Below are positions 1 through 64,000 of a stretch of DNA of 64,000 bases, in pieces. Source of the stretch: Mycolicibacterium goodii (GTDB lineage: Bacteria > Actinomycetota > Actinomycetes > Mycobacteriales > Mycobacteriaceae); NCBI RefSeq assembly GCF_001187505.1, contig NZ_CP012150.1, positions 6,792,048 through 6,856,047 on the forward strand. Direction: 5' to 3'. A model generated the notes under the pieces. It had not been told where the DNA came from. It did no database searches and saw nothing but the letters and a program-made list of their open reading frames with translations. How positions within the stretch are numbered: position 1 is the first letter of the stretch; every line of letters begins with the position of its first letter. The position numbers and the translations under genes are program-made.

Positions 1-1
1 G

Positions 2-601
2 ACCTACGACGCGGCCACCCGCCAGGTCACCAACACGCGTGAACACATCGGCATCTTCAGCGTCGCCGAGCCCCCCACGTTGTTCTGCTGCTACGCCGTC
101 GACGATCTCGATGCGGCCCGCGAGGCGATCGCCGCAGGCGGCGGAACGCCGGCAGACACGCGGGAATTCGACTTCGGCACGGTCCTCGATGCGACCGATC
201 CGGCGGGCGCGCCGTTCGCGGTGTTCGAGCCTGCCCCCGGCACACCGCGGCCCGCGCTCAACGGCACTGGGCCAGGGTCACTTTCGTACATCACGTACAA
301 CGTGCCCGACTCGGCCGCGTTCCGGGAGTTCTACGGCCGGGTGCTGGCGTGGACGTTCGAACCGGGCCGCGTCGCCGACGGCTGGGGTGTGCAGAACTGC
401 CGGCCGATGTCGGGCATGGCCGGTGGAAGTGACCGCGCCACAACGGTGCCCATGTGGACCGTCGACGACATCGACACCGCGGTCGCGCGGGTCCGCGAGG
501 CCGGCGGCACGGTGGTCAGTGCGCCCGCCCGGCAGCCCTACGGCGTGATGGCCGAGTGCACCGACGATCAGGGCACCCGCTTCTACCTCGGCCAGTTCTA
601 G
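2..601 (+). CDS. VOC (glyoxalase/bleomycin-resistance) family protein, 5' end outside the window
   Basis: The frame is open from the first bases of the window to TAG at 599-601, so the start lies upstream and only about 199 residues are visible. Two halves of similar design can be seen: an N-terminal part (FCCYAVDDLDAAREAI) and a C-terminal part starting near SYITYNVPDSAAFREFYGRVLAW, each with the beta-alpha-beta-beta-beta pattern of the vicinal oxygen chelate fold. The C-terminal half ends TRFYLGQF, typical of the family. Such two-module proteins are often metal-dependent lyases, dioxygenases or resistance-type binding proteins; no substrate can be assigned. It is convergent with the flavoprotein at 672-1859, with palindrome copy 1 directly after its stop. 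Confidence 0.8.
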   Translation, partial: TYDAATRQVTNTREHIGIFSVAEPPTLFCCYAVDDLDAAREAIAAGGGTPADTREFDFGTVLDATDPAGAPFAVFEPAPGTPRPALNGTGPGSLSYITYNVPDSAAFREFYGRVLAWTFEPGRVADGWGVQNCRPMSGMAGGSDRATTVPMWTVDDIDTAVARVREAGGTVVSAPARQPYGVMAECTDDQGTRFYLGQF

Positions 602-603
602 CG

Positions 604-661
604 CGAGCAGACGCAAAACTGCCGTTTTCCGCGTGGAAAAGGGCAGTTTTACGTCTGCTCG
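604..661. repeat. Palindromic repeat family A, copy 1 (probable bidirectional terminator)
   Basis: Arms at 604-623 and 642-661 are complementary over 20 bp with one mismatch, and the centre continues pairing (GTTTTCC against GGAAAAG). The same palindrome recurs at 7135-7187 (interrupted), 27499-27560 and 41033-41092. It sits between two convergent genes and starts 2 bases after a stop codon. There is no long U-tract, so a terminator role is inferred from position and fold. Confidence 0.85.
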
Positions 662-671
662 GCAGAAAAAG

Positions 672-1859
672 TCAGCCGCCGAGGACCTCGGAGATGGGCG
701 CACCGGCGGCGATCTTGCCGCGGGTCTTCATGACCTTGCCGGGCATGCCGCCGCCGACCACGCCGACCAGCACACCGTCGCGTTCGTAGTAGGCCAGGAA
801 CTTGCGTCCGTCGTCCTCGACGATGTGCACGATGTCGTCGGACTCAGGTTCACCGAGGCACTGGATCTTGACGTCGTACTGGTCGCTCCAGAAGTACGGA
901 ACCGACACCACGGGTGAGGCCTCCTGGCCGAGCAGCGCGGGCACCATGGCCCGCGCCTGGTCGGCGACGTTGCTCCAATGCTCAACGCGCACTTGGCCAC
1001 CCACGTGGTCGCGCCACGACGCGACGTCGCCGATCGCCCACACGTGCGGGACACTCGCGCGGCCGACCTCGTCGCACACCACGCCGTTGTCGACCTTGAT
1101 GCCGCTGCCTTCGAGCCAGTCGACCGAGGGGCGGGAGCCGATCCCGACGATCACCAGATCCGCCTGCAGCTCGGTGCCGTCGGCGAGCACCACGGTCTCG
1201 ACGTTCTGGGTGCCACGCACCTCGGTGACGCCGACACCACAGCGGACGTCGACATCCTCGGCCTCATGCAGGCGGGTCACCAGCGCACCGATCTTCTCGC
1301 CCAGCACCGACGCCAGCGGGGTCGGCTGCGGCTCCACGAGCACCACCTCGACACCGAGCTTGCGCAGGCTCGCGGCGACCTCGCAGCCGATGAAGCCCGC
1401 ACCGATCACCACGGCGCGCGTCGCCTTCGCGGCATCCTCGCGCAGGGCCATGCTCTCGTCGTAGGTCCGCAGCACGCGGATGCCCTGCAGGTCCGGAAAC
1501 GAGCTGATCCGCTTGGGCACCAGCCCGGTGGCGATCACCAGTTCGTCGTAGGCCAGCTCGGTGCCGTCGGCGAGCTTGACGGTCTTGGCGGCCGTGTCCA
1601 CCGACTGCGCCCCGGACCCCAGCCGCAGGGTGATGTTGTTCTCCTCGTAGAACTCGGCCGGTTTGAGCGTGACGTCGTCGTTCTCCGCGCGCAGGACCTC
1701 CTTCGACAGCGGCGGACGGTCGTACGGCAGATGGTCCTCGTCACTGACGATGGTGATCGGCCCGGCGTACTCCGAACGGCGCAGCTGTTCGGCGGTCCGG
1801 GTGGCGGCCAGGCCACCACCGACGATCACGATGCCCGCAGAATGCGCTGATGTGGTCAC
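672..1859 (-). CDS. FAD-dependent NAD(P)H:ferredoxin reductase-type oxidoreductase
   Basis: The protein has 395 residues, the usual size for the reductases (rubredoxin, rhodocoxin or putidaredoxin reductase type) that pass electrons from NAD(P)H to a ferredoxin serving P450s or dioxygenases. An FAD dinucleotide-binding motif lies at residues 10-16 (IVIVGGGLAA). A second, NAD(P)-binding Rossmann motif lies near residue 148 (VVIGAGFIGCEVAASL). The FAD-contacting AIGDVASW is near residue 270. A C-terminal reductase domain follows (YFWSDQYDVKIQCLG). No ferredoxin or P450 gene is adjacent, so the partner is unknown. The start is an ATG; the upstream neighbour is the Lrp gene on the same strand, about 70 bp away. 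Confidence 0.88.
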   Translation of the reverse strand: MTTSAHSAGIVIVGGGLAATRTAEQLRRSEYAGPITIVSDEDHLPYDRPPLSKEVLRAENDDVTLKPAEFYEENNITLRLGSGAQSVDTAAKTVKLADGTELAYDELVIATGLVPKRISSFPDLQGIRVLRTYDESMALREDAAKATRAVVIGAGFIGCEVAASLRKLGVEVVLVEPQPTPLASVLGEKIGALVTRLHEAEDVDVRCGVGVTEVRGTQNVETVVLADGTELQADLVIVGIGSRPSVDWLEGSGIKVDNGVVCDEVGRASVPHVWAIGDVASWRDHVGGQVRVEHWSNVADQARAMVPALLGQEASPVVSVPYFWSDQYDVKIQCLGEPESDDIVHIVEDDGRKFLAYYERDGVLVGVVGGGMPGKVMKTRGKIAAGAPISEVLGG

Positions 1860-1926
1860 GAGGGCTTTTTACACGATCGACAAGCTCAGGTGTGCGCCAC
1901 CCCACACATGCGCCGTGATCTCGGCC

Positions 1927-2373
1927 TCAGCTGCGGGCCCGTTCGATGATGCTCGACAGCACCACGATGCTCTCGCTGCGTTCGATGTCGGCGGACGCGC
2001 GGATGCGTTCGAGGGCCTCTTCGAGGTGGCGCATGTCGCGCGCCAGCACGTGCAGGATCGCGTCGGCGGTCCCGGTGACCGTGGCCGCACTGACCACCTC
2101 GGGAATGTCCACCCATGCCGCGCGCAGTTCGTCGGGCGCGATGGTGCCGTGGCAGAACACCTGCACGTACGCCTCGGTGTTCCAGCCCAGGACATTGCGG
2201 TCGACGACGGTGGTGAAACCGCGGATCACCCCGTCGGCCACCATGCGGTCCACGCGCCGTTTCACCGCCGGCGCAGACAGATTCACCTGCTGGCCGATCT
2301 CGGCATAGGTGGCCCGCGCATCCTCGGCGAGAACGCCGAGAATCCGCTCGTCCGTCTCGTCCACCCGGGGCAT
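1927..2373 (-). CDS. Lrp/AsnC-family transcriptional regulator
   Basis: A 148-residue protein with an N-terminal AsnC-type helix-turn-helix (residues about 4-50; DERILGVLAEDARATYAEIG, then LSAPAVKRRVDRM) and a C-terminal RAM/effector domain (residues about 65-140). Lrp/AsnC proteins form octamers or hexadecamers and sense amino acids. It is transcribed away from the amidinohydrolase-rocD-rocE genes, with an AT-rich palindrome at 2415-2438 in the shared intergenic region. The inferred role is arginine- or ornithine-responsive control of that operon and of itself. Confidence 0.92.
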   Translation of the reverse strand: MPRVDETDERILGVLAEDARATYAEIGQQVNLSAPAVKRRVDRMVADGVIRGFTTVVDRNVLGWNTEAYVQVFCHGTIAPDELRAAWVDIPEVVSAATVTGTADAILHVLARDMRHLEEALERIRASADIERSESIVVLSSIIERARS

Positions 2374-2414
2374 ATCGACTCCTGTGCAACAAATCGCCGC
2401 GAACAGCTCGCAGA

Positions 2415-2438
2415 CGCAATATATCGCTATATATTGCG
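2415..2438. promoter_or_regulatory. Palindromic operator between the Lrp/AsnC gene and the arginine operon
   Basis: Perfect 10-bp arms (CGCAATATAT) flank a 4-bp spacer, in a short AT-rich island that stands out from the surrounding GC-rich DNA. A second, imperfect repeat (CGCAAG at 2437-2442, CTTGCG at 2455-2460) overlaps its edge. Placement between divergent genes fits an Lrp/AsnC binding site; the regulator assignment is inferred. Confidence 0.7.
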
Positions 2439-2486
2439 CAAGTTCTCGCGATTGCTTGCGTGATCAGGGGTTCATATCGTCGAATC

Positions 2487-3374
2487 ATGACGATTTCCGA
2501 CGATGTCATCTGGGATGACCGTGCCCGCCCGGATCACCACGGCCCCTCCGCTGATGTCGCCGCTCCGCCGGCACGCCGATCCACCGTCCGCCACTACGCC
2601 ATGACCGCTCCGCAGTACTTCACCGTCGAGTACGCCATCAATCCGTGGATGGATCTCACGACGCCGGTCGACACGCAACGCGCGCTCGACCAGTGGCGGG
2701 TACTGCACGACATCTACGTCGACCTCGGGCACACCGTCGACCCGGTTCCACCCCGCCCGGGCCTGCCCGATATGGTCTACGCCGCCAACGGCGGGTTCAT
2801 CATCGGGCGCACCGCCGTGATCGCGCGCTTCGCCTACCCGCAACGCGAACCGGAGGCCGAGGCCTACGCCGAGTGGGCCGCCGCCCACGGGCTCGAGACG
2901 GTGTTCACCCAGCACGTCAACGAAGGTCAGGGTGACCTTCTACTGGTCGGGTCAAACCTGTTGGCGGGGTGGGGTTTCCGTACCGACCGCCGCGCGCACG
3001 ACGAGATCCAAGCGCTCACCGGGCTGCCGGTCGTCAGCCTCGAGCTCGTCGACCCGCGGTTCTACCACCTCGACACCGCGCTGGCCGTGCTCGACGACAC
3101 CACGATCGCCTACTACCCGCCGGCCTTCAGCCCCGACTCGCGTCGTCGCCTGCAGGACCTGTTCCCCGACGCGATCGAGGTCGCCACCGCCGACGCGTAC
3201 GTGCTGGGGCTCAACGTGGTGTCCGACGGCAAGCACGTCGTGCTGCCCGCGGCCGCGACCGGTCTCGCCGATCAGCTGCGGCGCGCCGGTTTCGAACCGA
3301 TCGGCGTCGACCTCACCGAGCTCCTCAAGGGCGGCGGATCGGTCAAATGCTGCACATTGGAGTTGCACCCATGA
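2487..3374 (+). CDS. Dimethylargininase/arginine deiminase-superfamily amidinohydrolase
   Basis: About 295 residues from ATG 2487; a GTG at 2460 in the same frame would add nine, and neither has a strong ribosome binding site. Motifs of the guanidino-group modifying superfamily are visible: PDMVYAANGG (substrate-binding Asp), EGQGDLLL, HLDTALAVLD (catalytic His region) and the C-terminal nucleophile in GGSVKCCTLEL. The family hydrolyses arginine or methylarginine through a covalent Cys adduct. Its stop overlaps the rocD start (ATGA), so the product probably feeds rocD: either ornithine directly, as in arginine dihydrolases, or citrulline. The same pairing occurs in M. tuberculosis (Rv2323c near rocD/rocE). 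Exact substrate uncertain. Confidence 0.85.
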   Translation: MTISDDVIWDDRARPDHHGPSADVAAPPARRSTVRHYAMTAPQYFTVEYAINPWMDLTTPVDTQRALDQWRVLHDIYVDLGHTVDPVPPRPGLPDMVYAANGGFIIGRTAVIARFAYPQREPEAEAYAEWAAAHGLETVFTQHVNEGQGDLLLVGSNLLAGWGFRTDRRAHDEIQALTGLPVVSLELVDPRFYHLDTALAVLDDTTIAYYPPAFSPDSRRRLQDLFPDAIEVATADAYVLGLNVVSDGKHVVLPAAATGLADQLRRAGFEPIGVDLTELLKGGGSVKCCTLELHP

Positions 3375-4663
3375 CCATTCTGGACAATGTGAACCACGGT
3401 CTGGGCCCCAGTGGCGCCAGGGAGGCCACCCCGGCCACCGCCCCGTCCACCGTCGAGGCCGGCGTCGAAGTTATTGCCCTCGACGATCGGTTCGTCGCGC
3501 ACAACTACTCACCGCTGCCCGTCGTCGCGGCGAGCGCCGAGGGCGTCTGGATCACCGACGTCACCGGTCGCCGCTACCTGGACTGCCTGGCGGCCTATTC
3601 GGCGGTGAACTTCGGGCACCACAATCCGGAGATCATCGCGACCGCGCACGCGCAACTGGACCGGCTGACCCTGGTGAGCCGCGCGTTCCACTCCGATCAG
3701 CTCGGCCCGTTCGCGCGGGCCCTGGCCGCGCTCTGCGGCAAAGACATGATCCTGCCGATGAACAGCGGCGCCGAGGCCGTGGAGAGCGGGATCAAGGTGG
3801 CCCGCAAATGGGGCACCGACGTCAAGGGCGTCGCGGCCGGTGAGTCGAACATCGTGGTGGCGCGCAACAACTTCCACGGCCGCACCACCACGATCATCAG
3901 CTTCTCCGACGACGAGACCGCACGCCGCGGATTCGGCCCGTACACACCGGGTTTCCGGTCGGTGCCGTTCGGGGATGCCGCCGCGGTGGCCGACGCCATC
4001 GACGACGACACGGTCGCGGTGCTCCTCGAACCGATCCAGGGCGAGGCGGGGATCATCGTGCCACCACCGGACTTCCTGCCCCGGGTGCGCGAGATCTGCA
4101 CGCAGCGCAATGTGCTGATGATCGCCGACGAGATCCAGTCCGGCCTGGCACGCGCCGGTCGCACCTTCGCGTGCGAGCACTGGGACGTGGTACCCGATGT
4201 GTACCTGCTGGGCAAGGCGCTCGGCGGCGGCGTTGTGCCGCTGTCGGCCGTGGTCGCCGACCGCGACGTGCTGGGTGTGCTGCATCCCGGTGAGCACGGG
4301 TCGACGTTCGGCGGCAACCCGCTGGCCACGGCGATCGGCAGCACCGTGGTCGCCATGCTCGAACGCGGCGAGTTCCAGCGCCGCTCAACCGAACTCGGCG
4401 CGCACCTGCACGCCCGCCTGCAGCACCTGATCGGTCACGGCGTGCTCGCGGTGCGTGGCCGCGGGTTGTGGGCCGGGGTGGACATCGACCCGGCGCTCGG
4501 CACCGGCAAGGAACTCAGCGTGGCGCTGGCGCAGCGCGGGGTGCTGGTCAAGGACACCCACGGTTCGACGTTGCGGTTCGCTCCGCCCCTGGTCGTCACC
4601 GCCGAGGAGATCGACTGGGCGGTTGACCGATTCGCCGACACCTTGATGGAGGTGCGCCGATAA
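3371..4663 (+). CDS. rocD: Ornithine--oxo-acid aminotransferase
   Basis: A 430-residue class III PLP aminotransferase. It converts ornithine plus 2-oxoglutarate to glutamate-5-semialdehyde plus glutamate in arginine degradation and proline synthesis. Visible features are the N-terminal HNYSPLPV segment, the PLP-phosphate region MNSGAEAVESGIK, the Asp of IADEIQSGLARAG and the Schiff-base lysine in YLLGKALGGGVVPL. ATG 3371 overlaps the upstream stop by four bases, indicating translational coupling. In M. tuberculosis the enzyme is split into rocD1 and rocD2; here it is one intact gene. Confidence 0.95.
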   Translation: MTILDNVNHGLGPSGAREATPATAPSTVEAGVEVIALDDRFVAHNYSPLPVVAASAEGVWITDVTGRRYLDCLAAYSAVNFGHHNPEIIATAHAQLDRLTLVSRAFHSDQLGPFARALAALCGKDMILPMNSGAEAVESGIKVARKWGTDVKGVAAGESNIVVARNNFHGRTTTIISFSDDETARRGFGPYTPGFRSVPFGDAAAVADAIDDDTVAVLLEPIQGEAGIIVPPPDFLPRVREICTQRNVLMIADEIQSGLARAGRTFACEHWDVVPDVYLLGKALGGGVVPLSAVVADRDVLGVLHPGEHGSTFGGNPLATAIGSTVVAMLERGEFQRRSTELGAHLHARLQHLIGHGVLAVRGRGLWAGVDIDPALGTGKELSVALAQRGVLVKDTHGSTLRFAPPLVVTAEEIDWAVDRFADTLMEVRR

Positions 4664-4690
4664 TCGCTTGATCGGCACCTAGGAGGCACC

Positions 4691-6199
4691 ATGTCAGCCC
4701 CAGCCAGCAGCATGGCCGGCCAGTTGTTGCGCCGCCGCCCGGTTCTCGGCGCCCCGGTCGCCCACGGCGCGTCCGATCACCTGAAGCGAAGTATCGGCAC
4801 CTTCCAGCTGACGCTGTTCGGGGTCGGGGCGACCGTCGGCACGGGCATCTTCCTGGTGCTGCAGCAGGCCGTGCCCGAGGCCGGTCCGGCGGTGCTCGTG
4901 GCGTTCGCGCTCGCCGGTGTCGCGGCCGGTCTCTCGGCCTTGTGCTACGCCGAAATGGCCTCGGCGGTGCCGGTTTCGGGGTCGACGTATTCCTACGCCT
5001 ACACCACGATGGGCGAGTTCGTGGCCATGGGCGTGGCGGCATGCCTGCTGCTGGAGTACGGCGTCTCGATGTCGGCGACCTCCATCGGCTGGGGTGGTTA
5101 CCTCAACCAGCTGCTCGACGACCTGTTCGGCTGGCGCATTCCGCAGGCGCTCACGTCGGCGCCGTGGGGTGAGAACCCCGGCATCATGAACCTGCCCGCC
5201 ACGCTGTTGATCGTGATGTGCGGGCTGCTGCTGATCCGCGGTGCCAGTGAATCCGCACTGGTCAACACGGTCATGGTGATCGTCAAGCTGGCGGTGCTCG
5301 GGCTGTTCGTCGCCGTCGCGTTCACGGCGTTCACCACCGATCACTTCGCCGGGTTCTGGGACAAGGGTTTCGACGGCATCAAGTGGGCGGCCAGCACGAT
5401 CTTCTTCACCTTCATCGGTCTGGACGCCGTCTCCACCGCCGGTGACGAGGTGAAGAATCCACAGAAGACCATGCCCCGCGCGATCATCGGAGCGTTGTTC
5501 GTCGTCACGAGCGTCTACATCCTGGTGGCGTTCGCCGGTCTGGGCGCGCAGTCGGCCGAGGAGTTCGGTTCCCCGGAGCAGGCCGAGGCCGGGTTGGCGG
5601 TGATCCTCACCAACATCCTGCACGGTCAGACCTGGGCCAGCACGATCCTGTCGTTCGGCGCGGTCATCTCGATCTTCTCGGTCACCCTCGTGGTGATGTA
5701 CGGACAGACCCGCATCCTGTTCGCGATGGGCCGCGACGGGCTGCTGCCGCCGATGTTCGCAAAAGTCAACGTGCACACCATGACCCCGATCAACAACACC
5801 ATCGTCGTGGCGCTGGTCACCGGCACGCTCGCGGGGTTCGTGCCGCTGGACTACCTGTGGGATCTGGTGTCGATCGGCACCCTGGTCGCGTTCATCGTGG
5901 TGTCGGCGGGCGTGGTGCTGTTGCGGGTGCGTGAACCGGACCTGCCGCGGTCGTTCAAGGTGCCGGGTTATCCGGTGACGCCGATCCTGTCGATCATCGC
6001 GTGCGGGATCGTGCTCGCGGGCCTACCGAAGATCACGTGGCTGTGGTTCAGCGTGTGGGTGGGTGCGGTGCTGGTGTTCTACCTGCTGTGGGGCCGACGC
6101 CACAGTGCGCTCAACGACGGTGGTGACGGGTACATCCCGGGTGCGGCCGCCGGTGAGGACGACGTCATGACGACACGTCAGCCGGAGTCGAAGGCGTGA
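4691..6199 (+). CDS. rocE: APC-family basic amino acid permease
   Basis: A 502-residue integral membrane protein of the amino acid-polyamine-organocation family with about 12 hydrophobic segments. The first carries the family signature near residue 45 (GVGATVGTGIFLVLQQAV), and GLDAVSTAGDEVKNPQKTMP is the conserved loop after helix 6. It is closest in kind to cationic amino acid transporters (CAT/YfnA type). It lies 27 bp after rocD with a clear AGGAGG before ATG 4691. The context predicts uptake of arginine or ornithine for the preceding two enzymes. Confidence 0.88.
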   Translation: MSAPASSMAGQLLRRRPVLGAPVAHGASDHLKRSIGTFQLTLFGVGATVGTGIFLVLQQAVPEAGPAVLVAFALAGVAAGLSALCYAEMASAVPVSGSTYSYAYTTMGEFVAMGVAACLLLEYGVSMSATSIGWGGYLNQLLDDLFGWRIPQALTSAPWGENPGIMNLPATLLIVMCGLLLIRGASESALVNTVMVIVKLAVLGLFVAVAFTAFTTDHFAGFWDKGFDGIKWAASTIFFTFIGLDAVSTAGDEVKNPQKTMPRAIIGALFVVTSVYILVAFAGLGAQSAEEFGSPEQAEAGLAVILTNILHGQTWASTILSFGAVISIFSVTLVVMYGQTRILFAMGRDGLLPPMFAKVNVHTMTPINNTIVVALVTGTLAGFVPLDYLWDLVSIGTLVAFIVVSAGVVLLRVREPDLPRSFKVPGYPVTPILSIIACGIVLAGLPKITWLWFSVWVGAVLVFYLLWGRRHSALNDGGDGYIPGAAAGEDDVMTTRQPESKA

Positions 6200-6233
6200 G
6201 GGGTATTCATCGGGCGAAGGCGAAGGATGACTC

Positions 6234-7115
6234 ATGACAGTCGTGGTGGGCTATCTGACCGGCAAGGCGGGGGCGTCGCCGCTGCACCTCGCGGTCGGGG
6301 CCGCGCTCACGCTGCAGACGTCGCTGGCGGTGGCGACCGTCGTGCCGCGCCCGTGGATGACGCCGTCACCGGCACGCATCGACGCCGAATATGCGCAATA
6401 CGCCGCACAATTGGCGTCGACCTCGGCCGAGCAGGCCCGCCGGGTCATCGCCGAACTCGATCCCGACCTCGAGGTGACCTTCCACAAGTTCGCGCACCGG
6501 TCGGTGTCGGACGGCCTGCTGGAGGCCGTCGAATCGCTGGGTGCCGAGGCGCTGATCCTGGGTTCGGCCGCCGACGGCAAGCTGGGTCAAGTGGTGGTCG
6601 GCTCGACGGCCGACCGGTTGTTGCACTCGTGCCCGGTGCCGCTCGCGGTCAGCCCGCGCGGCTACCGTCGCCCGAAAAGCGGTGGACTGACGCGGATCAC
6701 GTGTGCGTACTCAGGCAGCCGCGACGCCGTCGACGTCGTCGAGCGCATCGCGGCGCTCACCGAGCGGTTGGGTGTCGCGATGCGGGTCGTCACCTTCGCG
6801 GTGCGTGGGCGCAACATGTACCCGCCGCTCGTCGGGCTCAACAAGGAAGATCTCGTTCTGCAGGAATGGGTCGAGCAGGCGCAGGAAGCGTTGCTGCGCC
6901 TGAAGTCCGACGGGGTCATCGGCGAGGATGTGCAGGTCGCCGTCGCGAGCGGCAGCGCATGGGATGACGCGCTGGACTCGATCGACTGGATCGAGGGTGA
7001 GGTGCTCGCGATGGGGACGACGCCGTCTGGCGCCGTCGCGCGGGTGTTCCTCGGCGAGCGCGGCTCGAAGATCATGCGCTACAGCCCGGTTCCGGTGCTC
7101 GTCCTGCCGGGCTGA
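6234..7115 (+). CDS. Universal stress protein with two tandem USP domains
   Basis: 293 residues forming two UspA-like domains (about 1-145 and 150-293). Both end in a G-x2-G-x9-G-(S/T)-like ATP-binding motif: LGSAADGKLGQVVVGSTADR in the first, and MGTTPSGAVARVFLGERGSK in the second. Tandem ATP-binding USPs are common in mycobacteria and are linked to redox or energy stress and slow growth. It is 34 bp after rocE and may be co-transcribed with it. Palindrome copy 2 follows the stop after 19 bp. Confidence 0.9.
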   Translation: MTVVVGYLTGKAGASPLHLAVGAALTLQTSLAVATVVPRPWMTPSPARIDAEYAQYAAQLASTSAEQARRVIAELDPDLEVTFHKFAHRSVSDGLLEAVESLGAEALILGSAADGKLGQVVVGSTADRLLHSCPVPLAVSPRGYRRPKSGGLTRITCAYSGSRDAVDVVERIAALTERLGVAMRVVTFAVRGRNMYPPLVGLNKEDLVLQEWVEQAQEALLRLKSDGVIGEDVQVAVASGSAWDDALDSIDWIEGEVLAMGTTPSGAVARVFLGERGSKIMRYSPVPVLVLPG

Positions 7116-7134
7116 CCGGGCCCCGTACCTCTGC

Positions 7135-7187
7135 CGAGCAGACGCAAAACTGCACTTTTTCGCAGAGAAAAGGACAGTTTTGCGTCT
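7135..7187. repeat. Palindromic repeat family A, copy 2, left part (split by the IS element; rest at 8499-8503)
   Basis: The left arm starts CGAGCAGACGCAAAACTG at 7135-7152. The right arm begins CAGTTTTGCGTCT at 7175-7187 and then breaks off. The missing GCTCG is found at 8499-8503, directly after the IS element. Joined together the two pieces restore a perfect 18-bp inverted repeat like the other three copies. Confidence 0.85.
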
Positions 7188-7233
7188 CAGTGTCAGTCTG
7201 GATTTTGCCGCGTTGCGGTGGTTGGGTCTGGAT

Positions 7234-7373
7234 CATCTGGTGTCTGGCTCGTTTTGCGTCTGCCGCCCCGGGGGGGTTGGCGCTGAGCAGTAGTGCCGGC
7301 ACCAGGTGTGAAGGACCGACCGGCGTGACTTGATAGGAGCGTGGCATCGCCCCGACTGAGAAGTGTCCGCCGG
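7234..7373 (+). ncRNA. Candidate bridge RNA (target- and donor-binding loops) of the IS110-family element
   Basis: Folded by eye. Stem 7234-7242 (CATCTGGTG) pairs with 7300-7308 (CACCAGGTG; one G-U), then 7244-7248 with 7295-7299, with an apical stem 7264-7267/7279-7282. Its 5' internal loop holds GTTTTGCGTCT (7251-7261), identical to the target left of and including the CT core. Its 3' internal loop holds GAGCAG (7285-7290), the reverse complement of CTGCTC on the right of the target. A second domain is closed by CCGGCG 7320-7325 with CGCCGG 7368-7373. It contains ATAGGAGC (7333-7340), matching the element's right end near 8488, and ACTGAG (7355-7360), complementary to CTCAGT at its left end. 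Outer boundaries are not determined. Confidence 0.7.
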
Positions 7374-7423
7374 CCGGCCCGACCTCAACACACCTCTGTT
7401 CACTGGTGAAGGAGGCAACCACC

Positions 7424-8485
7424 ATGGTTGTTGTTGGAGCCGATGTGCACAAGTCCAGCCACACCTTTGTCGCTGTCGACGAGGTCGGACGCAAACTGGG
7501 CAGCAAGACCGTGCGGGCGACCACCGCCGGGCACCGCGCCGCGATTGCGTGGGCACGCGAGGAGTTCGGCGGCGAGCTGGTCTGGGGCATCGAGGACTGC
7601 CGCAACATGTCCGCCCGCCTGGAACGTGATCTGCTCAGCGCAGGCCAGCAGGTGGTGCGGGTACCCACCAAACTGATGGCCGCGGTGCGCAAGTCCGCAC
7701 GTAGCCGCGGCAAGTCCGATCCGATCGATGCGCTGGCGGTGGCCCGGGCGGTGCTGCGCGAACCGGACCTGCCCGTCGCCAGCCATGACCAGACCTCCCT
7801 GGAGCTCAAGCTGCTCACCGATCGCCGCGATGTGCTTGTCGCCCAACGCACCGCGGCGATCAACCGGCTGCGCTGGCATATCCACGACCTCGATCCCGAG
7901 CAGGCTGCCACGGTAGGTGCGCTTGACACCCTCAAGCATCAGCAGGCCCTGCAGGCCTGGCTGGCCGAGCCGACCGGGGTGCTCGCCGAAATCGCTCGAG
8001 CCGAGCTGGTCGACATCATCCGGCTAACCACCGAGATCAACGCCCTGGCCAAACGCCTGAGCGCCCGGGTCCAGCAGATCGCCCTGGCGCTGCTGGCGAT
8101 TGAAGGGTGCGCGGAGTTAACCGCGGCCAAGATCGTCGCCGAAGCCGCCGGGATCGACCGGTTTCGCAGCGAACCGGCGTTCGCCGCTCACTGCGGGGTG
8201 GCCCCGATCCCGGCATGGTCGGGAGCCAGCGCCGGACAAATGCGCCTCAGCCGGGCTGGTAACCGTCAACTCAACGCGGCTTTTCACCGCATCGCGTTGA
8301 CCCAGATCCGTATGCCCAACAGCCCCGGACACCAGTACTACCAACGCCTCCGAGAAGCCGGGAAAACCAAAGCCGCCGCCCTACGCTGCGTCAAACGCCG
8401 CATCGCCCGCCGCGTCTACCACGCCCTACGCCACGACACCGCACACCAAACCCCCAGTCAGCCGCCACAATCAGCAGCGGCTTGA
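7424..8485 (+). CDS. IS110-family transposase (DEDD recombinase)
   Basis: 353 residues from ATG 7424, chosen because GGAGG at 7411-7415 precedes it at normal spacing; an in-frame GTG at 7406 lacks this. The N-terminal RuvC-like DEDD domain shows the acidic residues in VVGADVHKSS, WGIEDCRN and KSDPIDALAVARAV. The C-terminal Tnp domain shows AAHCGVAPIPAWSGASAG with the serine proposed as nucleophile, then LSRAGNRQLNAAFHRIAL. The length is full for the family and no frameshift is seen, so the element looks active. These enzymes use the element's bridge RNA to choose target and donor DNA. Confidence 0.95.
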   Translation: MVVVGADVHKSSHTFVAVDEVGRKLGSKTVRATTAGHRAAIAWAREEFGGELVWGIEDCRNMSARLERDLLSAGQQVVRVPTKLMAAVRKSARSRGKSDPIDALAVARAVLREPDLPVASHDQTSLELKLLTDRRDVLVAQRTAAINRLRWHIHDLDPEQAATVGALDTLKHQQALQAWLAEPTGVLAEIARAELVDIIRLTTEINALAKRLSARVQQIALALLAIEGCAELTAAKIVAEAAGIDRFRSEPAFAAHCGVAPIPAWSGASAGQMRLSRAGNRQLNAAFHRIALTQIRMPNSPGHQYYQRLREAGKTKAAALRCVKRRIARRVYHALRHDTAHQTPSQPPQSAAA

Positions 8486-8510
8486 CATAGGAGCTACTGC
8501 TCGCGGAAAA

Positions 8511-10669
<2,159 letters not shown>

Positions 10670-10694
10670 CAGAGTCCTTCCAGGTTGTGGCAGT

Positions 10695-12137
10695 TCAGAG
10701 TTGGATGCCGCCGGAGATCAGCCCGTAGATCCCGCCGAGCGCGCCGAGCACGATGAGGCCGAACAGCACGGCCTCCGCGGCGGTGAAGATCCGCAGCTTG
10801 CGCTCGCGACGGGCCAGCCAGTACAGCACCGCGCCCGCGGCGTAGAGGATGCAGGACAGCAGCAGGTGTTCCCATCCCGCGGCGTACAGCAGGAACAGCG
10901 TGTAGAAGGTGGCGACCGCGGCGACGATCATGTCGGGAACCGTCGAGCGCGCGTCGCCGTAGGTCTCCCGGGTGATCGTGAGCTTCAGTGCGTAGCCGGC
11001 CGCCAGCAAATACGGGACCAGGGCGAGCGCGGCGGTCAGGTCCAGCATGAAATTGAGGGCGTCGGAGGCGAACAGCAGCAGGATGAGCAGCAGTTGGACG
11101 AGTCCACCGGCCATGATCAGCGCAGGAACCGGTGCACCGTTGGAGTTCTCCCTGGTCAAAAACCGCGGCATGTCCTCGGACTTCGCCGGGATGAACAGCA
11201 TTTCGGCGGCCATCAGTGTCCACGCCAGGTAGGCACCGAGCACCGACAGGATGACGCCGAGCCTGATGAAGACCGAACCCCATTCGCCCACTATGGATTC
11301 CAGGACCGACGCCATCGACGGTTGCGGCACATCGGCCAGCCGGCTCTGCGGCAGCACACCGTAGGACACCAGGGTCACCAGCATGAACACCGACAGCACC
11401 GACAAGAACCCGATGACCGTCGCCCGCCCGACGTCCTCGCGCCTGCGCGCGAAACGCGAGTACACGCTCGCGCCCTCGATGCCGAGGAAGACGAACACCG
11501 TGATCAGCATCGTGCCCTTGGCCTGTTCGAACAGCGATGCCCACGAGTAGTTTCCGTCACCGCCCCAGAAGTTGGCAGTGAACACACCCCCCTTGAAGGC
11601 GATGATCGAGATGACAATGAACACCAGGATCGGAACGATCTTGGCCCATGTCACGATCCGGTTGATCACCGCGGCCTGTTTCACGCCCCGCAGGATCAGA
11701 TAGAAGAACAGCCACACTCCGACCGACGAGCAGATCACCGCGAGCAGCGTGTCGCCTGCACCGAGCGCCGGGAACAGCGCGCTCGTCGTAGCCATGATCA
11801 GCACCCAGTACGACGTGTTGCCCGCGCACGCCGAGGCCCAGAACCCGAAGGCGGAGTTGAAGCCCATGTAGTCGCCGAACCCGGCCTTCGCATACGCGAA
11901 CAGCCCCGCGTCGAGCTGCGGCTTGCGCATCGCCAGGCGCTGGAACACGAACGCCAGCATCAACATGCCGGTGCCGGCGATCGCCCAGGCGATCAGCGCT
12001 CCCGCCACCCCGGATTCGGTACCGAACCGGCCGGGAAGCAGGAACACACCGGACCCGATCATCGAGCCGATGACCATGGCGGTCAGGGTGGGCAAACTGA
12101 CCTTGGTGTCTTTCACGTGCAATTCGGTGGCGGTCAC
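10695..12137 (-). CDS. APC-family amino acid antiporter, probably arginine/ornithine or arginine/citrulline
   Basis: 480 residues from GTG 12137, preferred because GAAGG lies at proper distance; a start at 12158 in the same frame is possible. About 12-13 membrane segments are visible. The first carries the APC signature [19 protein letters not shown], and [21 protein letters not shown] follows the sixth. The closest kind is the basic amino acid/polyamine antiporter group (ArcD/LysI/CadB-like APC). It is upstream of and probably co-transcribed with arcA, so it should import arginine in exchange for a product; the exchanged product is inferred. Confidence 0.82.
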
Positions 12138-12348
12138 GGTGCCTTCTCGGCACAGCAACCGGTGAACTGCCCGGAGATAGACGCGCCGACGCAGGCGCAG
12201 GTAGTCACCGGAATGCGACGACGGACAGCAACTGACCGCGAGGGTGACCGAACCCCAGGTGTGAAAACAGGTTCGGCCATCGCTTCAAAATTCCTGCACG
12301 GAACTCGGTTGCACGAATGGCGACGTTACCACCGTGAACTGGCGATAT

Positions 12349-13185
12349 TTACAAATCGGCAATTATCTGCTGACGCTTCGCCGTGTACTCGGCCTCGGTG
12401 ACAGCGCCGGTGGCGCGTAGGGTTTCGAGTTCCTGCAGGCGTTGCGCCGTCGACGGCGCCGGCGGTGCGTCCTGCGACGCGGGCTGGCCTGCCGGCCGGG
12501 GCACGCCGTGCGGCGCACTCTGCTGCGCGGCGGCGCGACGGACCACATTCTGCACCTGTTCGCGGGCAACCGGATTGGCGCGCAGATCGACCATGTTGTC
12601 CATGCCGATGTTGTGCGATTTGAGAATCCGCAGAATCTCCAACAGCGGTTCGGTTTGCCCGGTCAGGTCGTAGGTGGTGTTGTCCTCGGCGATCGTGAAC
12701 GTGGCAGGCATCAGGCCGCTGATCAAACTGCTTCTCTCCCAGTCGATCCGGTATTCGTGCGTCATCGGATCGACGAGGGCAACCAGCTTGCGGTTGGTGA
12801 TCATCGGCAGCCGTGCCACCGACGCCAGCACGCGGTCCTGCGTCGCGAACGGGGTTAGCCCGGGTCCGGATATCTGCAGGTCCAGCTTCACCAGCGGCTG
12901 CTCGTTGATGCGCGTGTTGGTCTCATGGATCCCGACGACCTGGGCGAGCGCAAGCACCCCGATCTGTTCGAGGGCTTCCAGTTTGGCCGACGACCGGGTG
13001 CCCAAGGCCGTGATACCCAGCGCGATCAGCACGTCGAGGGCCGTGACGAGCAGACCTGTCCAGAACATCCACTTGATCAACGGGTCGCCGCCGCTGCCGA
13101 AATAGATCACCAGGAAGATCGGTCCCACGATGCCACACAGCAGTACGAAGGCCTGGATCCGGACATAACGCCACAGGGTCGACAT
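12349..13185 (-). CDS. Membrane protein with C-terminal SHOCT domain
   Basis: 278 residues. Two hydrophobic segments sit near the N-terminus (about residues 9-30 and 37-60), followed by a soluble middle part (about 70-190). A low-complexity Pro/Ala/Gln linker follows (APHGVPRPAGQPASQDAPPA). The end is a short SHOCT motif (LQELETLRATGAVTEAEYTAKRQQIIADL region, about 248-278). SHOCT modules occur at the C-termini of many actinobacterial membrane proteins and are thought to mediate oligomerisation. No specific function is recognised. It stands alone on this strand, 31 bp downstream of the cutinase gene. Confidence 0.8.
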   Translation of the reverse strand: MSTLWRYVRIQAFVLLCGIVGPIFLVIYFGSGGDPLIKWMFWTGLLVTALDVLIALGITALGTRSSAKLEALEQIGVLALAQVVGIHETNTRINEQPLVKLDLQISGPGLTPFATQDRVLASVARLPMITNRKLVALVDPMTHEYRIDWERSSLISGLMPATFTIAEDNTTYDLTGQTEPLLEILRILKSHNIGMDNMVDLRANPVAREQVQNVVRRAAAQQSAPHGVPRPAGQPASQDAPPAPSTAQRLQELETLRATGAVTEAEYTAKRQQIIADL

Positions 13186-13216
13186 CCTCTGCTCCTCTCG
13201 GCCTTGGCGAGGTAGA

Positions 13217-14086
13217 TCAGCCTAACTGTGGAGCGGGCTCCGTGGCGGCCTGAACAGAGGTCTCGGTCGGCAACTGCGTCGGGTCCGGTGTCTGCAGCGT
13301 CGGCAGGGTCGCCTGGGGCATGAGCAACTGGTACAGCGGCCAGGTCCACGGCTGCGAGGCGCCGCGCGCATAGCTCGTGTGCACCGCGATGGCCGCGGCC
13401 GTCACCTCGTCGGCGTCGGGGTCGGCGTCGCACACGGCGTCGCCGCGGTCGCACACGCTGATGGTGCGGCTGCCGACCGTCGGAGGCAGCGGTGCGGGAG
13501 CATGCGCCAGGATCGGCCACTCCTGGGCGACACCTTTCCCGGGGCCCGGCACCATCGTCGCGGTGCCGAGGTTGATCGTGGGATCGGTGGGCAACCGGTC
13601 GCCGTCGGCGACCAGCAGCGCGGCCGCCAGGTTCGGGCTGCTGGCCAACGCATTGAGGTTGCGGTGCACCACCATCGCGCCCTGCGAGTAGCCGGCCAGC
13701 ACGACCTTGCTCTGCGGGCAGCGCTGTGTGAAGGCGGCGTACTGGTTCGCCAACGCCGCCACACCGGTGTCGACGCTGCTCATGAACCCGCCCCAGCCGA
13801 GCAGGTCGCCGTCGGCGGGCACCTCCACCGCGGGGTAGACGACGGGTTCGGCGGTCATCGTCCGGCCGTCCTCGGCGACGAGACGGGAGAAGTCCTGCAG
13901 GGAGCGGTAGACTACGCGGCCCATGCCGTCGTCGAGTGTGGGGTCCTCGCGTTCACCGGATCCGGCGACGCCGATCCAGTGCAGGTCGGGACATTCCGGG
14001 GCGGCCGACGCCGGTGCGGCGAGTCCGATCAGCGTGCCTCCCAGCACCGCCGCCGACGCGGCCAGTGCCCACATCCGTCGCAGCAT
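13217..14086 (-). CDS. Secreted cutinase-family serine hydrolase
   Basis: 289 residues from ATG 14086, preceded by GGGGGAA; a TTG four codons earlier is weaker. A signal peptide is clear: MLRRMW, then a hydrophobic stretch ending PASAAPEC with cleavage after ASA. The mature part shows the oxyanion/N-terminal motif WIGVAGSGERED and the nucleophile elbow VVLAGYSQGAMV. A downstream Asp and His region matches the mycobacterial cutinase-like proteins (CULP), which are esterases or phospholipases rather than true cutinases. The C-terminus is long and rich in Pro/Thr (PDPTQLPTETSVQA). It probably acts in the cell envelope on lipid esters. Confidence 0.87.
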   Translation of the reverse strand: MLRRMWALAASAAVLGGTLIGLAAPASAAPECPDLHWIGVAGSGEREDPTLDDGMGRVVYRSLQDFSRLVAEDGRTMTAEPVVYPAVEVPADGDLLGWGGFMSSVDTGVAALANQYAAFTQRCPQSKVVLAGYSQGAMVVHRNLNALASSPNLAAALLVADGDRLPTDPTINLGTATMVPGPGKGVAQEWPILAHAPAPLPPTVGSRTISVCDRGDAVCDADPDADEVTAAAIAVHTSYARGASQPWTWPLYQLLMPQATLPTLQTPDPTQLPTETSVQAATEPAPQLG

Positions 14087-14160
14087 CAATTCCCCCAACC
14101 CGTGAAACGAACCTACGCAAGAGAGGTCGCCGCAGCGGCCTCAGGCGTTACACGGCAGCG

Positions 14161-15168
14161 TCAGAACGGAAGACCCACCGCCCGGGTGATGCTGGGCAGT
14201 CTGGCGAACGGGTCGTCGAAGTGCGGCAGCTGCGGCGGCGGGATCTTCGTCCAGTCGATCGGCGGCAGCTGCGGCGGCGGGATCTTCGTCCAGTCGACCG
14301 GCGGCAGCTGCGGCGGCGGGATCTTCGTCCAGTCGACCGGCGGCAGCTGCGGCGGCGGAACCGCCGACCAGTTCACCGCAGGCAGGCCCGCCCCGGCCGC
14401 AGCTGTCGGCCCGAGCAGCAATGCCGCCAGCCCGTCCGCGGGTGGGACCGCGGGATTCTGGCCGGGGATCTGCCCGTTCTGATTGATCCATGCGACGAGA
14501 AGCTCGCCCAGCACGTTCATCGCGCCGCTGCCGACCCAGCCCGTCGTACCCGTCACGGTGCCGACCACCGCGTTGACAGCGGGCTGAGCGTTCGCGGCCG
14601 CAACGGCCGACTGCCACTGCGAATTCGCCTGGGCAAGGTCGAGTGCCGGCCAGGCGGGGGCGGGCGTCGTTGTCGCGGGCGCGGGTCGCGGGGCCGCCGA
14701 CGGGGCCGACGACGCCACGGGCCTGGGCCGGGCGCCGAAGATGTCGACCAGTCCCCCACTTGTCGGAGCGGCCGCGGCCGGCGCCGGTGCGGGTGTGGAC
14801 GGGGACGCCGGAAGCAGCGCCTCCGGCACCATTGAGACGGAGTGGGCCGCGACCGGTTGTGCCGGTGCGGGTGTCGGCACCGCAGCAGGCGCCGGTGACG
14901 CCGTCGGCGACGCGACCGCCCGGCCGGTGTCCTCGACCGGTTGCGTCTCCGGGCGTTCGGTGACCACTGCGATCAGCGCCGCAACCGCGACGACGGCGAC
15001 CGTGGTCGAGATGCCTGCGATGATTCGCGATGGGGTGAGCCGACTGCGGATCTGCTCGACGCGCCCCGGAGTCGAGGTCGTCACCTCCGGGATCGGTTCG
15101 GCTACATCGACATCCACGCAAAACCTCGGCTCTCGGTAAAACTCGTACCCGTTGACTCTAGACGCCAT
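14161..15168 (-). CDS. Membrane-anchored Ala/Pro-rich protein with 13-residue tandem repeats
   Basis: 335 residues from ATG 15168; the longer frame upstream is rich in Cys/Arg and looks non-coding. A single hydrophobic helix (about residues 48-70, IIAGISTTVAVVAVAALIAVV) suggests a membrane anchor with the C-terminus outside. It is followed by a long Ala/Pro linker and a middle domain (NSQWQSAVAAANAQPAVNAV...VAWINQNGQI). The C-terminus has repeats of PPPQLPPVDWTKI (last one varied). The repeats look like wall-spanning or protein-binding sequence. Family not recognised; the arrangement resembles mycobacterial envelope proteins. Confidence 0.75.
   Translation of the reverse strand: MASRVNGYEFYREPRFCVDVDVAEPIPEVTTSTPGRVEQIRSRLTPSRIIAGISTTVAVVAVAALIAVVTERPETQPVEDTGRAVASPTASPAPAAVPTPAPAQPVAAHSVSMVPEALLPASPSTPAPAPAAAAPTSGGLVDIFGARPRPVASSAPSAAPRPAPATTTPAPAWPALDLAQANSQWQSAVAAANAQPAVNAVVGTVTGTTGWVGSGAMNVLGELLVAWINQNGQIPGQNPAVPPADGLAALLLGPTAAAGAGLPAVNWSAVPPPQLPPVDWTKIPPPQLPPVDWTKIPPPQLPPIDWTKIPPPQLPHFDDPFARLPSITRAVGLPF
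14222..14358. repeat. 39-bp tandem repeat inside the proline-rich protein gene
   Basis: Three nearly identical 39-bp units start at about 14222, 14261 and 14300, and a fourth, partial unit runs to 14358. Each encodes a 13-residue PPVDWTKIPPPQL-type unit. Units 2 and 3 differ from unit 1 by one base, pointing to recent expansion. Confidence 0.9.
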
Positions 15169-15290
15169 CAGTCGATGGCGCGAAGTCAACGCAAGTCGTC
15201 GGGAACTCGGCGCCGGACGCGCAGCCACATGCGCCCCACACGACCCGTCGCGCAGGCAACCGCACACCCGGCACTGCACACCAAAAGCAA

Positions 15291-15322
15291 AGCGGCGCTC
15301 ACCCTTTCGGGTGAGCGCCGCT
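15291..15322 (-). terminator. Intrinsic terminator of the rpsL-rpsG-fusA-tuf operon
   Basis: A perfect 14-bp stem (15291-15304 with 15309-15322) with a 4-base loop lies 21 bp after the tuf stop. On the minus strand it is followed by a T-rich stretch (TTGCTTTT). Confidence 0.92.
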
Positions 15323-15342
15323 CGCTTGGTGTTGAACCTAGA

Positions 15343-16533
15343 TCACTTGATGATCTTGGTGACCCGGCCGGCGCCGACGGTACGGCCGCCCTCGCGGATC
15401 GCGAAGCGCAGGCCCTCGTCCATGGCGACGGGCTGGATCAGCTTGACGGAGATGTCGGTGTTGTCACCGGGCATCACCATCTCGGTGCCCTCGGGCAGGG
15501 TCACGACGCCGGTCACGTCCGTGGTGCGGAAGTAGAACTGCGGACGGTAGTTGTTGAAGAACGGCGTGTGGCGGCCACCCTCGTCCTTGGACAGGATGTA
15601 GACCTGGCCCTCGAACTCGGTGTGCGGGGTGGTGGTGCCGGGCTTGACCACAACCTGGCCACGCTCGACGTCCTCGCGCTTGATGCCGCGGAGCAGCAGA
15701 CCGACGTTGTCACCGGCCTGGCCCTGGTCGAGCAGCTTGCGGAACATCTCGACACCGGTGACCGTGGTCTTGGTGGTCTCCGGGCGGATGCCGACGATCT
15801 CGACTTCCTCGTTCACGTTGATCACGCCGCGCTCGACACGGCCGGTGACGACGGTGCCACGACCGGTGATCGTGAAGACGTCCTCAACGGGCATCAGGAA
15901 CGGCTTGTCGGTCTCGCGAACCGGATCCGGGATGGACGCGTCGACGGCCTCCATGAGCTCCTCGACGGACTTGACCCACTTGGGATCGCCCTCGAGCGCC
16001 TTGAGCGCCGAGACGCGGACCACGGGGGCCTCCTCGTCGAAGTCCTGAGCGGCCAGCAGCTCGCGGACCTCCATCTCGACGAGCTCGATGAGCTCCTCGT
16101 CGTCGACCGCGTCCGACTTGTTGAGCGCGACCAGGATGTAGGGCACACCCACCTGGCGGGCCAGCAGCACGTGCTCGCGGGTCTGCGGCATCGGGCCGTC
16201 AGTGGCGGCGACCACCAGGATCGCGCCGTCCATCTGGGCGGCACCGGTGATCATGTTCTTGATGTAGTCAGCGTGACCAGGGGCGTCGACGTGTGCGTAG
16301 TGACGCTTGTCGGTCTGGTACTCCACGTGGGAGATGTTGATGGTGATACCGCGCTGACGCTCCTCAGGCGCATTGTCGATCTGGTCGAATGCGCGCGATT
16401 CGTTCAAATCGGGGTACTTGTCGTGCAGAACCTTGGTGATAGCCGCGGTCAGCGTGGTCTTGCCGTGGTCAACGTGACCGATGGTCCCGATGTTGACGTG
16501 CGGCTTCGTCCGCTCGAACTTCGCCTTCGCCAC
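15343..16533 (-). CDS. tuf: Elongation factor Tu
   Basis: 396 residues, full length. The GTPase that delivers aminoacyl-tRNA to the ribosome. G1 GHVDHGKTT (residues about 18-26), G2 region with RGITI, G3 DAPGHADY and G4 NKSD are all present, followed by beta-barrel domains 2 and 3. Translation starts at a GTG (16533) with AGGAGG a few bases upstream. It is the last gene of the str operon, 167 bp after fusA, far enough to hold its own promoter, although none was clear to me. Confidence 0.98.
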
Positions 16534-16700
16534 TGTTGTGTCCTCCTGGACTTGTTGGTGCTTTGGTTAAAGCAGATGTTGATGTGTTCAGTTGTGCGGT
16601 CTCGCGAGCCGACGGGCCAGATTACCGGCCAGTCGCCTTCGCCGAGGCGATTGCTCGACTCCGGCTCAGTTCAAACCTCGGCCGTGCGCGACCTCGATTC

Positions 16701-18806
16701 TCACTGACCCGTCGCCTTCGCGATGATCTCCTTCGACACGTTCGCCGGAACTTCGGCGTACGAGTCGAACACCATGGAGTAGTTCGCCCGGCCCTGGGTC
16801 TTCGACCGGAGGTCGCCGACGTAGCCGAACATCTCCGACAGCGGCACCTGCGCCTTGACGACGCGCGCACCGCTGCGCTCCTCCATGGCCTGGATCTGAC
16901 CACGGCGGGAGTTCAGGTCACCGATCACGTCACCCATGTAGTCCTCGGGCGTGGTCACCTCGACCGCCATGATCGGCTCCAGGATCACCGGCTGGGCTGC
17001 CTGAGCGGCCTTCTTCAATGCCTGTGAACCCGCAACTTTGAACGCCATTTCCGAGGAGTCGACCTCGTGGTAGGCGCCGTCGAGCAGGGTCACCTTCAGG
17101 TTCACCAGCGGGTAGCCGGCGAGCACGCCGTACTGCATGGCGTCCTGGGCGCCCGCATCCACCGAGGGGATGTACTCGCGCGGGATGCGACCGCCGGTGA
17201 CCTTGTTCTCGAACTCGTAGGTGGCACCGTCCTCGCCGACGAACGGCTCGAGGTTGATGATGACCTTCGCGAACTGGCCGGAGCCACCCGTCTGCTTCTT
17301 GTGGGTGTACTCGACGTTCTGGACCGCCTTGCGAATGGTCTCGCGGTAGGCCACCTGCGGCTTGCCGACGTTGGCCTCGACCTTGAACTCGCGGCGCATG
17401 CGGTCCACGAGGATGTCCAGGTGCAGCTCGCCCATGCCGCCGATGACGGTCTGGCCGGTCTCCTGGTCCAGGTGCACCTTGAAGGTCGGGTCCTCTTCGG
17501 CGAGCTTCTGGATCGCGGTGCCCAGCTTCTCCTGGTCACTCTTGGTCTTGGGCTCGATGGCCACCTCGATGACGGGATCGGGGAAGGTCATCGACTCGAG
17601 GACGATCTGCTCGTTCGGGTCGCACAGGGTGTCGCCGGTGGTGGTGTCCTTCAGACCGATCACGGCGTAGATGTGCCCCGCGGAGGCCCGTTCGACCGGG
17701 TTCTCCTTGTTGGCGTGCATCTGGAACAGCTTGCCCAGCCGCTCCTTCTTGCCCTTGGTCGAGTTGACCACCTGTGAGCCGGATTCGACGACACCGGAGT
17801 ACACGCGGACGTAGGTCAGCTTGCCGAAGAACGGGTGCACGGCGATCTTGAACGCCAGAGCCGAGAACGGCTCGTCGACCGACGGCTTGCGGCTGATGAT
17901 CTCGTCTTCCTTGCCCGGCGCGTGTCCCTGCACGGACTCGACGTCCAGCGGCGACGGCAGGTAGTCGATGACCGCGTCCAGCATGGGCTGCACGCCCTTG
18001 TTCTTGAACGCGCTGCCGCACAGCACCGGGTACAGCTCGCTGGCCACCGTCAGCTTGCGGATGGCGCCCTTGATCTCGTCGATCGTGAGCTCCTCGCCGC
18101 CGAGGTACTTCTCCAGCAGCGACTCGTCGGTCTCGGCGACGGTCTCGATGAGCTTGGTGCGGTACTCCTCGGCCTTGTCGGCGAGGTCGGCCGGGATGTC
18201 CTCGATCTCGTACTTCTCACCGAGGGCGGTCTCGCCGCGCCACACCTTGGCCTTCATCTCGACCAGGTCGATGATGCCGATGAAGTCGTTCTCGGCGCCG
18301 ATCGGCAGCTGGATCACCAGCGGCTTGGCACCGAGGCGCTCTTCGATGGTGCGCACGGTGAAGTAGAAGTCCGCGCCGAGCTTGTCCATCTTGTTGACGA
18401 AGCAGATACGCGGCACGTCGTACTTGTCGGCCTGTCGCCACACCTGCTCGGACTGCGGCTCCACGCCTTCCTTGCCGTCGAACACGGCGACCGCACCGTC
18501 GAGCACGCGCAGCGAGCGCTCCACCTCGACGGTGAAGTCGACGTGGCCGGGGGTGTCGATGATGTTGATCTGGTTGTTGTTCCAGAAGCACGTCACCGCC
18601 GCGGAGGTGATGGTGATACCACGCTCCTGCTCCTGCTCCATCCAGTCGGTCGTGGAGGCACCGTCGTGCGTCTCACCGATCTTGTAGTTGACGCCGGTGT
18701 AGTACAGGATGCGCTCGGTCGTCGTGGTCTTGCCGGCATCGATGTGCGCCATGATGCCGATGTTGCGGACCTTGTTCAGGTCGGTAAGCACGTCCTTCTG
18801 TGCCAC
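16701..18806 (-). CDS. fusA: Elongation factor G
   Basis: 701 residues. The translocation GTPase. G1 AHIDAGKTT near residue 20, the switch segment [17 protein letters not shown] and [10 protein letters not shown] are present, and domains II-V are complete, including the domain IV tip region [20 protein letters not shown] and the C-terminal EIIAKATGQ. It is the third gene of the operon, 70 bp after rpsG. This is the canonical copy by location; mycobacteria often have a second EF-G-like gene elsewhere. Confidence 0.98.
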
Positions 18807-18876
18807 AGAAGTCTTCTCTCTCGCTTCGTAGATGTGTGGTCATTGCGCCGGCGGCAACACTGCTCGCCGGCGGCTA

Positions 18877-19347
18877 TCACCAGCGGTAGTGCGCGAAGGC
18901 CCGGTTCGCCTCGGCCATCTTGTGGGTGTCCTCACGCCGCTTGACCGATGCGCCGAGGCCGTTGCTGGCATCGAGGATCTCGTTGGCCAGGCGCTCGACC
19001 ATGGTCTTCTCACGACGCTGACGCGAGAAGTTCACCAGCCAGCGCAGGGCCAGCGTGGTGGAACGATCGGGCCGCACCTCGACCGGAACCTGGTAGGTCG
19101 CGCCACCGACGCGGCGGCTACGGACCTCGAGGGCAGGCTTGACGTTGTCGAGTGCGCGCTTGAGGGTGACAACCGGATCGGTGCCGGTCTTGTCGCGAGC
19201 CTGCTCGAGCGCACCATAGACAATGCGCTCAGCCAGCGATTTCTTCCCCTGGAGCAGGACCTTGTTCACGAGCTGGGTGACCAGCTGCGAGCCGTAGACG
19301 GGGTCGTTGACCAACGGACGCTTCGGCGCGGGTCCCTTGCGCGGCAT
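18877..19347 (-). CDS. rpsG: 30S ribosomal protein S7
   Basis: 156 residues. The primary 16S rRNA 3'-domain-binding protein that nucleates assembly of the 30S head. N-terminus [19 protein letters not shown]; the conserved [18 protein letters not shown] segment is intact. The start overlaps the rpsL stop by one base (TGATG), so translation is coupled. In E. coli, S7 represses the str operon; whether that holds here cannot be read from this sequence. Confidence 0.98.
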
Positions 19348-19721
19348 CAGCTCTTCTCCTTCTTCGCGCCGTAGCGGCTGCGGGCCTGCTTGCGGTTCTT
19401 CACACCCTGGGTGTCGAGCGAACCGCGGATGATCTTGTAACGGACACCGGGCAGGTCCTTCACACGACCGCCACGCACCAGCACCATCGAGTGCTCCTGC
19501 AGGTTGTGGCCTTCACCCGGGATGTAAGCGGTCACCTCAACCTGGCTGGTCAGCTTCACGCGCGCGACCTTCCGGAGCGCCGAGTTCGGCTTCTTCGGAG
19601 TGGTGGTGTAGACGCGCGTGCACACGCCGCGACGCTGCGGGCTGCCCTTGAGGGCCGCGGTCTTCACCTTGGCGATCTTGTCGCGGCGGCCCTTGCGGAC
19701 CAGCTGCTGAATGGTTGGCAT
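19347..19721 (-). CDS. rpsL: 30S ribosomal protein S12
   Basis: 124 residues. Decoding-centre protein. Lys43 (in [13 protein letters not shown]) and Lys88 (in [13 protein letters not shown]) are both lysine, so the two classical streptomycin-resistance positions are wild type. It is the first gene of the rpsL-rpsG-fusA-tuf operon. The 284 bp upstream to the TetR gene should contain the operon promoter; I could not pick a convincing pair of boxes. Confidence 0.98.
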
Positions 19722-20005
19722 GTACCGGCTTTCTCTGTGTTGCTTCTCTTGTTCTTAAGTCTCTGTACTGCAGTTTTCACCCGGCTGCGTCCCCCGCGTC
19801 CGGGCGTGTCGCACGCGTCCGCACCGGATGGAATCCGATGCGTGTTAGACATGCGAATTGGCCCGGCGTGCGGGCACGCTTGCGTACAGGATCAGCCGCA
19901 GGCGCCTTTCGGGCCAGGCACGATCCACCACAATACCAGGGCCGACCGCGACGAAACAAACTCGCCCGCGGGGCTCTAATCGCAGGTCAGACAGTGGGGT
20001 CCACC

Positions 20006-20641
20006 CTACGCTCGACGACGCTCCATCCCGGAGGCCAGGCGCAGCAGCATATCCGTGAAAACTGCGTCGGTGTCCACGTCGTCCATGACGCCCGTCATCT
20101 CCAGCAGCACGAAACCGTGCAGCGCAGCCCAGAATTCCAGCGCAGCGTAGAAGGCCTGTTCGCCTTCCAGCCCGTAGGACGCGAGCACTTCGATGACGGG
20201 TGCGGCGGCCGCCTTGGTGGCCGCGGAGTACTCGGGGTCGTCGTCACCGAACGGCATGCGGGTGAAGGCCGAGTAACGACCCGGATGGTGATGTGCGTAA
20301 CTGCGGTACGCGCTGGCCATGGCGATCACAGCGTCGTCGCGCGTGCGGCCCTCACCCACCCGGGTGAGCATCGAGATGATGTCGTCGACGACGCGCATCC
20401 GCACGGTGCGACGCAGGTCGTCGAGGCTGTGCACGTGGTTGTACAGCGACGGGCCCTTGGTGCCGAGCTGGTTGGCCAGGGCGTTGATGGTCAGCGTGTC
20501 CCAGCCCTCGCGGTCGAGGAACGTCAGCGCGGCATTGACGATGGTCTCGCGGCTCAGGCGGGTGGCCCGCGTCGTGCGCACGTGACCGCGTCGGCTCCCC
20601 GAGGAGGGCTCCGGTCGAACGGACATGCGCACTGCCTTCAT
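20006..20641 (-). CDS. TetR-family transcriptional regulator
   Basis: Up to 211 residues; an internal ATG at 20626 (MSVRPEP) could be the real start. Residues about 28-75 form a TetR helix-turn-helix (SRETIVNAALTFLDREG..., then ALANQLGTKGPSLYNHV). The C-terminal half contains the WAALHGFVLLEM segment typical of the TetR_C WHG group. It lies upstream of rpsL in the same direction, matching Rv0681 of M. tuberculosis. Target genes unknown; divergent control of the lipoprotein genes is less likely, because the nearest one is on the same strand. Confidence 0.9.
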   Translation of the reverse strand: MKAVRMSVRPEPSSGSRRGHVRTTRATRLSRETIVNAALTFLDREGWDTLTINALANQLGTKGPSLYNHVHSLDDLRRTVRMRVVDDIISMLTRVGEGRTRDDAVIAMASAYRSYAHHHPGRYSAFTRMPFGDDDPEYSAATKAAAAPVIEVLASYGLEGEQAFYAALEFWAALHGFVLLEMTGVMDDVDTDAVFTDMLLRLASGMERRRA

Positions 20642-20744
20642 TTCGCGAACGATGGACGTCTGCTGACGCCGGCCACCCGGATTCGGGTCGCCGTGAAACT
20701 CTAGCCCCTGGCGCCTCGGGTGACGGGGTGGCGCGCTCGGCGGA

Positions 20745-21266
20745 TCAGTTCACCCGGTCCTGACTCAGCTGCGCGAGCTGCTCGATCACGGTGCACAGGT
20801 CGGGCAGCGCCGCGGGGTTCATCGTCTGGATCGACCAGGTGATGACGTCGCCGCCCTTGGCCACGTAGATGCTGCACACATTGGTGTCGGCGGCCTTGAA
20901 ACCCTTGTTGCCGTCGATCGACAACTCGGTCAGGGTGCGGCCCGCGTTCTGCTCGAGAGTGCGCTCGGTGTCCATGTCACTGCCCCGGTACCACCAGGTC
21001 GAGATGCCCATGCCCGCGCCGAACGTGCCGAGCATGGTGTTCTCCTGCCAGAAGCACCCGGTGTCGCTGACCACCGCTTTCTCGAACATCGCCGAGCCTA
21101 CGGCCTTGGTGATGTCGTCGTCGGTGACGCCGTTGCAGTCCACGCCGCGGAAACCCGTGCCCGGGGCGGGCGACTGCTGGGCCGGGGCCTTCTCGGGTGA
21201 CCCGCACGCCGCCAGCAGCGCCGCGCAGGCGGCGGCAGCCGCCGCGAGACGAACCGGGTGACGCAT
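20745..21266 (-). CDS. DUF3558-like lipoprotein
   Basis: 173 residues with a lipoprotein signal: MRHPVRLAAAAAACAALLAAC, the Cys being the predicted lipidation site, followed by GSPEKAPAQQ. The mature domain has paired cysteines (VDCNGVTDDDI..., DTGCFWQEN, NVCSIYVA, LPDLCTVIEQLA) as in the DUF3558 family of actinobacterial exported proteins (LprB/LprC type). Function unknown. It is six bases downstream of a second gene of the same design, and the two are surely one transcript. Confidence 0.8.
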   Translation of the reverse strand: MRHPVRLAAAAAACAALLAACGSPEKAPAQQSPAPGTGFRGVDCNGVTDDDITKAVGSAMFEKAVVSDTGCFWQENTMLGTFGAGMGISTWWYRGSDMDTERTLEQNAGRTLTELSIDGNKGFKAADTNVCSIYVAKGGDVITWSIQTMNPAALPDLCTVIEQLAQLSQDRVN

Positions 21267-21271
21267 GCTTC

Positions 21272-21829
21272 CTACAGTTCCGACTGCAGGGTGCGCGACA
21301 GCAGCTTCTCGGCGTCCTTGCAGGGGTCACCGCTCTTCTTGCCGCGGAACTGCACCCACCAGCTGAGCACCCCAGAACCTGCGGCGGCGGTCGCCGAGCA
21401 GGCGGCTCCGGTCACGTCGCGGCGGGCCAGAAACGCCTGCTGCCGCTCGATGACGGTGTCGGTGATGGTCGCCGCGCGCTGCTCGGCCACCTCCCGCTCG
21501 CGCTGCAGAGTGCCGGTCTCGAACCACGAGAACACCACGTCGATCATCGAGGGCTCGCCCTGCGAGTCGGGGGCTGCCCTCCTGGACAGCACGTACTGGC
21601 ACACCGCGCCGCTGTAGGGACGGACGATGTTGTCCGCGCCGAGGGTCTCCTGGACCGTGCTGTCGACCAGCAGCCCGCACCGATCGTCGACGTAGCCGTA
21701 ACTGCGGCTGGGGTCGGCGGGGTCGGGCTGGGCGCGCTGCGCCGTCCCGGTGACGGTGTGCGAACACGCCGCAGCGGTCACAACGGCTGTGACCGCGACG
21801 GCAGCAGCCTCAACAACACGCCGGCACAT
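21272..21829 (-). CDS. DUF3558-like lipoprotein, paralogue-type neighbour
   Basis: 185 residues. N-terminus MCRRVVEAAAVAVTAVVTAAAC with a lipobox AAAC, then SHTVTG, a start of the mature protein often seen in mycobacterial lipoproteins. Conserved features shared in outline with the next gene are DDRCGLLVDSTVQETL, AVCQYVLS, an FSWFETGTLQREREVAE helix, GAACSATAA and DPCKDAEKLLSRTL. Probably exported and membrane anchored; role unknown. The two lipoproteins may work as a pair. Confidence 0.78.
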   Translation of the reverse strand: MCRRVVEAAAVAVTAVVTAAACSHTVTGTAQRAQPDPADPSRSYGYVDDRCGLLVDSTVQETLGADNIVRPYSGAVCQYVLSRRAAPDSQGEPSMIDVVFSWFETGTLQREREVAEQRAATITDTVIERQQAFLARRDVTGAACSATAAAGSGVLSWWVQFRGKKSGDPCKDAEKLLSRTLQSEL

Positions 21830-21959
21830 CGCTCATCACGCTACCGAGCACCGCCAATCCCCGCGACACTTCCGACCACAGCGCGCCGAACTGGCCAACC
21901 GCTGCCAGGCTGCTGTGACGGCAACGTACCCTTCGTTGGAGCGGATGGGTTTGCAGCGG

Positions 21960-22352
21960 ATGAAGGGAAACACCGTGCACTGGATCGCCGTTGGCCGGAT
22001 CGCCGTCTCCTGCATCGTCGCCATGCCGGTGGCACTGGCCGTCGGCCTGCCGACGGCGGCGGCCAAGAACGGTGACACCCACATCACCGGGCAGGGCGTG
22101 GAGCGGACGCTGGACTGCAACAACGCCACGCTGTTCGTCACCGGCACGGGCAACCACGTGAACGCCTTGGGAACCTGCTGGGCGGTGACCGTGCAGGGGT
22201 CGTCGAACGTCGTCGTCGCCGACAACGTCATCAACGACATCACGGTGTACGGCTACGACCAGACCGTGTTCTACAAGAACGGACAGCCCGCCGTGATCGA
22301 CCGCGGCCGGGAGCTGCAGATGACGAACGTCATCGATCGGGTACCCGCCTGA
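21960..22352 (+). CDS. Exported DUF3060-like protein
   Basis: 130 residues from ATG 21960; ATG 21945 and GTG 21975 are alternatives, the last having the best ribosome binding site (AAGGGA). Hydrophobic signal peptide with cleavage after PTAAAK or nearby. The mature part is a run of short repeats of the kind DCNNATLFVTGTGNHVNALG and VQGSSNVVVADNV, suggesting a small beta-helix with stacked N/G/T turns, as in DUF3060. Position and strand match Rv0680c of M. tuberculosis. Function unknown. Confidence 0.78.
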   Translation: MKGNTVHWIAVGRIAVSCIVAMPVALAVGLPTAAAKNGDTHITGQGVERTLDCNNATLFVTGTGNHVNALGTCWAVTVQGSSNVVVADNVINDITVYGYDQTVFYKNGQPAVIDRGRELQMTNVIDRVPA

Positions 22353-22374
22353 CATCTGACCGTCGGAGAAAGCA

Positions 22375-22794
22375 GTGAAGCTCATGCATGCGCACACCAC
22401 CCGGATACTCGGCACCACCGCGGCAGCGGTCGCGATCCTGGGTCTCGCGGCCTGCGGTTCGGAGAGCTCGGACACCAACACGCCGTCGGCGACGGCCGGA
22501 CCCTCCGGCGTCAACGTCGAGATCGGCAACACCATCAACTACATGTCCGTCGGCACCACCGCGGACATCGACTGCGCCGACGGCAAATCGCTGACCGTGG
22601 GCGGGGCCAACAACACGCTGACGGTCAAGGGCACGTGCGCCAACGTCAACATCGGTGGCTCCGACAACAAGATCACGTTCGAGAAGATCGACAAGGACCT
22701 CACGGTCGTCGGGCTCAACAACACGATCACCTACCGCGACGGCGACCCCAAGGTGAACAACACCGGTAGCGGCAACTCCGTCAGCAAGGGCTAG
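22375..22794 (+). CDS. DUF3060-like lipoprotein
   Basis: 139 residues from GTG 22375, with GGAG at normal spacing. A lipobox is present (AILGLAAC, lipidated Cys about residue 27). The mature part repeats the pattern of its neighbour: DIDCADGKSLTVGGANNTLTV, then CANVNIGGSDNKITF and VVGLNNTITY, each strand ending in an Asn-Asn/Asp-Asn turn. It forms a two-gene unit with the preceding exported protein and matches Rv0679c in position. Function unknown. Confidence 0.8.
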   Translation: MKLMHAHTTRILGTTAAAVAILGLAACGSESSDTNTPSATAGPSGVNVEIGNTINYMSVGTTADIDCADGKSLTVGGANNTLTVKGTCANVNIGGSDNKITFEKIDKDLTVVGLNNTITYRDGDPKVNNTGSGNSVSKG

Positions 22795-22799
22795 GCGGC

Positions 22800-23957
22800 T
22801 CAATAGATCTCGCGGTACAGCGCGACGATCTCGTCGTGCGTGGGCACCCGGGGATTGTTCTGCGGGGAGCCCGACGCCAGCGCCTGCTCGGCCATCGTGG
22901 GAAGCCTGGCCTCCCATTCCTTCTCGTCGATACCGTAGGACCGCGGGGTCGGCACCTCGACGTCGGCGCACAGCCGCTCGAGTTCGGTGACGAGTTCGCT
23001 GGCCGCGTCGCGGTCAGCCACGGCGGCACCGACGATCCCCATCGCGCGGGCGCAGTCGGCGTACCGCGCGGTCGCCGAGTCGACCGAGAACCGCGTGACG
23101 GCGGGCAGCAGCATCGCGTTGGACAGTCCGTGCGCGAGGTGGAAGTGGCCGCCGATCGGCCGGCTCATGCCGTGCACGAGCGCCACGCTGGAGTTGGAGA
23201 ACGCCATGCCCGCCTGCGTCGACGCGAGCATCATCGCCTCACGCGCCTCGCGGTCGTCGCCGTCGGCGTATGCACGCCGCAGGTGCTCGGAGATCGACTG
23301 CATCGCGGCGAGCGCGAGCCCGTCGGAGAAGGTGTTGGCGCGCCTGCTGACGTACGCCTCGATGGCGTGCGTGAGCGCGTCGACGCCGGTGTCGGCGGTG
23401 AGCCGCGCAGGCATCGACACCGTCAGTTCGTAATCCACCACGATGGCGATCGGCAGGAACGAAAGACCTGGGCACAGCATCTTCTCGTCGGTGTCGCCGT
23501 CCGTGATGACCGTGAACTGGGTTGCCTCCGAACCACTTCCCGCGGTGGTGGGGACAGCGACGATGGGCAGCGCGGGCCCGGTGAAGCTGCCGGGGGCCTT
23601 GTAGGACGCGATGTCGCCACCGTTCACCGACAGCACCGCGAGCGCTTTCGCGGTGTCCATCGGGCTGCCTCCGCCGAACCCGATGATGCCGTCGGCGTTG
23701 TGGGAGCGGACGAGTTCCACTCCACCCGACAGCGAACCCACGGTCGGATCCGGCACGGTGTCGGAGAAGACGGCGGTCGTGCTGCCCGCGGCGTGCAACG
23801 TCTTGACCAGCCGTTCGGCCTGACCGGTCTCGACCAGGTAGCGGTCGGTGACCAGCACGGGCCTGGCGATACCGAGTTGCGCGATCACCTCGCCGAGCAC
23901 ATCTGCCGCTCCTGCACCGATTTTCGCGAATCGCGGGAGCGCAATGTTGGTCACCAT
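22800..23957 (-). CDS. Iron-containing alcohol dehydrogenase
   Basis: 385 residues from ATG 23957 with GAGGA upstream. N-terminal NAD-binding domain with GFGGGSPMDTAKAL (about residues 93-106) and PTTAGSGSEAT. The metal-binding C-terminal domain has TGVDALTHAIEAYVS and VHGMSRPIGGHFHLAHGLSN, whose Asp and three His residues are the usual Fe/Zn ligands. Length is normal. The family includes 1,3-propanediol, lactaldehyde, methanol and maleylacetate reductases; the substrate is not clear. The divergent LysR gene (start 24075) may control it. Confidence 0.9.
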   Translation of the reverse strand: MVTNIALPRFAKIGAGAADVLGEVIAQLGIARPVLVTDRYLVETGQAERLVKTLHAAGSTTAVFSDTVPDPTVGSLSGGVELVRSHNADGIIGFGGGSPMDTAKALAVLSVNGGDIASYKAPGSFTGPALPIVAVPTTAGSGSEATQFTVITDGDTDEKMLCPGLSFLPIAIVVDYELTVSMPARLTADTGVDALTHAIEAYVSRRANTFSDGLALAAMQSISEHLRRAYADGDDREAREAMMLASTQAGMAFSNSSVALVHGMSRPIGGHFHLAHGLSNAMLLPAVTRFSVDSATARYADCARAMGIVGAAVADRDAASELVTELERLCADVEVPTPRSYGIDEKEWEARLPTMAEQALASGSPQNNPRVPTHDEIVALYREIY

Positions 23958-24074
23958 GGGATCGTCCTCAAGCTCGGGATTTCGTGCGGTGTTCCCATGC
24001 TCGTGTCTCATTTGTGCACCCGTCAACGGCCATTTGCGCACGCGCTCGTGCAGTTTTGCAGGTATGTTGAGATC

Positions 24075-24977
24075 ATGTCGTCGACGTTCAGTGCCGACAA
24101 CCTGCGCTATTTCCTCGAGGTCGCGCGCACCGGGCGTCTCAACGATGCCGCGCGCAATCTCGGCGTCGACCACACCACCGTGGGCCGACGCATCACCGCA
24201 CTCGAAAAGTCGTTCGGGCAAAGACTTTTCGACAGATCCCCGGGCGGCTGGCAGCTCACCGAGGCCGGTGCGGATCTCTTCCCGCGCGCCGAGACCGTGG
24301 AGTCGGCCGTCATCGCCGCCTATGAGACGCGCAAGTCGTCGGCAGGCCCGCTGACCGGAACCGTGCGCGTCGCGACGACGGATGGCTTCGGCGCCTTCGT
24401 GATGGCGCCGCGGTTGGCCGACCTGCGTCGTCGACACCCGCATCTCGACATCGAGCTGGTGACCGCGACCGAGCACCGGTCGCTGTCCGCGCGCCACTTC
24501 GACATCGCGGTCACCCTCGAACAACCGCCGCCGCGGGGTGTGCTGGTGCAGGAACTGGCCGGATACGACCTGCGGTTGTACGCCACACCGCAATACCTCG
24601 ACACCGCACCGCCGATCGACGACCTCGCCGACCTGGCCCGCCACACGCTGATCTGGTACATCGACGCCCTGCTCGACGTCGCACCGCTGCGGATCCTCGA
24701 ATCACTGCCCCACAAGCAGCGGGTCGCGATCCAGACCAACAACATCACCGGGCACTGGATGGCCGCGCGCGGCGGGCTCGGCATCGCACCGCTGCCCCAG
24801 TACATCGCCGAAGCCGACCCGAAACTGACATCCGTGCTGCCGCAGATGTTCTCGGTGCGACGCCGCTACTGGATAGTGGTACCCCGCGAGCTGCGGCAGG
24901 TCGGCCGGGTAAGGGCGGTCGCGCAATTCCTGTGCGAGATCGTAAGCGACAACCCATACCTGGTGACACCCAACTGA
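24075..24977 (+). CDS. LysR-family transcriptional regulator
   Basis: 300 residues. N-terminal winged HTH (residues about 5-64: NLRYFLEVARTGRLNDAARN, VDHTTVGRRITALEKSFG) and a C-terminal type 2 periplasmic-fold effector domain (about 92-295, beginning TGTVRVATTDGFG). It is divergent from the iron alcohol dehydrogenase, with 117 bp between the starts. LysR regulators usually control the divergent neighbour in response to a substrate or product, so this is the likely target. Confidence 0.92.
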   Translation: MSSTFSADNLRYFLEVARTGRLNDAARNLGVDHTTVGRRITALEKSFGQRLFDRSPGGWQLTEAGADLFPRAETVESAVIAAYETRKSSAGPLTGTVRVATTDGFGAFVMAPRLADLRRRHPHLDIELVTATEHRSLSARHFDIAVTLEQPPPRGVLVQELAGYDLRLYATPQYLDTAPPIDDLADLARHTLIWYIDALLDVAPLRILESLPHKQRVAIQTNNITGHWMAARGGLGIAPLPQYIAEADPKLTSVLPQMFSVRRRYWIVVPRELRQVGRVRAVAQFLCEIVSDNPYLVTPN

Positions 24978-25032
24978 GCACACAGAGCGCCTGGCCGTTC
25001 TCCTTACCGCTCGTGACGCGGACGGATCCGGC

Positions 25033-25797
25033 TCAGGCCCTGGCGCCGTGGCGGCCCGCACCCGCGGCGAACCGTCCGGCACCCTGCATCGCCTCGTCTT
25101 TGACGCGGGAGATGCTGGCGAACTCGAAATCCATTGCATCCTTTACCGATTCGCCCCACTGGTGGATCGCCGAGAGGCGGTCGGCCCGCATGCACTGCTG
25201 AGGCAGGCGCGCGAGTTCGGCGGCGAGTTCCTCGGCGGCCTGACGTGCCTGCCCGGTGGGTACCACGCGGTTGGCCAGGCCGATCGCATACGCCTCGGCG
25301 GCGTCGACCGCGCGTCCGGTCAGGATCAGATCCATCGCCCGGCTGTGCCCGATCAACCGCGGCAGGCGCACCGTCCCGCCGTCGATGAGCGGCACCCCCC
25401 AGCGGCGGCAGAACACCCCCATGGTGGCGTCCTCCTCGACCACCCGCAGGTCGCACCACAGCGCCAGTTCCAGGCCGCCCGCTACCGCGTAGCCGCTGAT
25501 CGCCGCGATCACCGGCTTCGACAACTCCATCCGGCTCGGCCCCATCGGACCCGGCCCCTCCCGGTGCACCGCGTTGGCCTCTGGCGTACCGAACGCCTTG
25601 AGATCCGCTCCCGCACAGAATGTTCCGTTCGCTCCGGTCAGCACCGCGACCGAAGCGGTGTCGTCGACGTCGAACTCCTCGAACGCGGCGAACAGGGCCG
25701 CGGCGGTCGGGCCGTTGACCGCGTTCCTCGCCTCGGGGCGGTCGATGACGACCGTGGTGACCGGGCCGTTGCGTTCGATGCGGACGGGTTCGCTCAC
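25033..25797 (-). CDS. echA5: Enoyl-CoA hydratase/isomerase family protein (EchA5-like)
   Basis: 254 residues from GTG 25797 with GGAGG upstream. Crotonase fold: oxyanion-hole segment FCAGADLKAF (about residue 62) and AISGYAVAGGLELALWCDLR (about 100-120) with a Glu in the usual catalytic region. It hydrates 2-enoyl-CoA in beta-oxidation or performs a related reaction. The start overlaps the PaaX-type gene stop (GTGA). Gene order fadE8-echA4-regulator-echA5 equals Rv0672-Rv0675, hence the symbol. Confidence 0.9.
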   Translation of the reverse strand: MSEPVRIERNGPVTTVVIDRPEARNAVNGPTAAALFAAFEEFDVDDTASVAVLTGANGTFCAGADLKAFGTPEANAVHREGPGPMGPSRMELSKPVIAAISGYAVAGGLELALWCDLRVVEEDATMGVFCRRWGVPLIDGGTVRLPRLIGHSRAMDLILTGRAVDAAEAYAIGLANRVVPTGQARQAAEELAAELARLPQQCMRADRLSAIHQWGESVKDAMDFEFASISRVKDEAMQGAGRFAAGAGRHGARA

Positions 25798-26525
25798 GTT
25801 GCCTCCAGCAGTTCGGTGTTGTCCCGCCGCGCGACGAGCTCGGCGGCGAAGTCGTTGTACGCGGCGCGCAACGCGGCGCCGGGCCACGCGGCGGGCAGCA
25901 GTTCGTCGGGCAGCACCGGATCGACCAGCAGGTGCCGCACGATGCCCGCGGCCACGACGAAGCGCGAGGGAACCTCGGTCGCGTCGGCCATCTCGTCGAG
26001 CAGCAGGCGGCCGGTGCTGGCCCATCCGGGCAGATCCCACAGGCGGGTGACGAGATCGTGCGGGTCGTCGTCCCGGGTGCGCAGGATCCGGACCCGGCCG
26101 GTGATCTCGTCGGGCAGCGCCTGGTCGAGGTTGTCGGGCCGCAGCCACACCCCCTCGCGCAGTTCACCGAACCGGTACTGCTGCAACCTGCTACGCATCG
26201 AGGCGCGGGTGCGGGCGTCGGTGCCGACGCTGGTGACGATCACCGTGAGCCACTCGCCGTCGTGCTCCCGCACCTTGGGGTCGATGGCGTCGTCCTGCCT
26301 GCGCTGACGCGCCATCAGCCGGTCCGACAACCGGTAGCCGTCGGCCGAGCGCACCAGGTCACCCGCGCTCACCATCCTGGTCAGCGCGACCCGCAGGGTC
26401 TGTTCGCGGATGCCGAAATCCGCTGTGAGCCTTATCAGTTCGGCCGAGCTCGCCCACGCCGGATGGGCGCCCAGCATCACGCTGAGCACCACGGACCGGG
26501 CGGTCATCCGGCGCAGCGCGGGCAT
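25794..26525 (-). CDS. PaaX-family transcriptional regulator
   Basis: 243 residues from ATG 26525, preceded by AGGGGTG; GTG 26531, overlapping the upstream stop, is an alternative. N-terminal winged helix (MTARSVVLSVMLGAHPAWAS..., then IREQTLRVALTRMVSAGDL) followed by the PaaX central and C-terminal domains (YRFGELREGVWLRPDNL). PaaX represses phenylacetate catabolism by binding phenylacetyl-CoA; this homologue sits inside a fatty-acid oxidation operon, where an acyl-CoA ligand is plausible. Matches Rv0674 by position. Confidence 0.88.
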   Translation of the reverse strand: MPALRRMTARSVVLSVMLGAHPAWASSAELIRLTADFGIREQTLRVALTRMVSAGDLVRSADGYRLSDRLMARQRRQDDAIDPKVREHDGEWLTVIVTSVGTDARTRASMRSRLQQYRFGELREGVWLRPDNLDQALPDEITGRVRILRTRDDDPHDLVTRLWDLPGWASTGRLLLDEMADATEVPSRFVVAAGIVRHLLVDPVLPDELLPAAWPGAALRAAYNDFAAELVARRDNTELLEAT

Positions 26526-26527
26526 GT

Positions 26528-27466
26528 TCACACCCCTGAGGCCCGGCGTCCGTGGTCGCCCATCGGCTCGTCGCGTCGACGCACGGCCTCGCGGAACCCG
26601 TGCTCGCGGGCCGTCGCGACGAACGCGTGGCCTTGCGGGGTGTGCCTGGCGACGCCGTCGAACACGGTGCTGATCATCTGGCTGGTCGCCACGCCCTGGT
26701 TGAGCAGCGCCGCGTTGCAGGCGAGCTTGGCCATGATCAGTTGGTTGACCGGCATCGCCGCGATGCGTTCGACGAGTCGCTCGGTGCGCCGGTCGAGATC
26801 GGCGGGGTCCGGCGCCTCGACCGCCAGCCCCCATTCGGCGGCCTGGGCTCCGGTGATGCAATCCCCGGTGAACAGCAGGCGTTTCGCGCGCTGGTCCCCC
26901 AGCCGGTGTGCCCACAGCCCGGCCGCGGGCACGCCCCACACCCGCATGGGCGGATAGCCGATCTTGGCGTCGGCCGCGGCGATCACCTGATCGGCGTGCA
27001 GCGCGATGTCGGTGCCGCCGGCCACGCAGTAACCGTGGATCTTCACCACGGTCGGCTTGTCGCAGTGCATCAGGCTCGCGAAGCCCCGCACGAAGCGGCT
27101 CATCATCTGGTAGTCGATCATCGGATCCCACGGCTGATCCGGAAGATGATTGAGCGCCTGCGTCTTTCCCGACAGCACGGTGCCCTCGTACGGGCTGCCG
27201 CCCCCGGCCGACGACGAGCCTTCCGCGTACGCGCTCAGGTCGAATCCGGCACAGAATCCCTCACCACGCCCGGAGACCAGGATGACGTGCACGTCCGGAT
27301 CGAGATCGGCCCGCTCGACGAGCGCCGACAGTTCCAGCGGCGTGTCCGCGACGATCGCGTTGCCCTTGTCGGGTCGGTTGAACGTGATGCGCGCGACCCG
27401 GTCCGTGACCTCGTAGGTCATGGTCTTGAGGTTGTCGAAGTCGACCGGCCGGATCGCGTGCGTCAT
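26528..27466 (-). CDS. echA4: Enoyl-CoA hydratase/crotonase (EchA4-like)
   Basis: 312 residues from ATG 27466. Crotonase fold with FCAGFDLSAYAEG (oxyanion hole) and KIHGYCVAGGTDIALHADQV. An unusual loop rich in Ser/Gly (GSSSAGGGSPYEG) follows the first motif, and an extended C-terminus (VFDGVARHTPQGHAF) is present; both are seen in the actinobacterial EchA4 subgroup. It is second in the fadE8-echA4-regulator-echA5 unit. Palindrome copy 3 separates it from fadE8, so its expression may be partly uncoupled. Confidence 0.88.
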   Translation of the reverse strand: MTHAIRPVDFDNLKTMTYEVTDRVARITFNRPDKGNAIVADTPLELSALVERADLDPDVHVILVSGRGEGFCAGFDLSAYAEGSSSAGGGSPYEGTVLSGKTQALNHLPDQPWDPMIDYQMMSRFVRGFASLMHCDKPTVVKIHGYCVAGGTDIALHADQVIAAADAKIGYPPMRVWGVPAAGLWAHRLGDQRAKRLLFTGDCITGAQAAEWGLAVEAPDPADLDRRTERLVERIAAMPVNQLIMAKLACNAALLNQGVATSQMISTVFDGVARHTPQGHAFVATAREHGFREAVRRRDEPMGDHGRRASGV

Positions 27467-27498
27467 GTGTTGTCCCCCCGTAGTTCCTTGCTTTTCCC

Positions 27499-27560
27499 CG
27501 CGAGCAGACACAAAACTGCACTTTTTGGCGCGGAAATAGGCAGTTTTGTGTCTGCTCGCG
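27499..27560. repeat. Palindromic repeat family A, copy 3
   Basis: Perfect 21-bp arms (27499-27519 with 27540-27560). Relative to copies 1, 2 and 4, both arms carry a matched change (GACGC to GACAC on the left, GCGTC to GTGTC on the right), so base pairing is kept. It lies 8 bp downstream of the fadE8 stop and 32 bp upstream of the echA4 start. Confidence 0.9.
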
Positions 27561-27568
27561 AGAGGAAA

Positions 27569-29224
27569 TCATCCCTTGATCAGCGCGCGTTCGATGATGG
27601 GCGCGAGATCGAGCCCGGTGGGCAGGGTGCCGAAGGCACCGCCCCACTGCCCGCCGAGCCGGCTGGCGAGGAACGCCTCGGCGACCGCGGGGTGGCCGTG
27701 ACGCACGAGCAGTGATCCCTGCAGGGCCAGCGAGATGTCCTCGGCGACCTTACGGGCCCGGTACTGGATGGTCTCGAGCTCGCCGAGGTCACGCCGCAGC
27801 GTCGCGACGTGGGCGTCGAGGCGCTCGTCGTGACCGGCGGTCCTGCCGAGTTCGTCGAAGAGCACGTCGACGCATTCGGGCCGGGTTGCCATGGCGCGCA
27901 GGGTGTCCAGTGCGCTGACGTTGCCCGAGCCTTCCCAGATGCCCATCAGCGGCGCCTCGCGGTACAGCCGCGGCATCCCGGAATCCTCGACGTATCCGTT
28001 GCCGCCAAGGCATTCCATCGCCTCCGCCGCATGCGGCGTGGCGCGCTTGCACACCCAGTACTTGCCTGCCGCCAGACCGATGCGGCGCAGTAGCTTCTCG
28101 CGCTCGTCGCCGCGGACGGCCTTGTCGGTGGCGCCGGCCATGCGCATCGCGAGCATGGTGGCGGCCTCGGCCTCGACCGCCAGGTCGGCGATCACGTTGC
28201 GCATGAGCGGCTGGTCGATCAGGTAGGCGCCGAACGCTTTTCGGTGCTGCGCGTGGTGCACGGCCTTCGACAGGCCGTTGCGCATGCTGGTGGCGCTGCC
28301 CAGCGTGCAGTCGAGCCGGGTGAGGTTGACCATCTCGATGATGGTCGGCACACCGCGACCCTCCTCGCCGACCAGCCATGCCGTCGCGCCGTCGTATTCG
28401 ACCTCGCTAGAGGCGTTGGCGTGGTTGCCGAGCTTGTCCTTCAGGCGCTGCAGGAACATCCGGTTGCGGCGCCCGTCGGGCAGGATGCGCGGCAGGAAGA
28501 AACAGCTCAGGCCGCCTGGCGCTTGCGCGAGCACCAGGAAGATGTCGCACATGGGCGCCGAGGTGAACCACTTGTGCCCGGTCAGCGTGTAGGTGCCGTC
28601 GCCGTTGGGGGTGGCCTGCGTGGTGCCTGCCCGCACATCGGAGCCGCCCTGCTTCTCGGTCATCGACATGCCCGCGGTGATGCCGAGTTTGGTTGTCGGG
28701 AGCTTGAGTTCGGGGTCGTAGACCCGGCTGGTCAGCAGCGGCTCGTAGATCTTGGCCAGTTCGGGGTTGAACCTCAGCGCGGGAACCACCGCGTACGTCA
28801 TCGAGATCGGGCAGATGTGCCCGGGCTCGGGCGTCCACACCGAGGTCTTGGCGGCCCGCACCACGTGCGAACCCGGCCGGTCGTCGGCCCACGGCGCGGC
28901 GTGCAGTCCGTAGCTGACGGCCACCGACATGAGTTCGTGGTAGGCGGGGTCGTATTCGACCTCGTCGATGCGGTGACCGTACCGGTCATGCGTGTGCAGG
29001 ATGGGCCGGTTGCGGTCGGCCAGTTCGCCCCACCGCTGGGCCTGCCTGCTGCCGCTCAGCGCGCCGAGCGCGTTGACTTCATCGAGCCCCCACTCGCCGC
29101 CCTCGCGGATGAGCGCCTCGGTGAGCACCGGCGACGTGGCGGGGTTGTAGTCCTCCATGGGCGGCACCTGATTGGTGACGACGTGGGTGCCCGAGGAGGC
29201 CAGTAACGACGGATCGTGTGCCAT
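27569..29224 (-). CDS. fadE8: Acyl-CoA dehydrogenase, AidB-like (FadE8)
   Basis: 551 residues from ATG 29224; upstream codons in frame are not convincing. N-terminal AidB-type extension (residues about 20-160: VTNQVPPMEDYNP...). FAD-binding strands follow, with GMSMTEKQGGSDVRAGTT and GHKWFTSAPMCD. The acyl-CoA dehydrogenase C-terminal helical domain has ECLGGNGYVEDSGMPRLYREAPLMGIWEGSGNV; the arginine and Glu in this segment are the catalytic region of AidB-like enzymes. It oxidises acyl-CoA to enoyl-CoA or, as AidB, acts in alkylation response. It heads the operon with echA4, a PaaX regulator and echA5. Confidence 0.92.
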   Translation of the reverse strand: MAHDPSLLASSGTHVVTNQVPPMEDYNPATSPVLTEALIREGGEWGLDEVNALGALSGSRQAQRWGELADRNRPILHTHDRYGHRIDEVEYDPAYHELMSVAVSYGLHAAPWADDRPGSHVVRAAKTSVWTPEPGHICPISMTYAVVPALRFNPELAKIYEPLLTSRVYDPELKLPTTKLGITAGMSMTEKQGGSDVRAGTTQATPNGDGTYTLTGHKWFTSAPMCDIFLVLAQAPGGLSCFFLPRILPDGRRNRMFLQRLKDKLGNHANASSEVEYDGATAWLVGEEGRGVPTIIEMVNLTRLDCTLGSATSMRNGLSKAVHHAQHRKAFGAYLIDQPLMRNVIADLAVEAEAATMLAMRMAGATDKAVRGDEREKLLRRIGLAAGKYWVCKRATPHAAEAMECLGGNGYVEDSGMPRLYREAPLMGIWEGSGNVSALDTLRAMATRPECVDVLFDELGRTAGHDERLDAHVATLRRDLGELETIQYRARKVAEDISLALQGSLLVRHGHPAVAEAFLASRLGGQWGGAFGTLPTGLDLAPIIERALIKG

Positions 29225-29300
29225 ACCGCCAGTGTTACAGTTTTCCGACAGCCGCACAATAGTCGTAATAGCGGGTCTCGGCGGACCGCATACTGTTGCG

Positions 29301-29645
29301 ATGACACCGAACACCGCCGTCGACGCCACCGCTGTCGAACTGGTCCACGAACCCGTGCCCGCCGATCAATCGGTCAGCGGAGCGCCCAGGACGGCGGCAG
29401 TCGCCCTCGACGAGTTCGGCGGCATGGAGATCGGCGTATGGGAGATGACGCCGGGGGTGATGACCGACGAGGAGGCCGACGAGGTGTTCGTCGTCGTCGG
29501 CGGATCAGGTTCGGTCGAGTTCGCCGACGGCAGCCCCACGCTGCACCTCGGCCCCGGCAGCGTCGTGCGCCTCAAGGCGGGCACCCGCACGGTCTGGACC
29601 GTCACCGAGACGCTGCGCAAGGTCTATCTCACCGGCCCAGCCTGA
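29301..29645 (+). CDS. Small cupin-domain protein (DUF861/EutQ-like)
   Basis: 114 residues from ATG 29301. One beta-barrel domain: GGMEIGVWEMTPGVMTDEEADEVFVVVGG, then VEFADGSPTLHLGPGSVVRLKAGTRTVWTVTETLRKVYLT, matching the DUF861 cupin pattern (a Glu/His metal site is only partly present). Such proteins bind small organic acids or act as ureidoglycolate-type or detoxifying enzymes; no role can be given. Its last 141 bases overlap the PAP2 gene on the other strand. Confidence 0.78.
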   Translation: MTPNTAVDATAVELVHEPVPADQSVSGAPRTAAVALDEFGGMEIGVWEMTPGVMTDEEADEVFVVVGGSGSVEFADGSPTLHLGPGSVVRLKAGTRTVWTVTETLRKVYLTGPA

Positions 29646-30725
29646 CCGCGCACGCCGCAGGGCGTGGAACCGGTTGAAGGCGAAGACCACCACCGCGGCC
29701 AGCGTCCAGCCGAGCAGGATGTCGATGACGTAGTGCTCGGCCGTGTAGACCAGGGTGAACGCCATGATGAGCGGATAGGCCACGAGCAGCGGCCGCCACT
29801 TGCGGTTCGCCCGGCGCCACAGGAACGCCGAGACGGCCGCCGTCAGCCCGGCATGCAGCGACGGGATCGCCGCGACCAGGTTGACGCTGGCCTGCCCCTG
29901 GTCGATCAGCGCGGTCGCGGAGTGCAGGTTGAGCTTGCCCCAGCCCCGCGTGACGATGCGCTCGATCCAGGCGTTGGCGCCGTCCTGGCTGGACTGCAGC
30001 GCACCGAGCAGACCGCCGTCGGGCACGCCCCGCGCCGGACGGAACATGCACCGCGGATCGGACGGGCCGCCCTCGACATCGGCGGGTGTGCACCGGGCCG
30101 CCGCCCACGGCGGCGCCGCGGGCACCAGGGCGTAGATGGCCAGCGCCGCGAAAGACAAGCCGACGAACAGCCGGACGAACTTCTTCCACTCGTCGCGGTC
30201 GCGCAGCCACAGCACGCCCGCGACCACGTACGGCAGGATGAAGAACGACATGTAGACCGTGCTGATCACGACTTCCCACCACGGCGGATGCGGAAGTTTG
30301 AGGCGTTCCTGCAGCCACACGGTCGGCACGGTGCCGAAGAACAGCCAGCGGTCGACGTCGACCTGCCAGTGCCACAGCGTCGGCCTGCCGATCAGGGTCG
30401 CCGCGCCGCGGCTCAGGTCGTAGGCGACGAGCACCAGCGCGAACGGCAGCCAGTCGCGGATGACGTACAGCATCCGCCTGCCCTGGCCGATGCTCGCGGC
30501 CAGCAGCCCGGTGCAGATGTAGACCAGCAGCAGTTCGCGGTTGAACGCGAAACCGTCGGTGATGGTGCGGTAGACGATGACGGCGGCCCAGACCGCGACG
30601 GCGACGTACCGCACGACGCGCAGCACGCCGGCGCGGCGACCCCGCGCCGGATCCTCGGTGTCAGCCGTGCCGCCGGTGGATGGCCCAGGTTTCACACCAG
30701 TTGCCGAGTCGTCAACCGCGGTCAC
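29505..30725 (-). CDS. PAP2-superfamily membrane phosphatase/inositolphosphotransferase
   Basis: 406 residues from GTG 30725. Six or so hydrophobic helices. Phosphatase motifs 2 and 3 are seen as AIPSLHAGL and TAEHYVIDILLGW (Ser-x-His and His-x3-Asp); motif 1 is weaker. The family dephosphorylates lipid phosphates or transfers phosphoinositol at the membrane. The last ~45 residues (AGEIDLAQRLGDG...) are antisense to the cupin gene and look like read-through beyond the normal domain end near RFHALRRARSG. Confidence 0.85.
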   Translation of the reverse strand: MTAVDDSATGVKPGPSTGGTADTEDPARGRRAGVLRVVRYVAVAVWAAVIVYRTITDGFAFNRELLLVYICTGLLAASIGQGRRMLYVIRDWLPFALVLVAYDLSRGAATLIGRPTLWHWQVDVDRWLFFGTVPTVWLQERLKLPHPPWWEVVISTVYMSFFILPYVVAGVLWLRDRDEWKKFVRLFVGLSFAALAIYALVPAAPPWAAARCTPADVEGGPSDPRCMFRPARGVPDGGLLGALQSSQDGANAWIERIVTRGWGKLNLHSATALIDQGQASVNLVAAIPSLHAGLTAAVSAFLWRRANRKWRPLLVAYPLIMAFTLVYTAEHYVIDILLGWTLAAVVVFAFNRFHALRRARSGWAGEIDLAQRLGDGPDRAGARLEAHDAAGAEVQRGAAVGELDRT

Positions 30726-30812
30726 GTGGCGAACATTAGTTCACCCCGACGTCACCGCCCGTTCCGGCGGCGTTTCGTTTTCAAACTGTGTCGGGCTGTG
30801 CCCGCTCGTCGA

Positions 30813-31565
30813 TCAGCCGGCGTGCTCGCGCAGGAACGCGATGTCGTCCTTGCGGCCGTCCTCGGCGGTCTCGCAGATGACCGGGGCGTCGGCGGCCTTG
30901 ACCACCGCGGCCAGCAACTGCGGGTCGATCTGCCCCGCGCCGAAGTTGGCGTGCCGGTCCGCGCCGGATCCGGCGGCGTCGCGGGAGTCGTTGCAGTGCA
31001 CCAGGTCGATGCGGCCGGTGATGGCCTTGATGCGGTCGACGGCGTCGATGAGCGCCTCGCCGGCCGCCCAGGCGTGGCAGGTGTCGAGGCAGAAGCCGAT
31101 TCCCTTGTCCCCGATGTGATCCCACAACCGGGCGATGGTGTCGAAGTGGCGGGCCATCGCGTGATCACCGCCCGCGGTGTTCTCCAGGTACACCGGCACA
31201 TCGGTGTTCAGCGCGTCGAGCGCCTTGACCCACCGGGTGAAGCCGGCCGCCATGTCGTTGTCGTCGGCATGGCCGCCGTGCACGATGACGGCCGTCGCGC
31301 CGATCTCGGCGGCCGCGTCACACGTGTCCTGCAGGATCTTGCGGGACGGGATCCGCACCCGGTTGTTGGCCGATGCGACGTTGATCAGGTACGGCGCGTG
31401 CACGTAGAGCGGGATCGGCGAGGCCTTGAGCACCTCGGCGTCCTCGCGCGGCTTGGGTTTCTTCCAGCTCTGTGGGTTGCCGAGGAAGAACTGCACCACA
31501 TCGGCGCCATCGGCGGCCGCCGCGGCCAGCGGATCGGTGTTGTCTACATGCGAGCCAATGAGCAC
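30813..31565 (-). CDS. end: Endonuclease IV (AP endonuclease)
   Basis: 250 residues, N-terminus [16 protein letters not shown] identical in style to Rv0670. TIM-barrel Zn-dependent AP endonuclease of base excision repair. Metal-ligand motifs: [71 protein letters not shown] and the final ICETAED. It starts at GTG 31565 with no clear ribosome binding site; a GC-rich hairpin abuts the start codon. It lies downstream of mmpL5 on the same strand. Confidence 0.95.
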
Positions 31566-31590
31566 GGGGCCAGTCTAGTGACCGGCCCCG
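31565..31590 (-). terminator. GC hairpin between mmpL5 and end
   Basis: Seven-bp arms (31565-31571 with 31584-31590; CGGGGCC/GGCCCCG) lie 22 bp after the mmpL5 stop and touch the GTG start of end. It could terminate mmpL5 transcripts or limit translation of end. No T-tract, so the role is uncertain. Confidence 0.45.
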
Positions 31591-31612
31591 ACACTCATTG
31601 GGCTCCGCAAGA

Positions 31613-34516
31613 TCAGTTCAGCGCTTCCTGCGGCGTCCGCTGGATCGACGCAGGCCACTTGGCCGGGACCGGCCGCTCGCGAACCCGCTGCGGCCACCAG
31701 AACCAGCGCCCCAGCAGCGTCGCGATCGACGGCGTCATGAGCGAACGCACGACGAGCGTGTCGAACAGCAGGCCGAGGCCGATCGTGGTGCCGACCTGTC
31801 CGATGGTGATCAGGCTGCTGACCGCCATCGACGCCATCGTGAAGGCGAACACCAACCCGGCCGCGGTGACCACCGCACCGGTGCCGACCATGGCGCGGAT
31901 GATGCCGGTCCGGATGCCCGCATGGATCTCCTCTTTCATGCGGGACACCAGCAGCAGGTTGTAGTCCGCACCGACCGCCAGCAGCACGATGACCGACATC
32001 GGCAGCACCATCCAGTGCAACGGGATCCCCACGATGTGCTGCCACAACAACACCGACAACCCGAACGCCGAGGCCAGGCTCAACACCACCGTCCCGACGA
32101 TCACCGCCGCGGCCACGACCGCGCGGGTGAGCACCAGCATGATGATGGAGATCAGGATCAGGGCCGAGGCCGCGACGATGATCAGGTCGTAGTCGGCGCC
32201 GATCTGCATGTCGTTGTACGTCGCGGCGCTGCCACCGAGATAGATGCGTGCGCCCTCGAACGGGGTGCCCTTGATCGCGTCGGCCGCGGCGACCTTGAGG
32301 TCGTCCATGCGCGAGGTGCCTTCCTCGGTCAGCGGGTCACCCTGGTGAATGATGGTGAACCGCACCGCATGTCCGTCGGGCGACATGAACAGCTTCATGC
32401 CCCGCTGGAAGTCGTCGGTCTCGAACGCCTCCGGCGGCAGGTAGAACGAGTCGTCGTTCTTGGCCTTGTCGAACGCGTCGCTCATGGCCGTGGCGTTCTC
32501 CTGCATGGCCATGGTCTGGTCCTGCTGCGCCTTCTGCACCTGGTACTGGTTCAGCAGCGTCTGCTTCTGGTTCTTCATCGACTGGATCTGCGCGGGCATC
32601 ACCGCGACCATCCGCGGCATCAGGTCCGCCATGCGCTGCATCTCCGGCACGATGTCCTGGAAGTCGTCGGACATGGTGTTGATGCCGTCGATGCTCTCGA
32701 AGATCGACCTCATCGACCAGCACATCGGGATGTCGTAGCAGTGCGGTTCCCAGTACAGGTAGTTGCGGATCGGGCGGAAGAAATCGTCGAAGTCCGCGAG
32801 GTGGTCACGCACGGTCGCGGTGTCGTCCGATGTCTGCTTCATCTTGTCGGCCATCGACTGCGACACCGCGGCGAGTTCGGTCTGGATGTTCATCATCTCG
32901 GTCATCGAGTCGATGCTGGTCTGCAGATCATCAGCCTGCTTGAGCAGATTCTCCAGATTGGTCTGCATGTAGTCGTTGTTCATGATCTGCGGGTTGCCGT
33001 TCTGGCCGATCGAGTACGGAATCGTCGAGTGTTCGATCGGGTCACCGTCGGGCCGGGTGATGGTCTGCACCTGGGCGATGCCATGAACGTTCTTGAGCGC
33101 CTTGGCGATCTTGTCGATCACCAGGAAGTCGGCCGGGTTGCGCAGATCGCGGTCGGTCTCGACCATCATCAGGTCGGGATTCATCTTGGCCTGCGAGAAG
33201 TGCCGGAACGCCGCGTCGTACCCGATGTTCGCCGGGACGTCGGCGGGCAGATAGCGCCGGTCGTCGTAGGTGGTGTAGTACCCGGGCAGCGCAAGCAGAC
33301 CGATCAGCGCGGCCACGACCGCGCACACCAGGATCGCGCCGGGCCAGCGCACGGTCGCGGTGCCGACGCGGTGCCACCCTGGCGAGCGGCTGAAGCGCTT
33401 GGGTTCGAGGATCTTGCCGAAGCGGCTCGCCACCGCGATGACGGCAGGACCCGCGGTCAGGGCCGCGGCCACCACGATCAGCATGCCGATCGCGAGCGGG
33501 AAGCCCATCGTCTGGAAGTACGGAAGCCGGGTGAAGTGCAGGCACAGCGTCGCACCCGCGATGGTCAGACCCGAGGCCAGGACGACGTGCGCCGTGCCGT
33601 GAAACATGGTGTAGTACGCGGATTCTCGGTCCTCACCGGATCGCCGCGCCTCCTGGTAGCGGCCGATGAGGAAGATCGCGTAGTCGGTGGCCGCGGCGAT
33701 GGCCAGCGTCACCACCATGTTGGTCGCGAACGTGGTCAACCCGAAGACGTTGTAGAAACCCAAGACTGCCACGATTCCCCGGGCACCGGACAGTCCGAGC
33801 ACCACCATCGCCAACACGATGAGCGTGGTGATCACCGAGCGGTAGACCGCCAGCAGCATCACGGTGATGACGGCGAAGGTGACGCCCTCGATCAGCTTCA
33901 TGCTGGCGTCGCCCTCGGCACGCTGATCGGCACTCGTCGCAGCGGCGCCCGTCACGTACGCCTTGACCCCGGGCGGTGCTTGGCGCTCGGTGGCGATCTT
34001 GCGGACCGCCTCGACCGATTCGTTGGCCAGCGCCTCGCCCTGGTCACCCGAGATGTAGACCTGCACGTAAGCGGCCTTGCCGTCGACACTCTGGGCGCCC
34101 GAGGCGGTGAGGGTGTCACCCCAGAAGTCCTGCACGTGCTGCACGTGTTTGGTGTCGGCACGCAGGTCGGCGACCATCTTGTCGTAGTAGGCGTGCGCCT
34201 CGATGCCAAGCGGCTCTTCGCCTTCCAACACGATCATCACCGAGCTGCTGGTGTCGTACTCCTGGAACACCTGGCCGACGCGCTTGATGGCGAGCGTCGA
34301 CGGCGCGTCGTTGGGGCTCATCGACACCGCACGCATCTCCCCGACTTCGTCGAGCGTGGGGACGACGGTGTTGAGGACCGCGACGATCGCGATCCACACC
34401 AGGATGATCGGAACCGCAAAGGTTCTGATGAATCGCGGCAACCGCGGTCGCGGAGGTGCGGCGTGCCGGGCCTTGGCGATGGCGTCGGTCGGGGTGTCGT
34501 CGGCCGGGGCGCTCAT
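31613..34516 (-). CDS. mmpL5: RND-family transporter MmpL5
   Basis: 967 residues. Inner-membrane proton-driven exporter; in mycobacteria MmpS5-MmpL5 exports siderophores and effluxes azoles, bedaquiline and clofazimine. One N-terminal helix is followed by two RND halves. The proton-relay Asp-Tyr pairs are in [17 protein letters not shown] and [15 protein letters not shown]. The periplasmic region between about residues 480 and 690 is helical and Gln/Met rich ([20 protein letters not shown]), the coiled-coil hairpin characteristic of MmpL4/5. The start overlaps the mmpS5 stop (ATGA). Confidence 0.96.
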
Positions 34517-34938
34517 GCTGCCTTCACATAGCAGAAGGTTTCGGCGTTCATGCCGGTGGCGGTCCTCTCTTCTTTGACCTCGTCATCGACGGTGACGCGA
34601 CAGGTGATGGTGTCGCCGTCGCCCTGGGCCATGATGTGGGGCACCACCGACGGCAGGGTGGTCTGCAGGGTCAACGTCCACGGCAGCGACGTGTTCTCGA
34701 CGCGCTGCGGCTTACCTTCGAGATCCATGTAGTTGATCACGGCCGTGGAACCGGAGCCGAAGATCTCGTATTTCACGAACTTCGGGTTGAAGTCCTCGGC
34801 GTTGTCGGAGGTGATCTCGGTCTGGACCACGGGATTGGAACCGAACACGGTGCGGACATTCATCACGATCAGCGCACCGGCGGCTATCGCGACGACTATC
34901 AGCACGGGTAGCCACATCCGACCGAGCACCTTTGTCAT
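34513..34938 (-). CDS. mmpS5: MmpS5 accessory membrane protein
   Basis: 141 residues from ATG 34938 with GGAAGG upstream. One N-terminal transmembrane helix ([21 protein letters not shown]), then the periplasmic MmpS beta-sandwich ([25 protein letters not shown]...[13 protein letters not shown]...). It partners MmpL5 in export. It is the first gene of the two-gene unit and has a clear promoter and operator upstream. Confidence 0.95.
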
Positions 34939-35043
34939 CGCTACCTTCCCCGAAATCGATGACCGCAGCCGACGACAGCCAAGTCGGGCTGCCGGCGCCG
35001 GAGGCGCCACCGGCATCCGGCGACGCTGAAGTTTCGGGTAGTA

Positions 35044-35072
35044 AAGCTAATCGGATAAGTGGATCAGGTCAA
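35044..35072 (-). promoter_or_regulatory. mmpS5-mmpL5 promoter
   Basis: On the minus strand -35 TTGACC (35067-35072), a 17-bp spacer and -10 TAGCTT (35044-35049), a good SigA-type match. The -35 and part of the spacer are covered by the inverted repeat at 35057-35079, which explains repression by a TetR protein. Confidence 0.65.
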
Positions 35073-35079
35073 TCCACTT
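35057..35079. promoter_or_regulatory. TetR operator for mmpS5-mmpL5 and the regulator gene
   Basis: Perfect 8-bp arms AAGTGGAT and ATCCACTT separated by 7 bp, in the intergenic region of divergent mmpS5 and TetR genes. It overlaps the mmpS5 -35 box and lies 29 bp before the regulator ATG. Confidence 0.75.
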
Positions 35080-35107
35080 TCATGTTGTCCGCATTACACT
35101 CGGCGGG

Positions 35108-35803
35108 ATGAGTGTGCCTGAGACGCCGGATCGGCCGCTGCGCAGGGACGCCGAGCGCAACCGCAAGCGGGTACTGAAGGCTGCCCGCGAACTGTTCGCC
35201 GCCAAGGGCCTCGAGCCCAACCTCAACGACGTCGCGCACTACGCCGGCGTGGGCGTGGGCACGGTGTATCGCCGGTTCACCACCAAGGAAGAACTCCTCG
35301 AGGCGATCTTCGAAGACGCCATGAACCAGCTCACCGATCTGGCCGAGGCGGCCCTGCAGCAGTCCGACTCCTGGCAGGCGTTCGCGTGGTTCGTCGAGCA
35401 CGAGTGCGAGCTGACCGCGACCGACCGGGGACTCCGCGAGATCGCGTTCAGCAAATGCTACGGCGGCGACCGGGTGAAGGCCGCGCAGGAGCGCCTCAGC
35501 GCCGTGACGACCGAACTCGTGGAACGCGCGCAACGCGACGGGCATCTCCGCCCAGGGGTGTCGGCGACCGATCTGCCCCTGCTCGCGCTGCTCGCAGGCA
35601 CGGTCAGTGAGTTCGCCGGCCATGTCGATGCCGACCTGTGGCGCCGCTACGTTTCCATCCTGCTGGAGGGCATGCGCCACCACCCCGGCCACGAACCCGT
35701 CGCGGTCGCCGCGCTCGACCACCCCGCGCTCGAGGCGGCCATGCGCACCTGGGAGCCCGCCGGTCCGCCGTCACACCGCCCGCGTCCACCGTGCGCCCAC
35801 TGA
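35108..35803 (+). CDS. TetR-family repressor, probable regulator of mmpS5-mmpL5
   Basis: 231 residues. HTH at residues about 14-62 (NRKRVLKAARELFAAKGLEP, VAHYAGVGVGTVYRRFTTKEELLEAIF) and a helical ligand-binding domain. A TACACT box at 35095-35100 lies only 7 bp before the ATG, suggesting a leaderless transcript. It is divergent from mmpS5. In M. tuberculosis the corresponding regulator is the MarR-type Rv0678, a different family. A TetR regulator (MSMEG_1380) whose loss raises MmpL5-based resistance has been reported for M. smegmatis, and I believe this is that gene. Confidence 0.88.
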   Translation: MSVPETPDRPLRRDAERNRKRVLKAARELFAAKGLEPNLNDVAHYAGVGVGTVYRRFTTKEELLEAIFEDAMNQLTDLAEAALQQSDSWQAFAWFVEHECELTATDRGLREIAFSKCYGGDRVKAAQERLSAVTTELVERAQRDGHLRPGVSATDLPLLALLAGTVSEFAGHVDADLWRRYVSILLEGMRHHPGHEPVAVAALDHPALEAAMRTWEPAGPPSHRPRPPCAH

Positions 35804-35818
35804 TCTGGTCCCTTGCAC

Positions 35819-35880
35819 CGCGACCGTGCGTGTCTGCCGCGCGGCACGCCGTCGCGCAGCAGCACTACGCGCACGCTCGC
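35819..35880. repeat. Repeat family B, copy 1
   Basis: About 61 bp with imperfect 11-bp inverted ends (35820-35830 and 35870-35880). The same order of blocks (GTGCG, GTCTGCC, CACGCCGTC, CAGCACT, CGCACGCTC) recurs at 57372-57430. It lies between the TetR stop and the convergent lhgO stop. Confidence 0.75.
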
Positions 35881-35910
35881 GGCGCACGAGCGCTCCACGG
35901 CTCCGTGCCG

Positions 35911-37110
35911 TCAGGGACGACTCCGGTCGTACACCTCGACGATGTGTTCGGCGATCGCCAGCGAGGCCGTCGCGGCCGGCGACGGAGCGTTGCGCACCAA
36001 GGTGATTCCGGGACGGTGATGGATCACGAAGTCGTCGACGAGATTTCCGTCCGGCTTCAGCGCCTGGGCACGCACCCCTGACTCGGCCCGCACGATGTCC
36101 GTCGGCGCCAGTTCGGGGATGTAGTCCCGGGCCCGGCGCAGGAACACCGACTTGCTCACCGAGCCGGCTATCTCGCTGGTCCCCATGCGCCAGTGGTGAC
36201 GCGCCAATCGGCGCATTCCCGGATAGCTGACGGACCGCCACAACTGCTTCAGCTCGACGTCACGCCAGCGGTAACCCTCTTGCGCGAGTGCAGGCACCGC
36301 GTTGGGGCCGACGTGCACGTGACCGTCGACGCCACGGGTGAAATGCACACCGAGGAACGGGTATCGCGGATCGGGAACCGGGTACACCAGTCCCCGAACC
36401 AGGTCCGATCGCGAAGCCACCAGTTCGTAGTACTCACCGCGGAACGGGATGATCTCGGGATCCCTTGGTGCACCGGAGATCTCGGCGATCGTCGACGACT
36501 GCAGGCCGGCGCACACCACCACGTGGTCGAACGTCATCTCCTCGGTGTCGGTGGTGATGACCACACCCGTGCTTCCCGCGGCGATACCCACCACGCGGCG
36601 CCCCAGGCGGATCTCCCCACCGGCCCCGGTGATGTCGCGGGCGAACTCACGTGCGATGGCGGGAAAGCTCACCACGGCGGTGCTCGGTATGAGCAACGCG
36701 GACACCCCCTCGACATGGGGCTCGCGCTCGCGCAGTTCCGCCCGGTCGATCACCCGGGTGTCCGGGATGCCGTTGTCCACCGCACGCTTGGCCAGGTCGT
36801 TGAGTCGGGTCAGCTCATCTGGCCGGACCGCGACGATCACCTTGCCGAGTTCGTCGTAGGGCAGGCCCCGCTGGGTGCAGTAGTCGCGCAGCAGTCCCAC
36901 GCCGCGACGGCACAGCGTGGCCTTCAACGAACCCGGCGGGTAGTAGACGCCGGAATGCACGACATTGCTGTTGTGCCCGGTCTGATGCGCGGCCACGACG
37001 TCTTCTTTGTCGACGACGGTGACGTCGGCCTGCAGCTTCTGTTGGAGACGACGGGCCACGGCCAGCCCGACGATGCCCGCCCCGATCACGCCGATCTTCG
37101 GTGTGGACAT
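35911..37110 (-). CDS. lhgO: L-2-hydroxyglutarate oxidase/dehydrogenase
   Basis: 399 residues from ATG 37110. FAD-dependent oxidoreductase of the DAO family: the dinucleotide motif IGVIGAGIVGLAVARRL at the N-terminus, the characteristic HQTGHNSNVVHSGVYYPPGSLKA (residues about 44-66), and ESGVRAQALKPDGNLVDDF with NAPSPAATASLAIAEHI near the end. It oxidises L-2-hydroxyglutarate to 2-oxoglutarate, passing electrons to oxygen or the quinone pool. It starts 29 bp after the PfkB gene in the same direction and may be the last gene of that operon. Confidence 0.93.
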   Translation of the reverse strand: MSTPKIGVIGAGIVGLAVARRLQQKLQADVTVVDKEDVVAAHQTGHNSNVVHSGVYYPPGSLKATLCRRGVGLLRDYCTQRGLPYDELGKVIVAVRPDELTRLNDLAKRAVDNGIPDTRVIDRAELREREPHVEGVSALLIPSTAVVSFPAIAREFARDITGAGGEIRLGRRVVGIAAGSTGVVITTDTEEMTFDHVVVCAGLQSSTIAEISGAPRDPEIIPFRGEYYELVASRSDLVRGLVYPVPDPRYPFLGVHFTRGVDGHVHVGPNAVPALAQEGYRWRDVELKQLWRSVSYPGMRRLARHHWRMGTSEIAGSVSKSVFLRRARDYIPELAPTDIVRAESGVRAQALKPDGNLVDDFVIHHRPGITLVRNAPSPAATASLAIAEHIVEVYDRSRP

Positions 37111-37139
37111 GTCGCCCCCCTGTTCGCGTCCGCCTGTTG

Positions 37140-38072
37140 TCAACCTAAACGCAACTCGCCGCGCACCGGTCCGATATTCACCGGCCGCTGCGGATCGGGC
37201 ACACCGATGAGGGTGCCGTCGTGTTCGACGGCGGTGGCACCGAATCGCAGCGCCGACGCCAAGGCCTCGGCCGGTTCCTGCGACCATGCCGCCAGATATC
37301 CCGCGAGCAGCGCATCCCCCGCGCCGACGGTGTTCACCACCCGGTCCACCGGCGCGGTGCCGTGCACGGTGAGCTCGGAGGTGATCAGCGCGGCCCCGTC
37401 GGCACCGAGGCTCACGAGCACGGCCCCGACCCCGCGATCGGTGAGGCCGCGCGCGGCGGTGACCACATCGGCCAGCGTCGTCAACGGTTTGCCGACGACA
37501 TCGGCCAGTTCGTCGACGTTGGGTTTGATCAGGTGCGGCAACCCGTCGCCGGCGCCGAGAACGCCCGCCAGGGCGGCACCCGATGCGTCGACCGCCACCC
37601 GTCGGCCTGCGGCGCGCGCCTCGGCAACCGCGGCCCGCAGGCGATCCGGCGTGAACCCGGCGGGCAGGCTTCCCGCCCACACCACCCAGTCAGCGGTTTC
37701 GGCGAGCGCGGCCGCGCGCAGCGCGTCCACCTCGTCGTCGGACAGCCGCGGGCCGGGTTCGTTGACCTTGGTGCTGCGGCCGTCGGCCTCGACCAGCGTG
37801 ACGTTGCTGCGCACCGATCCGGCGATCGGCACCCCGATGGTGTCGAGGCCGAAACCTTCCAGCGCCGAGGCGATCTCGGCGCCGACGGACCCTCCGATGG
37901 GCAGCACGGCGCGGGTCGCGTGTCCGGCCCCGTGCAGGGCGAGCGCGACGTTGACGCCCTTGCCGCTCGGCTCGGTCATCCTCGACCTGGCGCGGTTGAC
38001 CTCGCCGGGTTGCAGCCTCGGAAGATGCAGCGTGCGGTCCAGGCTCGGATTGGGCGTGACCGTGATGATCAC
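37140..38072 (-). CDS. PfkB-family kinase, 1-phosphofructokinase/tagatose-6-phosphate kinase type
   Basis: 310 residues. N-terminus ITVTPNPSLDRTLHLP, the substrate motif PSGKGVNVALALHGAG and the C-terminal ATP/catalytic motif VNTVGAGDALLAGYLAAW (catalytic Asp). Members phosphorylate fructose-1-phosphate, tagatose-6-phosphate or related ketose phosphates to the 1,6-bisphosphate. With the nearby class II aldolase this forms a kinase-aldolase pair. The start overlaps the DeoR stop (ATGA), so FGGY kinase, DeoR and PfkB are translationally coupled. Confidence 0.9.
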   Translation of the reverse strand: MIITVTPNPSLDRTLHLPRLQPGEVNRARSRMTEPSGKGVNVALALHGAGHATRAVLPIGGSVGAEIASALEGFGLDTIGVPIAGSVRSNVTLVEADGRSTKVNEPGPRLSDDEVDALRAAALAETADWVVWAGSLPAGFTPDRLRAAVAEARAAGRRVAVDASGAALAGVLGAGDGLPHLIKPNVDELADVVGKPLTTLADVVTAARGLTDRGVGAVLVSLGADGAALITSELTVHGTAPVDRVVNTVGAGDALLAGYLAAWSQEPAEALASALRFGATAVEHDGTLIGVPDPQRPVNIGPVRGELRLG

Positions 38073-38857
38073 CGGTGCGCCACCTCGACGGTGACACCGG
38101 CCGAGCGCAGCTGCCTGCGCAGGGCCGCGTCGGCGCCGTCGTCGGTGATGAGCACGTCGACGTCGGACAGTTTGGCGTGGCGGGCCTGGCTGTGGCGGCC
38201 GAACTTGCTCGAATCGACCAGGAACACGCGCTGTCCGGCGGCGGCGAGCATGTGCCGTTTGACGGCGGCCTCGTCGGGGTCGGGTGTGGTGAGCCCCCGC
38301 TCGAGGGACAGCGCGTTGGTGCCCAGGAATGCGACGTCGACGTTGATCGCGGCCAGCGCCTCGGTGGTCAGCGCACCCACCGCGGCCATCGTGGGTTGGC
38401 GGATCCGGCCGCCGAGCAGCACCGTCGCGATCCCCCGGTCCAGCAGCGTCGTTGCCACCGGCACGGCGTTGGTGTGGACGAGCAGTTCGGCTGCGGTGGG
38501 CAGCATTTCGGCGAGCCTCAGGGTGGTGCTGCCCGCGTCGAGCAGCAGCGTGGCGCCATCGGTCACGTACCGCAGGGCGTGCCGCGCGATCGCGGATTTC
38601 GCCTGTGCGTTCTCGGTCCGATCGGCGACGGCGGGTTCGGTGCGCCTGCTGACGGCGGGCACGGCACCGCCGTGCACCCGCCGCAGCAATCCGCGCGCCT
38701 CAAGCTGCGCGAGGTCTTTGCGCACGCATTCGGCACTGACACCGAAAAGGTGTGCCAGTTGCGCGCTTTCGACACGACGATCGGCGTCGAGCAGTCGCAG
38801 CACCTCGGCGTGGCGTTCGTCGGGGAACCACGTACGACCCGTTGCGGTGACGGTCAT
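38069..38857 (-). CDS. DeoR-family transcriptional regulator
   Basis: 262 residues from ATG 38857. N-terminal DeoR HTH (residues about 10-65: RHAEVLRLLDADRRVESAQLAHLFGVS..., RRVHGGAV) and a C-terminal sugar-phosphate-sensing domain with GSTTLRLAEML and FLGTNALSLERGLTTPDPDEAAVK. DeoR repressors respond to phosphorylated sugars, here likely the product of the flanking kinases. It overlaps both neighbours by four bases, so it lies inside the operon it probably controls. Confidence 0.93.
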   Translation of the reverse strand: MTVTATGRTWFPDERHAEVLRLLDADRRVESAQLAHLFGVSAECVRKDLAQLEARGLLRRVHGGAVPAVSRRTEPAVADRTENAQAKSAIARHALRYVTDGATLLLDAGSTTLRLAEMLPTAAELLVHTNAVPVATTLLDRGIATVLLGGRIRQPTMAAVGALTTEALAAINVDVAFLGTNALSLERGLTTPDPDEAAVKRHMLAAAGQRVFLVDSSKFGRHSQARHAKLSDVDVLITDDGADAALRRQLRSAGVTVEVAHR

Positions 38858-40104
38858 GACGCGCCCAGATGATCGTGCGGGCCGATCGCGCCGCAGGCCC
38901 GCGCGGCGAGGGTCGCAGCGCCCAGCGCCCCGGCCTCGTCGGCGGTGGACACCTGCAGGTCGGGGAACCGGGAATGCTTGGCGCGCATCACCTCTGAGCT
39001 GTGCCGCCAGCCTCCGGTGACCACGACGCGGGTCGCCGGACCGACCACGTCGTCCATTGCGCGGTGCAACGCGAGCGCCTCGTCGGCGGCCTGTTCGACA
39101 ACCGCGCGCCACTGCGCACCCGGCCCGGCGCCGGGGTTCTCGGCCGCGGCGCGGTCGAGTTCGGCGAGATCGACACCGAGGCGCTCCAGGGTGCGCTGCT
39201 GCGCGAGCCCGCCCTCGGTGCCGCCGAGCAGACTCCAGTGCCCCACCTCGACGCTCGGGTCGGTGGTGATGCCCGCCGCGGCCAGACGTGCGACATCCGA
39301 ACGTGCCGGAAGGGTGTCGATGGTGCGCACCAACGCTTCTGCGGTGCCCGACGAATCCAGTTCGTGGCCGGGCCCGGTGGCGCGCGCCCCGAGCGCGGAC
39401 GCCTGATGATCGTGTCCGGCGAAGGTCAGTACGGCGTCGCACAGCAGCGGGTTCACCTCGTCGGATGTGACCGCGCCGACCGGGGCTCCCGCGGCCACCA
39501 ACGGCGCCATGAGCGATCGCGTCGCACCCGACCAGGCCAGTGCGTCGTCCCACCAGTCTCCTGCGGCGAGGTCGAACCACCCGGTCCGCCCGGCCAGCGA
39601 CAACTCCAGGGCCGGTTCACCACCCAGGCGGTGCACCACCCATCCCGCGACGTCGAAGCGTCGCACGGCGTCGCGGGCGGCGGGATCGTGCGTCAGCAGC
39701 CACCGGTGCTTGGTCAGCGACCATTGACCGCGCAACGGCTTGCCTGCGGTCCCTCCGAAGGTCTCGGGCCCGATGGTCGCGGTGAGGTCGGCCACCTCGG
39801 CACGGTCGCGGTCGTCGTGCCAGGCGATCACCGGTGTGAGCGACCGGCCCTGCGCGTCGACGAGGACGCCGGACTCCCCCATGCTCGTGACGCCGACCGC
39901 CCGAACCGAAACCCCCGCCGCCTTCGCGGCGAAGTTCAGCGCGTCGAAGGCGCTGCGGCACAAGCGCTCCGAGTCGGTCTGCGTGCCGAACGGCCCGGTG
40001 TCCCATTCCATGGGCGCACGACCGGTTCCCAGCACGGTGCCCTCGTCGTCGTAGACGACAGCCTTGCTCGACGTCGTCCCGACGTCGAGGCCTGCGAACG
40101 CCAT
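38854..40104 (-). CDS. FGGY-family carbohydrate kinase
   Basis: 416 residues from ATG 40104 (GTG 40110 possible), shorter than the usual 480-520. First-domain ATP motif AGLDVGTTSSKAVVYDDEG, then GVTSMGESGVLVDAQG and IAWHDDRD (substrate side), FAGHDHQASALGA and the second-domain TGGWRHSSEVMRAKH. FGGY enzymes phosphorylate ketoses or polyols (xylulose, ribulose, fuculose, glycerol, erythritol). It is the first gene of the minus-strand operon, divergent from the aldolase. Confidence 0.9.
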   Translation of the reverse strand: MAFAGLDVGTTSSKAVVYDDEGTVLGTGRAPMEWDTGPFGTQTDSERLCRSAFDALNFAAKAAGVSVRAVGVTSMGESGVLVDAQGRSLTPVIAWHDDRDRAEVADLTATIGPETFGGTAGKPLRGQWSLTKHRWLLTHDPAARDAVRRFDVAGWVVHRLGGEPALELSLAGRTGWFDLAAGDWWDDALAWSGATRSLMAPLVAAGAPVGAVTSDEVNPLLCDAVLTFAGHDHQASALGARATGPGHELDSSGTAEALVRTIDTLPARSDVARLAAAGITTDPSVEVGHWSLLGGTEGGLAQQRTLERLGVDLAELDRAAAENPGAGPGAQWRAVVEQAADEALALHRAMDDVVGPATRVVVTGGWRHSSEVMRAKHSRFPDLQVSTADEAGALGAATLAARACGAIGPHDHLGAS

Positions 40105-40187
40105 GTGCACCGCCGATTGCGTGGATTGGGTTTACGTGGATATGGTTGCGTCTAGTTGGAGTTGGGTCAAGTCCCCTCAGGAGGGCC

Positions 40188-41031
40188 ATGCCGCTGGTGA
40201 CCACGGCCGAGCTGATCGCACCTGCCCGCGCGGCCGGACACGGTGTCGCGGCATTCAATGTCATCACCCTCGAACACGCGCACGGCATCGTCGACGGCGC
40301 CGAACAGGCGGGCATCCCGGTGATCCTGCAGGTCAGCGAGAACACGGTGACCTTCCACGGCACGCTGGGGCCGTTGAGCGCCGCGCTGGCGGCGGTGGCC
40401 GCCGAGGCGGGTGTGCCGGTGAGCCTGCACCTCGATCACGTGGTGTCCGCCGAACTGTGGGAGCAGGCACCCGACGCGGGGTTCTCATCGGTGATGGTCG
40501 ACGGCGGCGCGCTGCCCTACGCCGAGAACGTCGCCGTGACCGCACGGGCCGCGTCGACCCTGCGCGCCAGGGGGCTGCTGGTGGAGGCCGAACTCGGTCA
40601 CGTCGGCGGCAAGAACTCCCAGGTGGTCAGTGCCCACGCCCCCGGCGTGCGCACCGACCCGGCCCAGGCCGCCGATTTCGTCGCCGCCACCGGCGTCGAC
40701 GCGCTGGCGGTCGCGGTCGGCAGCTCCCACGCCATGACCACCCAGACCGCCGATCTCGATTTGGATCTCATCGCGCGCCTGCGCGACGCGGTGGGATGCC
40801 CGCTCGTCCTGCACGGGTCCTCGGGCGTGCCCGACGAGACGCTGCGCGCCGCCGTGCAGGCGGGCATCGTCAAGGTCAACATCGGCACCGCGCTCAACAT
40901 CGCCTACTCCTCGGCCATGCGCACGGGGCCTGGCGGCCGACGACGCCGTCGACCCTCGCGGAGCGCTGCGCGCCGCGCGCTCCGCGATCGCGGACACGGT
41001 CGCCCACCTTCTCGAGGTGGTCTCTTCCTAG
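40188..41031 (+). pseudogene. Class II ketose-bisphosphate aldolase gene with a one-base frameshift near its 3' end
   Basis: From ATG 40188 (CAGGAGGG upstream) about 246 residues read as a class II fructose/tagatose-bisphosphate aldolase: GVAAFNVITLEHAHGI, zinc ligand LHLDHV, VEAELGHVGG, AVGSSHAM, LVLHGSSGVPD and GIVKVNIGTALN. After MRTG (40917-40928) the frame goes wrong. The expected C-terminus LAADDAVDPRG...AHLLEVVSS with TAG at 41029-41031 is in the +1 frame. One extra G or C in GGGGCC (40925-40930) explains it. Unshifted, translation would run on past palindrome copy 4 to about 41351. Either a real mutation or a sequencing error. Confidence 0.85.
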
Positions 41032-41032
41032 C

Positions 41033-41092
41033 GCGAGCAGACGCAAAACTGCCTGTTTTCCAACGAAATTGGGCAGTTTTGCGTCTGCTCGC
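41033..41092. repeat. Palindromic repeat family A, copy 4
   Basis: Perfect 21-bp arms (41033-41053 with 41072-41092). It is placed between the aldolase stop and the convergent binding-protein stop, starting 2 bases after TAG, with the flank TAGCGCGAGCAG identical to that of copy 1. Confidence 0.9.
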
Positions 41093-41110
41093 CAGGAGAA
41101 CTAAACAGGC

Positions 41111-42157
41111 TCAGCAGCTTGACTTGTACGCCGCGGCGCCACCTTCGCCGTCGAGGTTCTCACGCGTGATGATGGTGAACCCGGTCTGCACGTTGGGGCT
41201 GTTCTGGCCGCCTTCGAGTGCGGTGACGGCCTCGTCGACACCGAACTTGCCGATGACGCCGGGATCCTGGGCGACGAGCGCCTGGACCGTGCCCTCCCGC
41301 AGCGCCTGGATCTGGTTGGGCCCGGCGTCGAACCCGACGACGGCGACCTGATCGCTCTTGCCTGCCTGCTTGATGCCGGTCGCCGACCCCTCGGCGGTGA
41401 ACAGGTTGGCCGCGAACACGCCGACCAGATCCGGATCCCGCTGCAGCTGAGCGCCGATCAGCTGCGCCGCGGTCGCGGGGTCGTTGTGGCTGTACTGCAC
41501 ACCGACGTAGGTGAAGGCGGGGTCGGCCTTGACGGCCTCTTCGAATCCCTTGGTGCGCGCATCGGTGGTCGAGATGCCCGGGTCGAGGCCCATCACCATG
41601 ACCTTGCCGCCCTCGGGGTGCAACTGTTTGATGGCCTCGAACGCGGCGCGGCCGCCGCCCTCGTTGTCGCTCGCGATCGCCGACACCGCGTACGACGGGT
41701 CGTTGGTGGTGGTGTCGACGAGCACGACCTTGATACCCGCCGCGGCGGCCTGCTCCAGCGGCAGTTGCATGGCCTGAACGTCGGTGGGCGCGACGAGCAG
41801 CGCGTCGGGTTTGCTCGCGACGATCGAGTCGAGGATCGGCTTCTGCAGGGTCGGGTCGAACTTCTGCGGGCCCTGTGTGTTCACCGTGACACCGAGCTTG
41901 GCGGCCTCCTCCTGCGCACCGCACTGCATGGTGATGTAGAACTGATCGCCCACCACGCCCTGCAGGAACGCGATGTTGTAGTTCTTGCTGGCCTTGGGCG
42001 GCGCCGTCACCGTGGTGACGGCGGCGGCAGGCGCCTCACCCGCTGCGGCCGGGGTCTCGGACGAGTCGCCGGCCTGCGGCTTGGACGATGTGCAGGCAGC
42101 CATCGGCAGCGCGAGCGCCACCACGCCCGCCGCCAACATGAGGCGCTTAGGGTTCAC
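41111..42157 (-). CDS. Sugar ABC transporter substrate-binding lipoprotein (ribose-binding type)
   Basis: 348 residues from GTG 42157, with GGAAGG upstream. Lipoprotein signal MNPKRLMLAAGVVALALPMAAC (lipidated Cys). After a Thr/Ala/Pro linker comes a Peripla_BP_4 domain: YNIAFLQGVVGDQFYITMQCGAQEEAAKLG, DALLVAPTDVQAM, SAIASDNEGGGRAAFEAIK and VAVVGFDAGPNQIQALREG. It captures a sugar or polyol outside the membrane for the adjoining permease and ATPase; its start overlaps the permease end by 11 bases. Confidence 0.93.
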   Translation of the reverse strand: MNPKRLMLAAGVVALALPMAACTSSKPQAGDSSETPAAAGEAPAAAVTTVTAPPKASKNYNIAFLQGVVGDQFYITMQCGAQEEAAKLGVTVNTQGPQKFDPTLQKPILDSIVASKPDALLVAPTDVQAMQLPLEQAAAAGIKVVLVDTTTNDPSYAVSAIASDNEGGGRAAFEAIKQLHPEGGKVMVMGLDPGISTTDARTKGFEEAVKADPAFTYVGVQYSHNDPATAAQLIGAQLQRDPDLVGVFAANLFTAEGSATGIKQAGKSDQVAVVGFDAGPNQIQALREGTVQALVAQDPGVIGKFGVDEAVTALEGGQNSPNVQTGFTIITRENLDGEGGAAAYKSSC

Positions 42158-43268
42158 TGGCCTTCCTTCCCTTCGAACTGGATACACTGCGACTGAAGAG
42201 GTTTCGGGACCGGGCGCTGCGCATCGCGGCGGCGCGTCGGGACTGGTCGACGTAGACGGCCGCGATCAGCACCGAGCCGACGGCCACGCCCTGCCAGTAG
42301 GGCTGCACCCCGATGATCACGAATCCGGATTGCAGCACCGCGGGGATGAACAGGCCCACAACGGTTCCGAAGATCGTGCCCTCACCGCCGAAGATCGACG
42401 TGCCGCCGATGACGACGGCCGCGATGACGTTGAGATTGGTCAGCGACTGCCCCGCGATGGTGGTGGTGCCGAACTGCGCCAGCGACAGCAACGCGCCGAT
42501 ACCGGCCAGGGTGCCTGCGAGTGCGTACACCGCGATCAGGTGCCGCGTGACCTTGATGCCGGTACGACGCGCCGCCTCCGCGTTGGAACCGATGGCGTAC
42601 GTGTAGCGCCCGAACCGGGTCTTGTGCAGCAGGATCCCCCCGACGATCAGGATGATCAGCGCCACGAACGGCAGGCCTGGGATGCCGAGCACCTTGGTGT
42701 AGGCACTGAAGTCGGTCAGTTCGGCAGGCACCGAGCGGATGTCGATGCCGCCGGTGATGACCTGCGCCAAACCGAGTGCGACGGAGAGGGTTCCGAGCGT
42801 GACGATGAGCGCGGGCACCCGCGCCTTGGCCACCAGCACACCGTTGAGCGCGCCCCACGCCATGCCGCTGAGCACTGCGGCGACCAGACCGGCCGCGGCC
42901 ACGCCCGGTCCGTTGCCGCCCATCGCGGCCATCACCTTGGCGGCCACCACCGATGAGAACACCAGCACCGATCCCACCGACAGGTCGATGCCCGCGGTGA
43001 TGATCACGAACGTCATGCCGACGCCGAGCACGGCCCACACCGCGACGTTCTGGGAGATCAGCGAGAAGTTCCCGCCGGACAGGAAGCGGTCCCCGTCCAG
43101 CACGCTGAAGAACACACAGATCACCACCAGGACGCCGAGGATCCAGAACGCCTGCAATCCGAGAATGCGCCGCAGCGGGGAGATCTCGGGCTCGCCGGGG
43201 TCGCCGGTGCTGTTGCCTTTGCCGTTCGACACCGGCACGGCACTCGTGTCCGAACTCGTCATGCTCAT
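42147..43268 (-). CDS. Sugar ABC transporter permease (RbsC type)
   Basis: 373 residues from ATG 43268. About ten membrane helices. Family signature TAGIDLSVGSVLVFSSVVAAKVMA, the GxLNGxLVAKARVPALIVTLGT segment, and GGTSIFGGEGTIFGTVVG in the cytoplasmic coupling region. It forms the membrane channel of a ribose-type importer. The start overlaps the ATPase stop (ATGA). Confidence 0.93.
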   Translation of the reverse strand: MSMTSSDTSAVPVSNGKGNSTGDPGEPEISPLRRILGLQAFWILGVLVVICVFFSVLDGDRFLSGGNFSLISQNVAVWAVLGVGMTFVIITAGIDLSVGSVLVFSSVVAAKVMAAMGGNGPGVAAAGLVAAVLSGMAWGALNGVLVAKARVPALIVTLGTLSVALGLAQVITGGIDIRSVPAELTDFSAYTKVLGIPGLPFVALIILIVGGILLHKTRFGRYTYAIGSNAEAARRTGIKVTRHLIAVYALAGTLAGIGALLSLAQFGTTTIAGQSLTNLNVIAAVVIGGTSIFGGEGTIFGTVVGLFIPAVLQSGFVIIGVQPYWQGVAVGSVLIAAVYVDQSRRAAAMRSARSRNLFSRSVSSSKGRKASEP

Positions 43269-44023
43269 GCCGCCCGCCCATCGAGTGCACCGGTCATCGC
43301 GCCCACCAAGGTCTCCACGCTGGTGTCGTGCCCGGGATAGGTGGCAACCCGCCGCCCCAGGCGCAGCACCTGGATGCGGTCGCACACCTCGAGCACGTGC
43401 GGCATCGAGTGGCTGATGAAGATCACGGCAATTCCCTTGTCGCGGACGCGTTTCACGGTCTCCAGCACGTTTTTCGTCTGCACCACGCCCAGCGCGGCGG
43501 TCGGCTCGTCGAGGATCACCACCTTGTCGGCCCACGCGATGGCACGGGCGATCGCGATGCTCTGCCGCTGACCGCCCGACATTGCCCCGACGGGTGCGTT
43601 CAGCGACCGCACCGTGGCGCCGAGTTCGGCGAACGACGCCGCGGCCTGCTTGCGCATCGCCTTCTCGTCCATGAACCCGAAGCGGCCCAGTATCCCCGGG
43701 CGCGGGATCTCGCGGCCCAGGAACACGTTCTGCACCGGGTTGAGGTGCGGTGCGAGCGCCAGGTCCTGGTAGACGACCTCGATGCCCAGTTCGTTGGCGT
43801 CGCGCGGGCTGGACAACTGCACCGGCTTGCCCTCGAACAGGATCTCGCCCGCATCGAGCTCAAGGCTGCCCGAAAGCGCCTTGATGAGCGTGGATTTGCC
43901 CGCGCCGTTGTCCCCGATCAGGCCGACGACCTCGCCTGCCTCGATGTCGAAGTCCGCCCCGTCGAGGGCGCGAACATGGCCGAAACTGCGGGAGATCCCG
44001 CGGGCTTCGAGCAGTGCGGTCAT
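43265..44023 (-). CDS. Sugar ABC transporter ATP-binding protein (single-domain)
   Basis: 252 residues from ATG 44023 with a strong AGGAGG. Walker A GDNGAGKST (about residues 37-45), signature MSGGQRQSIAIARAI, Walker B KVVILDEPTAALG and H-loop VIFISHS. One nucleotide-binding domain only, as in FrcA-type importers, in contrast to the double-domain RbsA; it presumably acts as a homodimer with the permease. Confidence 0.94.
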   Translation of the reverse strand: MTALLEARGISRSFGHVRALDGADFDIEAGEVVGLIGDNGAGKSTLIKALSGSLELDAGEILFEGKPVQLSSPRDANELGIEVVYQDLALAPHLNPVQNVFLGREIPRPGILGRFGFMDEKAMRKQAAASFAELGATVRSLNAPVGAMSGGQRQSIAIARAIAWADKVVILDEPTAALGVVQTKNVLETVKRVRDKGIAVIFISHSMPHVLEVCDRIQVLRLGRRVATYPGHDTSVETLVGAMTGALDGRAA

Positions 44024-44033
44024 GCATCGCCTC

Positions 44034-45050
44034 CTATCGTCCGCCGGCCTGCCGGGCCGGCCACGTGGTGCCGGCGCGGCAGACCAGCAGGCGGGCCTCT
44101 CCGTCCACCTGCCAGTCGCCGGTCGCGGCCGGCACCACAAGCGTGTTTCCCGCGGCCACCTGCAGCGCCGAGTCCGCGCCGCGCAGCACTCCGCGGCCAC
44201 TCAGCACGACGGCCACCGCGAACCCGGCGGGTACGCGTCCGCCCGCGGTCAGGATCTCCATCCGGAAGTACGGGTCGGCGGCAGGCGGCAGCACCGCGAA
44301 CAGCCCGGTCCCGTCGGCGTGCCGCAGCACCGTCGAAGGATCGGCGAGCGCACCCGTATCCAGCGCCCCCAACGCCACGTCGCGGTCGAGTCCGAGGAAG
44401 ACCTCGTCGTCGGAGGCGGTGGTGTTGGTGCGCTCCAACAGGATCGACTGGTCGGTGGGTTCCTGGGCCTCGACGACGAGCGCGCCGGCGCCGATCGCGT
44501 GGGCCGTGCCGCCGGGCACCAGCACACCGTCGCCGGGCCGCACCTCGATCCGGTTCATCAGCGCGAGCATGGCCGCGCTGTCCTGGGCGTCGACGAGCGC
44601 GCGGATGTGCGCCGGATCGACGTCCTCGCGCCAGCCGACCCACACCGCGGCGTCACCGCGGGTCTGCAGCACGTACCAGGCTTCGGTCTTGCCGTACACG
44701 CAGTCGAGGTGGCGCACGGCGTAGTCGCGGGTGGGGTGCACGTGCACGGGCAGGCGTTGTCCGGCGTCGATCAGCTTGACCAGAACCCCGGTATCGCCGT
44801 CGAAACCGTCGGACCGCCCCAGCCACGCGACCGGGTCGGCGCGCACGGCATCACGCAGCAGCGTCCCGTCGGCCAGTGCCGCGGGCCCGCGGTCGGGTTC
44901 GCCGAACCGCCCGACGGTCGCACCGACCCATTCCTCGGGGCAGCGCTCCCCCACCGGCGGCAGCCCGCGCCACGAGGCCAGTGCCGGACCGCCGGCATAC
45001 CAGTGCTCGACGATGTTGGGCGGCAACAGTTGTGGGCGTACCTGGGTCAC
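44034..45050 (-). CDS. manA: Class I mannose-6-phosphate isomerase-like protein
   Basis: 338 residues from GTG 45050. Type I phosphomannose isomerase cupin: PEEWVGAT, zinc-ligand segment LPVHVHPTRDYA (the canonical QVHP is VHVHP here), TEAWYVLQT and the second part DGVLVPGGTAHAIGAGALVVEAQEPTDQSILLER. It interconverts mannose-6-P and fructose-6-P, or a related aldose/ketose phosphate. It is embedded between the truncated dehydrogenase (GTGA overlap) and the ABC importer, so the substrate is likely a phosphate from the imported sugar. Confidence 0.87.
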   Translation of the reverse strand: MTQVRPQLLPPNIVEHWYAGGPALASWRGLPPVGERCPEEWVGATVGRFGEPDRGPAALADGTLLRDAVRADPVAWLGRSDGFDGDTGVLVKLIDAGQRLPVHVHPTRDYAVRHLDCVYGKTEAWYVLQTRGDAAVWVGWREDVDPAHIRALVDAQDSAAMLALMNRIEVRPGDGVLVPGGTAHAIGAGALVVEAQEPTDQSILLERTNTTASDDEVFLGLDRDVALGALDTGALADPSTVLRHADGTGLFAVLPPAADPYFRMEILTAGGRVPAGFAVAVVLSGRGVLRGADSALQVAAGNTLVVPAATGDWQVDGEARLLVCRAGTTWPARQAGGR

Positions 45051-45496
45051 GGAGCGATCACTACCTTGTGCACGGTCGGGTCGTTGCGTAACGCGTCGAG
45101 CGCCCGGCCGTAGTCGTCGAGCGCGAAGCGGTGCGTGATGATGCCGTCGGTGCGGACCCGGCCACCGCGCAGCGCGTCGATCGCGGCGCCGAACGACGTC
45201 ATCTCGGCGAACGAACCCCTGATGGTGATCTCGCGGCGGAACACATCGAACGGATGGAACCGCACGATGTCGTCCTCCCGCGTCACGCCCTCGCCCACCG
45301 CGTCGACGACGCCGACGAGTTCATGACCGGGAATCAACGGGAACACCGCGCCGAACTCGCCGTCGTGGATGTGCAGGTCGGTGCCGCACACGCCCACCTG
45401 GGCGACCTTGACGCGCACCTGGCCCGGGCCTGGCTGCGGTGTCGGGACGTCGGTGACCGACCATGTCTTGGGGGCCTCGTAGAGCACGGCCTTCAT
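45047..45496 (-). pseudogene. Zinc-dependent alcohol/polyol dehydrogenase with its central part deleted
   Basis: 149 residues, versus ~340 for the family. Residues 1-75 are the normal N-terminus (MKAVLYEAPKTWSVTDVPTP, GVCGTDLHIHDGEFG with the zinc Cys, PLIPGHELVGVVDAVGEGV). Directly after that comes the C-terminal part (FHPFDVFRREITIRGSFAEM...LITHRF-like ITHRFALDDYGRALDAL). The structural zinc lobe and the whole NAD-binding domain are missing, an in-frame loss of roughly 190 residues joined near 45276-45285. Reading frame, start and coupling to manA remain. It was probably a polyol (sorbitol/xylitol-type) dehydrogenase and is unlikely to be active. Confidence 0.82.
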
Positions 45497-45576
45497 GTCG
45501 TGACGCCGTCCCTTTCCTGTGCGAATTGTTACCCGGATCACGCCTAAGCCGCGACAGTACGCCACTTGGGCGCCTA

Positions 45577-45590
45577 TGTCATCGGTGTCA
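45577..45590. promoter_or_regulatory. LacI-type operator, site 1
   Basis: TGTCATCGGTGTCA, a near palindrome around CRYCGGTG, is the reverse complement of site 2 apart from one base. It lies between the divergent dehydrogenase/ABC operon (start 45496) and the lacI gene, so it can control both. Confidence 0.6.
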
Positions 45591-45610
45591 TAAAAAATGG
45601 TGCGAAACTC

Positions 45611-45624
45611 TGACACCGGTGACA
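45611..45624. promoter_or_regulatory. LacI-type operator, site 2
   Basis: TGACACCGGTGACA with the inner palindrome CACCGGTG, centred 34 bp from site 1. Two sites facing each other across an AT-rich stretch (TAAAAAATGG) resemble paired operators over a promoter. Confidence 0.6.
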
Positions 45625-45656
45625 TACTTGCGCCCGGATGCGGGGAGGTGAGGGCG

Positions 45657-46706
45657 ATGGCGACCATGCGCGACGTGGCAAAGCGTGCGGGGGTCAGTGC
45701 GAAAACCGTGTCCCGCGTGGTGAATAACGACCGCTACGTCTCCGACGACGTCCGCAGCCGCGTCGAGCAGGCCATCGAGGAACTCAAATACGTCCCCAAC
45801 ATGCTCGCGGTGTCATTCCGCACCGGCCGTGACGCCGCCATCGGAATCGCGGTGCCAGGTGTGGCCGACCCGTTCTTCGCGGGCATCATCGGCGCGGTCG
45901 AGCGCGAGGCCAGCGCCCGCGGTGTGGCGGTGATCGTGACCAGCGTCGGCTGGGAACCCTCACATGAGCAGCGGTCCATCGAGGCCGTGCTGCACCGCAA
46001 GGTGGCGGGCATGATCATCTGCCCCGTCGGCCCGGACATGTCGTTCCTGCGGCAGTGGCAGGCCACCACCCCGCTGGTGTTCGTCGACCGGATGCCCGGG
46101 CACCTGGTGGCCGACGCGGTCGTCCAGGACGACGTCGGCGGCGGGTACGACGCTGTGACACACCTGATTTCGCACGGACACCAACGCATCGCGTTCCTCG
46201 GCGACGACGTCGTCACCGCGCACCTGCGGTTGCAGGGCTGTCGCGGGGCCCTGGCCGACGCGGACCTTGACCACGACGAGCGTCTGGTCCACCTCGGCGA
46301 CGTCGACACCGACGCCGTCACCGCCGCGCTGCGGCGCATCCTCGCCGAACCCGATCCACCCACCGCGGTGTTCTCGTCGAACGCGCGGTGTACGGTTTCC
46401 GTCGTGTCGGCGCTACAGACGTTGCGGCGCAACGACATTGCGGTGGTCGGCTTCGGCGACTTCCCCACCGCGGCCGCGCTGCGGCCGCCGATCACCGTGA
46501 TCGACCAGGACGGCGAGGAGATGGGACGCTTCGCCGCCGAACGTCTGTTCGCGCGTCTGGACGACCCGGGACGTCGACTGCGCAGACGCACCGTGCTCCC
46601 GGTATCGCTCGTGACCCGCTCGTCATGCGCGATGCCCGGTGAAAGAGCCCGCCCCGGGCACGGGTCCCCCGTGCCCGACCGCTCGCCGAATGTGAGCGCT
46701 AGGTAA
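45657..46706 (+). CDS. LacI-family transcriptional regulator
   Basis: 349 residues from ATG 45657 with GGGGAGG upstream. N-terminal LacI HTH and hinge (MATMRDVAKRAGVSAKTVSRVVNNDRYVSDDVRSRV) followed by a periplasmic-binding-like effector domain (IGIAVPGVADPFFAGIIGAVE, then FSSNARCTVSVVSALQ and VVGFGDFPTAAALRPPITVIDQD). It is divergent from the sugar ABC operon with two operator-like sites between, so it is the probable local repressor. The C-terminal 30 residues are Pro/Arg rich and extend past the fold. Confidence 0.94.
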   Translation: MATMRDVAKRAGVSAKTVSRVVNNDRYVSDDVRSRVEQAIEELKYVPNMLAVSFRTGRDAAIGIAVPGVADPFFAGIIGAVEREASARGVAVIVTSVGWEPSHEQRSIEAVLHRKVAGMIICPVGPDMSFLRQWQATTPLVFVDRMPGHLVADAVVQDDVGGGYDAVTHLISHGHQRIAFLGDDVVTAHLRLQGCRGALADADLDHDERLVHLGDVDTDAVTAALRRILAEPDPPTAVFSSNARCTVSVVSALQTLRRNDIAVVGFGDFPTAAALRPPITVIDQDGEEMGRFAAERLFARLDDPGRRLRRRTVLPVSLVTRSSCAMPGERARPGHGSPVPDRSPNVSAR

Positions 46707-46717
46707 TCACATTCGGC
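46685..46717. repeat. 11-bp inverted repeat spanning the lacI stop codon
   Basis: GCCGAATGTGA at 46685-46695 and TCACATTCGGC at 46707-46717 are perfect complements with an 11-base spacer holding the lacI stop (46704-46706). It lies just before the rho-independent terminator at 46722-46764. Confidence 0.7.
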
Positions 46718-46721
46718 ACAC

Positions 46722-46764
46722 GAAAAAGCCCCCGGGGGCGGTTACGCACCCCGGGGGCTTTTTC
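46722..46764. terminator. Bidirectional intrinsic terminator between lacI and rpoC
   Basis: A perfect 16-bp stem (46722-46737 with 46749-46764) flanked by A5 and T5 tracts on the two sides, which serves both the plus-strand lacI and the minus-strand rpoB-rpoC transcripts. Confidence 0.95.
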
Positions 46765-46771
46765 CTACTGC

Positions 46772-50761
<3,990 letters not shown>

Positions 50762-50788
50762 CTACTGAGGCGGTCTTCGGACGAGGCG

Positions 50789-54313
<3,525 letters not shown>

Positions 54314-54422
54314 CTATTCGGATGCGGCACTGCGCCGGATCTTCGTCGCGATTCTGCGTCGGTTCGGCTGGCTTGGGCCTGTCCAGAACCCCGGACGCAA
54401 CGACACAGACCAGGTACTGAGC

Positions 54423-54452
54423 AAACTACTCAGGCTAGGACCACGGTGTCAG
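54423..54452 (-). promoter_or_regulatory. Candidate proximal rpoB promoter
   Basis: On the minus strand -35 CTGACA (54447-54452), 18-bp spacer, -10 TAGTTT (54423-54428). The transcript would begin about 110 nt before the rpoB start. Confidence 0.45.
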
Positions 54453-54599
54453 GTACAGGTGAGGTGGGCAGGGTGCAGCCAGCGCAACGTCCAACGATAG
54501 CGCAGAACGGCGCATTCCTCAACCAAACCCCTCGGGCGCATGAGATGGGTCACCCGGCGCTGGCTGGCGTCCTCAACCCTTTCGAACATGCTGCCCAAC

Positions 54600-54628
54600 A
54601 GATTGGCCCGTTCGGGGCCGTCCGTCAA
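54600..54628 (-). promoter_or_regulatory. Candidate distal rpoB promoter
   Basis: On the minus strand -35 TTGACG (54623-54628), 17-bp spacer, -10 CAATCT (54600-54605). Two rpoB promoters with different behaviour under rifampicin have been reported in mycobacteria; this pair may be the upstream one. Confidence 0.45.
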
Positions 54629-54838
54629 GAGCGAACACGCTGTTTGGTGGGCGGAATTGCACCGGGGACCCGATCCGGCCCGAACGGGTCGCCGAATTCT
54701 GCACGAGGGTCGCGATCCGGGCCGCCGAACGACCCCCATGCAGAAATCGGCAAGGGCTCACCGCCTCATCCACGACGTCTGACGCCGCATACCGGCGAAA
54801 CACGTTGTGCACCTGAAGAATCGGACGCCCCGGCGGGC

Positions 54839-55912
54839 TCACGAATGCTTGGGCACCTCGATGACGCCGGTCGGCGAGTCGTCGTAGCTCTCGGCGGGCG
54901 TGGTGGTGGTCACCGGGGCCGACAGCTGCGGCTGATCGCGGTCGAGCTCTTCGAGGATCGCGGCCTGCGCGGCGGGCGGCAGGGTGTGCAGGATCTCGCG
55001 CACCCGGGCCTTGCGGCGCCCGACCGCCTTACGCTCCGGCATGCCCGGGGTGGCCTGCAGCTGCGGTGGCACACCCTCGATCTCCTCGACACCACCGTCG
55101 TGCTGGCCGGCGTCGACCAGGGCCTGCTCGGCGGCCGCGGTGGCCTCGTCCTTCTCTTCCGACATACCGATCGGGCCGATACGGCGGCCGTTGAGGAACT
55201 GCTTGACCACGGGCTCGTCGCTGGTCAGCAGCACCTCACGCGGCCCGAACATCACCAGCTGCTTGCGGAACAGCATGCCCATGTTGTCCGGCACTGTCCT
55301 GGCGATGTTGATGTTGTGCGTCACGATCAGCACGGTCGCGTCGATCTGCGCGTTGATGTCGATCAGCAGCTGCGACAGGTAGGCGGTGCGGACCGGGTCC
55401 AGACCCGAGTCCGGCTCGTCGCACAGGATGATCTCCGGATCGAGCACCAGGGCGCGGGCCAGGCCGGCACGCTTGCGCATACCGCCGGAGATCTCACCGG
55501 GGAACTTGTGCCCGTCATTGGGCATACCGACCAGATCGAGCTTCTCCATCACGATCTTGCGGATCTCGCTCTCGCTCTTCTTGGTGTGCTCACGAAGCGG
55601 GAACGCCGTGTTGTCGTAGATGTTCATCGAACCGAACAGCGCACCGTCCTGGAACAGCACACCGAACAGCGTGCGGATCTCGTACAGCTCCTTGGCCGAG
55701 CACTGCAGGATGTCGGTCCCGTCGATGACGATCGAGCCGCGTTCGGGGCGCAGCAGGCCGATCAGCGACTTCAAGAACACCGATTTACCGGTACCCGACG
55801 GCCCCAGCAGCACGCTCACCTCGCCGGCCGGGATCGACATCGTCACGTCTTCCCAGATCTTCGACGACCCGAAAGACTTGCTCAACCCCGTCACGTCGAT
55901 TTGGACGCCCAT
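54839..55912 (-). CDS. mkl: MceG/Mkl ATP-binding protein of Mce lipid importers
   Basis: 357 residues from ATG 55912 with GGAAGG upstream. Walker A GPSGTGKS (about residues 38-45), signature ISGGMRKRAGLARAL and Walker B IILCDEPDSGLDPV. A long C-terminal extension (about 250-357: MSEEKDEATAAAEQALV...REILHTLPPAAQAAILEEL) is special to mycobacterial MceG. It energises uptake of sterols and fatty acids through Mce complexes encoded elsewhere. Position before rpoB matches Rv0655. Confidence 0.96.
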   Translation of the reverse strand: MGVQIDVTGLSKSFGSSKIWEDVTMSIPAGEVSVLLGPSGTGKSVFLKSLIGLLRPERGSIVIDGTDILQCSAKELYEIRTLFGVLFQDGALFGSMNIYDNTAFPLREHTKKSESEIRKIVMEKLDLVGMPNDGHKFPGEISGGMRKRAGLARALVLDPEIILCDEPDSGLDPVRTAYLSQLLIDINAQIDATVLIVTHNINIARTVPDNMGMLFRKQLVMFGPREVLLTSDEPVVKQFLNGRRIGPIGMSEEKDEATAAAEQALVDAGQHDGGVEEIEGVPPQLQATPGMPERKAVGRRKARVREILHTLPPAAQAAILEELDRDQPQLSAPVTTTTPAESYDDSPTGVIEVPKHS

Positions 55913-56051
55913 CAAGAATCCTTCCGCTACGCCTTACCACACCACCCCGCCGGCCTGTGGTTTGAGTCACCTTAGCGCACCGGGTATTGCGAGATCACCG
56001 TTGCGTCGATGTATTGCCGGTGCATTGCCGCCGCGGTGTCACAGACGGCAG

Positions 56052-56084
56052 AAGTCCCCCGGATCTGAGAGATCCGGGGGACTT
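56052..56084 (-). terminator. Terminator after rplL
   Basis: A perfect 15-bp stem (56052-56066 with 56070-56084) with a 3-base loop, 26 bp after the rplL stop. There is no T-run on the minus strand, as is common for mycobacterial terminators. It probably ends the rplJ-rplL transcript before mkl. Confidence 0.8.
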
Positions 56085-56109
56085 CCGAACGAAATGAGCA
56101 GTCGCGAAA

Positions 56110-56502
56110 CTACTTGACGGTGACCGAAGCGCCGGCAGCCTCGAGCTTGGCCTTGGCGTCGTCGGCGGCTTCCTTGTTGACCTTCTCCAGCAGCGGCTTG
56201 GGCGCGCTGTCGACGAGATCCTTGGCTTCCTTCAGGCCCAGGCCGGAGACGATCTCGCGGACGACCTTGATGACGCCGATCTTCTTGTCGCCGGCGGACT
56301 CGAGGACGACGTCGAACTCCGTCTGCTCCTCGGCGGCCTCGGCGGCACCGCCGGCGGCGGCACCCGGGGCAGCGGCAACCGCGACCGGAGCGGCGGCGGT
56401 GACCTCGAAGGTCTCCTCGAACTGCTTCACGAACTCAGAGAGCTCCAGCAGGGTCATTTCCTTGAACGCGTCGAGCAGTTCTTCGGTGGACAGCTTGGCC
56501 AT
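56110..56502 (-). CDS. rplL: 50S ribosomal protein L7/L12
   Basis: 130 residues. N-terminal dimerisation domain ([28 protein letters not shown]), an Ala/Gly-rich hinge ([24 protein letters not shown]) and a C-terminal factor-binding domain ([36 protein letters not shown]). It forms the stalk that recruits EF-Tu and EF-G. It is 71 bp downstream of rplJ. Confidence 0.98.
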
Positions 56503-56573
56503 GTTTATGGTCCTTCCTGATTCTTGTTGGGGACGTCGTATGTGGTTGTTTCGCAGCGACAGAGCAGGCGGCT

Positions 56574-57101
56574 CTATGCGGCTTCTTCGCCGGCCTTCTT
56601 CTCCTGCAGCGCGGCGGCGAGCCGGGCCACCTGAGAGGCGGGCGCGTTGAACAGACCGGCAGCCTTGGACAGGTTGCCCTTCATGGCGCCTGCCAGCTTG
56701 GCCAGCAGCACCTCGCGGGACTCCAGGTCGGCGATTCTCTCGACCTCGGCGACGGACAGCGCCTTGCCGTCCATGTAGCCGCCCTTGATGACGAGCGCCT
56801 TGTTGTCCTTGGCGAACTTCTTGATTGCCTTGGCGGCGTCGACCGCTTCGCCCTTGACGAACGCGATCGCCGTGGGACCGGCGAACAGTTCGTCGAGGCC
56901 TTCAATGCCGGCTTCCGAAGCGGCGCGCTTCACCAGAGTGTTCTTGGCGACGGTGTACGTGGCGGAGTCGCCGAGGGCACGACGCAGCTCAGCCAGGTTG
57001 GCCACAGTCAGCCCGCGGTACTCGGTGACGACGGTGGCCGTCGACGCCTTGAACTGCTCGGCAATGTCGGCAACCGCCGTGGCCTTGTCAGCCTTGGCCA
57101 T
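56574..57101 (-). CDS. rplJ: 50S ribosomal protein L10
   Basis: 175 residues from ATG 57101 with AAGGAGG upstream. N-terminal rRNA-binding domain ([38 protein letters not shown]) and a C-terminal helix that binds L7/L12 dimers. A structured leader of about 200 nt precedes it, as expected for autoregulation by the L10-L12 complex. rplJ and rplL form one operon. Confidence 0.97.
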
Positions 57102-57313
57102 GCATGCCTCCTTGTGGTGGGTATCGGGCGTTCCGGCCTCGACAGTCAGCAGAAGGCCGAAAAGCCCGGAAATGACGAACGCCCCGACGCAGACAGGTCG
57201 GGGCGTGAAAAGATCCAGCACAGGCTGGGTTCTGGCCTCGTCCTCCTGCGTGGGCCGCCGGGAAATCCCGGACCTTCAACCGATTGCTCGGTGACCGACG
57301 GTCTTCGGTGGAA
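57102..57313 (-). ncRNA. L10-L12 operon leader (candidate ribosomal protein leader RNA)
   Basis: About 210 nt between the promoter and rplJ without an open gene. It folds strongly: a 9-bp GC stem at 57180-57188 with 57197-57205 and other GC pairs around it. L10 leaders in bacteria contain a kink-turn bound by the L10(L12)4 complex; I infer this class from position and did not verify the kink-turn. Boundaries approximate. Confidence 0.5.
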
Positions 57314-57320
57314 CTGCACA

Positions 57321-57349
57321 AGAGTAGCCGATCTCCCCCGATCAGCCAA
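57321..57349 (-). promoter_or_regulatory. rplJ-rplL promoter
   Basis: On the minus strand -35 TTGGCT (57344-57349), a 17-bp spacer and -10 TACTCT (57321-57326), giving a start near 57313. Confidence 0.6.
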
Positions 57350-57371
57350 AACGCACTCCCCTTCTTGCAGC

Positions 57372-57430
57372 GCGAGCGTGCGGGTCTGCCCCTCGACACG
57401 CCGTCAATCCTCAGCACTCGGCGCACGCTC
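57372..57430. repeat. Repeat family B, copy 2
   Basis: Shares with 35819-35880 the ordered blocks GCGTGCG, GTCTGCC, CACGCCGTC, CAGCACT and GCGCACGCTC at nearly identical spacing. Ends are inverted (GAGCGTGCG at 57374-57382, CGCACGCTC at 57422-57430). Right of it (57431-57480) are loose direct repeats of GCCGAACG. Confidence 0.75.
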
Positions 57431-57488
57431 ACCGCCGCCGAACGTGCGCCGAACGCGCCCCAAACGCAGCCGAACGCGCGCCGGGCCC

Positions 57489-58394
57489 TCACGCCCGGGC
57501 CAGCGCCGCGGCCCCGATCAGGCCCGCATCCCCACCGAGCTCGGCGGGCACCACCCGCAGTGTGGACAGGAATTCCAGGCCCGCGTAGTTCTGCAGCGCC
57601 GCGCGTATCGGGTCGAACAGCAGCGCCCCCGACTTCGCGACACCGCCGCCGATGACCGCCAGGTCCAGATCGCACACCGCGCCCACCGACGCGATCATCG
57701 CCGCGATGGCACGTGCACCCCGCTGGTACGCCGCGAGGGCGACGGCATCACCGGCGGTGGCCGCCTCGGCGAGTTCCTTGGCGTCGGCCTCCGGCGGCGC
57801 CTGCCAACCCTGCCTGCGTGCCCAGCGCGTCATGTTCGGTCCGGACGCGACGGTCTCGACGCAGCCGTGGCCGCCGCACGTGCACAGGTCGCCGTCGACG
57901 AGTTCGACGATGACGTGTCCGGCGTGCCCGGCATTGCCGGTCCGGCCGTCATAGGGCGCACCGTCGAGCACGAGCCCTCCCCCGACGCCGGTGGACACCA
58001 CCATGCCGAGCAAAAACTGCGCACCCCTGCCCGCCCCGCGCCAGTGCTCGCCGAGCGCCATGCACAGACCGTCCCCACCGAGCCGCACCGGCAGCCCGGT
58101 CAGCGCGGCCACCCGCTCGACGATCGGAAACCGTTGCCACTCAACGATGTTGATGGGGCTGATGGTTCCACCGGGCAGATCGATCGGCCCGGCCGCGGCG
58201 ATGCCGACCCCGTCCACCGCGCCGTCTGCCGCCTTCAGCGCCCGCGTGAGCAGTTCGTCGACGACGTTCCAGATCAACTCGCCGTCGCCGTCGGGGGTCG
58301 GCAACTGGGCCTGATGCACCAGGGTGCCGTCGTCGTCGACCAGGCCTGCGGCGATCTTGGTGCCACCGATGTCCAGCGCGAGGGTGAGCGTCAT
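57489..58394 (-). CDS. ROK-family sugar kinase
   Basis: 301 residues from ATG 58394. ATP motif LALDIGGTKIAAGLVDDDG at the N-terminus, STGVGGGLVLDG, and the ROK zinc motif CTCGGHGCVETVASGP (three Cys plus His). The C-terminal part GGGVAKSGALLFDP closes the ATP site. It likely phosphorylates glucose, mannose or a similar hexose; located four bases after the SurA-like gene in the alpha-mannosidase operon, mannose is an attractive substrate. Matches Rv0650 by position. Confidence 0.9.
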   Translation of the reverse strand: MTLTLALDIGGTKIAAGLVDDDGTLVHQAQLPTPDGDGELIWNVVDELLTRALKAADGAVDGVGIAAAGPIDLPGGTISPINIVEWQRFPIVERVAALTGLPVRLGGDGLCMALGEHWRGAGRGAQFLLGMVVSTGVGGGLVLDGAPYDGRTGNAGHAGHVIVELVDGDLCTCGGHGCVETVASGPNMTRWARRQGWQAPPEADAKELAEAATAGDAVALAAYQRGARAIAAMIASVGAVCDLDLAVIGGGVAKSGALLFDPIRAALQNYAGLEFLSTLRVVPAELGGDAGLIGAAALARA

Positions 58395-58398
58395 GCTC

Positions 58399-59010
58399 CT
58401 AGTGTCTATGGGTGTTGTCGGGCTGGCGCGGGTCCCCCGGGTGTTCGTAGCCGGGCGCGAGGTCGACGAGGTTTGCACAGCGCTCGTCGAGCCACCGCCG
58501 GAACTCGCGCCTGCGCGCCGCGGCGAGAAGGTGCTCCCGCACGACGTTTTCGACGTCGGCCAGCGGCGGCGCGACCGGTCTGCGCCGCCAGCCGTCGGCG
58601 GCCACGTCGGGTGTCGGCGCGAACCTCAGCGGGTTGCGGGCGTGGTACGCCGCGACGTCGGCATCGGTCACCGTCACCGCGGCCGTGACGCGCACGAACA
58701 CCGCGCGGGCGGGCGCCGAGGCCAACAACGACGCCGCGACGCTGCCGATCTCCAGGCGCGCGGCGGTGTCGGGCAGCAGCTCGGCCTCGGAGGGCACGGA
58801 GTCCCCGACCGGGTCCGCCGAGGACTGTCCGGCGAGCACCCGTTCGGCCACCACCAACTGGGTCAGCCAACGCCGCAGCTGACGGCCCTCACTGGTGGCG
58901 GGCCGCGGCAGCGCCGACGCCAGATTCGAGGCACGCAAACGTCTTTCCCGCTCGTCGATCTCGTCGACGAAAACCGGTGACCCCGCGACGACGGCGGCGA
59001 CCGCGTTCAT
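58399..59010 (-). CDS. SurA/parvulin-like protein without a recognisable isomerase domain
   Basis: 203 residues from ATG 59010. The start AVVAGSPVFVDEIDERERRLR resembles the VNGxPI...EVD opening of SurA-type chaperones. The central helical part ends TDADVAAYHARNPLRFAPTP, which is the usual linker before a PpiC rotamase domain, but no rotamase follows; instead there is a 60-residue Arg-rich tail. No signal peptide. The start overlaps the mannosidase stop (ATGA). Function not known. Confidence 0.65.
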   Translation of the reverse strand: MNAVAAVVAGSPVFVDEIDERERRLRASNLASALPRPATSEGRQLRRWLTQLVVAERVLAGQSSADPVGDSVPSEAELLPDTAARLEIGSVAASLLASAPARAVFVRVTAAVTVTDADVAAYHARNPLRFAPTPDVAADGWRRRPVAPPLADVENVVREHLLAAARRREFRRWLDERCANLVDLAPGYEHPGDPRQPDNTHRH

Positions 59011-62000
59011 CGCACCACCACCTCGACCGCGGGCGAGTACAGCAGCCGGCCCGCGCAGCCGACCCGGATCAGCGCCCACCACCTCCCGGGCGCCACCCAC
59101 GGCGGCGGGGCGACGTCGAAGGCGATCTCGGCGGATCCGCCGGCGCGCAGATCGGTGCCGAGCGCCGCGGGGCCCATCCACTCCCAGGTTCCCCACGGGC
59201 TGATCAGATGGGCTTCGGCGGTGAGGTCCGCGCGCGCGTCGGTGCCGACGGTCATCCGCAGGCGCGCGGACTCCCCGGCCGCGACGTCGACGGCCTGCGG
59301 TTCGGTCAGCAACCGCAGCACGTGTGCGTCGGGTGCACCGACGGTGACCATGCAGACATCCTCGACGCATTGCCGCCAGGACGGCGGGACCCCCGCGGCG
59401 TCCCCGCCGGTGACCGCGAGCTGCGCACGCGCCGGATACAACCCGGGTTCGACACCGTCCGGAATGCTCACCGCCACTTCGGTTTCCAGGAACTCACCGG
59501 GTGGGAGCACGAACGGCAGCGTGGTGGTCGGCGTCGCCCAGCCGGGCGGCAGGATCACCCGGACCCGGCCGTGCAGCGGCGCGTCGGTGCAGTCACTGGC
59601 GACGGTGAGCCGCAACTGTATCTGCGAATCCGGCTCGGCAGCAACGCTTTCCGGATGCAGATGGGCCACCGCGGGCAGCCCGCCCAGCGGCGCAGGGCCG
59701 CGGTTGTGCAGCCAGTAGCGCGCGTACACCGGCTGCGCCGCTTCGGCTTCTGGCGCGAGTTGGCGGTGTTCGCCGCGCAGCAGCTGCGGCAGGTTCAGTC
59801 GGGTGCTCAGCGTCGAGATCTCATACCCGTGCAGACGGGACGGATCTTTCGAAACAGGTTCCTCGAGCAGGTTCAGCGGCACCGCACCGCCCGCATTACG
59901 CAGGCCCGAGCGGATCGCGACCTCGGTTGCGGCGCCGGTGATCTCGACCAGGCGCGCGGTGATTCCGTCGGCCGGTCCCGCGGTGCGGACGCTGCCCGAC
60001 GCCAACGGGTTGCCGGTCGCCTTGAGCGCACCGAGCTGTACGGCTTCGGCAGGCTCGACCTCCAACAAGGAACCCCATGGGGGCAGGCCGCCGGGATGCT
60101 CGCCGCGCCCGTCGGTGGTGGTCACCGCGAGCAGCGGCCGGTTGAACTCGGCGGCGCGGGCCGGCGCGCCGACGTCGCGCCAGTCACCGTCGCCCGCGAC
60201 GACCGCGTAGTCGAATGTGTGCGTCCAGTGTTGCAGCGCGAAGTTGCTGCCGTCGGGCGCGGTACGCCGCGGCGGGTCGATCCACGTGCCCGACGGCCAG
60301 CCGGTGCACGACCGCATGAGCGAGGTGTGCAGTGTGCCGTCCGGGTCGATCGCGAAGCCGGGCACGCCGCGGTTGAGCACCGCGACGGTGTAGTCCTCGA
60401 ACCGCACGGCTTCACCGGGCACCCGCTGCTCGACGGTGATCTCGGCGTCGGCCAGATCGTCGACGAGAGCGTCGATCACCGCGTCGATGTCCCCCGCGAG
60501 GATCAGCACCGGCAGGGCACGCACGGCGCGCAGGTCCGCTCCTGGCACCCACACCTCGGTGAGCGGCTCGGCCGCGGGCACCCACACGCGCGCGGTGCCG
60601 TCGGCGTCCAGCTGCCGTTTGAGCTCGTGGGTGTAGGCCGTCTCGGCGTCGGCGAGAACCGCTGCGGTGAACGGGTTCTCGTCGGGTCCGCCGAGCGCGA
60701 GCCGGGTGTCGGGCAGGTTGGAGTCGACGCTCAGATCGCCGTAGCGCGGTCGGTCGGCGCTGCTGCACGTGGCCGTCACGCCGGCCCGCACCAGGGCCAC
60801 CATCAGGTCGCGGGCAGCGCCGGGGTCCTCGTCGGCGGTGACCACCTCGGCCACCGACACCGCCCGCACCGAGGCGCCGACGCGGATCCGCACCGCCGAC
60901 GACAGACCGAACCAGCCGTAGGCCGGGTTGTCGAGGGTCCACGGGTGCCGTGCCGAATCCACAGCCGAATCCACAGCCGAATCCACAGCCGAATCCACAG
61001 CGGAACCGTCCGACGAGTGTGGGTGCATGAGCCCGAAGCCGCGGCCGATCACGGCGTCTCCGACCTCGCTGACCGGCAGCGCACCCGGCACCGGGCACGG
61101 CCAGCGCAACCGCAACAGCCGGTCCTCGCCGGCGAATTCGTCGATCACGGTGCGGCAGTCGACGCGGTCCACCCCGTTCCACAGCGTGATGGTCTGCGTG
61201 TAGCGCAGCAGTTCACCGATGCGCCCGCGCACCACCACGCGTTGCCCCAGCGCACTGCGGTGGCAACGGATCTCCTCGGCCGGGGCCGCCGACGAGCACA
61301 CCACCGGCCCGCGCGGCAGCAGATGCCACGGGCCCTCACCGGCCTGCGGATGCGCGGAGTATTCGTCGTACACCGCAAGTTCGTTGCCGACGCCGCCCGC
61401 GCCGATCAGTTCCCGCCCGACCCGCACCAGTGAGGTCACCCCGCCGCCGCGGGTGGCGTCGACCCGCAGCCGGTAGTGCTCGTTGGCGATGGTGTCCCCC
61501 AGCATCGGTGACCAGCCCCGGCCGGGACCCTCGGCCAGCCGGTAGGCACGCCACCCCAGCGACGGCACATCGCGCGCGAGCCAGCTGACGGTCCGGCCGT
61601 CGTCCTCGATGACGACGGGCACCTCGTTGCCGTCGGTGTCGACGAGCGAGCCGGAGAACGGCCGGTCCAGATGCGCGGTCACGATGTCGGTTCGGTTGTG
61701 CGCCAGGGCGTTCCACACGACAAGCGAACCGTCGACGGCCTCGGACAGCAGCTCGAGGGCGTGCGAGCGCGCGGTCGTGCCCAGCTCCCACGCGTCGCGC
61801 CATCCGGTCAGCAGGTCGAGGTACACCTGATCGGATTCCGAGCCGGTGATGGCGTCGTGGTGAGCGCCGTAGGCCAGCTGCACCCAGGCCTTGGCCAGCG
61901 CGGCCTGCGGATAGTCGGCGCCGCCGAGCAGGCCGGCGAACACCGCGAACCGTTCGGCGTCGAGCACCGCGTCCTCGGCGGCGCGGTTGGCCTGTTTGGT

Positions 62001-63209
62001 GTCGATGTAGGAGACGTCCTTGCCGGTGTAGATCGGGTTCATGTCGCGGGTCTGCGGTGACGGCGTGATCCCGCGCTCGTCGAGTTCGGCGCGCACCGCC
62101 GCAAAGAACTCACCCGGTAACGCGCACACGAACTTCGGCCACACATAGCGTGAGTTCCAGTCGCGGTGGATCTCGGTGACCCACTTGTTCGGCGGCGTGT
62201 AGTCGGTGCCGACCGGCAGCAGCACATTGCGGGTCAGCGCGACACGCTTGAGCTTGGTGAACAGTGTGTAGGTGGCGTCCTCGGCCTCGGCGAGCGTCGC
62301 CGAGGAGTCCATCCACCACCCGGCCGAATAGTGCGCGGGCATGTAATGCGTCAGCAGGCCGCGGCCCGACGGCGCGATCCACTCGAACTCGCTGCTGAAC
62401 TGCATGCGCTCGGGGTCGCCGTCGTTCTGCATCGGCCCCCACTGGTGGTGTGGGCCGCGGGCCCATGAACTCGACGTCAGCCCTGCATCGGCCGCCATCC
62501 CGGGAAACTGCGGGTCGTGGCCGAACACGTCGAGCTGCCACGCCGTTGCGGGCGCCGCCCCGAGGATGTCACGCTGAAACCCCATGCCGTGCACGAAGTT
62601 CCGGATCGCGGTCTCGGGGCTGGTGAGGTTGGTGTTTGGTTCGTTGTAGGTGCCGCCCATGATCTCGACGCGCCCTTCGGCGATGAACCGCCTCAGGTCG
62701 GCGCGGTCCTCGGGGTGCACGTCCCAGTACGGTTTGAGGTAGTCGACCTCGGCCAGCACGAACTTGTATTCCGGTTCGCGGCGGGCCATTTCGAGATGGG
62801 CACGCACCAGGTCGAAGCCGTGGGTCTGCCTGCACTGGCCGGGCGGATCCTCGGTCCACACGCTGGTGTAGGCGGCCTGGGTGTTCCACCACACCGGGTC
62901 GTAGTGGAAGTGGCTGATCATGTACATCGTCCAGCCGGGTTCGGCCACGGTGAAATCGAATTCGACGCCGAGGACCCTGGCGCGCCGGTTCTCCCCGGGC
63001 ACCGGCCGGTCGACGTCCACCGGCACCTCGACGATTCCGTCGCGGTCGGTTGTGCCGGGATCGATCGGTACCGATCCGGCGATCCCGTCGCCCTCGACGG
63101 TGATGGTGGTCGGCTTTGTGCAACCGCGGTAGGTCACCGCCACCACCTGTCGCGGCGCGTCGGCCGGTCCGGCGTACCGTTGCGTCGACTCCGCTGAGGT
63201 GACCTGCAT
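59007..63209 (-). CDS. Glycoside hydrolase family 38 alpha-mannosidase, large
   Basis: 1400 residues. GH38 catalytic domain near the N-terminus: zinc ligands in ISHFHYDPVWWNTQ, then GGTYNEPNTN and QLDVFGHDPQFPG with the nucleophile Asp, and HHDAITGSESDQVY (His ligand). Beta-sandwich domains with GWRAYRL and a C-terminal NEW3-like Ig domain (TVASDCTDAPLHGRVRVILPPGW) follow. A preceding module (residues about 1-90) is unusual. It probably degrades cell-envelope or host mannans in the cytoplasm, since no signal peptide is seen. Contains a 12-bp tandem repeat at 60952-60999. Rv0648 is the M. tuberculosis counterpart. Confidence 0.92.
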   Translation of the reverse strand: MQVTSAESTQRYAGPADAPRQVVAVTYRGCTKPTTITVEGDGIAGSVPIDPGTTDRDGIVEVPVDVDRPVPGENRRARVLGVEFDFTVAEPGWTMYMISHFHYDPVWWNTQAAYTSVWTEDPPGQCRQTHGFDLVRAHLEMARREPEYKFVLAEVDYLKPYWDVHPEDRADLRRFIAEGRVEIMGGTYNEPNTNLTSPETAIRNFVHGMGFQRDILGAAPATAWQLDVFGHDPQFPGMAADAGLTSSSWARGPHHQWGPMQNDGDPERMQFSSEFEWIAPSGRGLLTHYMPAHYSAGWWMDSSATLAEAEDATYTLFTKLKRVALTRNVLLPVGTDYTPPNKWVTEIHRDWNSRYVWPKFVCALPGEFFAAVRAELDERGITPSPQTRDMNPIYTGKDVSYIDTKQANRAAEDAVLDAERFAVFAGLLGGADYPQAALAKAWVQLAYGAHHDAITGSESDQVYLDLLTGWRDAWELGTTARSHALELLSEAVDGSLVVWNALAHNRTDIVTAHLDRPFSGSLVDTDGNEVPVVIEDDGRTVSWLARDVPSLGWRAYRLAEGPGRGWSPMLGDTIANEHYRLRVDATRGGGVTSLVRVGRELIGAGGVGNELAVYDEYSAHPQAGEGPWHLLPRGPVVCSSAAPAEEIRCHRSALGQRVVVRGRIGELLRYTQTITLWNGVDRVDCRTVIDEFAGEDRLLRLRWPCPVPGALPVSEVGDAVIGRGFGLMHPHSSDGSAVDSAVDSAVDSAVDSARHPWTLDNPAYGWFGLSSAVRIRVGASVRAVSVAEVVTADEDPGAARDLMVALVRAGVTATCSSADRPRYGDLSVDSNLPDTRLALGGPDENPFTAAVLADAETAYTHELKRQLDADGTARVWVPAAEPLTEVWVPGADLRAVRALPVLILAGDIDAVIDALVDDLADAEITVEQRVPGEAVRFEDYTVAVLNRGVPGFAIDPDGTLHTSLMRSCTGWPSGTWIDPPRRTAPDGSNFALQHWTHTFDYAVVAGDGDWRDVGAPARAAEFNRPLLAVTTTDGRGEHPGGLPPWGSLLEVEPAEAVQLGALKATGNPLASGSVRTAGPADGITARLVEITGAATEVAIRSGLRNAGGAVPLNLLEEPVSKDPSRLHGYEISTLSTRLNLPQLLRGEHRQLAPEAEAAQPVYARYWLHNRGPAPLGGLPAVAHLHPESVAAEPDSQIQLRLTVASDCTDAPLHGRVRVILPPGWATPTTTLPFVLPPGEFLETEVAVSIPDGVEPGLYPARAQLAVTGGDAAGVPPSWRQCVEDVCMVTVGAPDAHVLRLLTEPQAVDVAAGESARLRMTVGTDARADLTAEAHLISPWGTWEWMGPAALGTDLRAGGSAEIAFDVAPPPWVAPGRWWALIRVGCAGRLLYSPAVEVVVR
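60952..60999. repeat. 12-bp tandem repeat in the mannosidase gene
   Basis: Four exact copies of GCCGAATCCACA, coding on the minus strand for a Ser-Ala-Val-Asp repeat (VDSAVDSAVDSA) in a surface loop. Copy number is likely to vary between strains. Confidence 0.92.
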
Positions 63210-63225
63210 CTGAAAACCCTACGGC

Positions 63226-63981
63226 TCATTCCGCGATGTCGACCACCAGCGCGCGGTGGTCGGAGATCGGCAGCCATGGCGCGCTGCACGATTGCACCCG
63301 CAGCGTGTGGTCGTCGGTGAGCACGTGGTCGAGCTGGCGCTCGGGGGCGTCGGCGGGGAAGGTCAGCGCCGACCCGAGGGCCCGCCACCGCGCGGGCCTG
63401 CCCGGTCCCATGTTGAGGTCGCCCATCAGCAGCCGCGGCCCGGGGAAGCCTCTGAGGTCGCGGATCAGGTGCTGTAGTTGGATGCGGTTCCAGCCGGGCA
63501 CGAAGGACAGGTGGGTGTTGGCGACGCTGATCCACCCCAGCGGGGTGTCGATGTGCGCGACGACGGCCGCGCGGGGTTCCTCGTGCACGATCTGCACGCG
63601 CTTGACCGCCGACACGTACATCGGGAACCGCGTCGGGATCCGCGGCAGGCGCACCACCTGCCAGTTCTCCACCGGGAAGCGGGACAGCAGCGCGATCCCG
63701 TAGGCCGCGGTGCCGGGTTGTTCGCGGCCGGTCGCCGCCATCCAGGTGGCGCCCGGTGTGCCGGAGATCGCGGCGACGAACCGGTGGTACACCGCGCCCA
63801 TCGCCTCGGCCGCGACCGCGGTCAGATCGGCCTTGCCGGATCGCGGTTGGTCCAGGTCGACCTCTTGCAGCGCGAGGATGTCGGGGTCCAGCTCGGCGAC
63901 CGCGGCGCCGAGTTTGCCCAGGTCCACACTGCCCTCGTGGACACTGCGTCCGTGCAAGATGTTGAAAGTGGCCATCCGCAT
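63226..63981 (-). CDS. Endonuclease/exonuclease/phosphatase (EEP) family hydrolase
   Basis: 251 residues from ATG 63981 (ATG 63975 possible). Metal-dependent EEP fold: TFNILHGRSV, LALQEVDLDQPRSG (metal Glu), VANTHLSFVPG, LLMGDLNMGPG (catalytic Asp-x-Asn), LDHVLTDD and the terminal SDHRALVVDI (catalytic Asp-His). Members cleave nucleic acids, inositol phosphates or sphingomyelin; the substrate is not evident. It lies 16 bp upstream of the mannosidase, in the same direction, and may be the first gene of the operon in this window. Confidence 0.9.
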   Translation of the reverse strand: MRMATFNILHGRSVHEGSVDLGKLGAAVAELDPDILALQEVDLDQPRSGKADLTAVAAEAMGAVYHRFVAAISGTPGATWMAATGREQPGTAAYGIALLSRFPVENWQVVRLPRIPTRFPMYVSAVKRVQIVHEEPRAAVVAHIDTPLGWISVANTHLSFVPGWNRIQLQHLIRDLRGFPGPRLLMGDLNMGPGRPARWRALGSALTFPADAPERQLDHVLTDDHTLRVQSCSAPWLPISDHRALVVDIAE

Positions 63982-64000
63982 GGGTACCTGATACCCATCT

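Follow-up and report, generated by a model that had tools for sequence, protein, structure and literature searches.

The closest described system is IS621, an element with a DEDD and serine recombinase that carries a bridge RNA in its left end, inserts into REP palindromes and forms a promoter at its circle junction (PMC11208160, Durrant et al. 2024); in the accessible part of the IS621 structure paper the second T of the core is described as almost invariant (PMC11208158). In the seekRNA work on IS1111 and IS110 elements the target is chosen by an RNA, and natural redirection by guide replacement is described, with the ISEc11/ISXne4 pair (PMC11187229, Nat Commun 2024). Among mycobacteria, IS900 of Mycobacterium avium subsp. 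paratuberculosis is an IS110-family element that inserts at gene starts with the motif CATGNNNNNNTCTCCTT, and the available text of that paper describes no guide RNA for it (PMC8141618). We read the IS900 motif as a ribosome-binding site and ATG on the other strand.

The window (the whole stretch of DNA that was analysed, 64,000 nucleotides) contains an element that belongs to the already known IS110-group bridge-RNA elements of the IS621 type. Its features and those of the interrupted target are listed below in window positions; the RNA features are predictions.

7136..7187, no strand: left part of the interrupted target palindrome, with arm GAGCAGACGCAAAAC at 7136-7150, a loop and an arm ending in GTTTTGCGTCT
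7188..8496, plus strand: IS110-group element (CAGTGTC...ATAGGAGCTA), its ends set by four full copies and one truncated copy in the genome, both ends common to relatives
7207..7219, plus strand: 5' stem-loop GCCGC/GCGGT, with 97.6% of cells paired in 50 relatives and no double-change pair
7234..7308, plus strand: target-binding stem-loop with an internal loop, from the alignment of 50 relatives
7251..7261, plus strand: left target guide GTTTTGCGTCT, with the letters of the target top strand and its final T in the apical stem
7285..7290, plus strand: right target guide GAGCAG, the reverse complement of CTGCTC
7313..7377, plus strand: donor-binding stem-loop, with 91.1% of cells paired in the outer helix
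7333..7340, plus strand: left donor guide ATAGGAGC, identical to ATAGGAGC of the right end (8487-8494), the following bases and the core being unmatched
7355..7360, plus strand: right donor guide ACTGAG, the reverse complement of core plus left end, CTCAGT
7424..8485, plus strand: recombinase gene, 353 aa, PF01548 and PF02371, with the G--P----SG motif as GVAPIPAWSG
8482..8496, plus strand: short right end TTGACATAGGAGCTA, overlapping the stop codon
8497..8504, no strand: right remnant of the target palindrome arm (CTGCTCGC), from sequence and copies

The element is 1.3 kb in size and has a single gene, a left end of 236 nt and a right end that reaches 11 nt past the stop codon. Its assignment to the IS110 group agrees with the organization of the ends: the non-coding left end is longer than the right end and holds the structured RNA, and the guides of the target loop are complementary to the insertion site, as judged from genomic copies and permutation tests. 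The long, RNA-bearing right end of the IS1111 group is absent, the RNA lying in the left end and the right end measuring 11 nt. The recombinase scores 205.5 bits against NF033542 ('IS110 family RNA-guided transposase', cut-off 140), and when it was searched against the PDB (E 0.001) only IS621 and ISCro4 matched, IS621 best; its G--P----SG motif is as described in PMC11187229. The interrupted palindrome lies between a universal stress protein gene (end 7115) and an oppositely oriented gene. We take this neighbour to be a short-chain dehydrogenase. Compared with the available description of IS621, the window element has the same 5' stem-loop, target loop and donor loop, the same guide order and strand sense and the same CT core, but its right end extends only 11 nt after the stop and its left donor guide falls short of the core.

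A sequence-only reading of this locus had placed the target guides at 7251-7261 and, 34 bp further on, at 7285-7290, and had named donor guides in a second domain, which lie at 7333-7340 and 7355-7360. All of its coordinates are right, and on re-reading in the window the target guides match the actual insertion site, with GTTTTGCGTCT on the left (ending at 7187) and CTGCTC on the right (8497-8502). The same reading held that the core is CT and that the left donor-guide match is incomplete; CT indeed stands at both borders in the window (7186-7187 and 8497-8498) and in the copies of the element, and the donor match stops after ATAGGAGC. When the 237-nt left end was shuffled by mononucleotides, the 11-mer left guide was present in 15 of 200,000 shuffles, the right guide not being demanded.

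The genome searched for copies was one contig of 7.1 Mb, which holds four full copies, one truncated copy and one 56-bp fragment at 83% identity; the fragment was left out of the test of copies. Insertions at sites unrelated to the guides were looked for and none was found: the site GTTTT(G/A)CGTCT / CTGCTC is present at four of the four full copies, and its left side also at the truncated copy. The sole deviation, an A for G in L003, could form a G.T wobble with the guide. With at most one mismatch the genome contains the 15-bp target 78 times (0 times for the reversed control). Because 66 of these 78 occurrences form 33 inverted pairs with arm starts 41 bp apart, the other 12 being unpaired, we describe the target as a REP-like palindrome; as a repeated genomic palindrome it offers many natural sites. 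Further copies with arms of at most one mismatch lie in the window at 605-660, 27502-27557 and 41035-41090. The copy at 605-660 stands between convergent reading frames (2-601, plus strand, and 672-1859, minus strand), and since these frames end toward each other the repeat may also act as a two-way terminator.

The secondary structure was derived from an alignment of 50 of the 67 distinct left ends found, and pairs were counted on that same alignment. The outer stem of the target domain (about 7234-7249 with 7294-7308) has 99.6% of its cells paired and 3 double-change pairs, and the apical helix 98.3% and 2. Both target guides lie in the internal loop between these stems, and the alignment shows them on opposite sides of it, as the sequence-only reading had proposed. 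In the donor outer helix one of the 11 pairs is unpaired in 33 of the 50 rows. Over all five helices 96.8% of cells are paired against 96.1% in shuffles, a narrow difference because most columns hardly vary, and slid versions of the structure pair only 24-51%. Double-change pairs number 6 against 1.8 in shuffles, and none of 500 shuffles reaches 6. The covariation is real but modest, since most positions are highly conserved. Folding of the single sequence is weak relative to shuffles (z -0.91 for 237 nt, -1.78 for 171 nt), and its minimum-energy fold partly pairs the guides. No Rfam family matched the window at the gathering score, and the present alignment is therefore the basis of the structure. 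In the RNAalifold result the 5' stem was paired with the distal 3' end; the local 5' hairpin pairs equally well (97.6% of cells) and was preferred because IS621 has one. In five class A relatives (L037, L038, L052, L055, L057) the 5' stem-loop is separated from the left end by about 25-33 additional bases.

The larger story lies outside the window, and here the sequence-only reading needs correction: there are sister clades with the same scaffold and with guides for other targets. Relatives were sampled by a first search of the genus that covered 396 genomes, scored two candidates in each and gave some match in at least 228, followed by searches of contigs of named species (15 loci) and then, more deeply, of 15 plus 15 chosen genomes. 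The named relatives suggest that the element is mycobacterial. Full-length and some partial matches were retrieved, and because the retrieved matches were chosen, the set of relatives is a selection and not a census. An anchored scan, requiring both ends and the donor loop, of 224 loci gave 119 elements, from which L067 and L137 were dropped before the first count, leaving 117 in which the guides could be read and both flanks were present. Relaxing the anchors raised the number to 133, of which 122 have a usable right end and 11 do not. The rows outside the first count that were added in the relaxed scan are L005, L012, L039, L044, L047, L051, L089, L102, L108, L117, L122, L132, L134, L138, L183, L220 and L221; rows were missed at first through anchor failure, a missing end or flanks shared with another row.

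A conserved stem (GGTGTCTG-GCTC in most) precedes the left guide in these elements, and its second half comes after the right guide. Classes were assigned independently of the target, from the letters after AGGAG in the right end: CTA for class A, CAAT or AAAT for class B, and AAAC or TAAC for class C. Class A has 20 elements in the first count and 21 in the relaxed scan, includes the window element and has the window palindrome as its target. Class B (28 and 29) has, for example, AGACACGCACT as a left guide and CGAGCA as a right guide; by eye, its members lie mostly in another type of palindrome, which is not clearly seen at L042, L120, L121, L088 and L130. The first three of these form a subgroup with a CAAACCGACT flank and right flanks that then read GAGTAAAT. 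Class C is the largest (69 and 72), with right guides that are mostly CATG or CACG. In a tree of 64 distinct recombinases of at least 300 aa the three clades are the three classes, with two changes in all and clade support of 100/96 for A, 97/91 for B and 92/96 for C. One class C element, L152, has a left end that looks duplicated, with two left-end anchors and about 80 bases of extra length.

Agreement between guide and site was scored as the number of nine left-guide positions that match the element's own flank, and guides were permuted within each class over 115 distinct rows (A 19, B 28, C 68), a procedure that treats elements as independent and ignores their relatedness. The left guide matched 7.63 of 9 positions in class A against 5.78 when permuted, 7.75 against 5.42 in class B, and 7.35 against 5.54 in class C, where an offset of 0 to 3 was allowed; none of 5000 permutations reached the observed value in any class. 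The best offsets among the 68 class C rows were +1 in 39, +2 in 24, +3 in 4 and 0 in 1, and a strictly in-register reading of the class C left guides gave no match (1.65 of 9, permuted 1.82). In this respect class C departs from IS621, its left guides being 1-3 nt out of register, unlike those of A and B. With relaxed anchors the means were 7.57 in A (n=21), 7.75 in B (n=28 of 29) and 7.31 in C (n=72), each greater than the maximum of 5000 permutations; without L152, class C gave 7.28 against a permuted maximum of 6.01 (n=71). When one site was drawn per distinct guide (1000 draws), the lowest observed mean exceeded the highest permuted mean in all three classes.

The right guide behaved similarly in class B (4.57 of 5, permuted 3.55) and class C (4.31, permuted 3.83), with none of 5000 permutations reaching either value. 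For class A, 272 of 5000 permutations reached the observed value, a weak test because that guide hardly varies. Two further observations count against the guides: wobble pairs are not the main kind of mismatch (10 of 28 in A, 5 of 35 in B, 16 of 49 in C), and 4 of the 72 class C rows match poorly, at 5 or fewer of 9 positions (L102, L117, L126, L172). L072 and L102 occupy an identical insertion site in two genomes and have different left guides; one of the guides was altered after insertion, perhaps through conversion from another copy. As judged by comparing the aligned elements, relatives keep the scaffold and change both guides, and their left guides track their flanks.

Taken as a whole, the 5' non-coding end from about 7205 to 7377 is very probably the bridge RNA of this IS110-group element, with guides readable from sequence as the sequence-only reading had proposed; the genomic copies, the guide-flank covariation, the conserved structure and the recombinase family all support it.

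The sites of class C differ in kind from the palindromes. In 69 of 69 elements of the first count and 72 of 72 of the relaxed scan the insertion adjoins an ATG or GTG whose position is constant, two bases beyond AAAC (TAAC in one case). At 64 of the 69 the frame that begins there has 82 codons or more, or meets no stop before the locus ends; it stops early at L101, L126, L173, L181 and L206. Upstream, TANNNT ends 6 (38 sites), 7 (24) or 8 (4) nt before the start codon in 66 of 69, missing only in L060, L100 and L126; in the same upstream window it occurs at 1 of 20 class A sites and at 0 of 28 class B sites. The guides carry the same pattern, as TANNNT is kept in 23 of the 24 distinct class C left guides and its inner bases vary. 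Over 65 class C rows, guide and site agree at the three inner bases of the -10 box with frequencies of 0.88, 0.98 and 0.94 (permuted 0.69, 0.45 and 0.40); the bases after the box match less well (0.85, 0.60 and 0.46, permuted 0.48, 0.42 and 0.29), and the base before it is at chance (0.23, permuted 0.21). On the right side, GTG-type guides stand at GTG in 8 of 9 cases and ATG-type guides at GTG in 16 of 60, where a U.G wobble is possible (Fisher p 0.0006).

Empty sites allowed the target to be read as it stands without the element. Three class C elements with three different left guides (L119, L146, L155) precede one gene in three genomes, a gene that is presumably dcd-like as read from VLLSDRD; L076 and L165 likewise share one gene (MCRLFG). 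The joined flanks of L155 were searched against 41 genomes, of which 35 matched, and the start was readable in 21 other genomes. In all 21, TANNNT ends 6 (19) or 7 (2) nt before GTG or ATG, without room for a ribosome-binding site between the two, and the closest empty relative (92% identical) equals left flank plus right flank exactly, without the bordering T and C. For the MCRLFG gene one empty relative (L256) reads straight across the join; among 10 other genomes, only 4 have TANNNT there. In M. tuberculosis 26% of the genes with a primary start site are leaderless and TANNNT stands at three quarters of start sites, according to the available text of PMC3898074. From these sites we infer that the targets of class C are apparent leaderless promoters.

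The exact pattern TAGCGTCG-N3-CATG is hardly enriched in nine genomes (13 matches, 10 for the control), so we make no claim on the number of free class C sites, and no match was found in phage records. Two plasmid copies from M. intracellulare were considered as an outside check and set aside: L285 has the flanks of L125 and is not independent, and L286 has a left guide that fits but fails the class C right-side rule because its right end is altered (AATCTCAATG, with no start codon in place); another IS110 gene follows it.

Other explanations were weighed against this evidence. The target-like stretch in the left end could be a relic of another palindrome copy, left by a nested or shifted insertion, and no guide at all; the identity does continue two letters past the core (GTTTTGCGTCTGC) and the palindrome is common in the genome. 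However, those letters belong to an apical stem that relatives keep, the right guide is a separate stretch across the loop, and relatives hold unrelated sequences at the guide position that match their own different sites. Guide-flank covariation was found in classes B and C, an outcome that contradicts a relic, and we regard this origin as extremely improbable. A recombinase that reads its target by protein-DNA contacts, with guide letters covarying through shared descent with the target, is another objection, given that target class follows the recombinase tree and that the permutation tests ignore relatedness. It is nevertheless very unlikely, as 24 distinct class C left guides follow the -10 box base for base at its inner positions, a protein code is not expected to give letter-by-letter identity at a fixed RNA position, and such RNAs are already documented for IS110 relatives (PMC11208160, PMC11187229, in the parts available).

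For class C in particular, TANNNT could be an internal promoter of the element, and the placement at gene starts could reflect the insertions that survived; TANNNT is, after all, the common -10 motif in M. tuberculosis (PMC3898074, available text). Survival would hardly give base-exact placement, yet 72 of 72 insertions lie at one phase to ATG or GTG; moreover, the left guide fits its own site better than permuted guides do, and the right guide reads the start codon including the choice between ATG and GTG. We consider this account highly improbable and retain the bridge RNA with guides to the -10 box and start codon as the reading of class C sites.

The borders of the relatives bear on the position of the exchange. 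All 117 elements have T immediately before the left end and C or T at the right border, and the bases that flank the break in class C targets are variable (G, C, T, A); the constant C after AAA in this class is part of its definition and not a result. That the class C target itself supplies a core T or C was rejected, neither base being present in the dcd-like or MCRLFG empty relatives, and the T and C therefore come from the donor. For class B we infer the same, judging by eye from the other arm of the palindrome. These borders and the empty relatives thus put the apparent exchange point of the relatives between the first and the second core base (donor Y|T), a point of difference from IS621; the CT/CT of the window element is uninformative on the exchange point. 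Class C targets also lack the near-invariant core T of IS621, and class B targets would lack it too, going by the palindrome. In the donor loop the left guide GATAGGAGCG is nearly constant, with exceptions in L039, L117, L122, L132 and L140, and the right ends differ after GGAG (GAGCTA, GAGCAA or GAGAAA), so that the part pairable in all is ATAGGAG. The right donor guide pairs with CTCAGT, and the left donor guide stops short of the core, leaving the core and the preceding bases unpaired.

By analogy with IS621 a mechanism can be outlined. With the ends joined in a circle, 17 bp would separate TTGACA from the downstream CAGTCT of the left end, and the two could serve as -35 and -10 boxes, which fits the promoter reported at the IS621 circle junction. 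TTGACA-N17-(C/G)ANNNT would form in 117 of 117 elements, although TTGACA and C/G were search anchors, so that only the A and T around three variable bases are observed. The RNA may be transcribed from this junction promoter (TTGACA-N17-CANNNT) and would bind the recombinase; its target loop would pair with both target strands and its donor loop with the joined ends of the excised circle, and the DEDD recombinase would exchange strands at the core; IS621 is the most likely model for these steps. Here too the RNA would presumably be made, be bound by the recombinase and guide recombination.

In class C the left guide would pair with the template strand and the right guide with the non-template strand, with a gap of 1-3 nt, over a span of about -12 to +3, the stretch opened by RNA polymerase. 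The element may thereby capture the transcription bubble of leaderless genes. Insertion falls between the -10 box and the start codon, so that transcription from the host promoter would begin at roughly the first bases of the element. Its right end places AGGAG before the displaced start codon (AGGAG-AAAC-N-N-(A/G)TG), with a spacing that looks normal for a ribosome-binding site, and would lend it to the displaced gene, such effects on expression being conjectural. A takeover of the promoter in which the gene is kept translatable may reasonably be read from this arrangement. The complete proposal, a natural programme for -10 box plus start codon that combines bubble capture, promoter takeover and a new ribosome-binding site, we offer tentatively, as possible rather than probable. 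The site of IS900, as described in the available part of PMC8141618, is a Shine-Dalgarno sequence plus start codon, whereas that of class C is a -10 box plus start codon and the element supplies the Shine-Dalgarno sequence.

Bridge RNAs, REP targeting and natural redirection (PMC11208160, PMC11187229) and the insertion of IS110-family elements at gene starts (PMC8141618) are already published. Relative to the seekRNA work, in the parts available, the present data show redirection in a single IS110-group family, among 117 parsed elements that fall into three target classes, one of them core promoters. A search of titles and abstract openings in the open-licence literature gave among the matches listed no paper in which bridge RNAs target -10 boxes or the starts of leaderless genes; within that literature class C is a previously unreported natural variant, and its sites may stand unremarked among the supplementary target motifs of PMC11208160.

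Within one small family, bridge-RNA guides have been rewritten in nature, and the insertion sites can be read as the outcomes. Class C suggests that a bridge RNA can address a functional site, a promoter with its start codon, instead of a repeat; it also suggests that the register between the left and right guides can vary and that the target's core dinucleotide can be unconstrained. Each of these suggestions, on addressing, register and core, departs from the published IS621 work as far as its available text goes.
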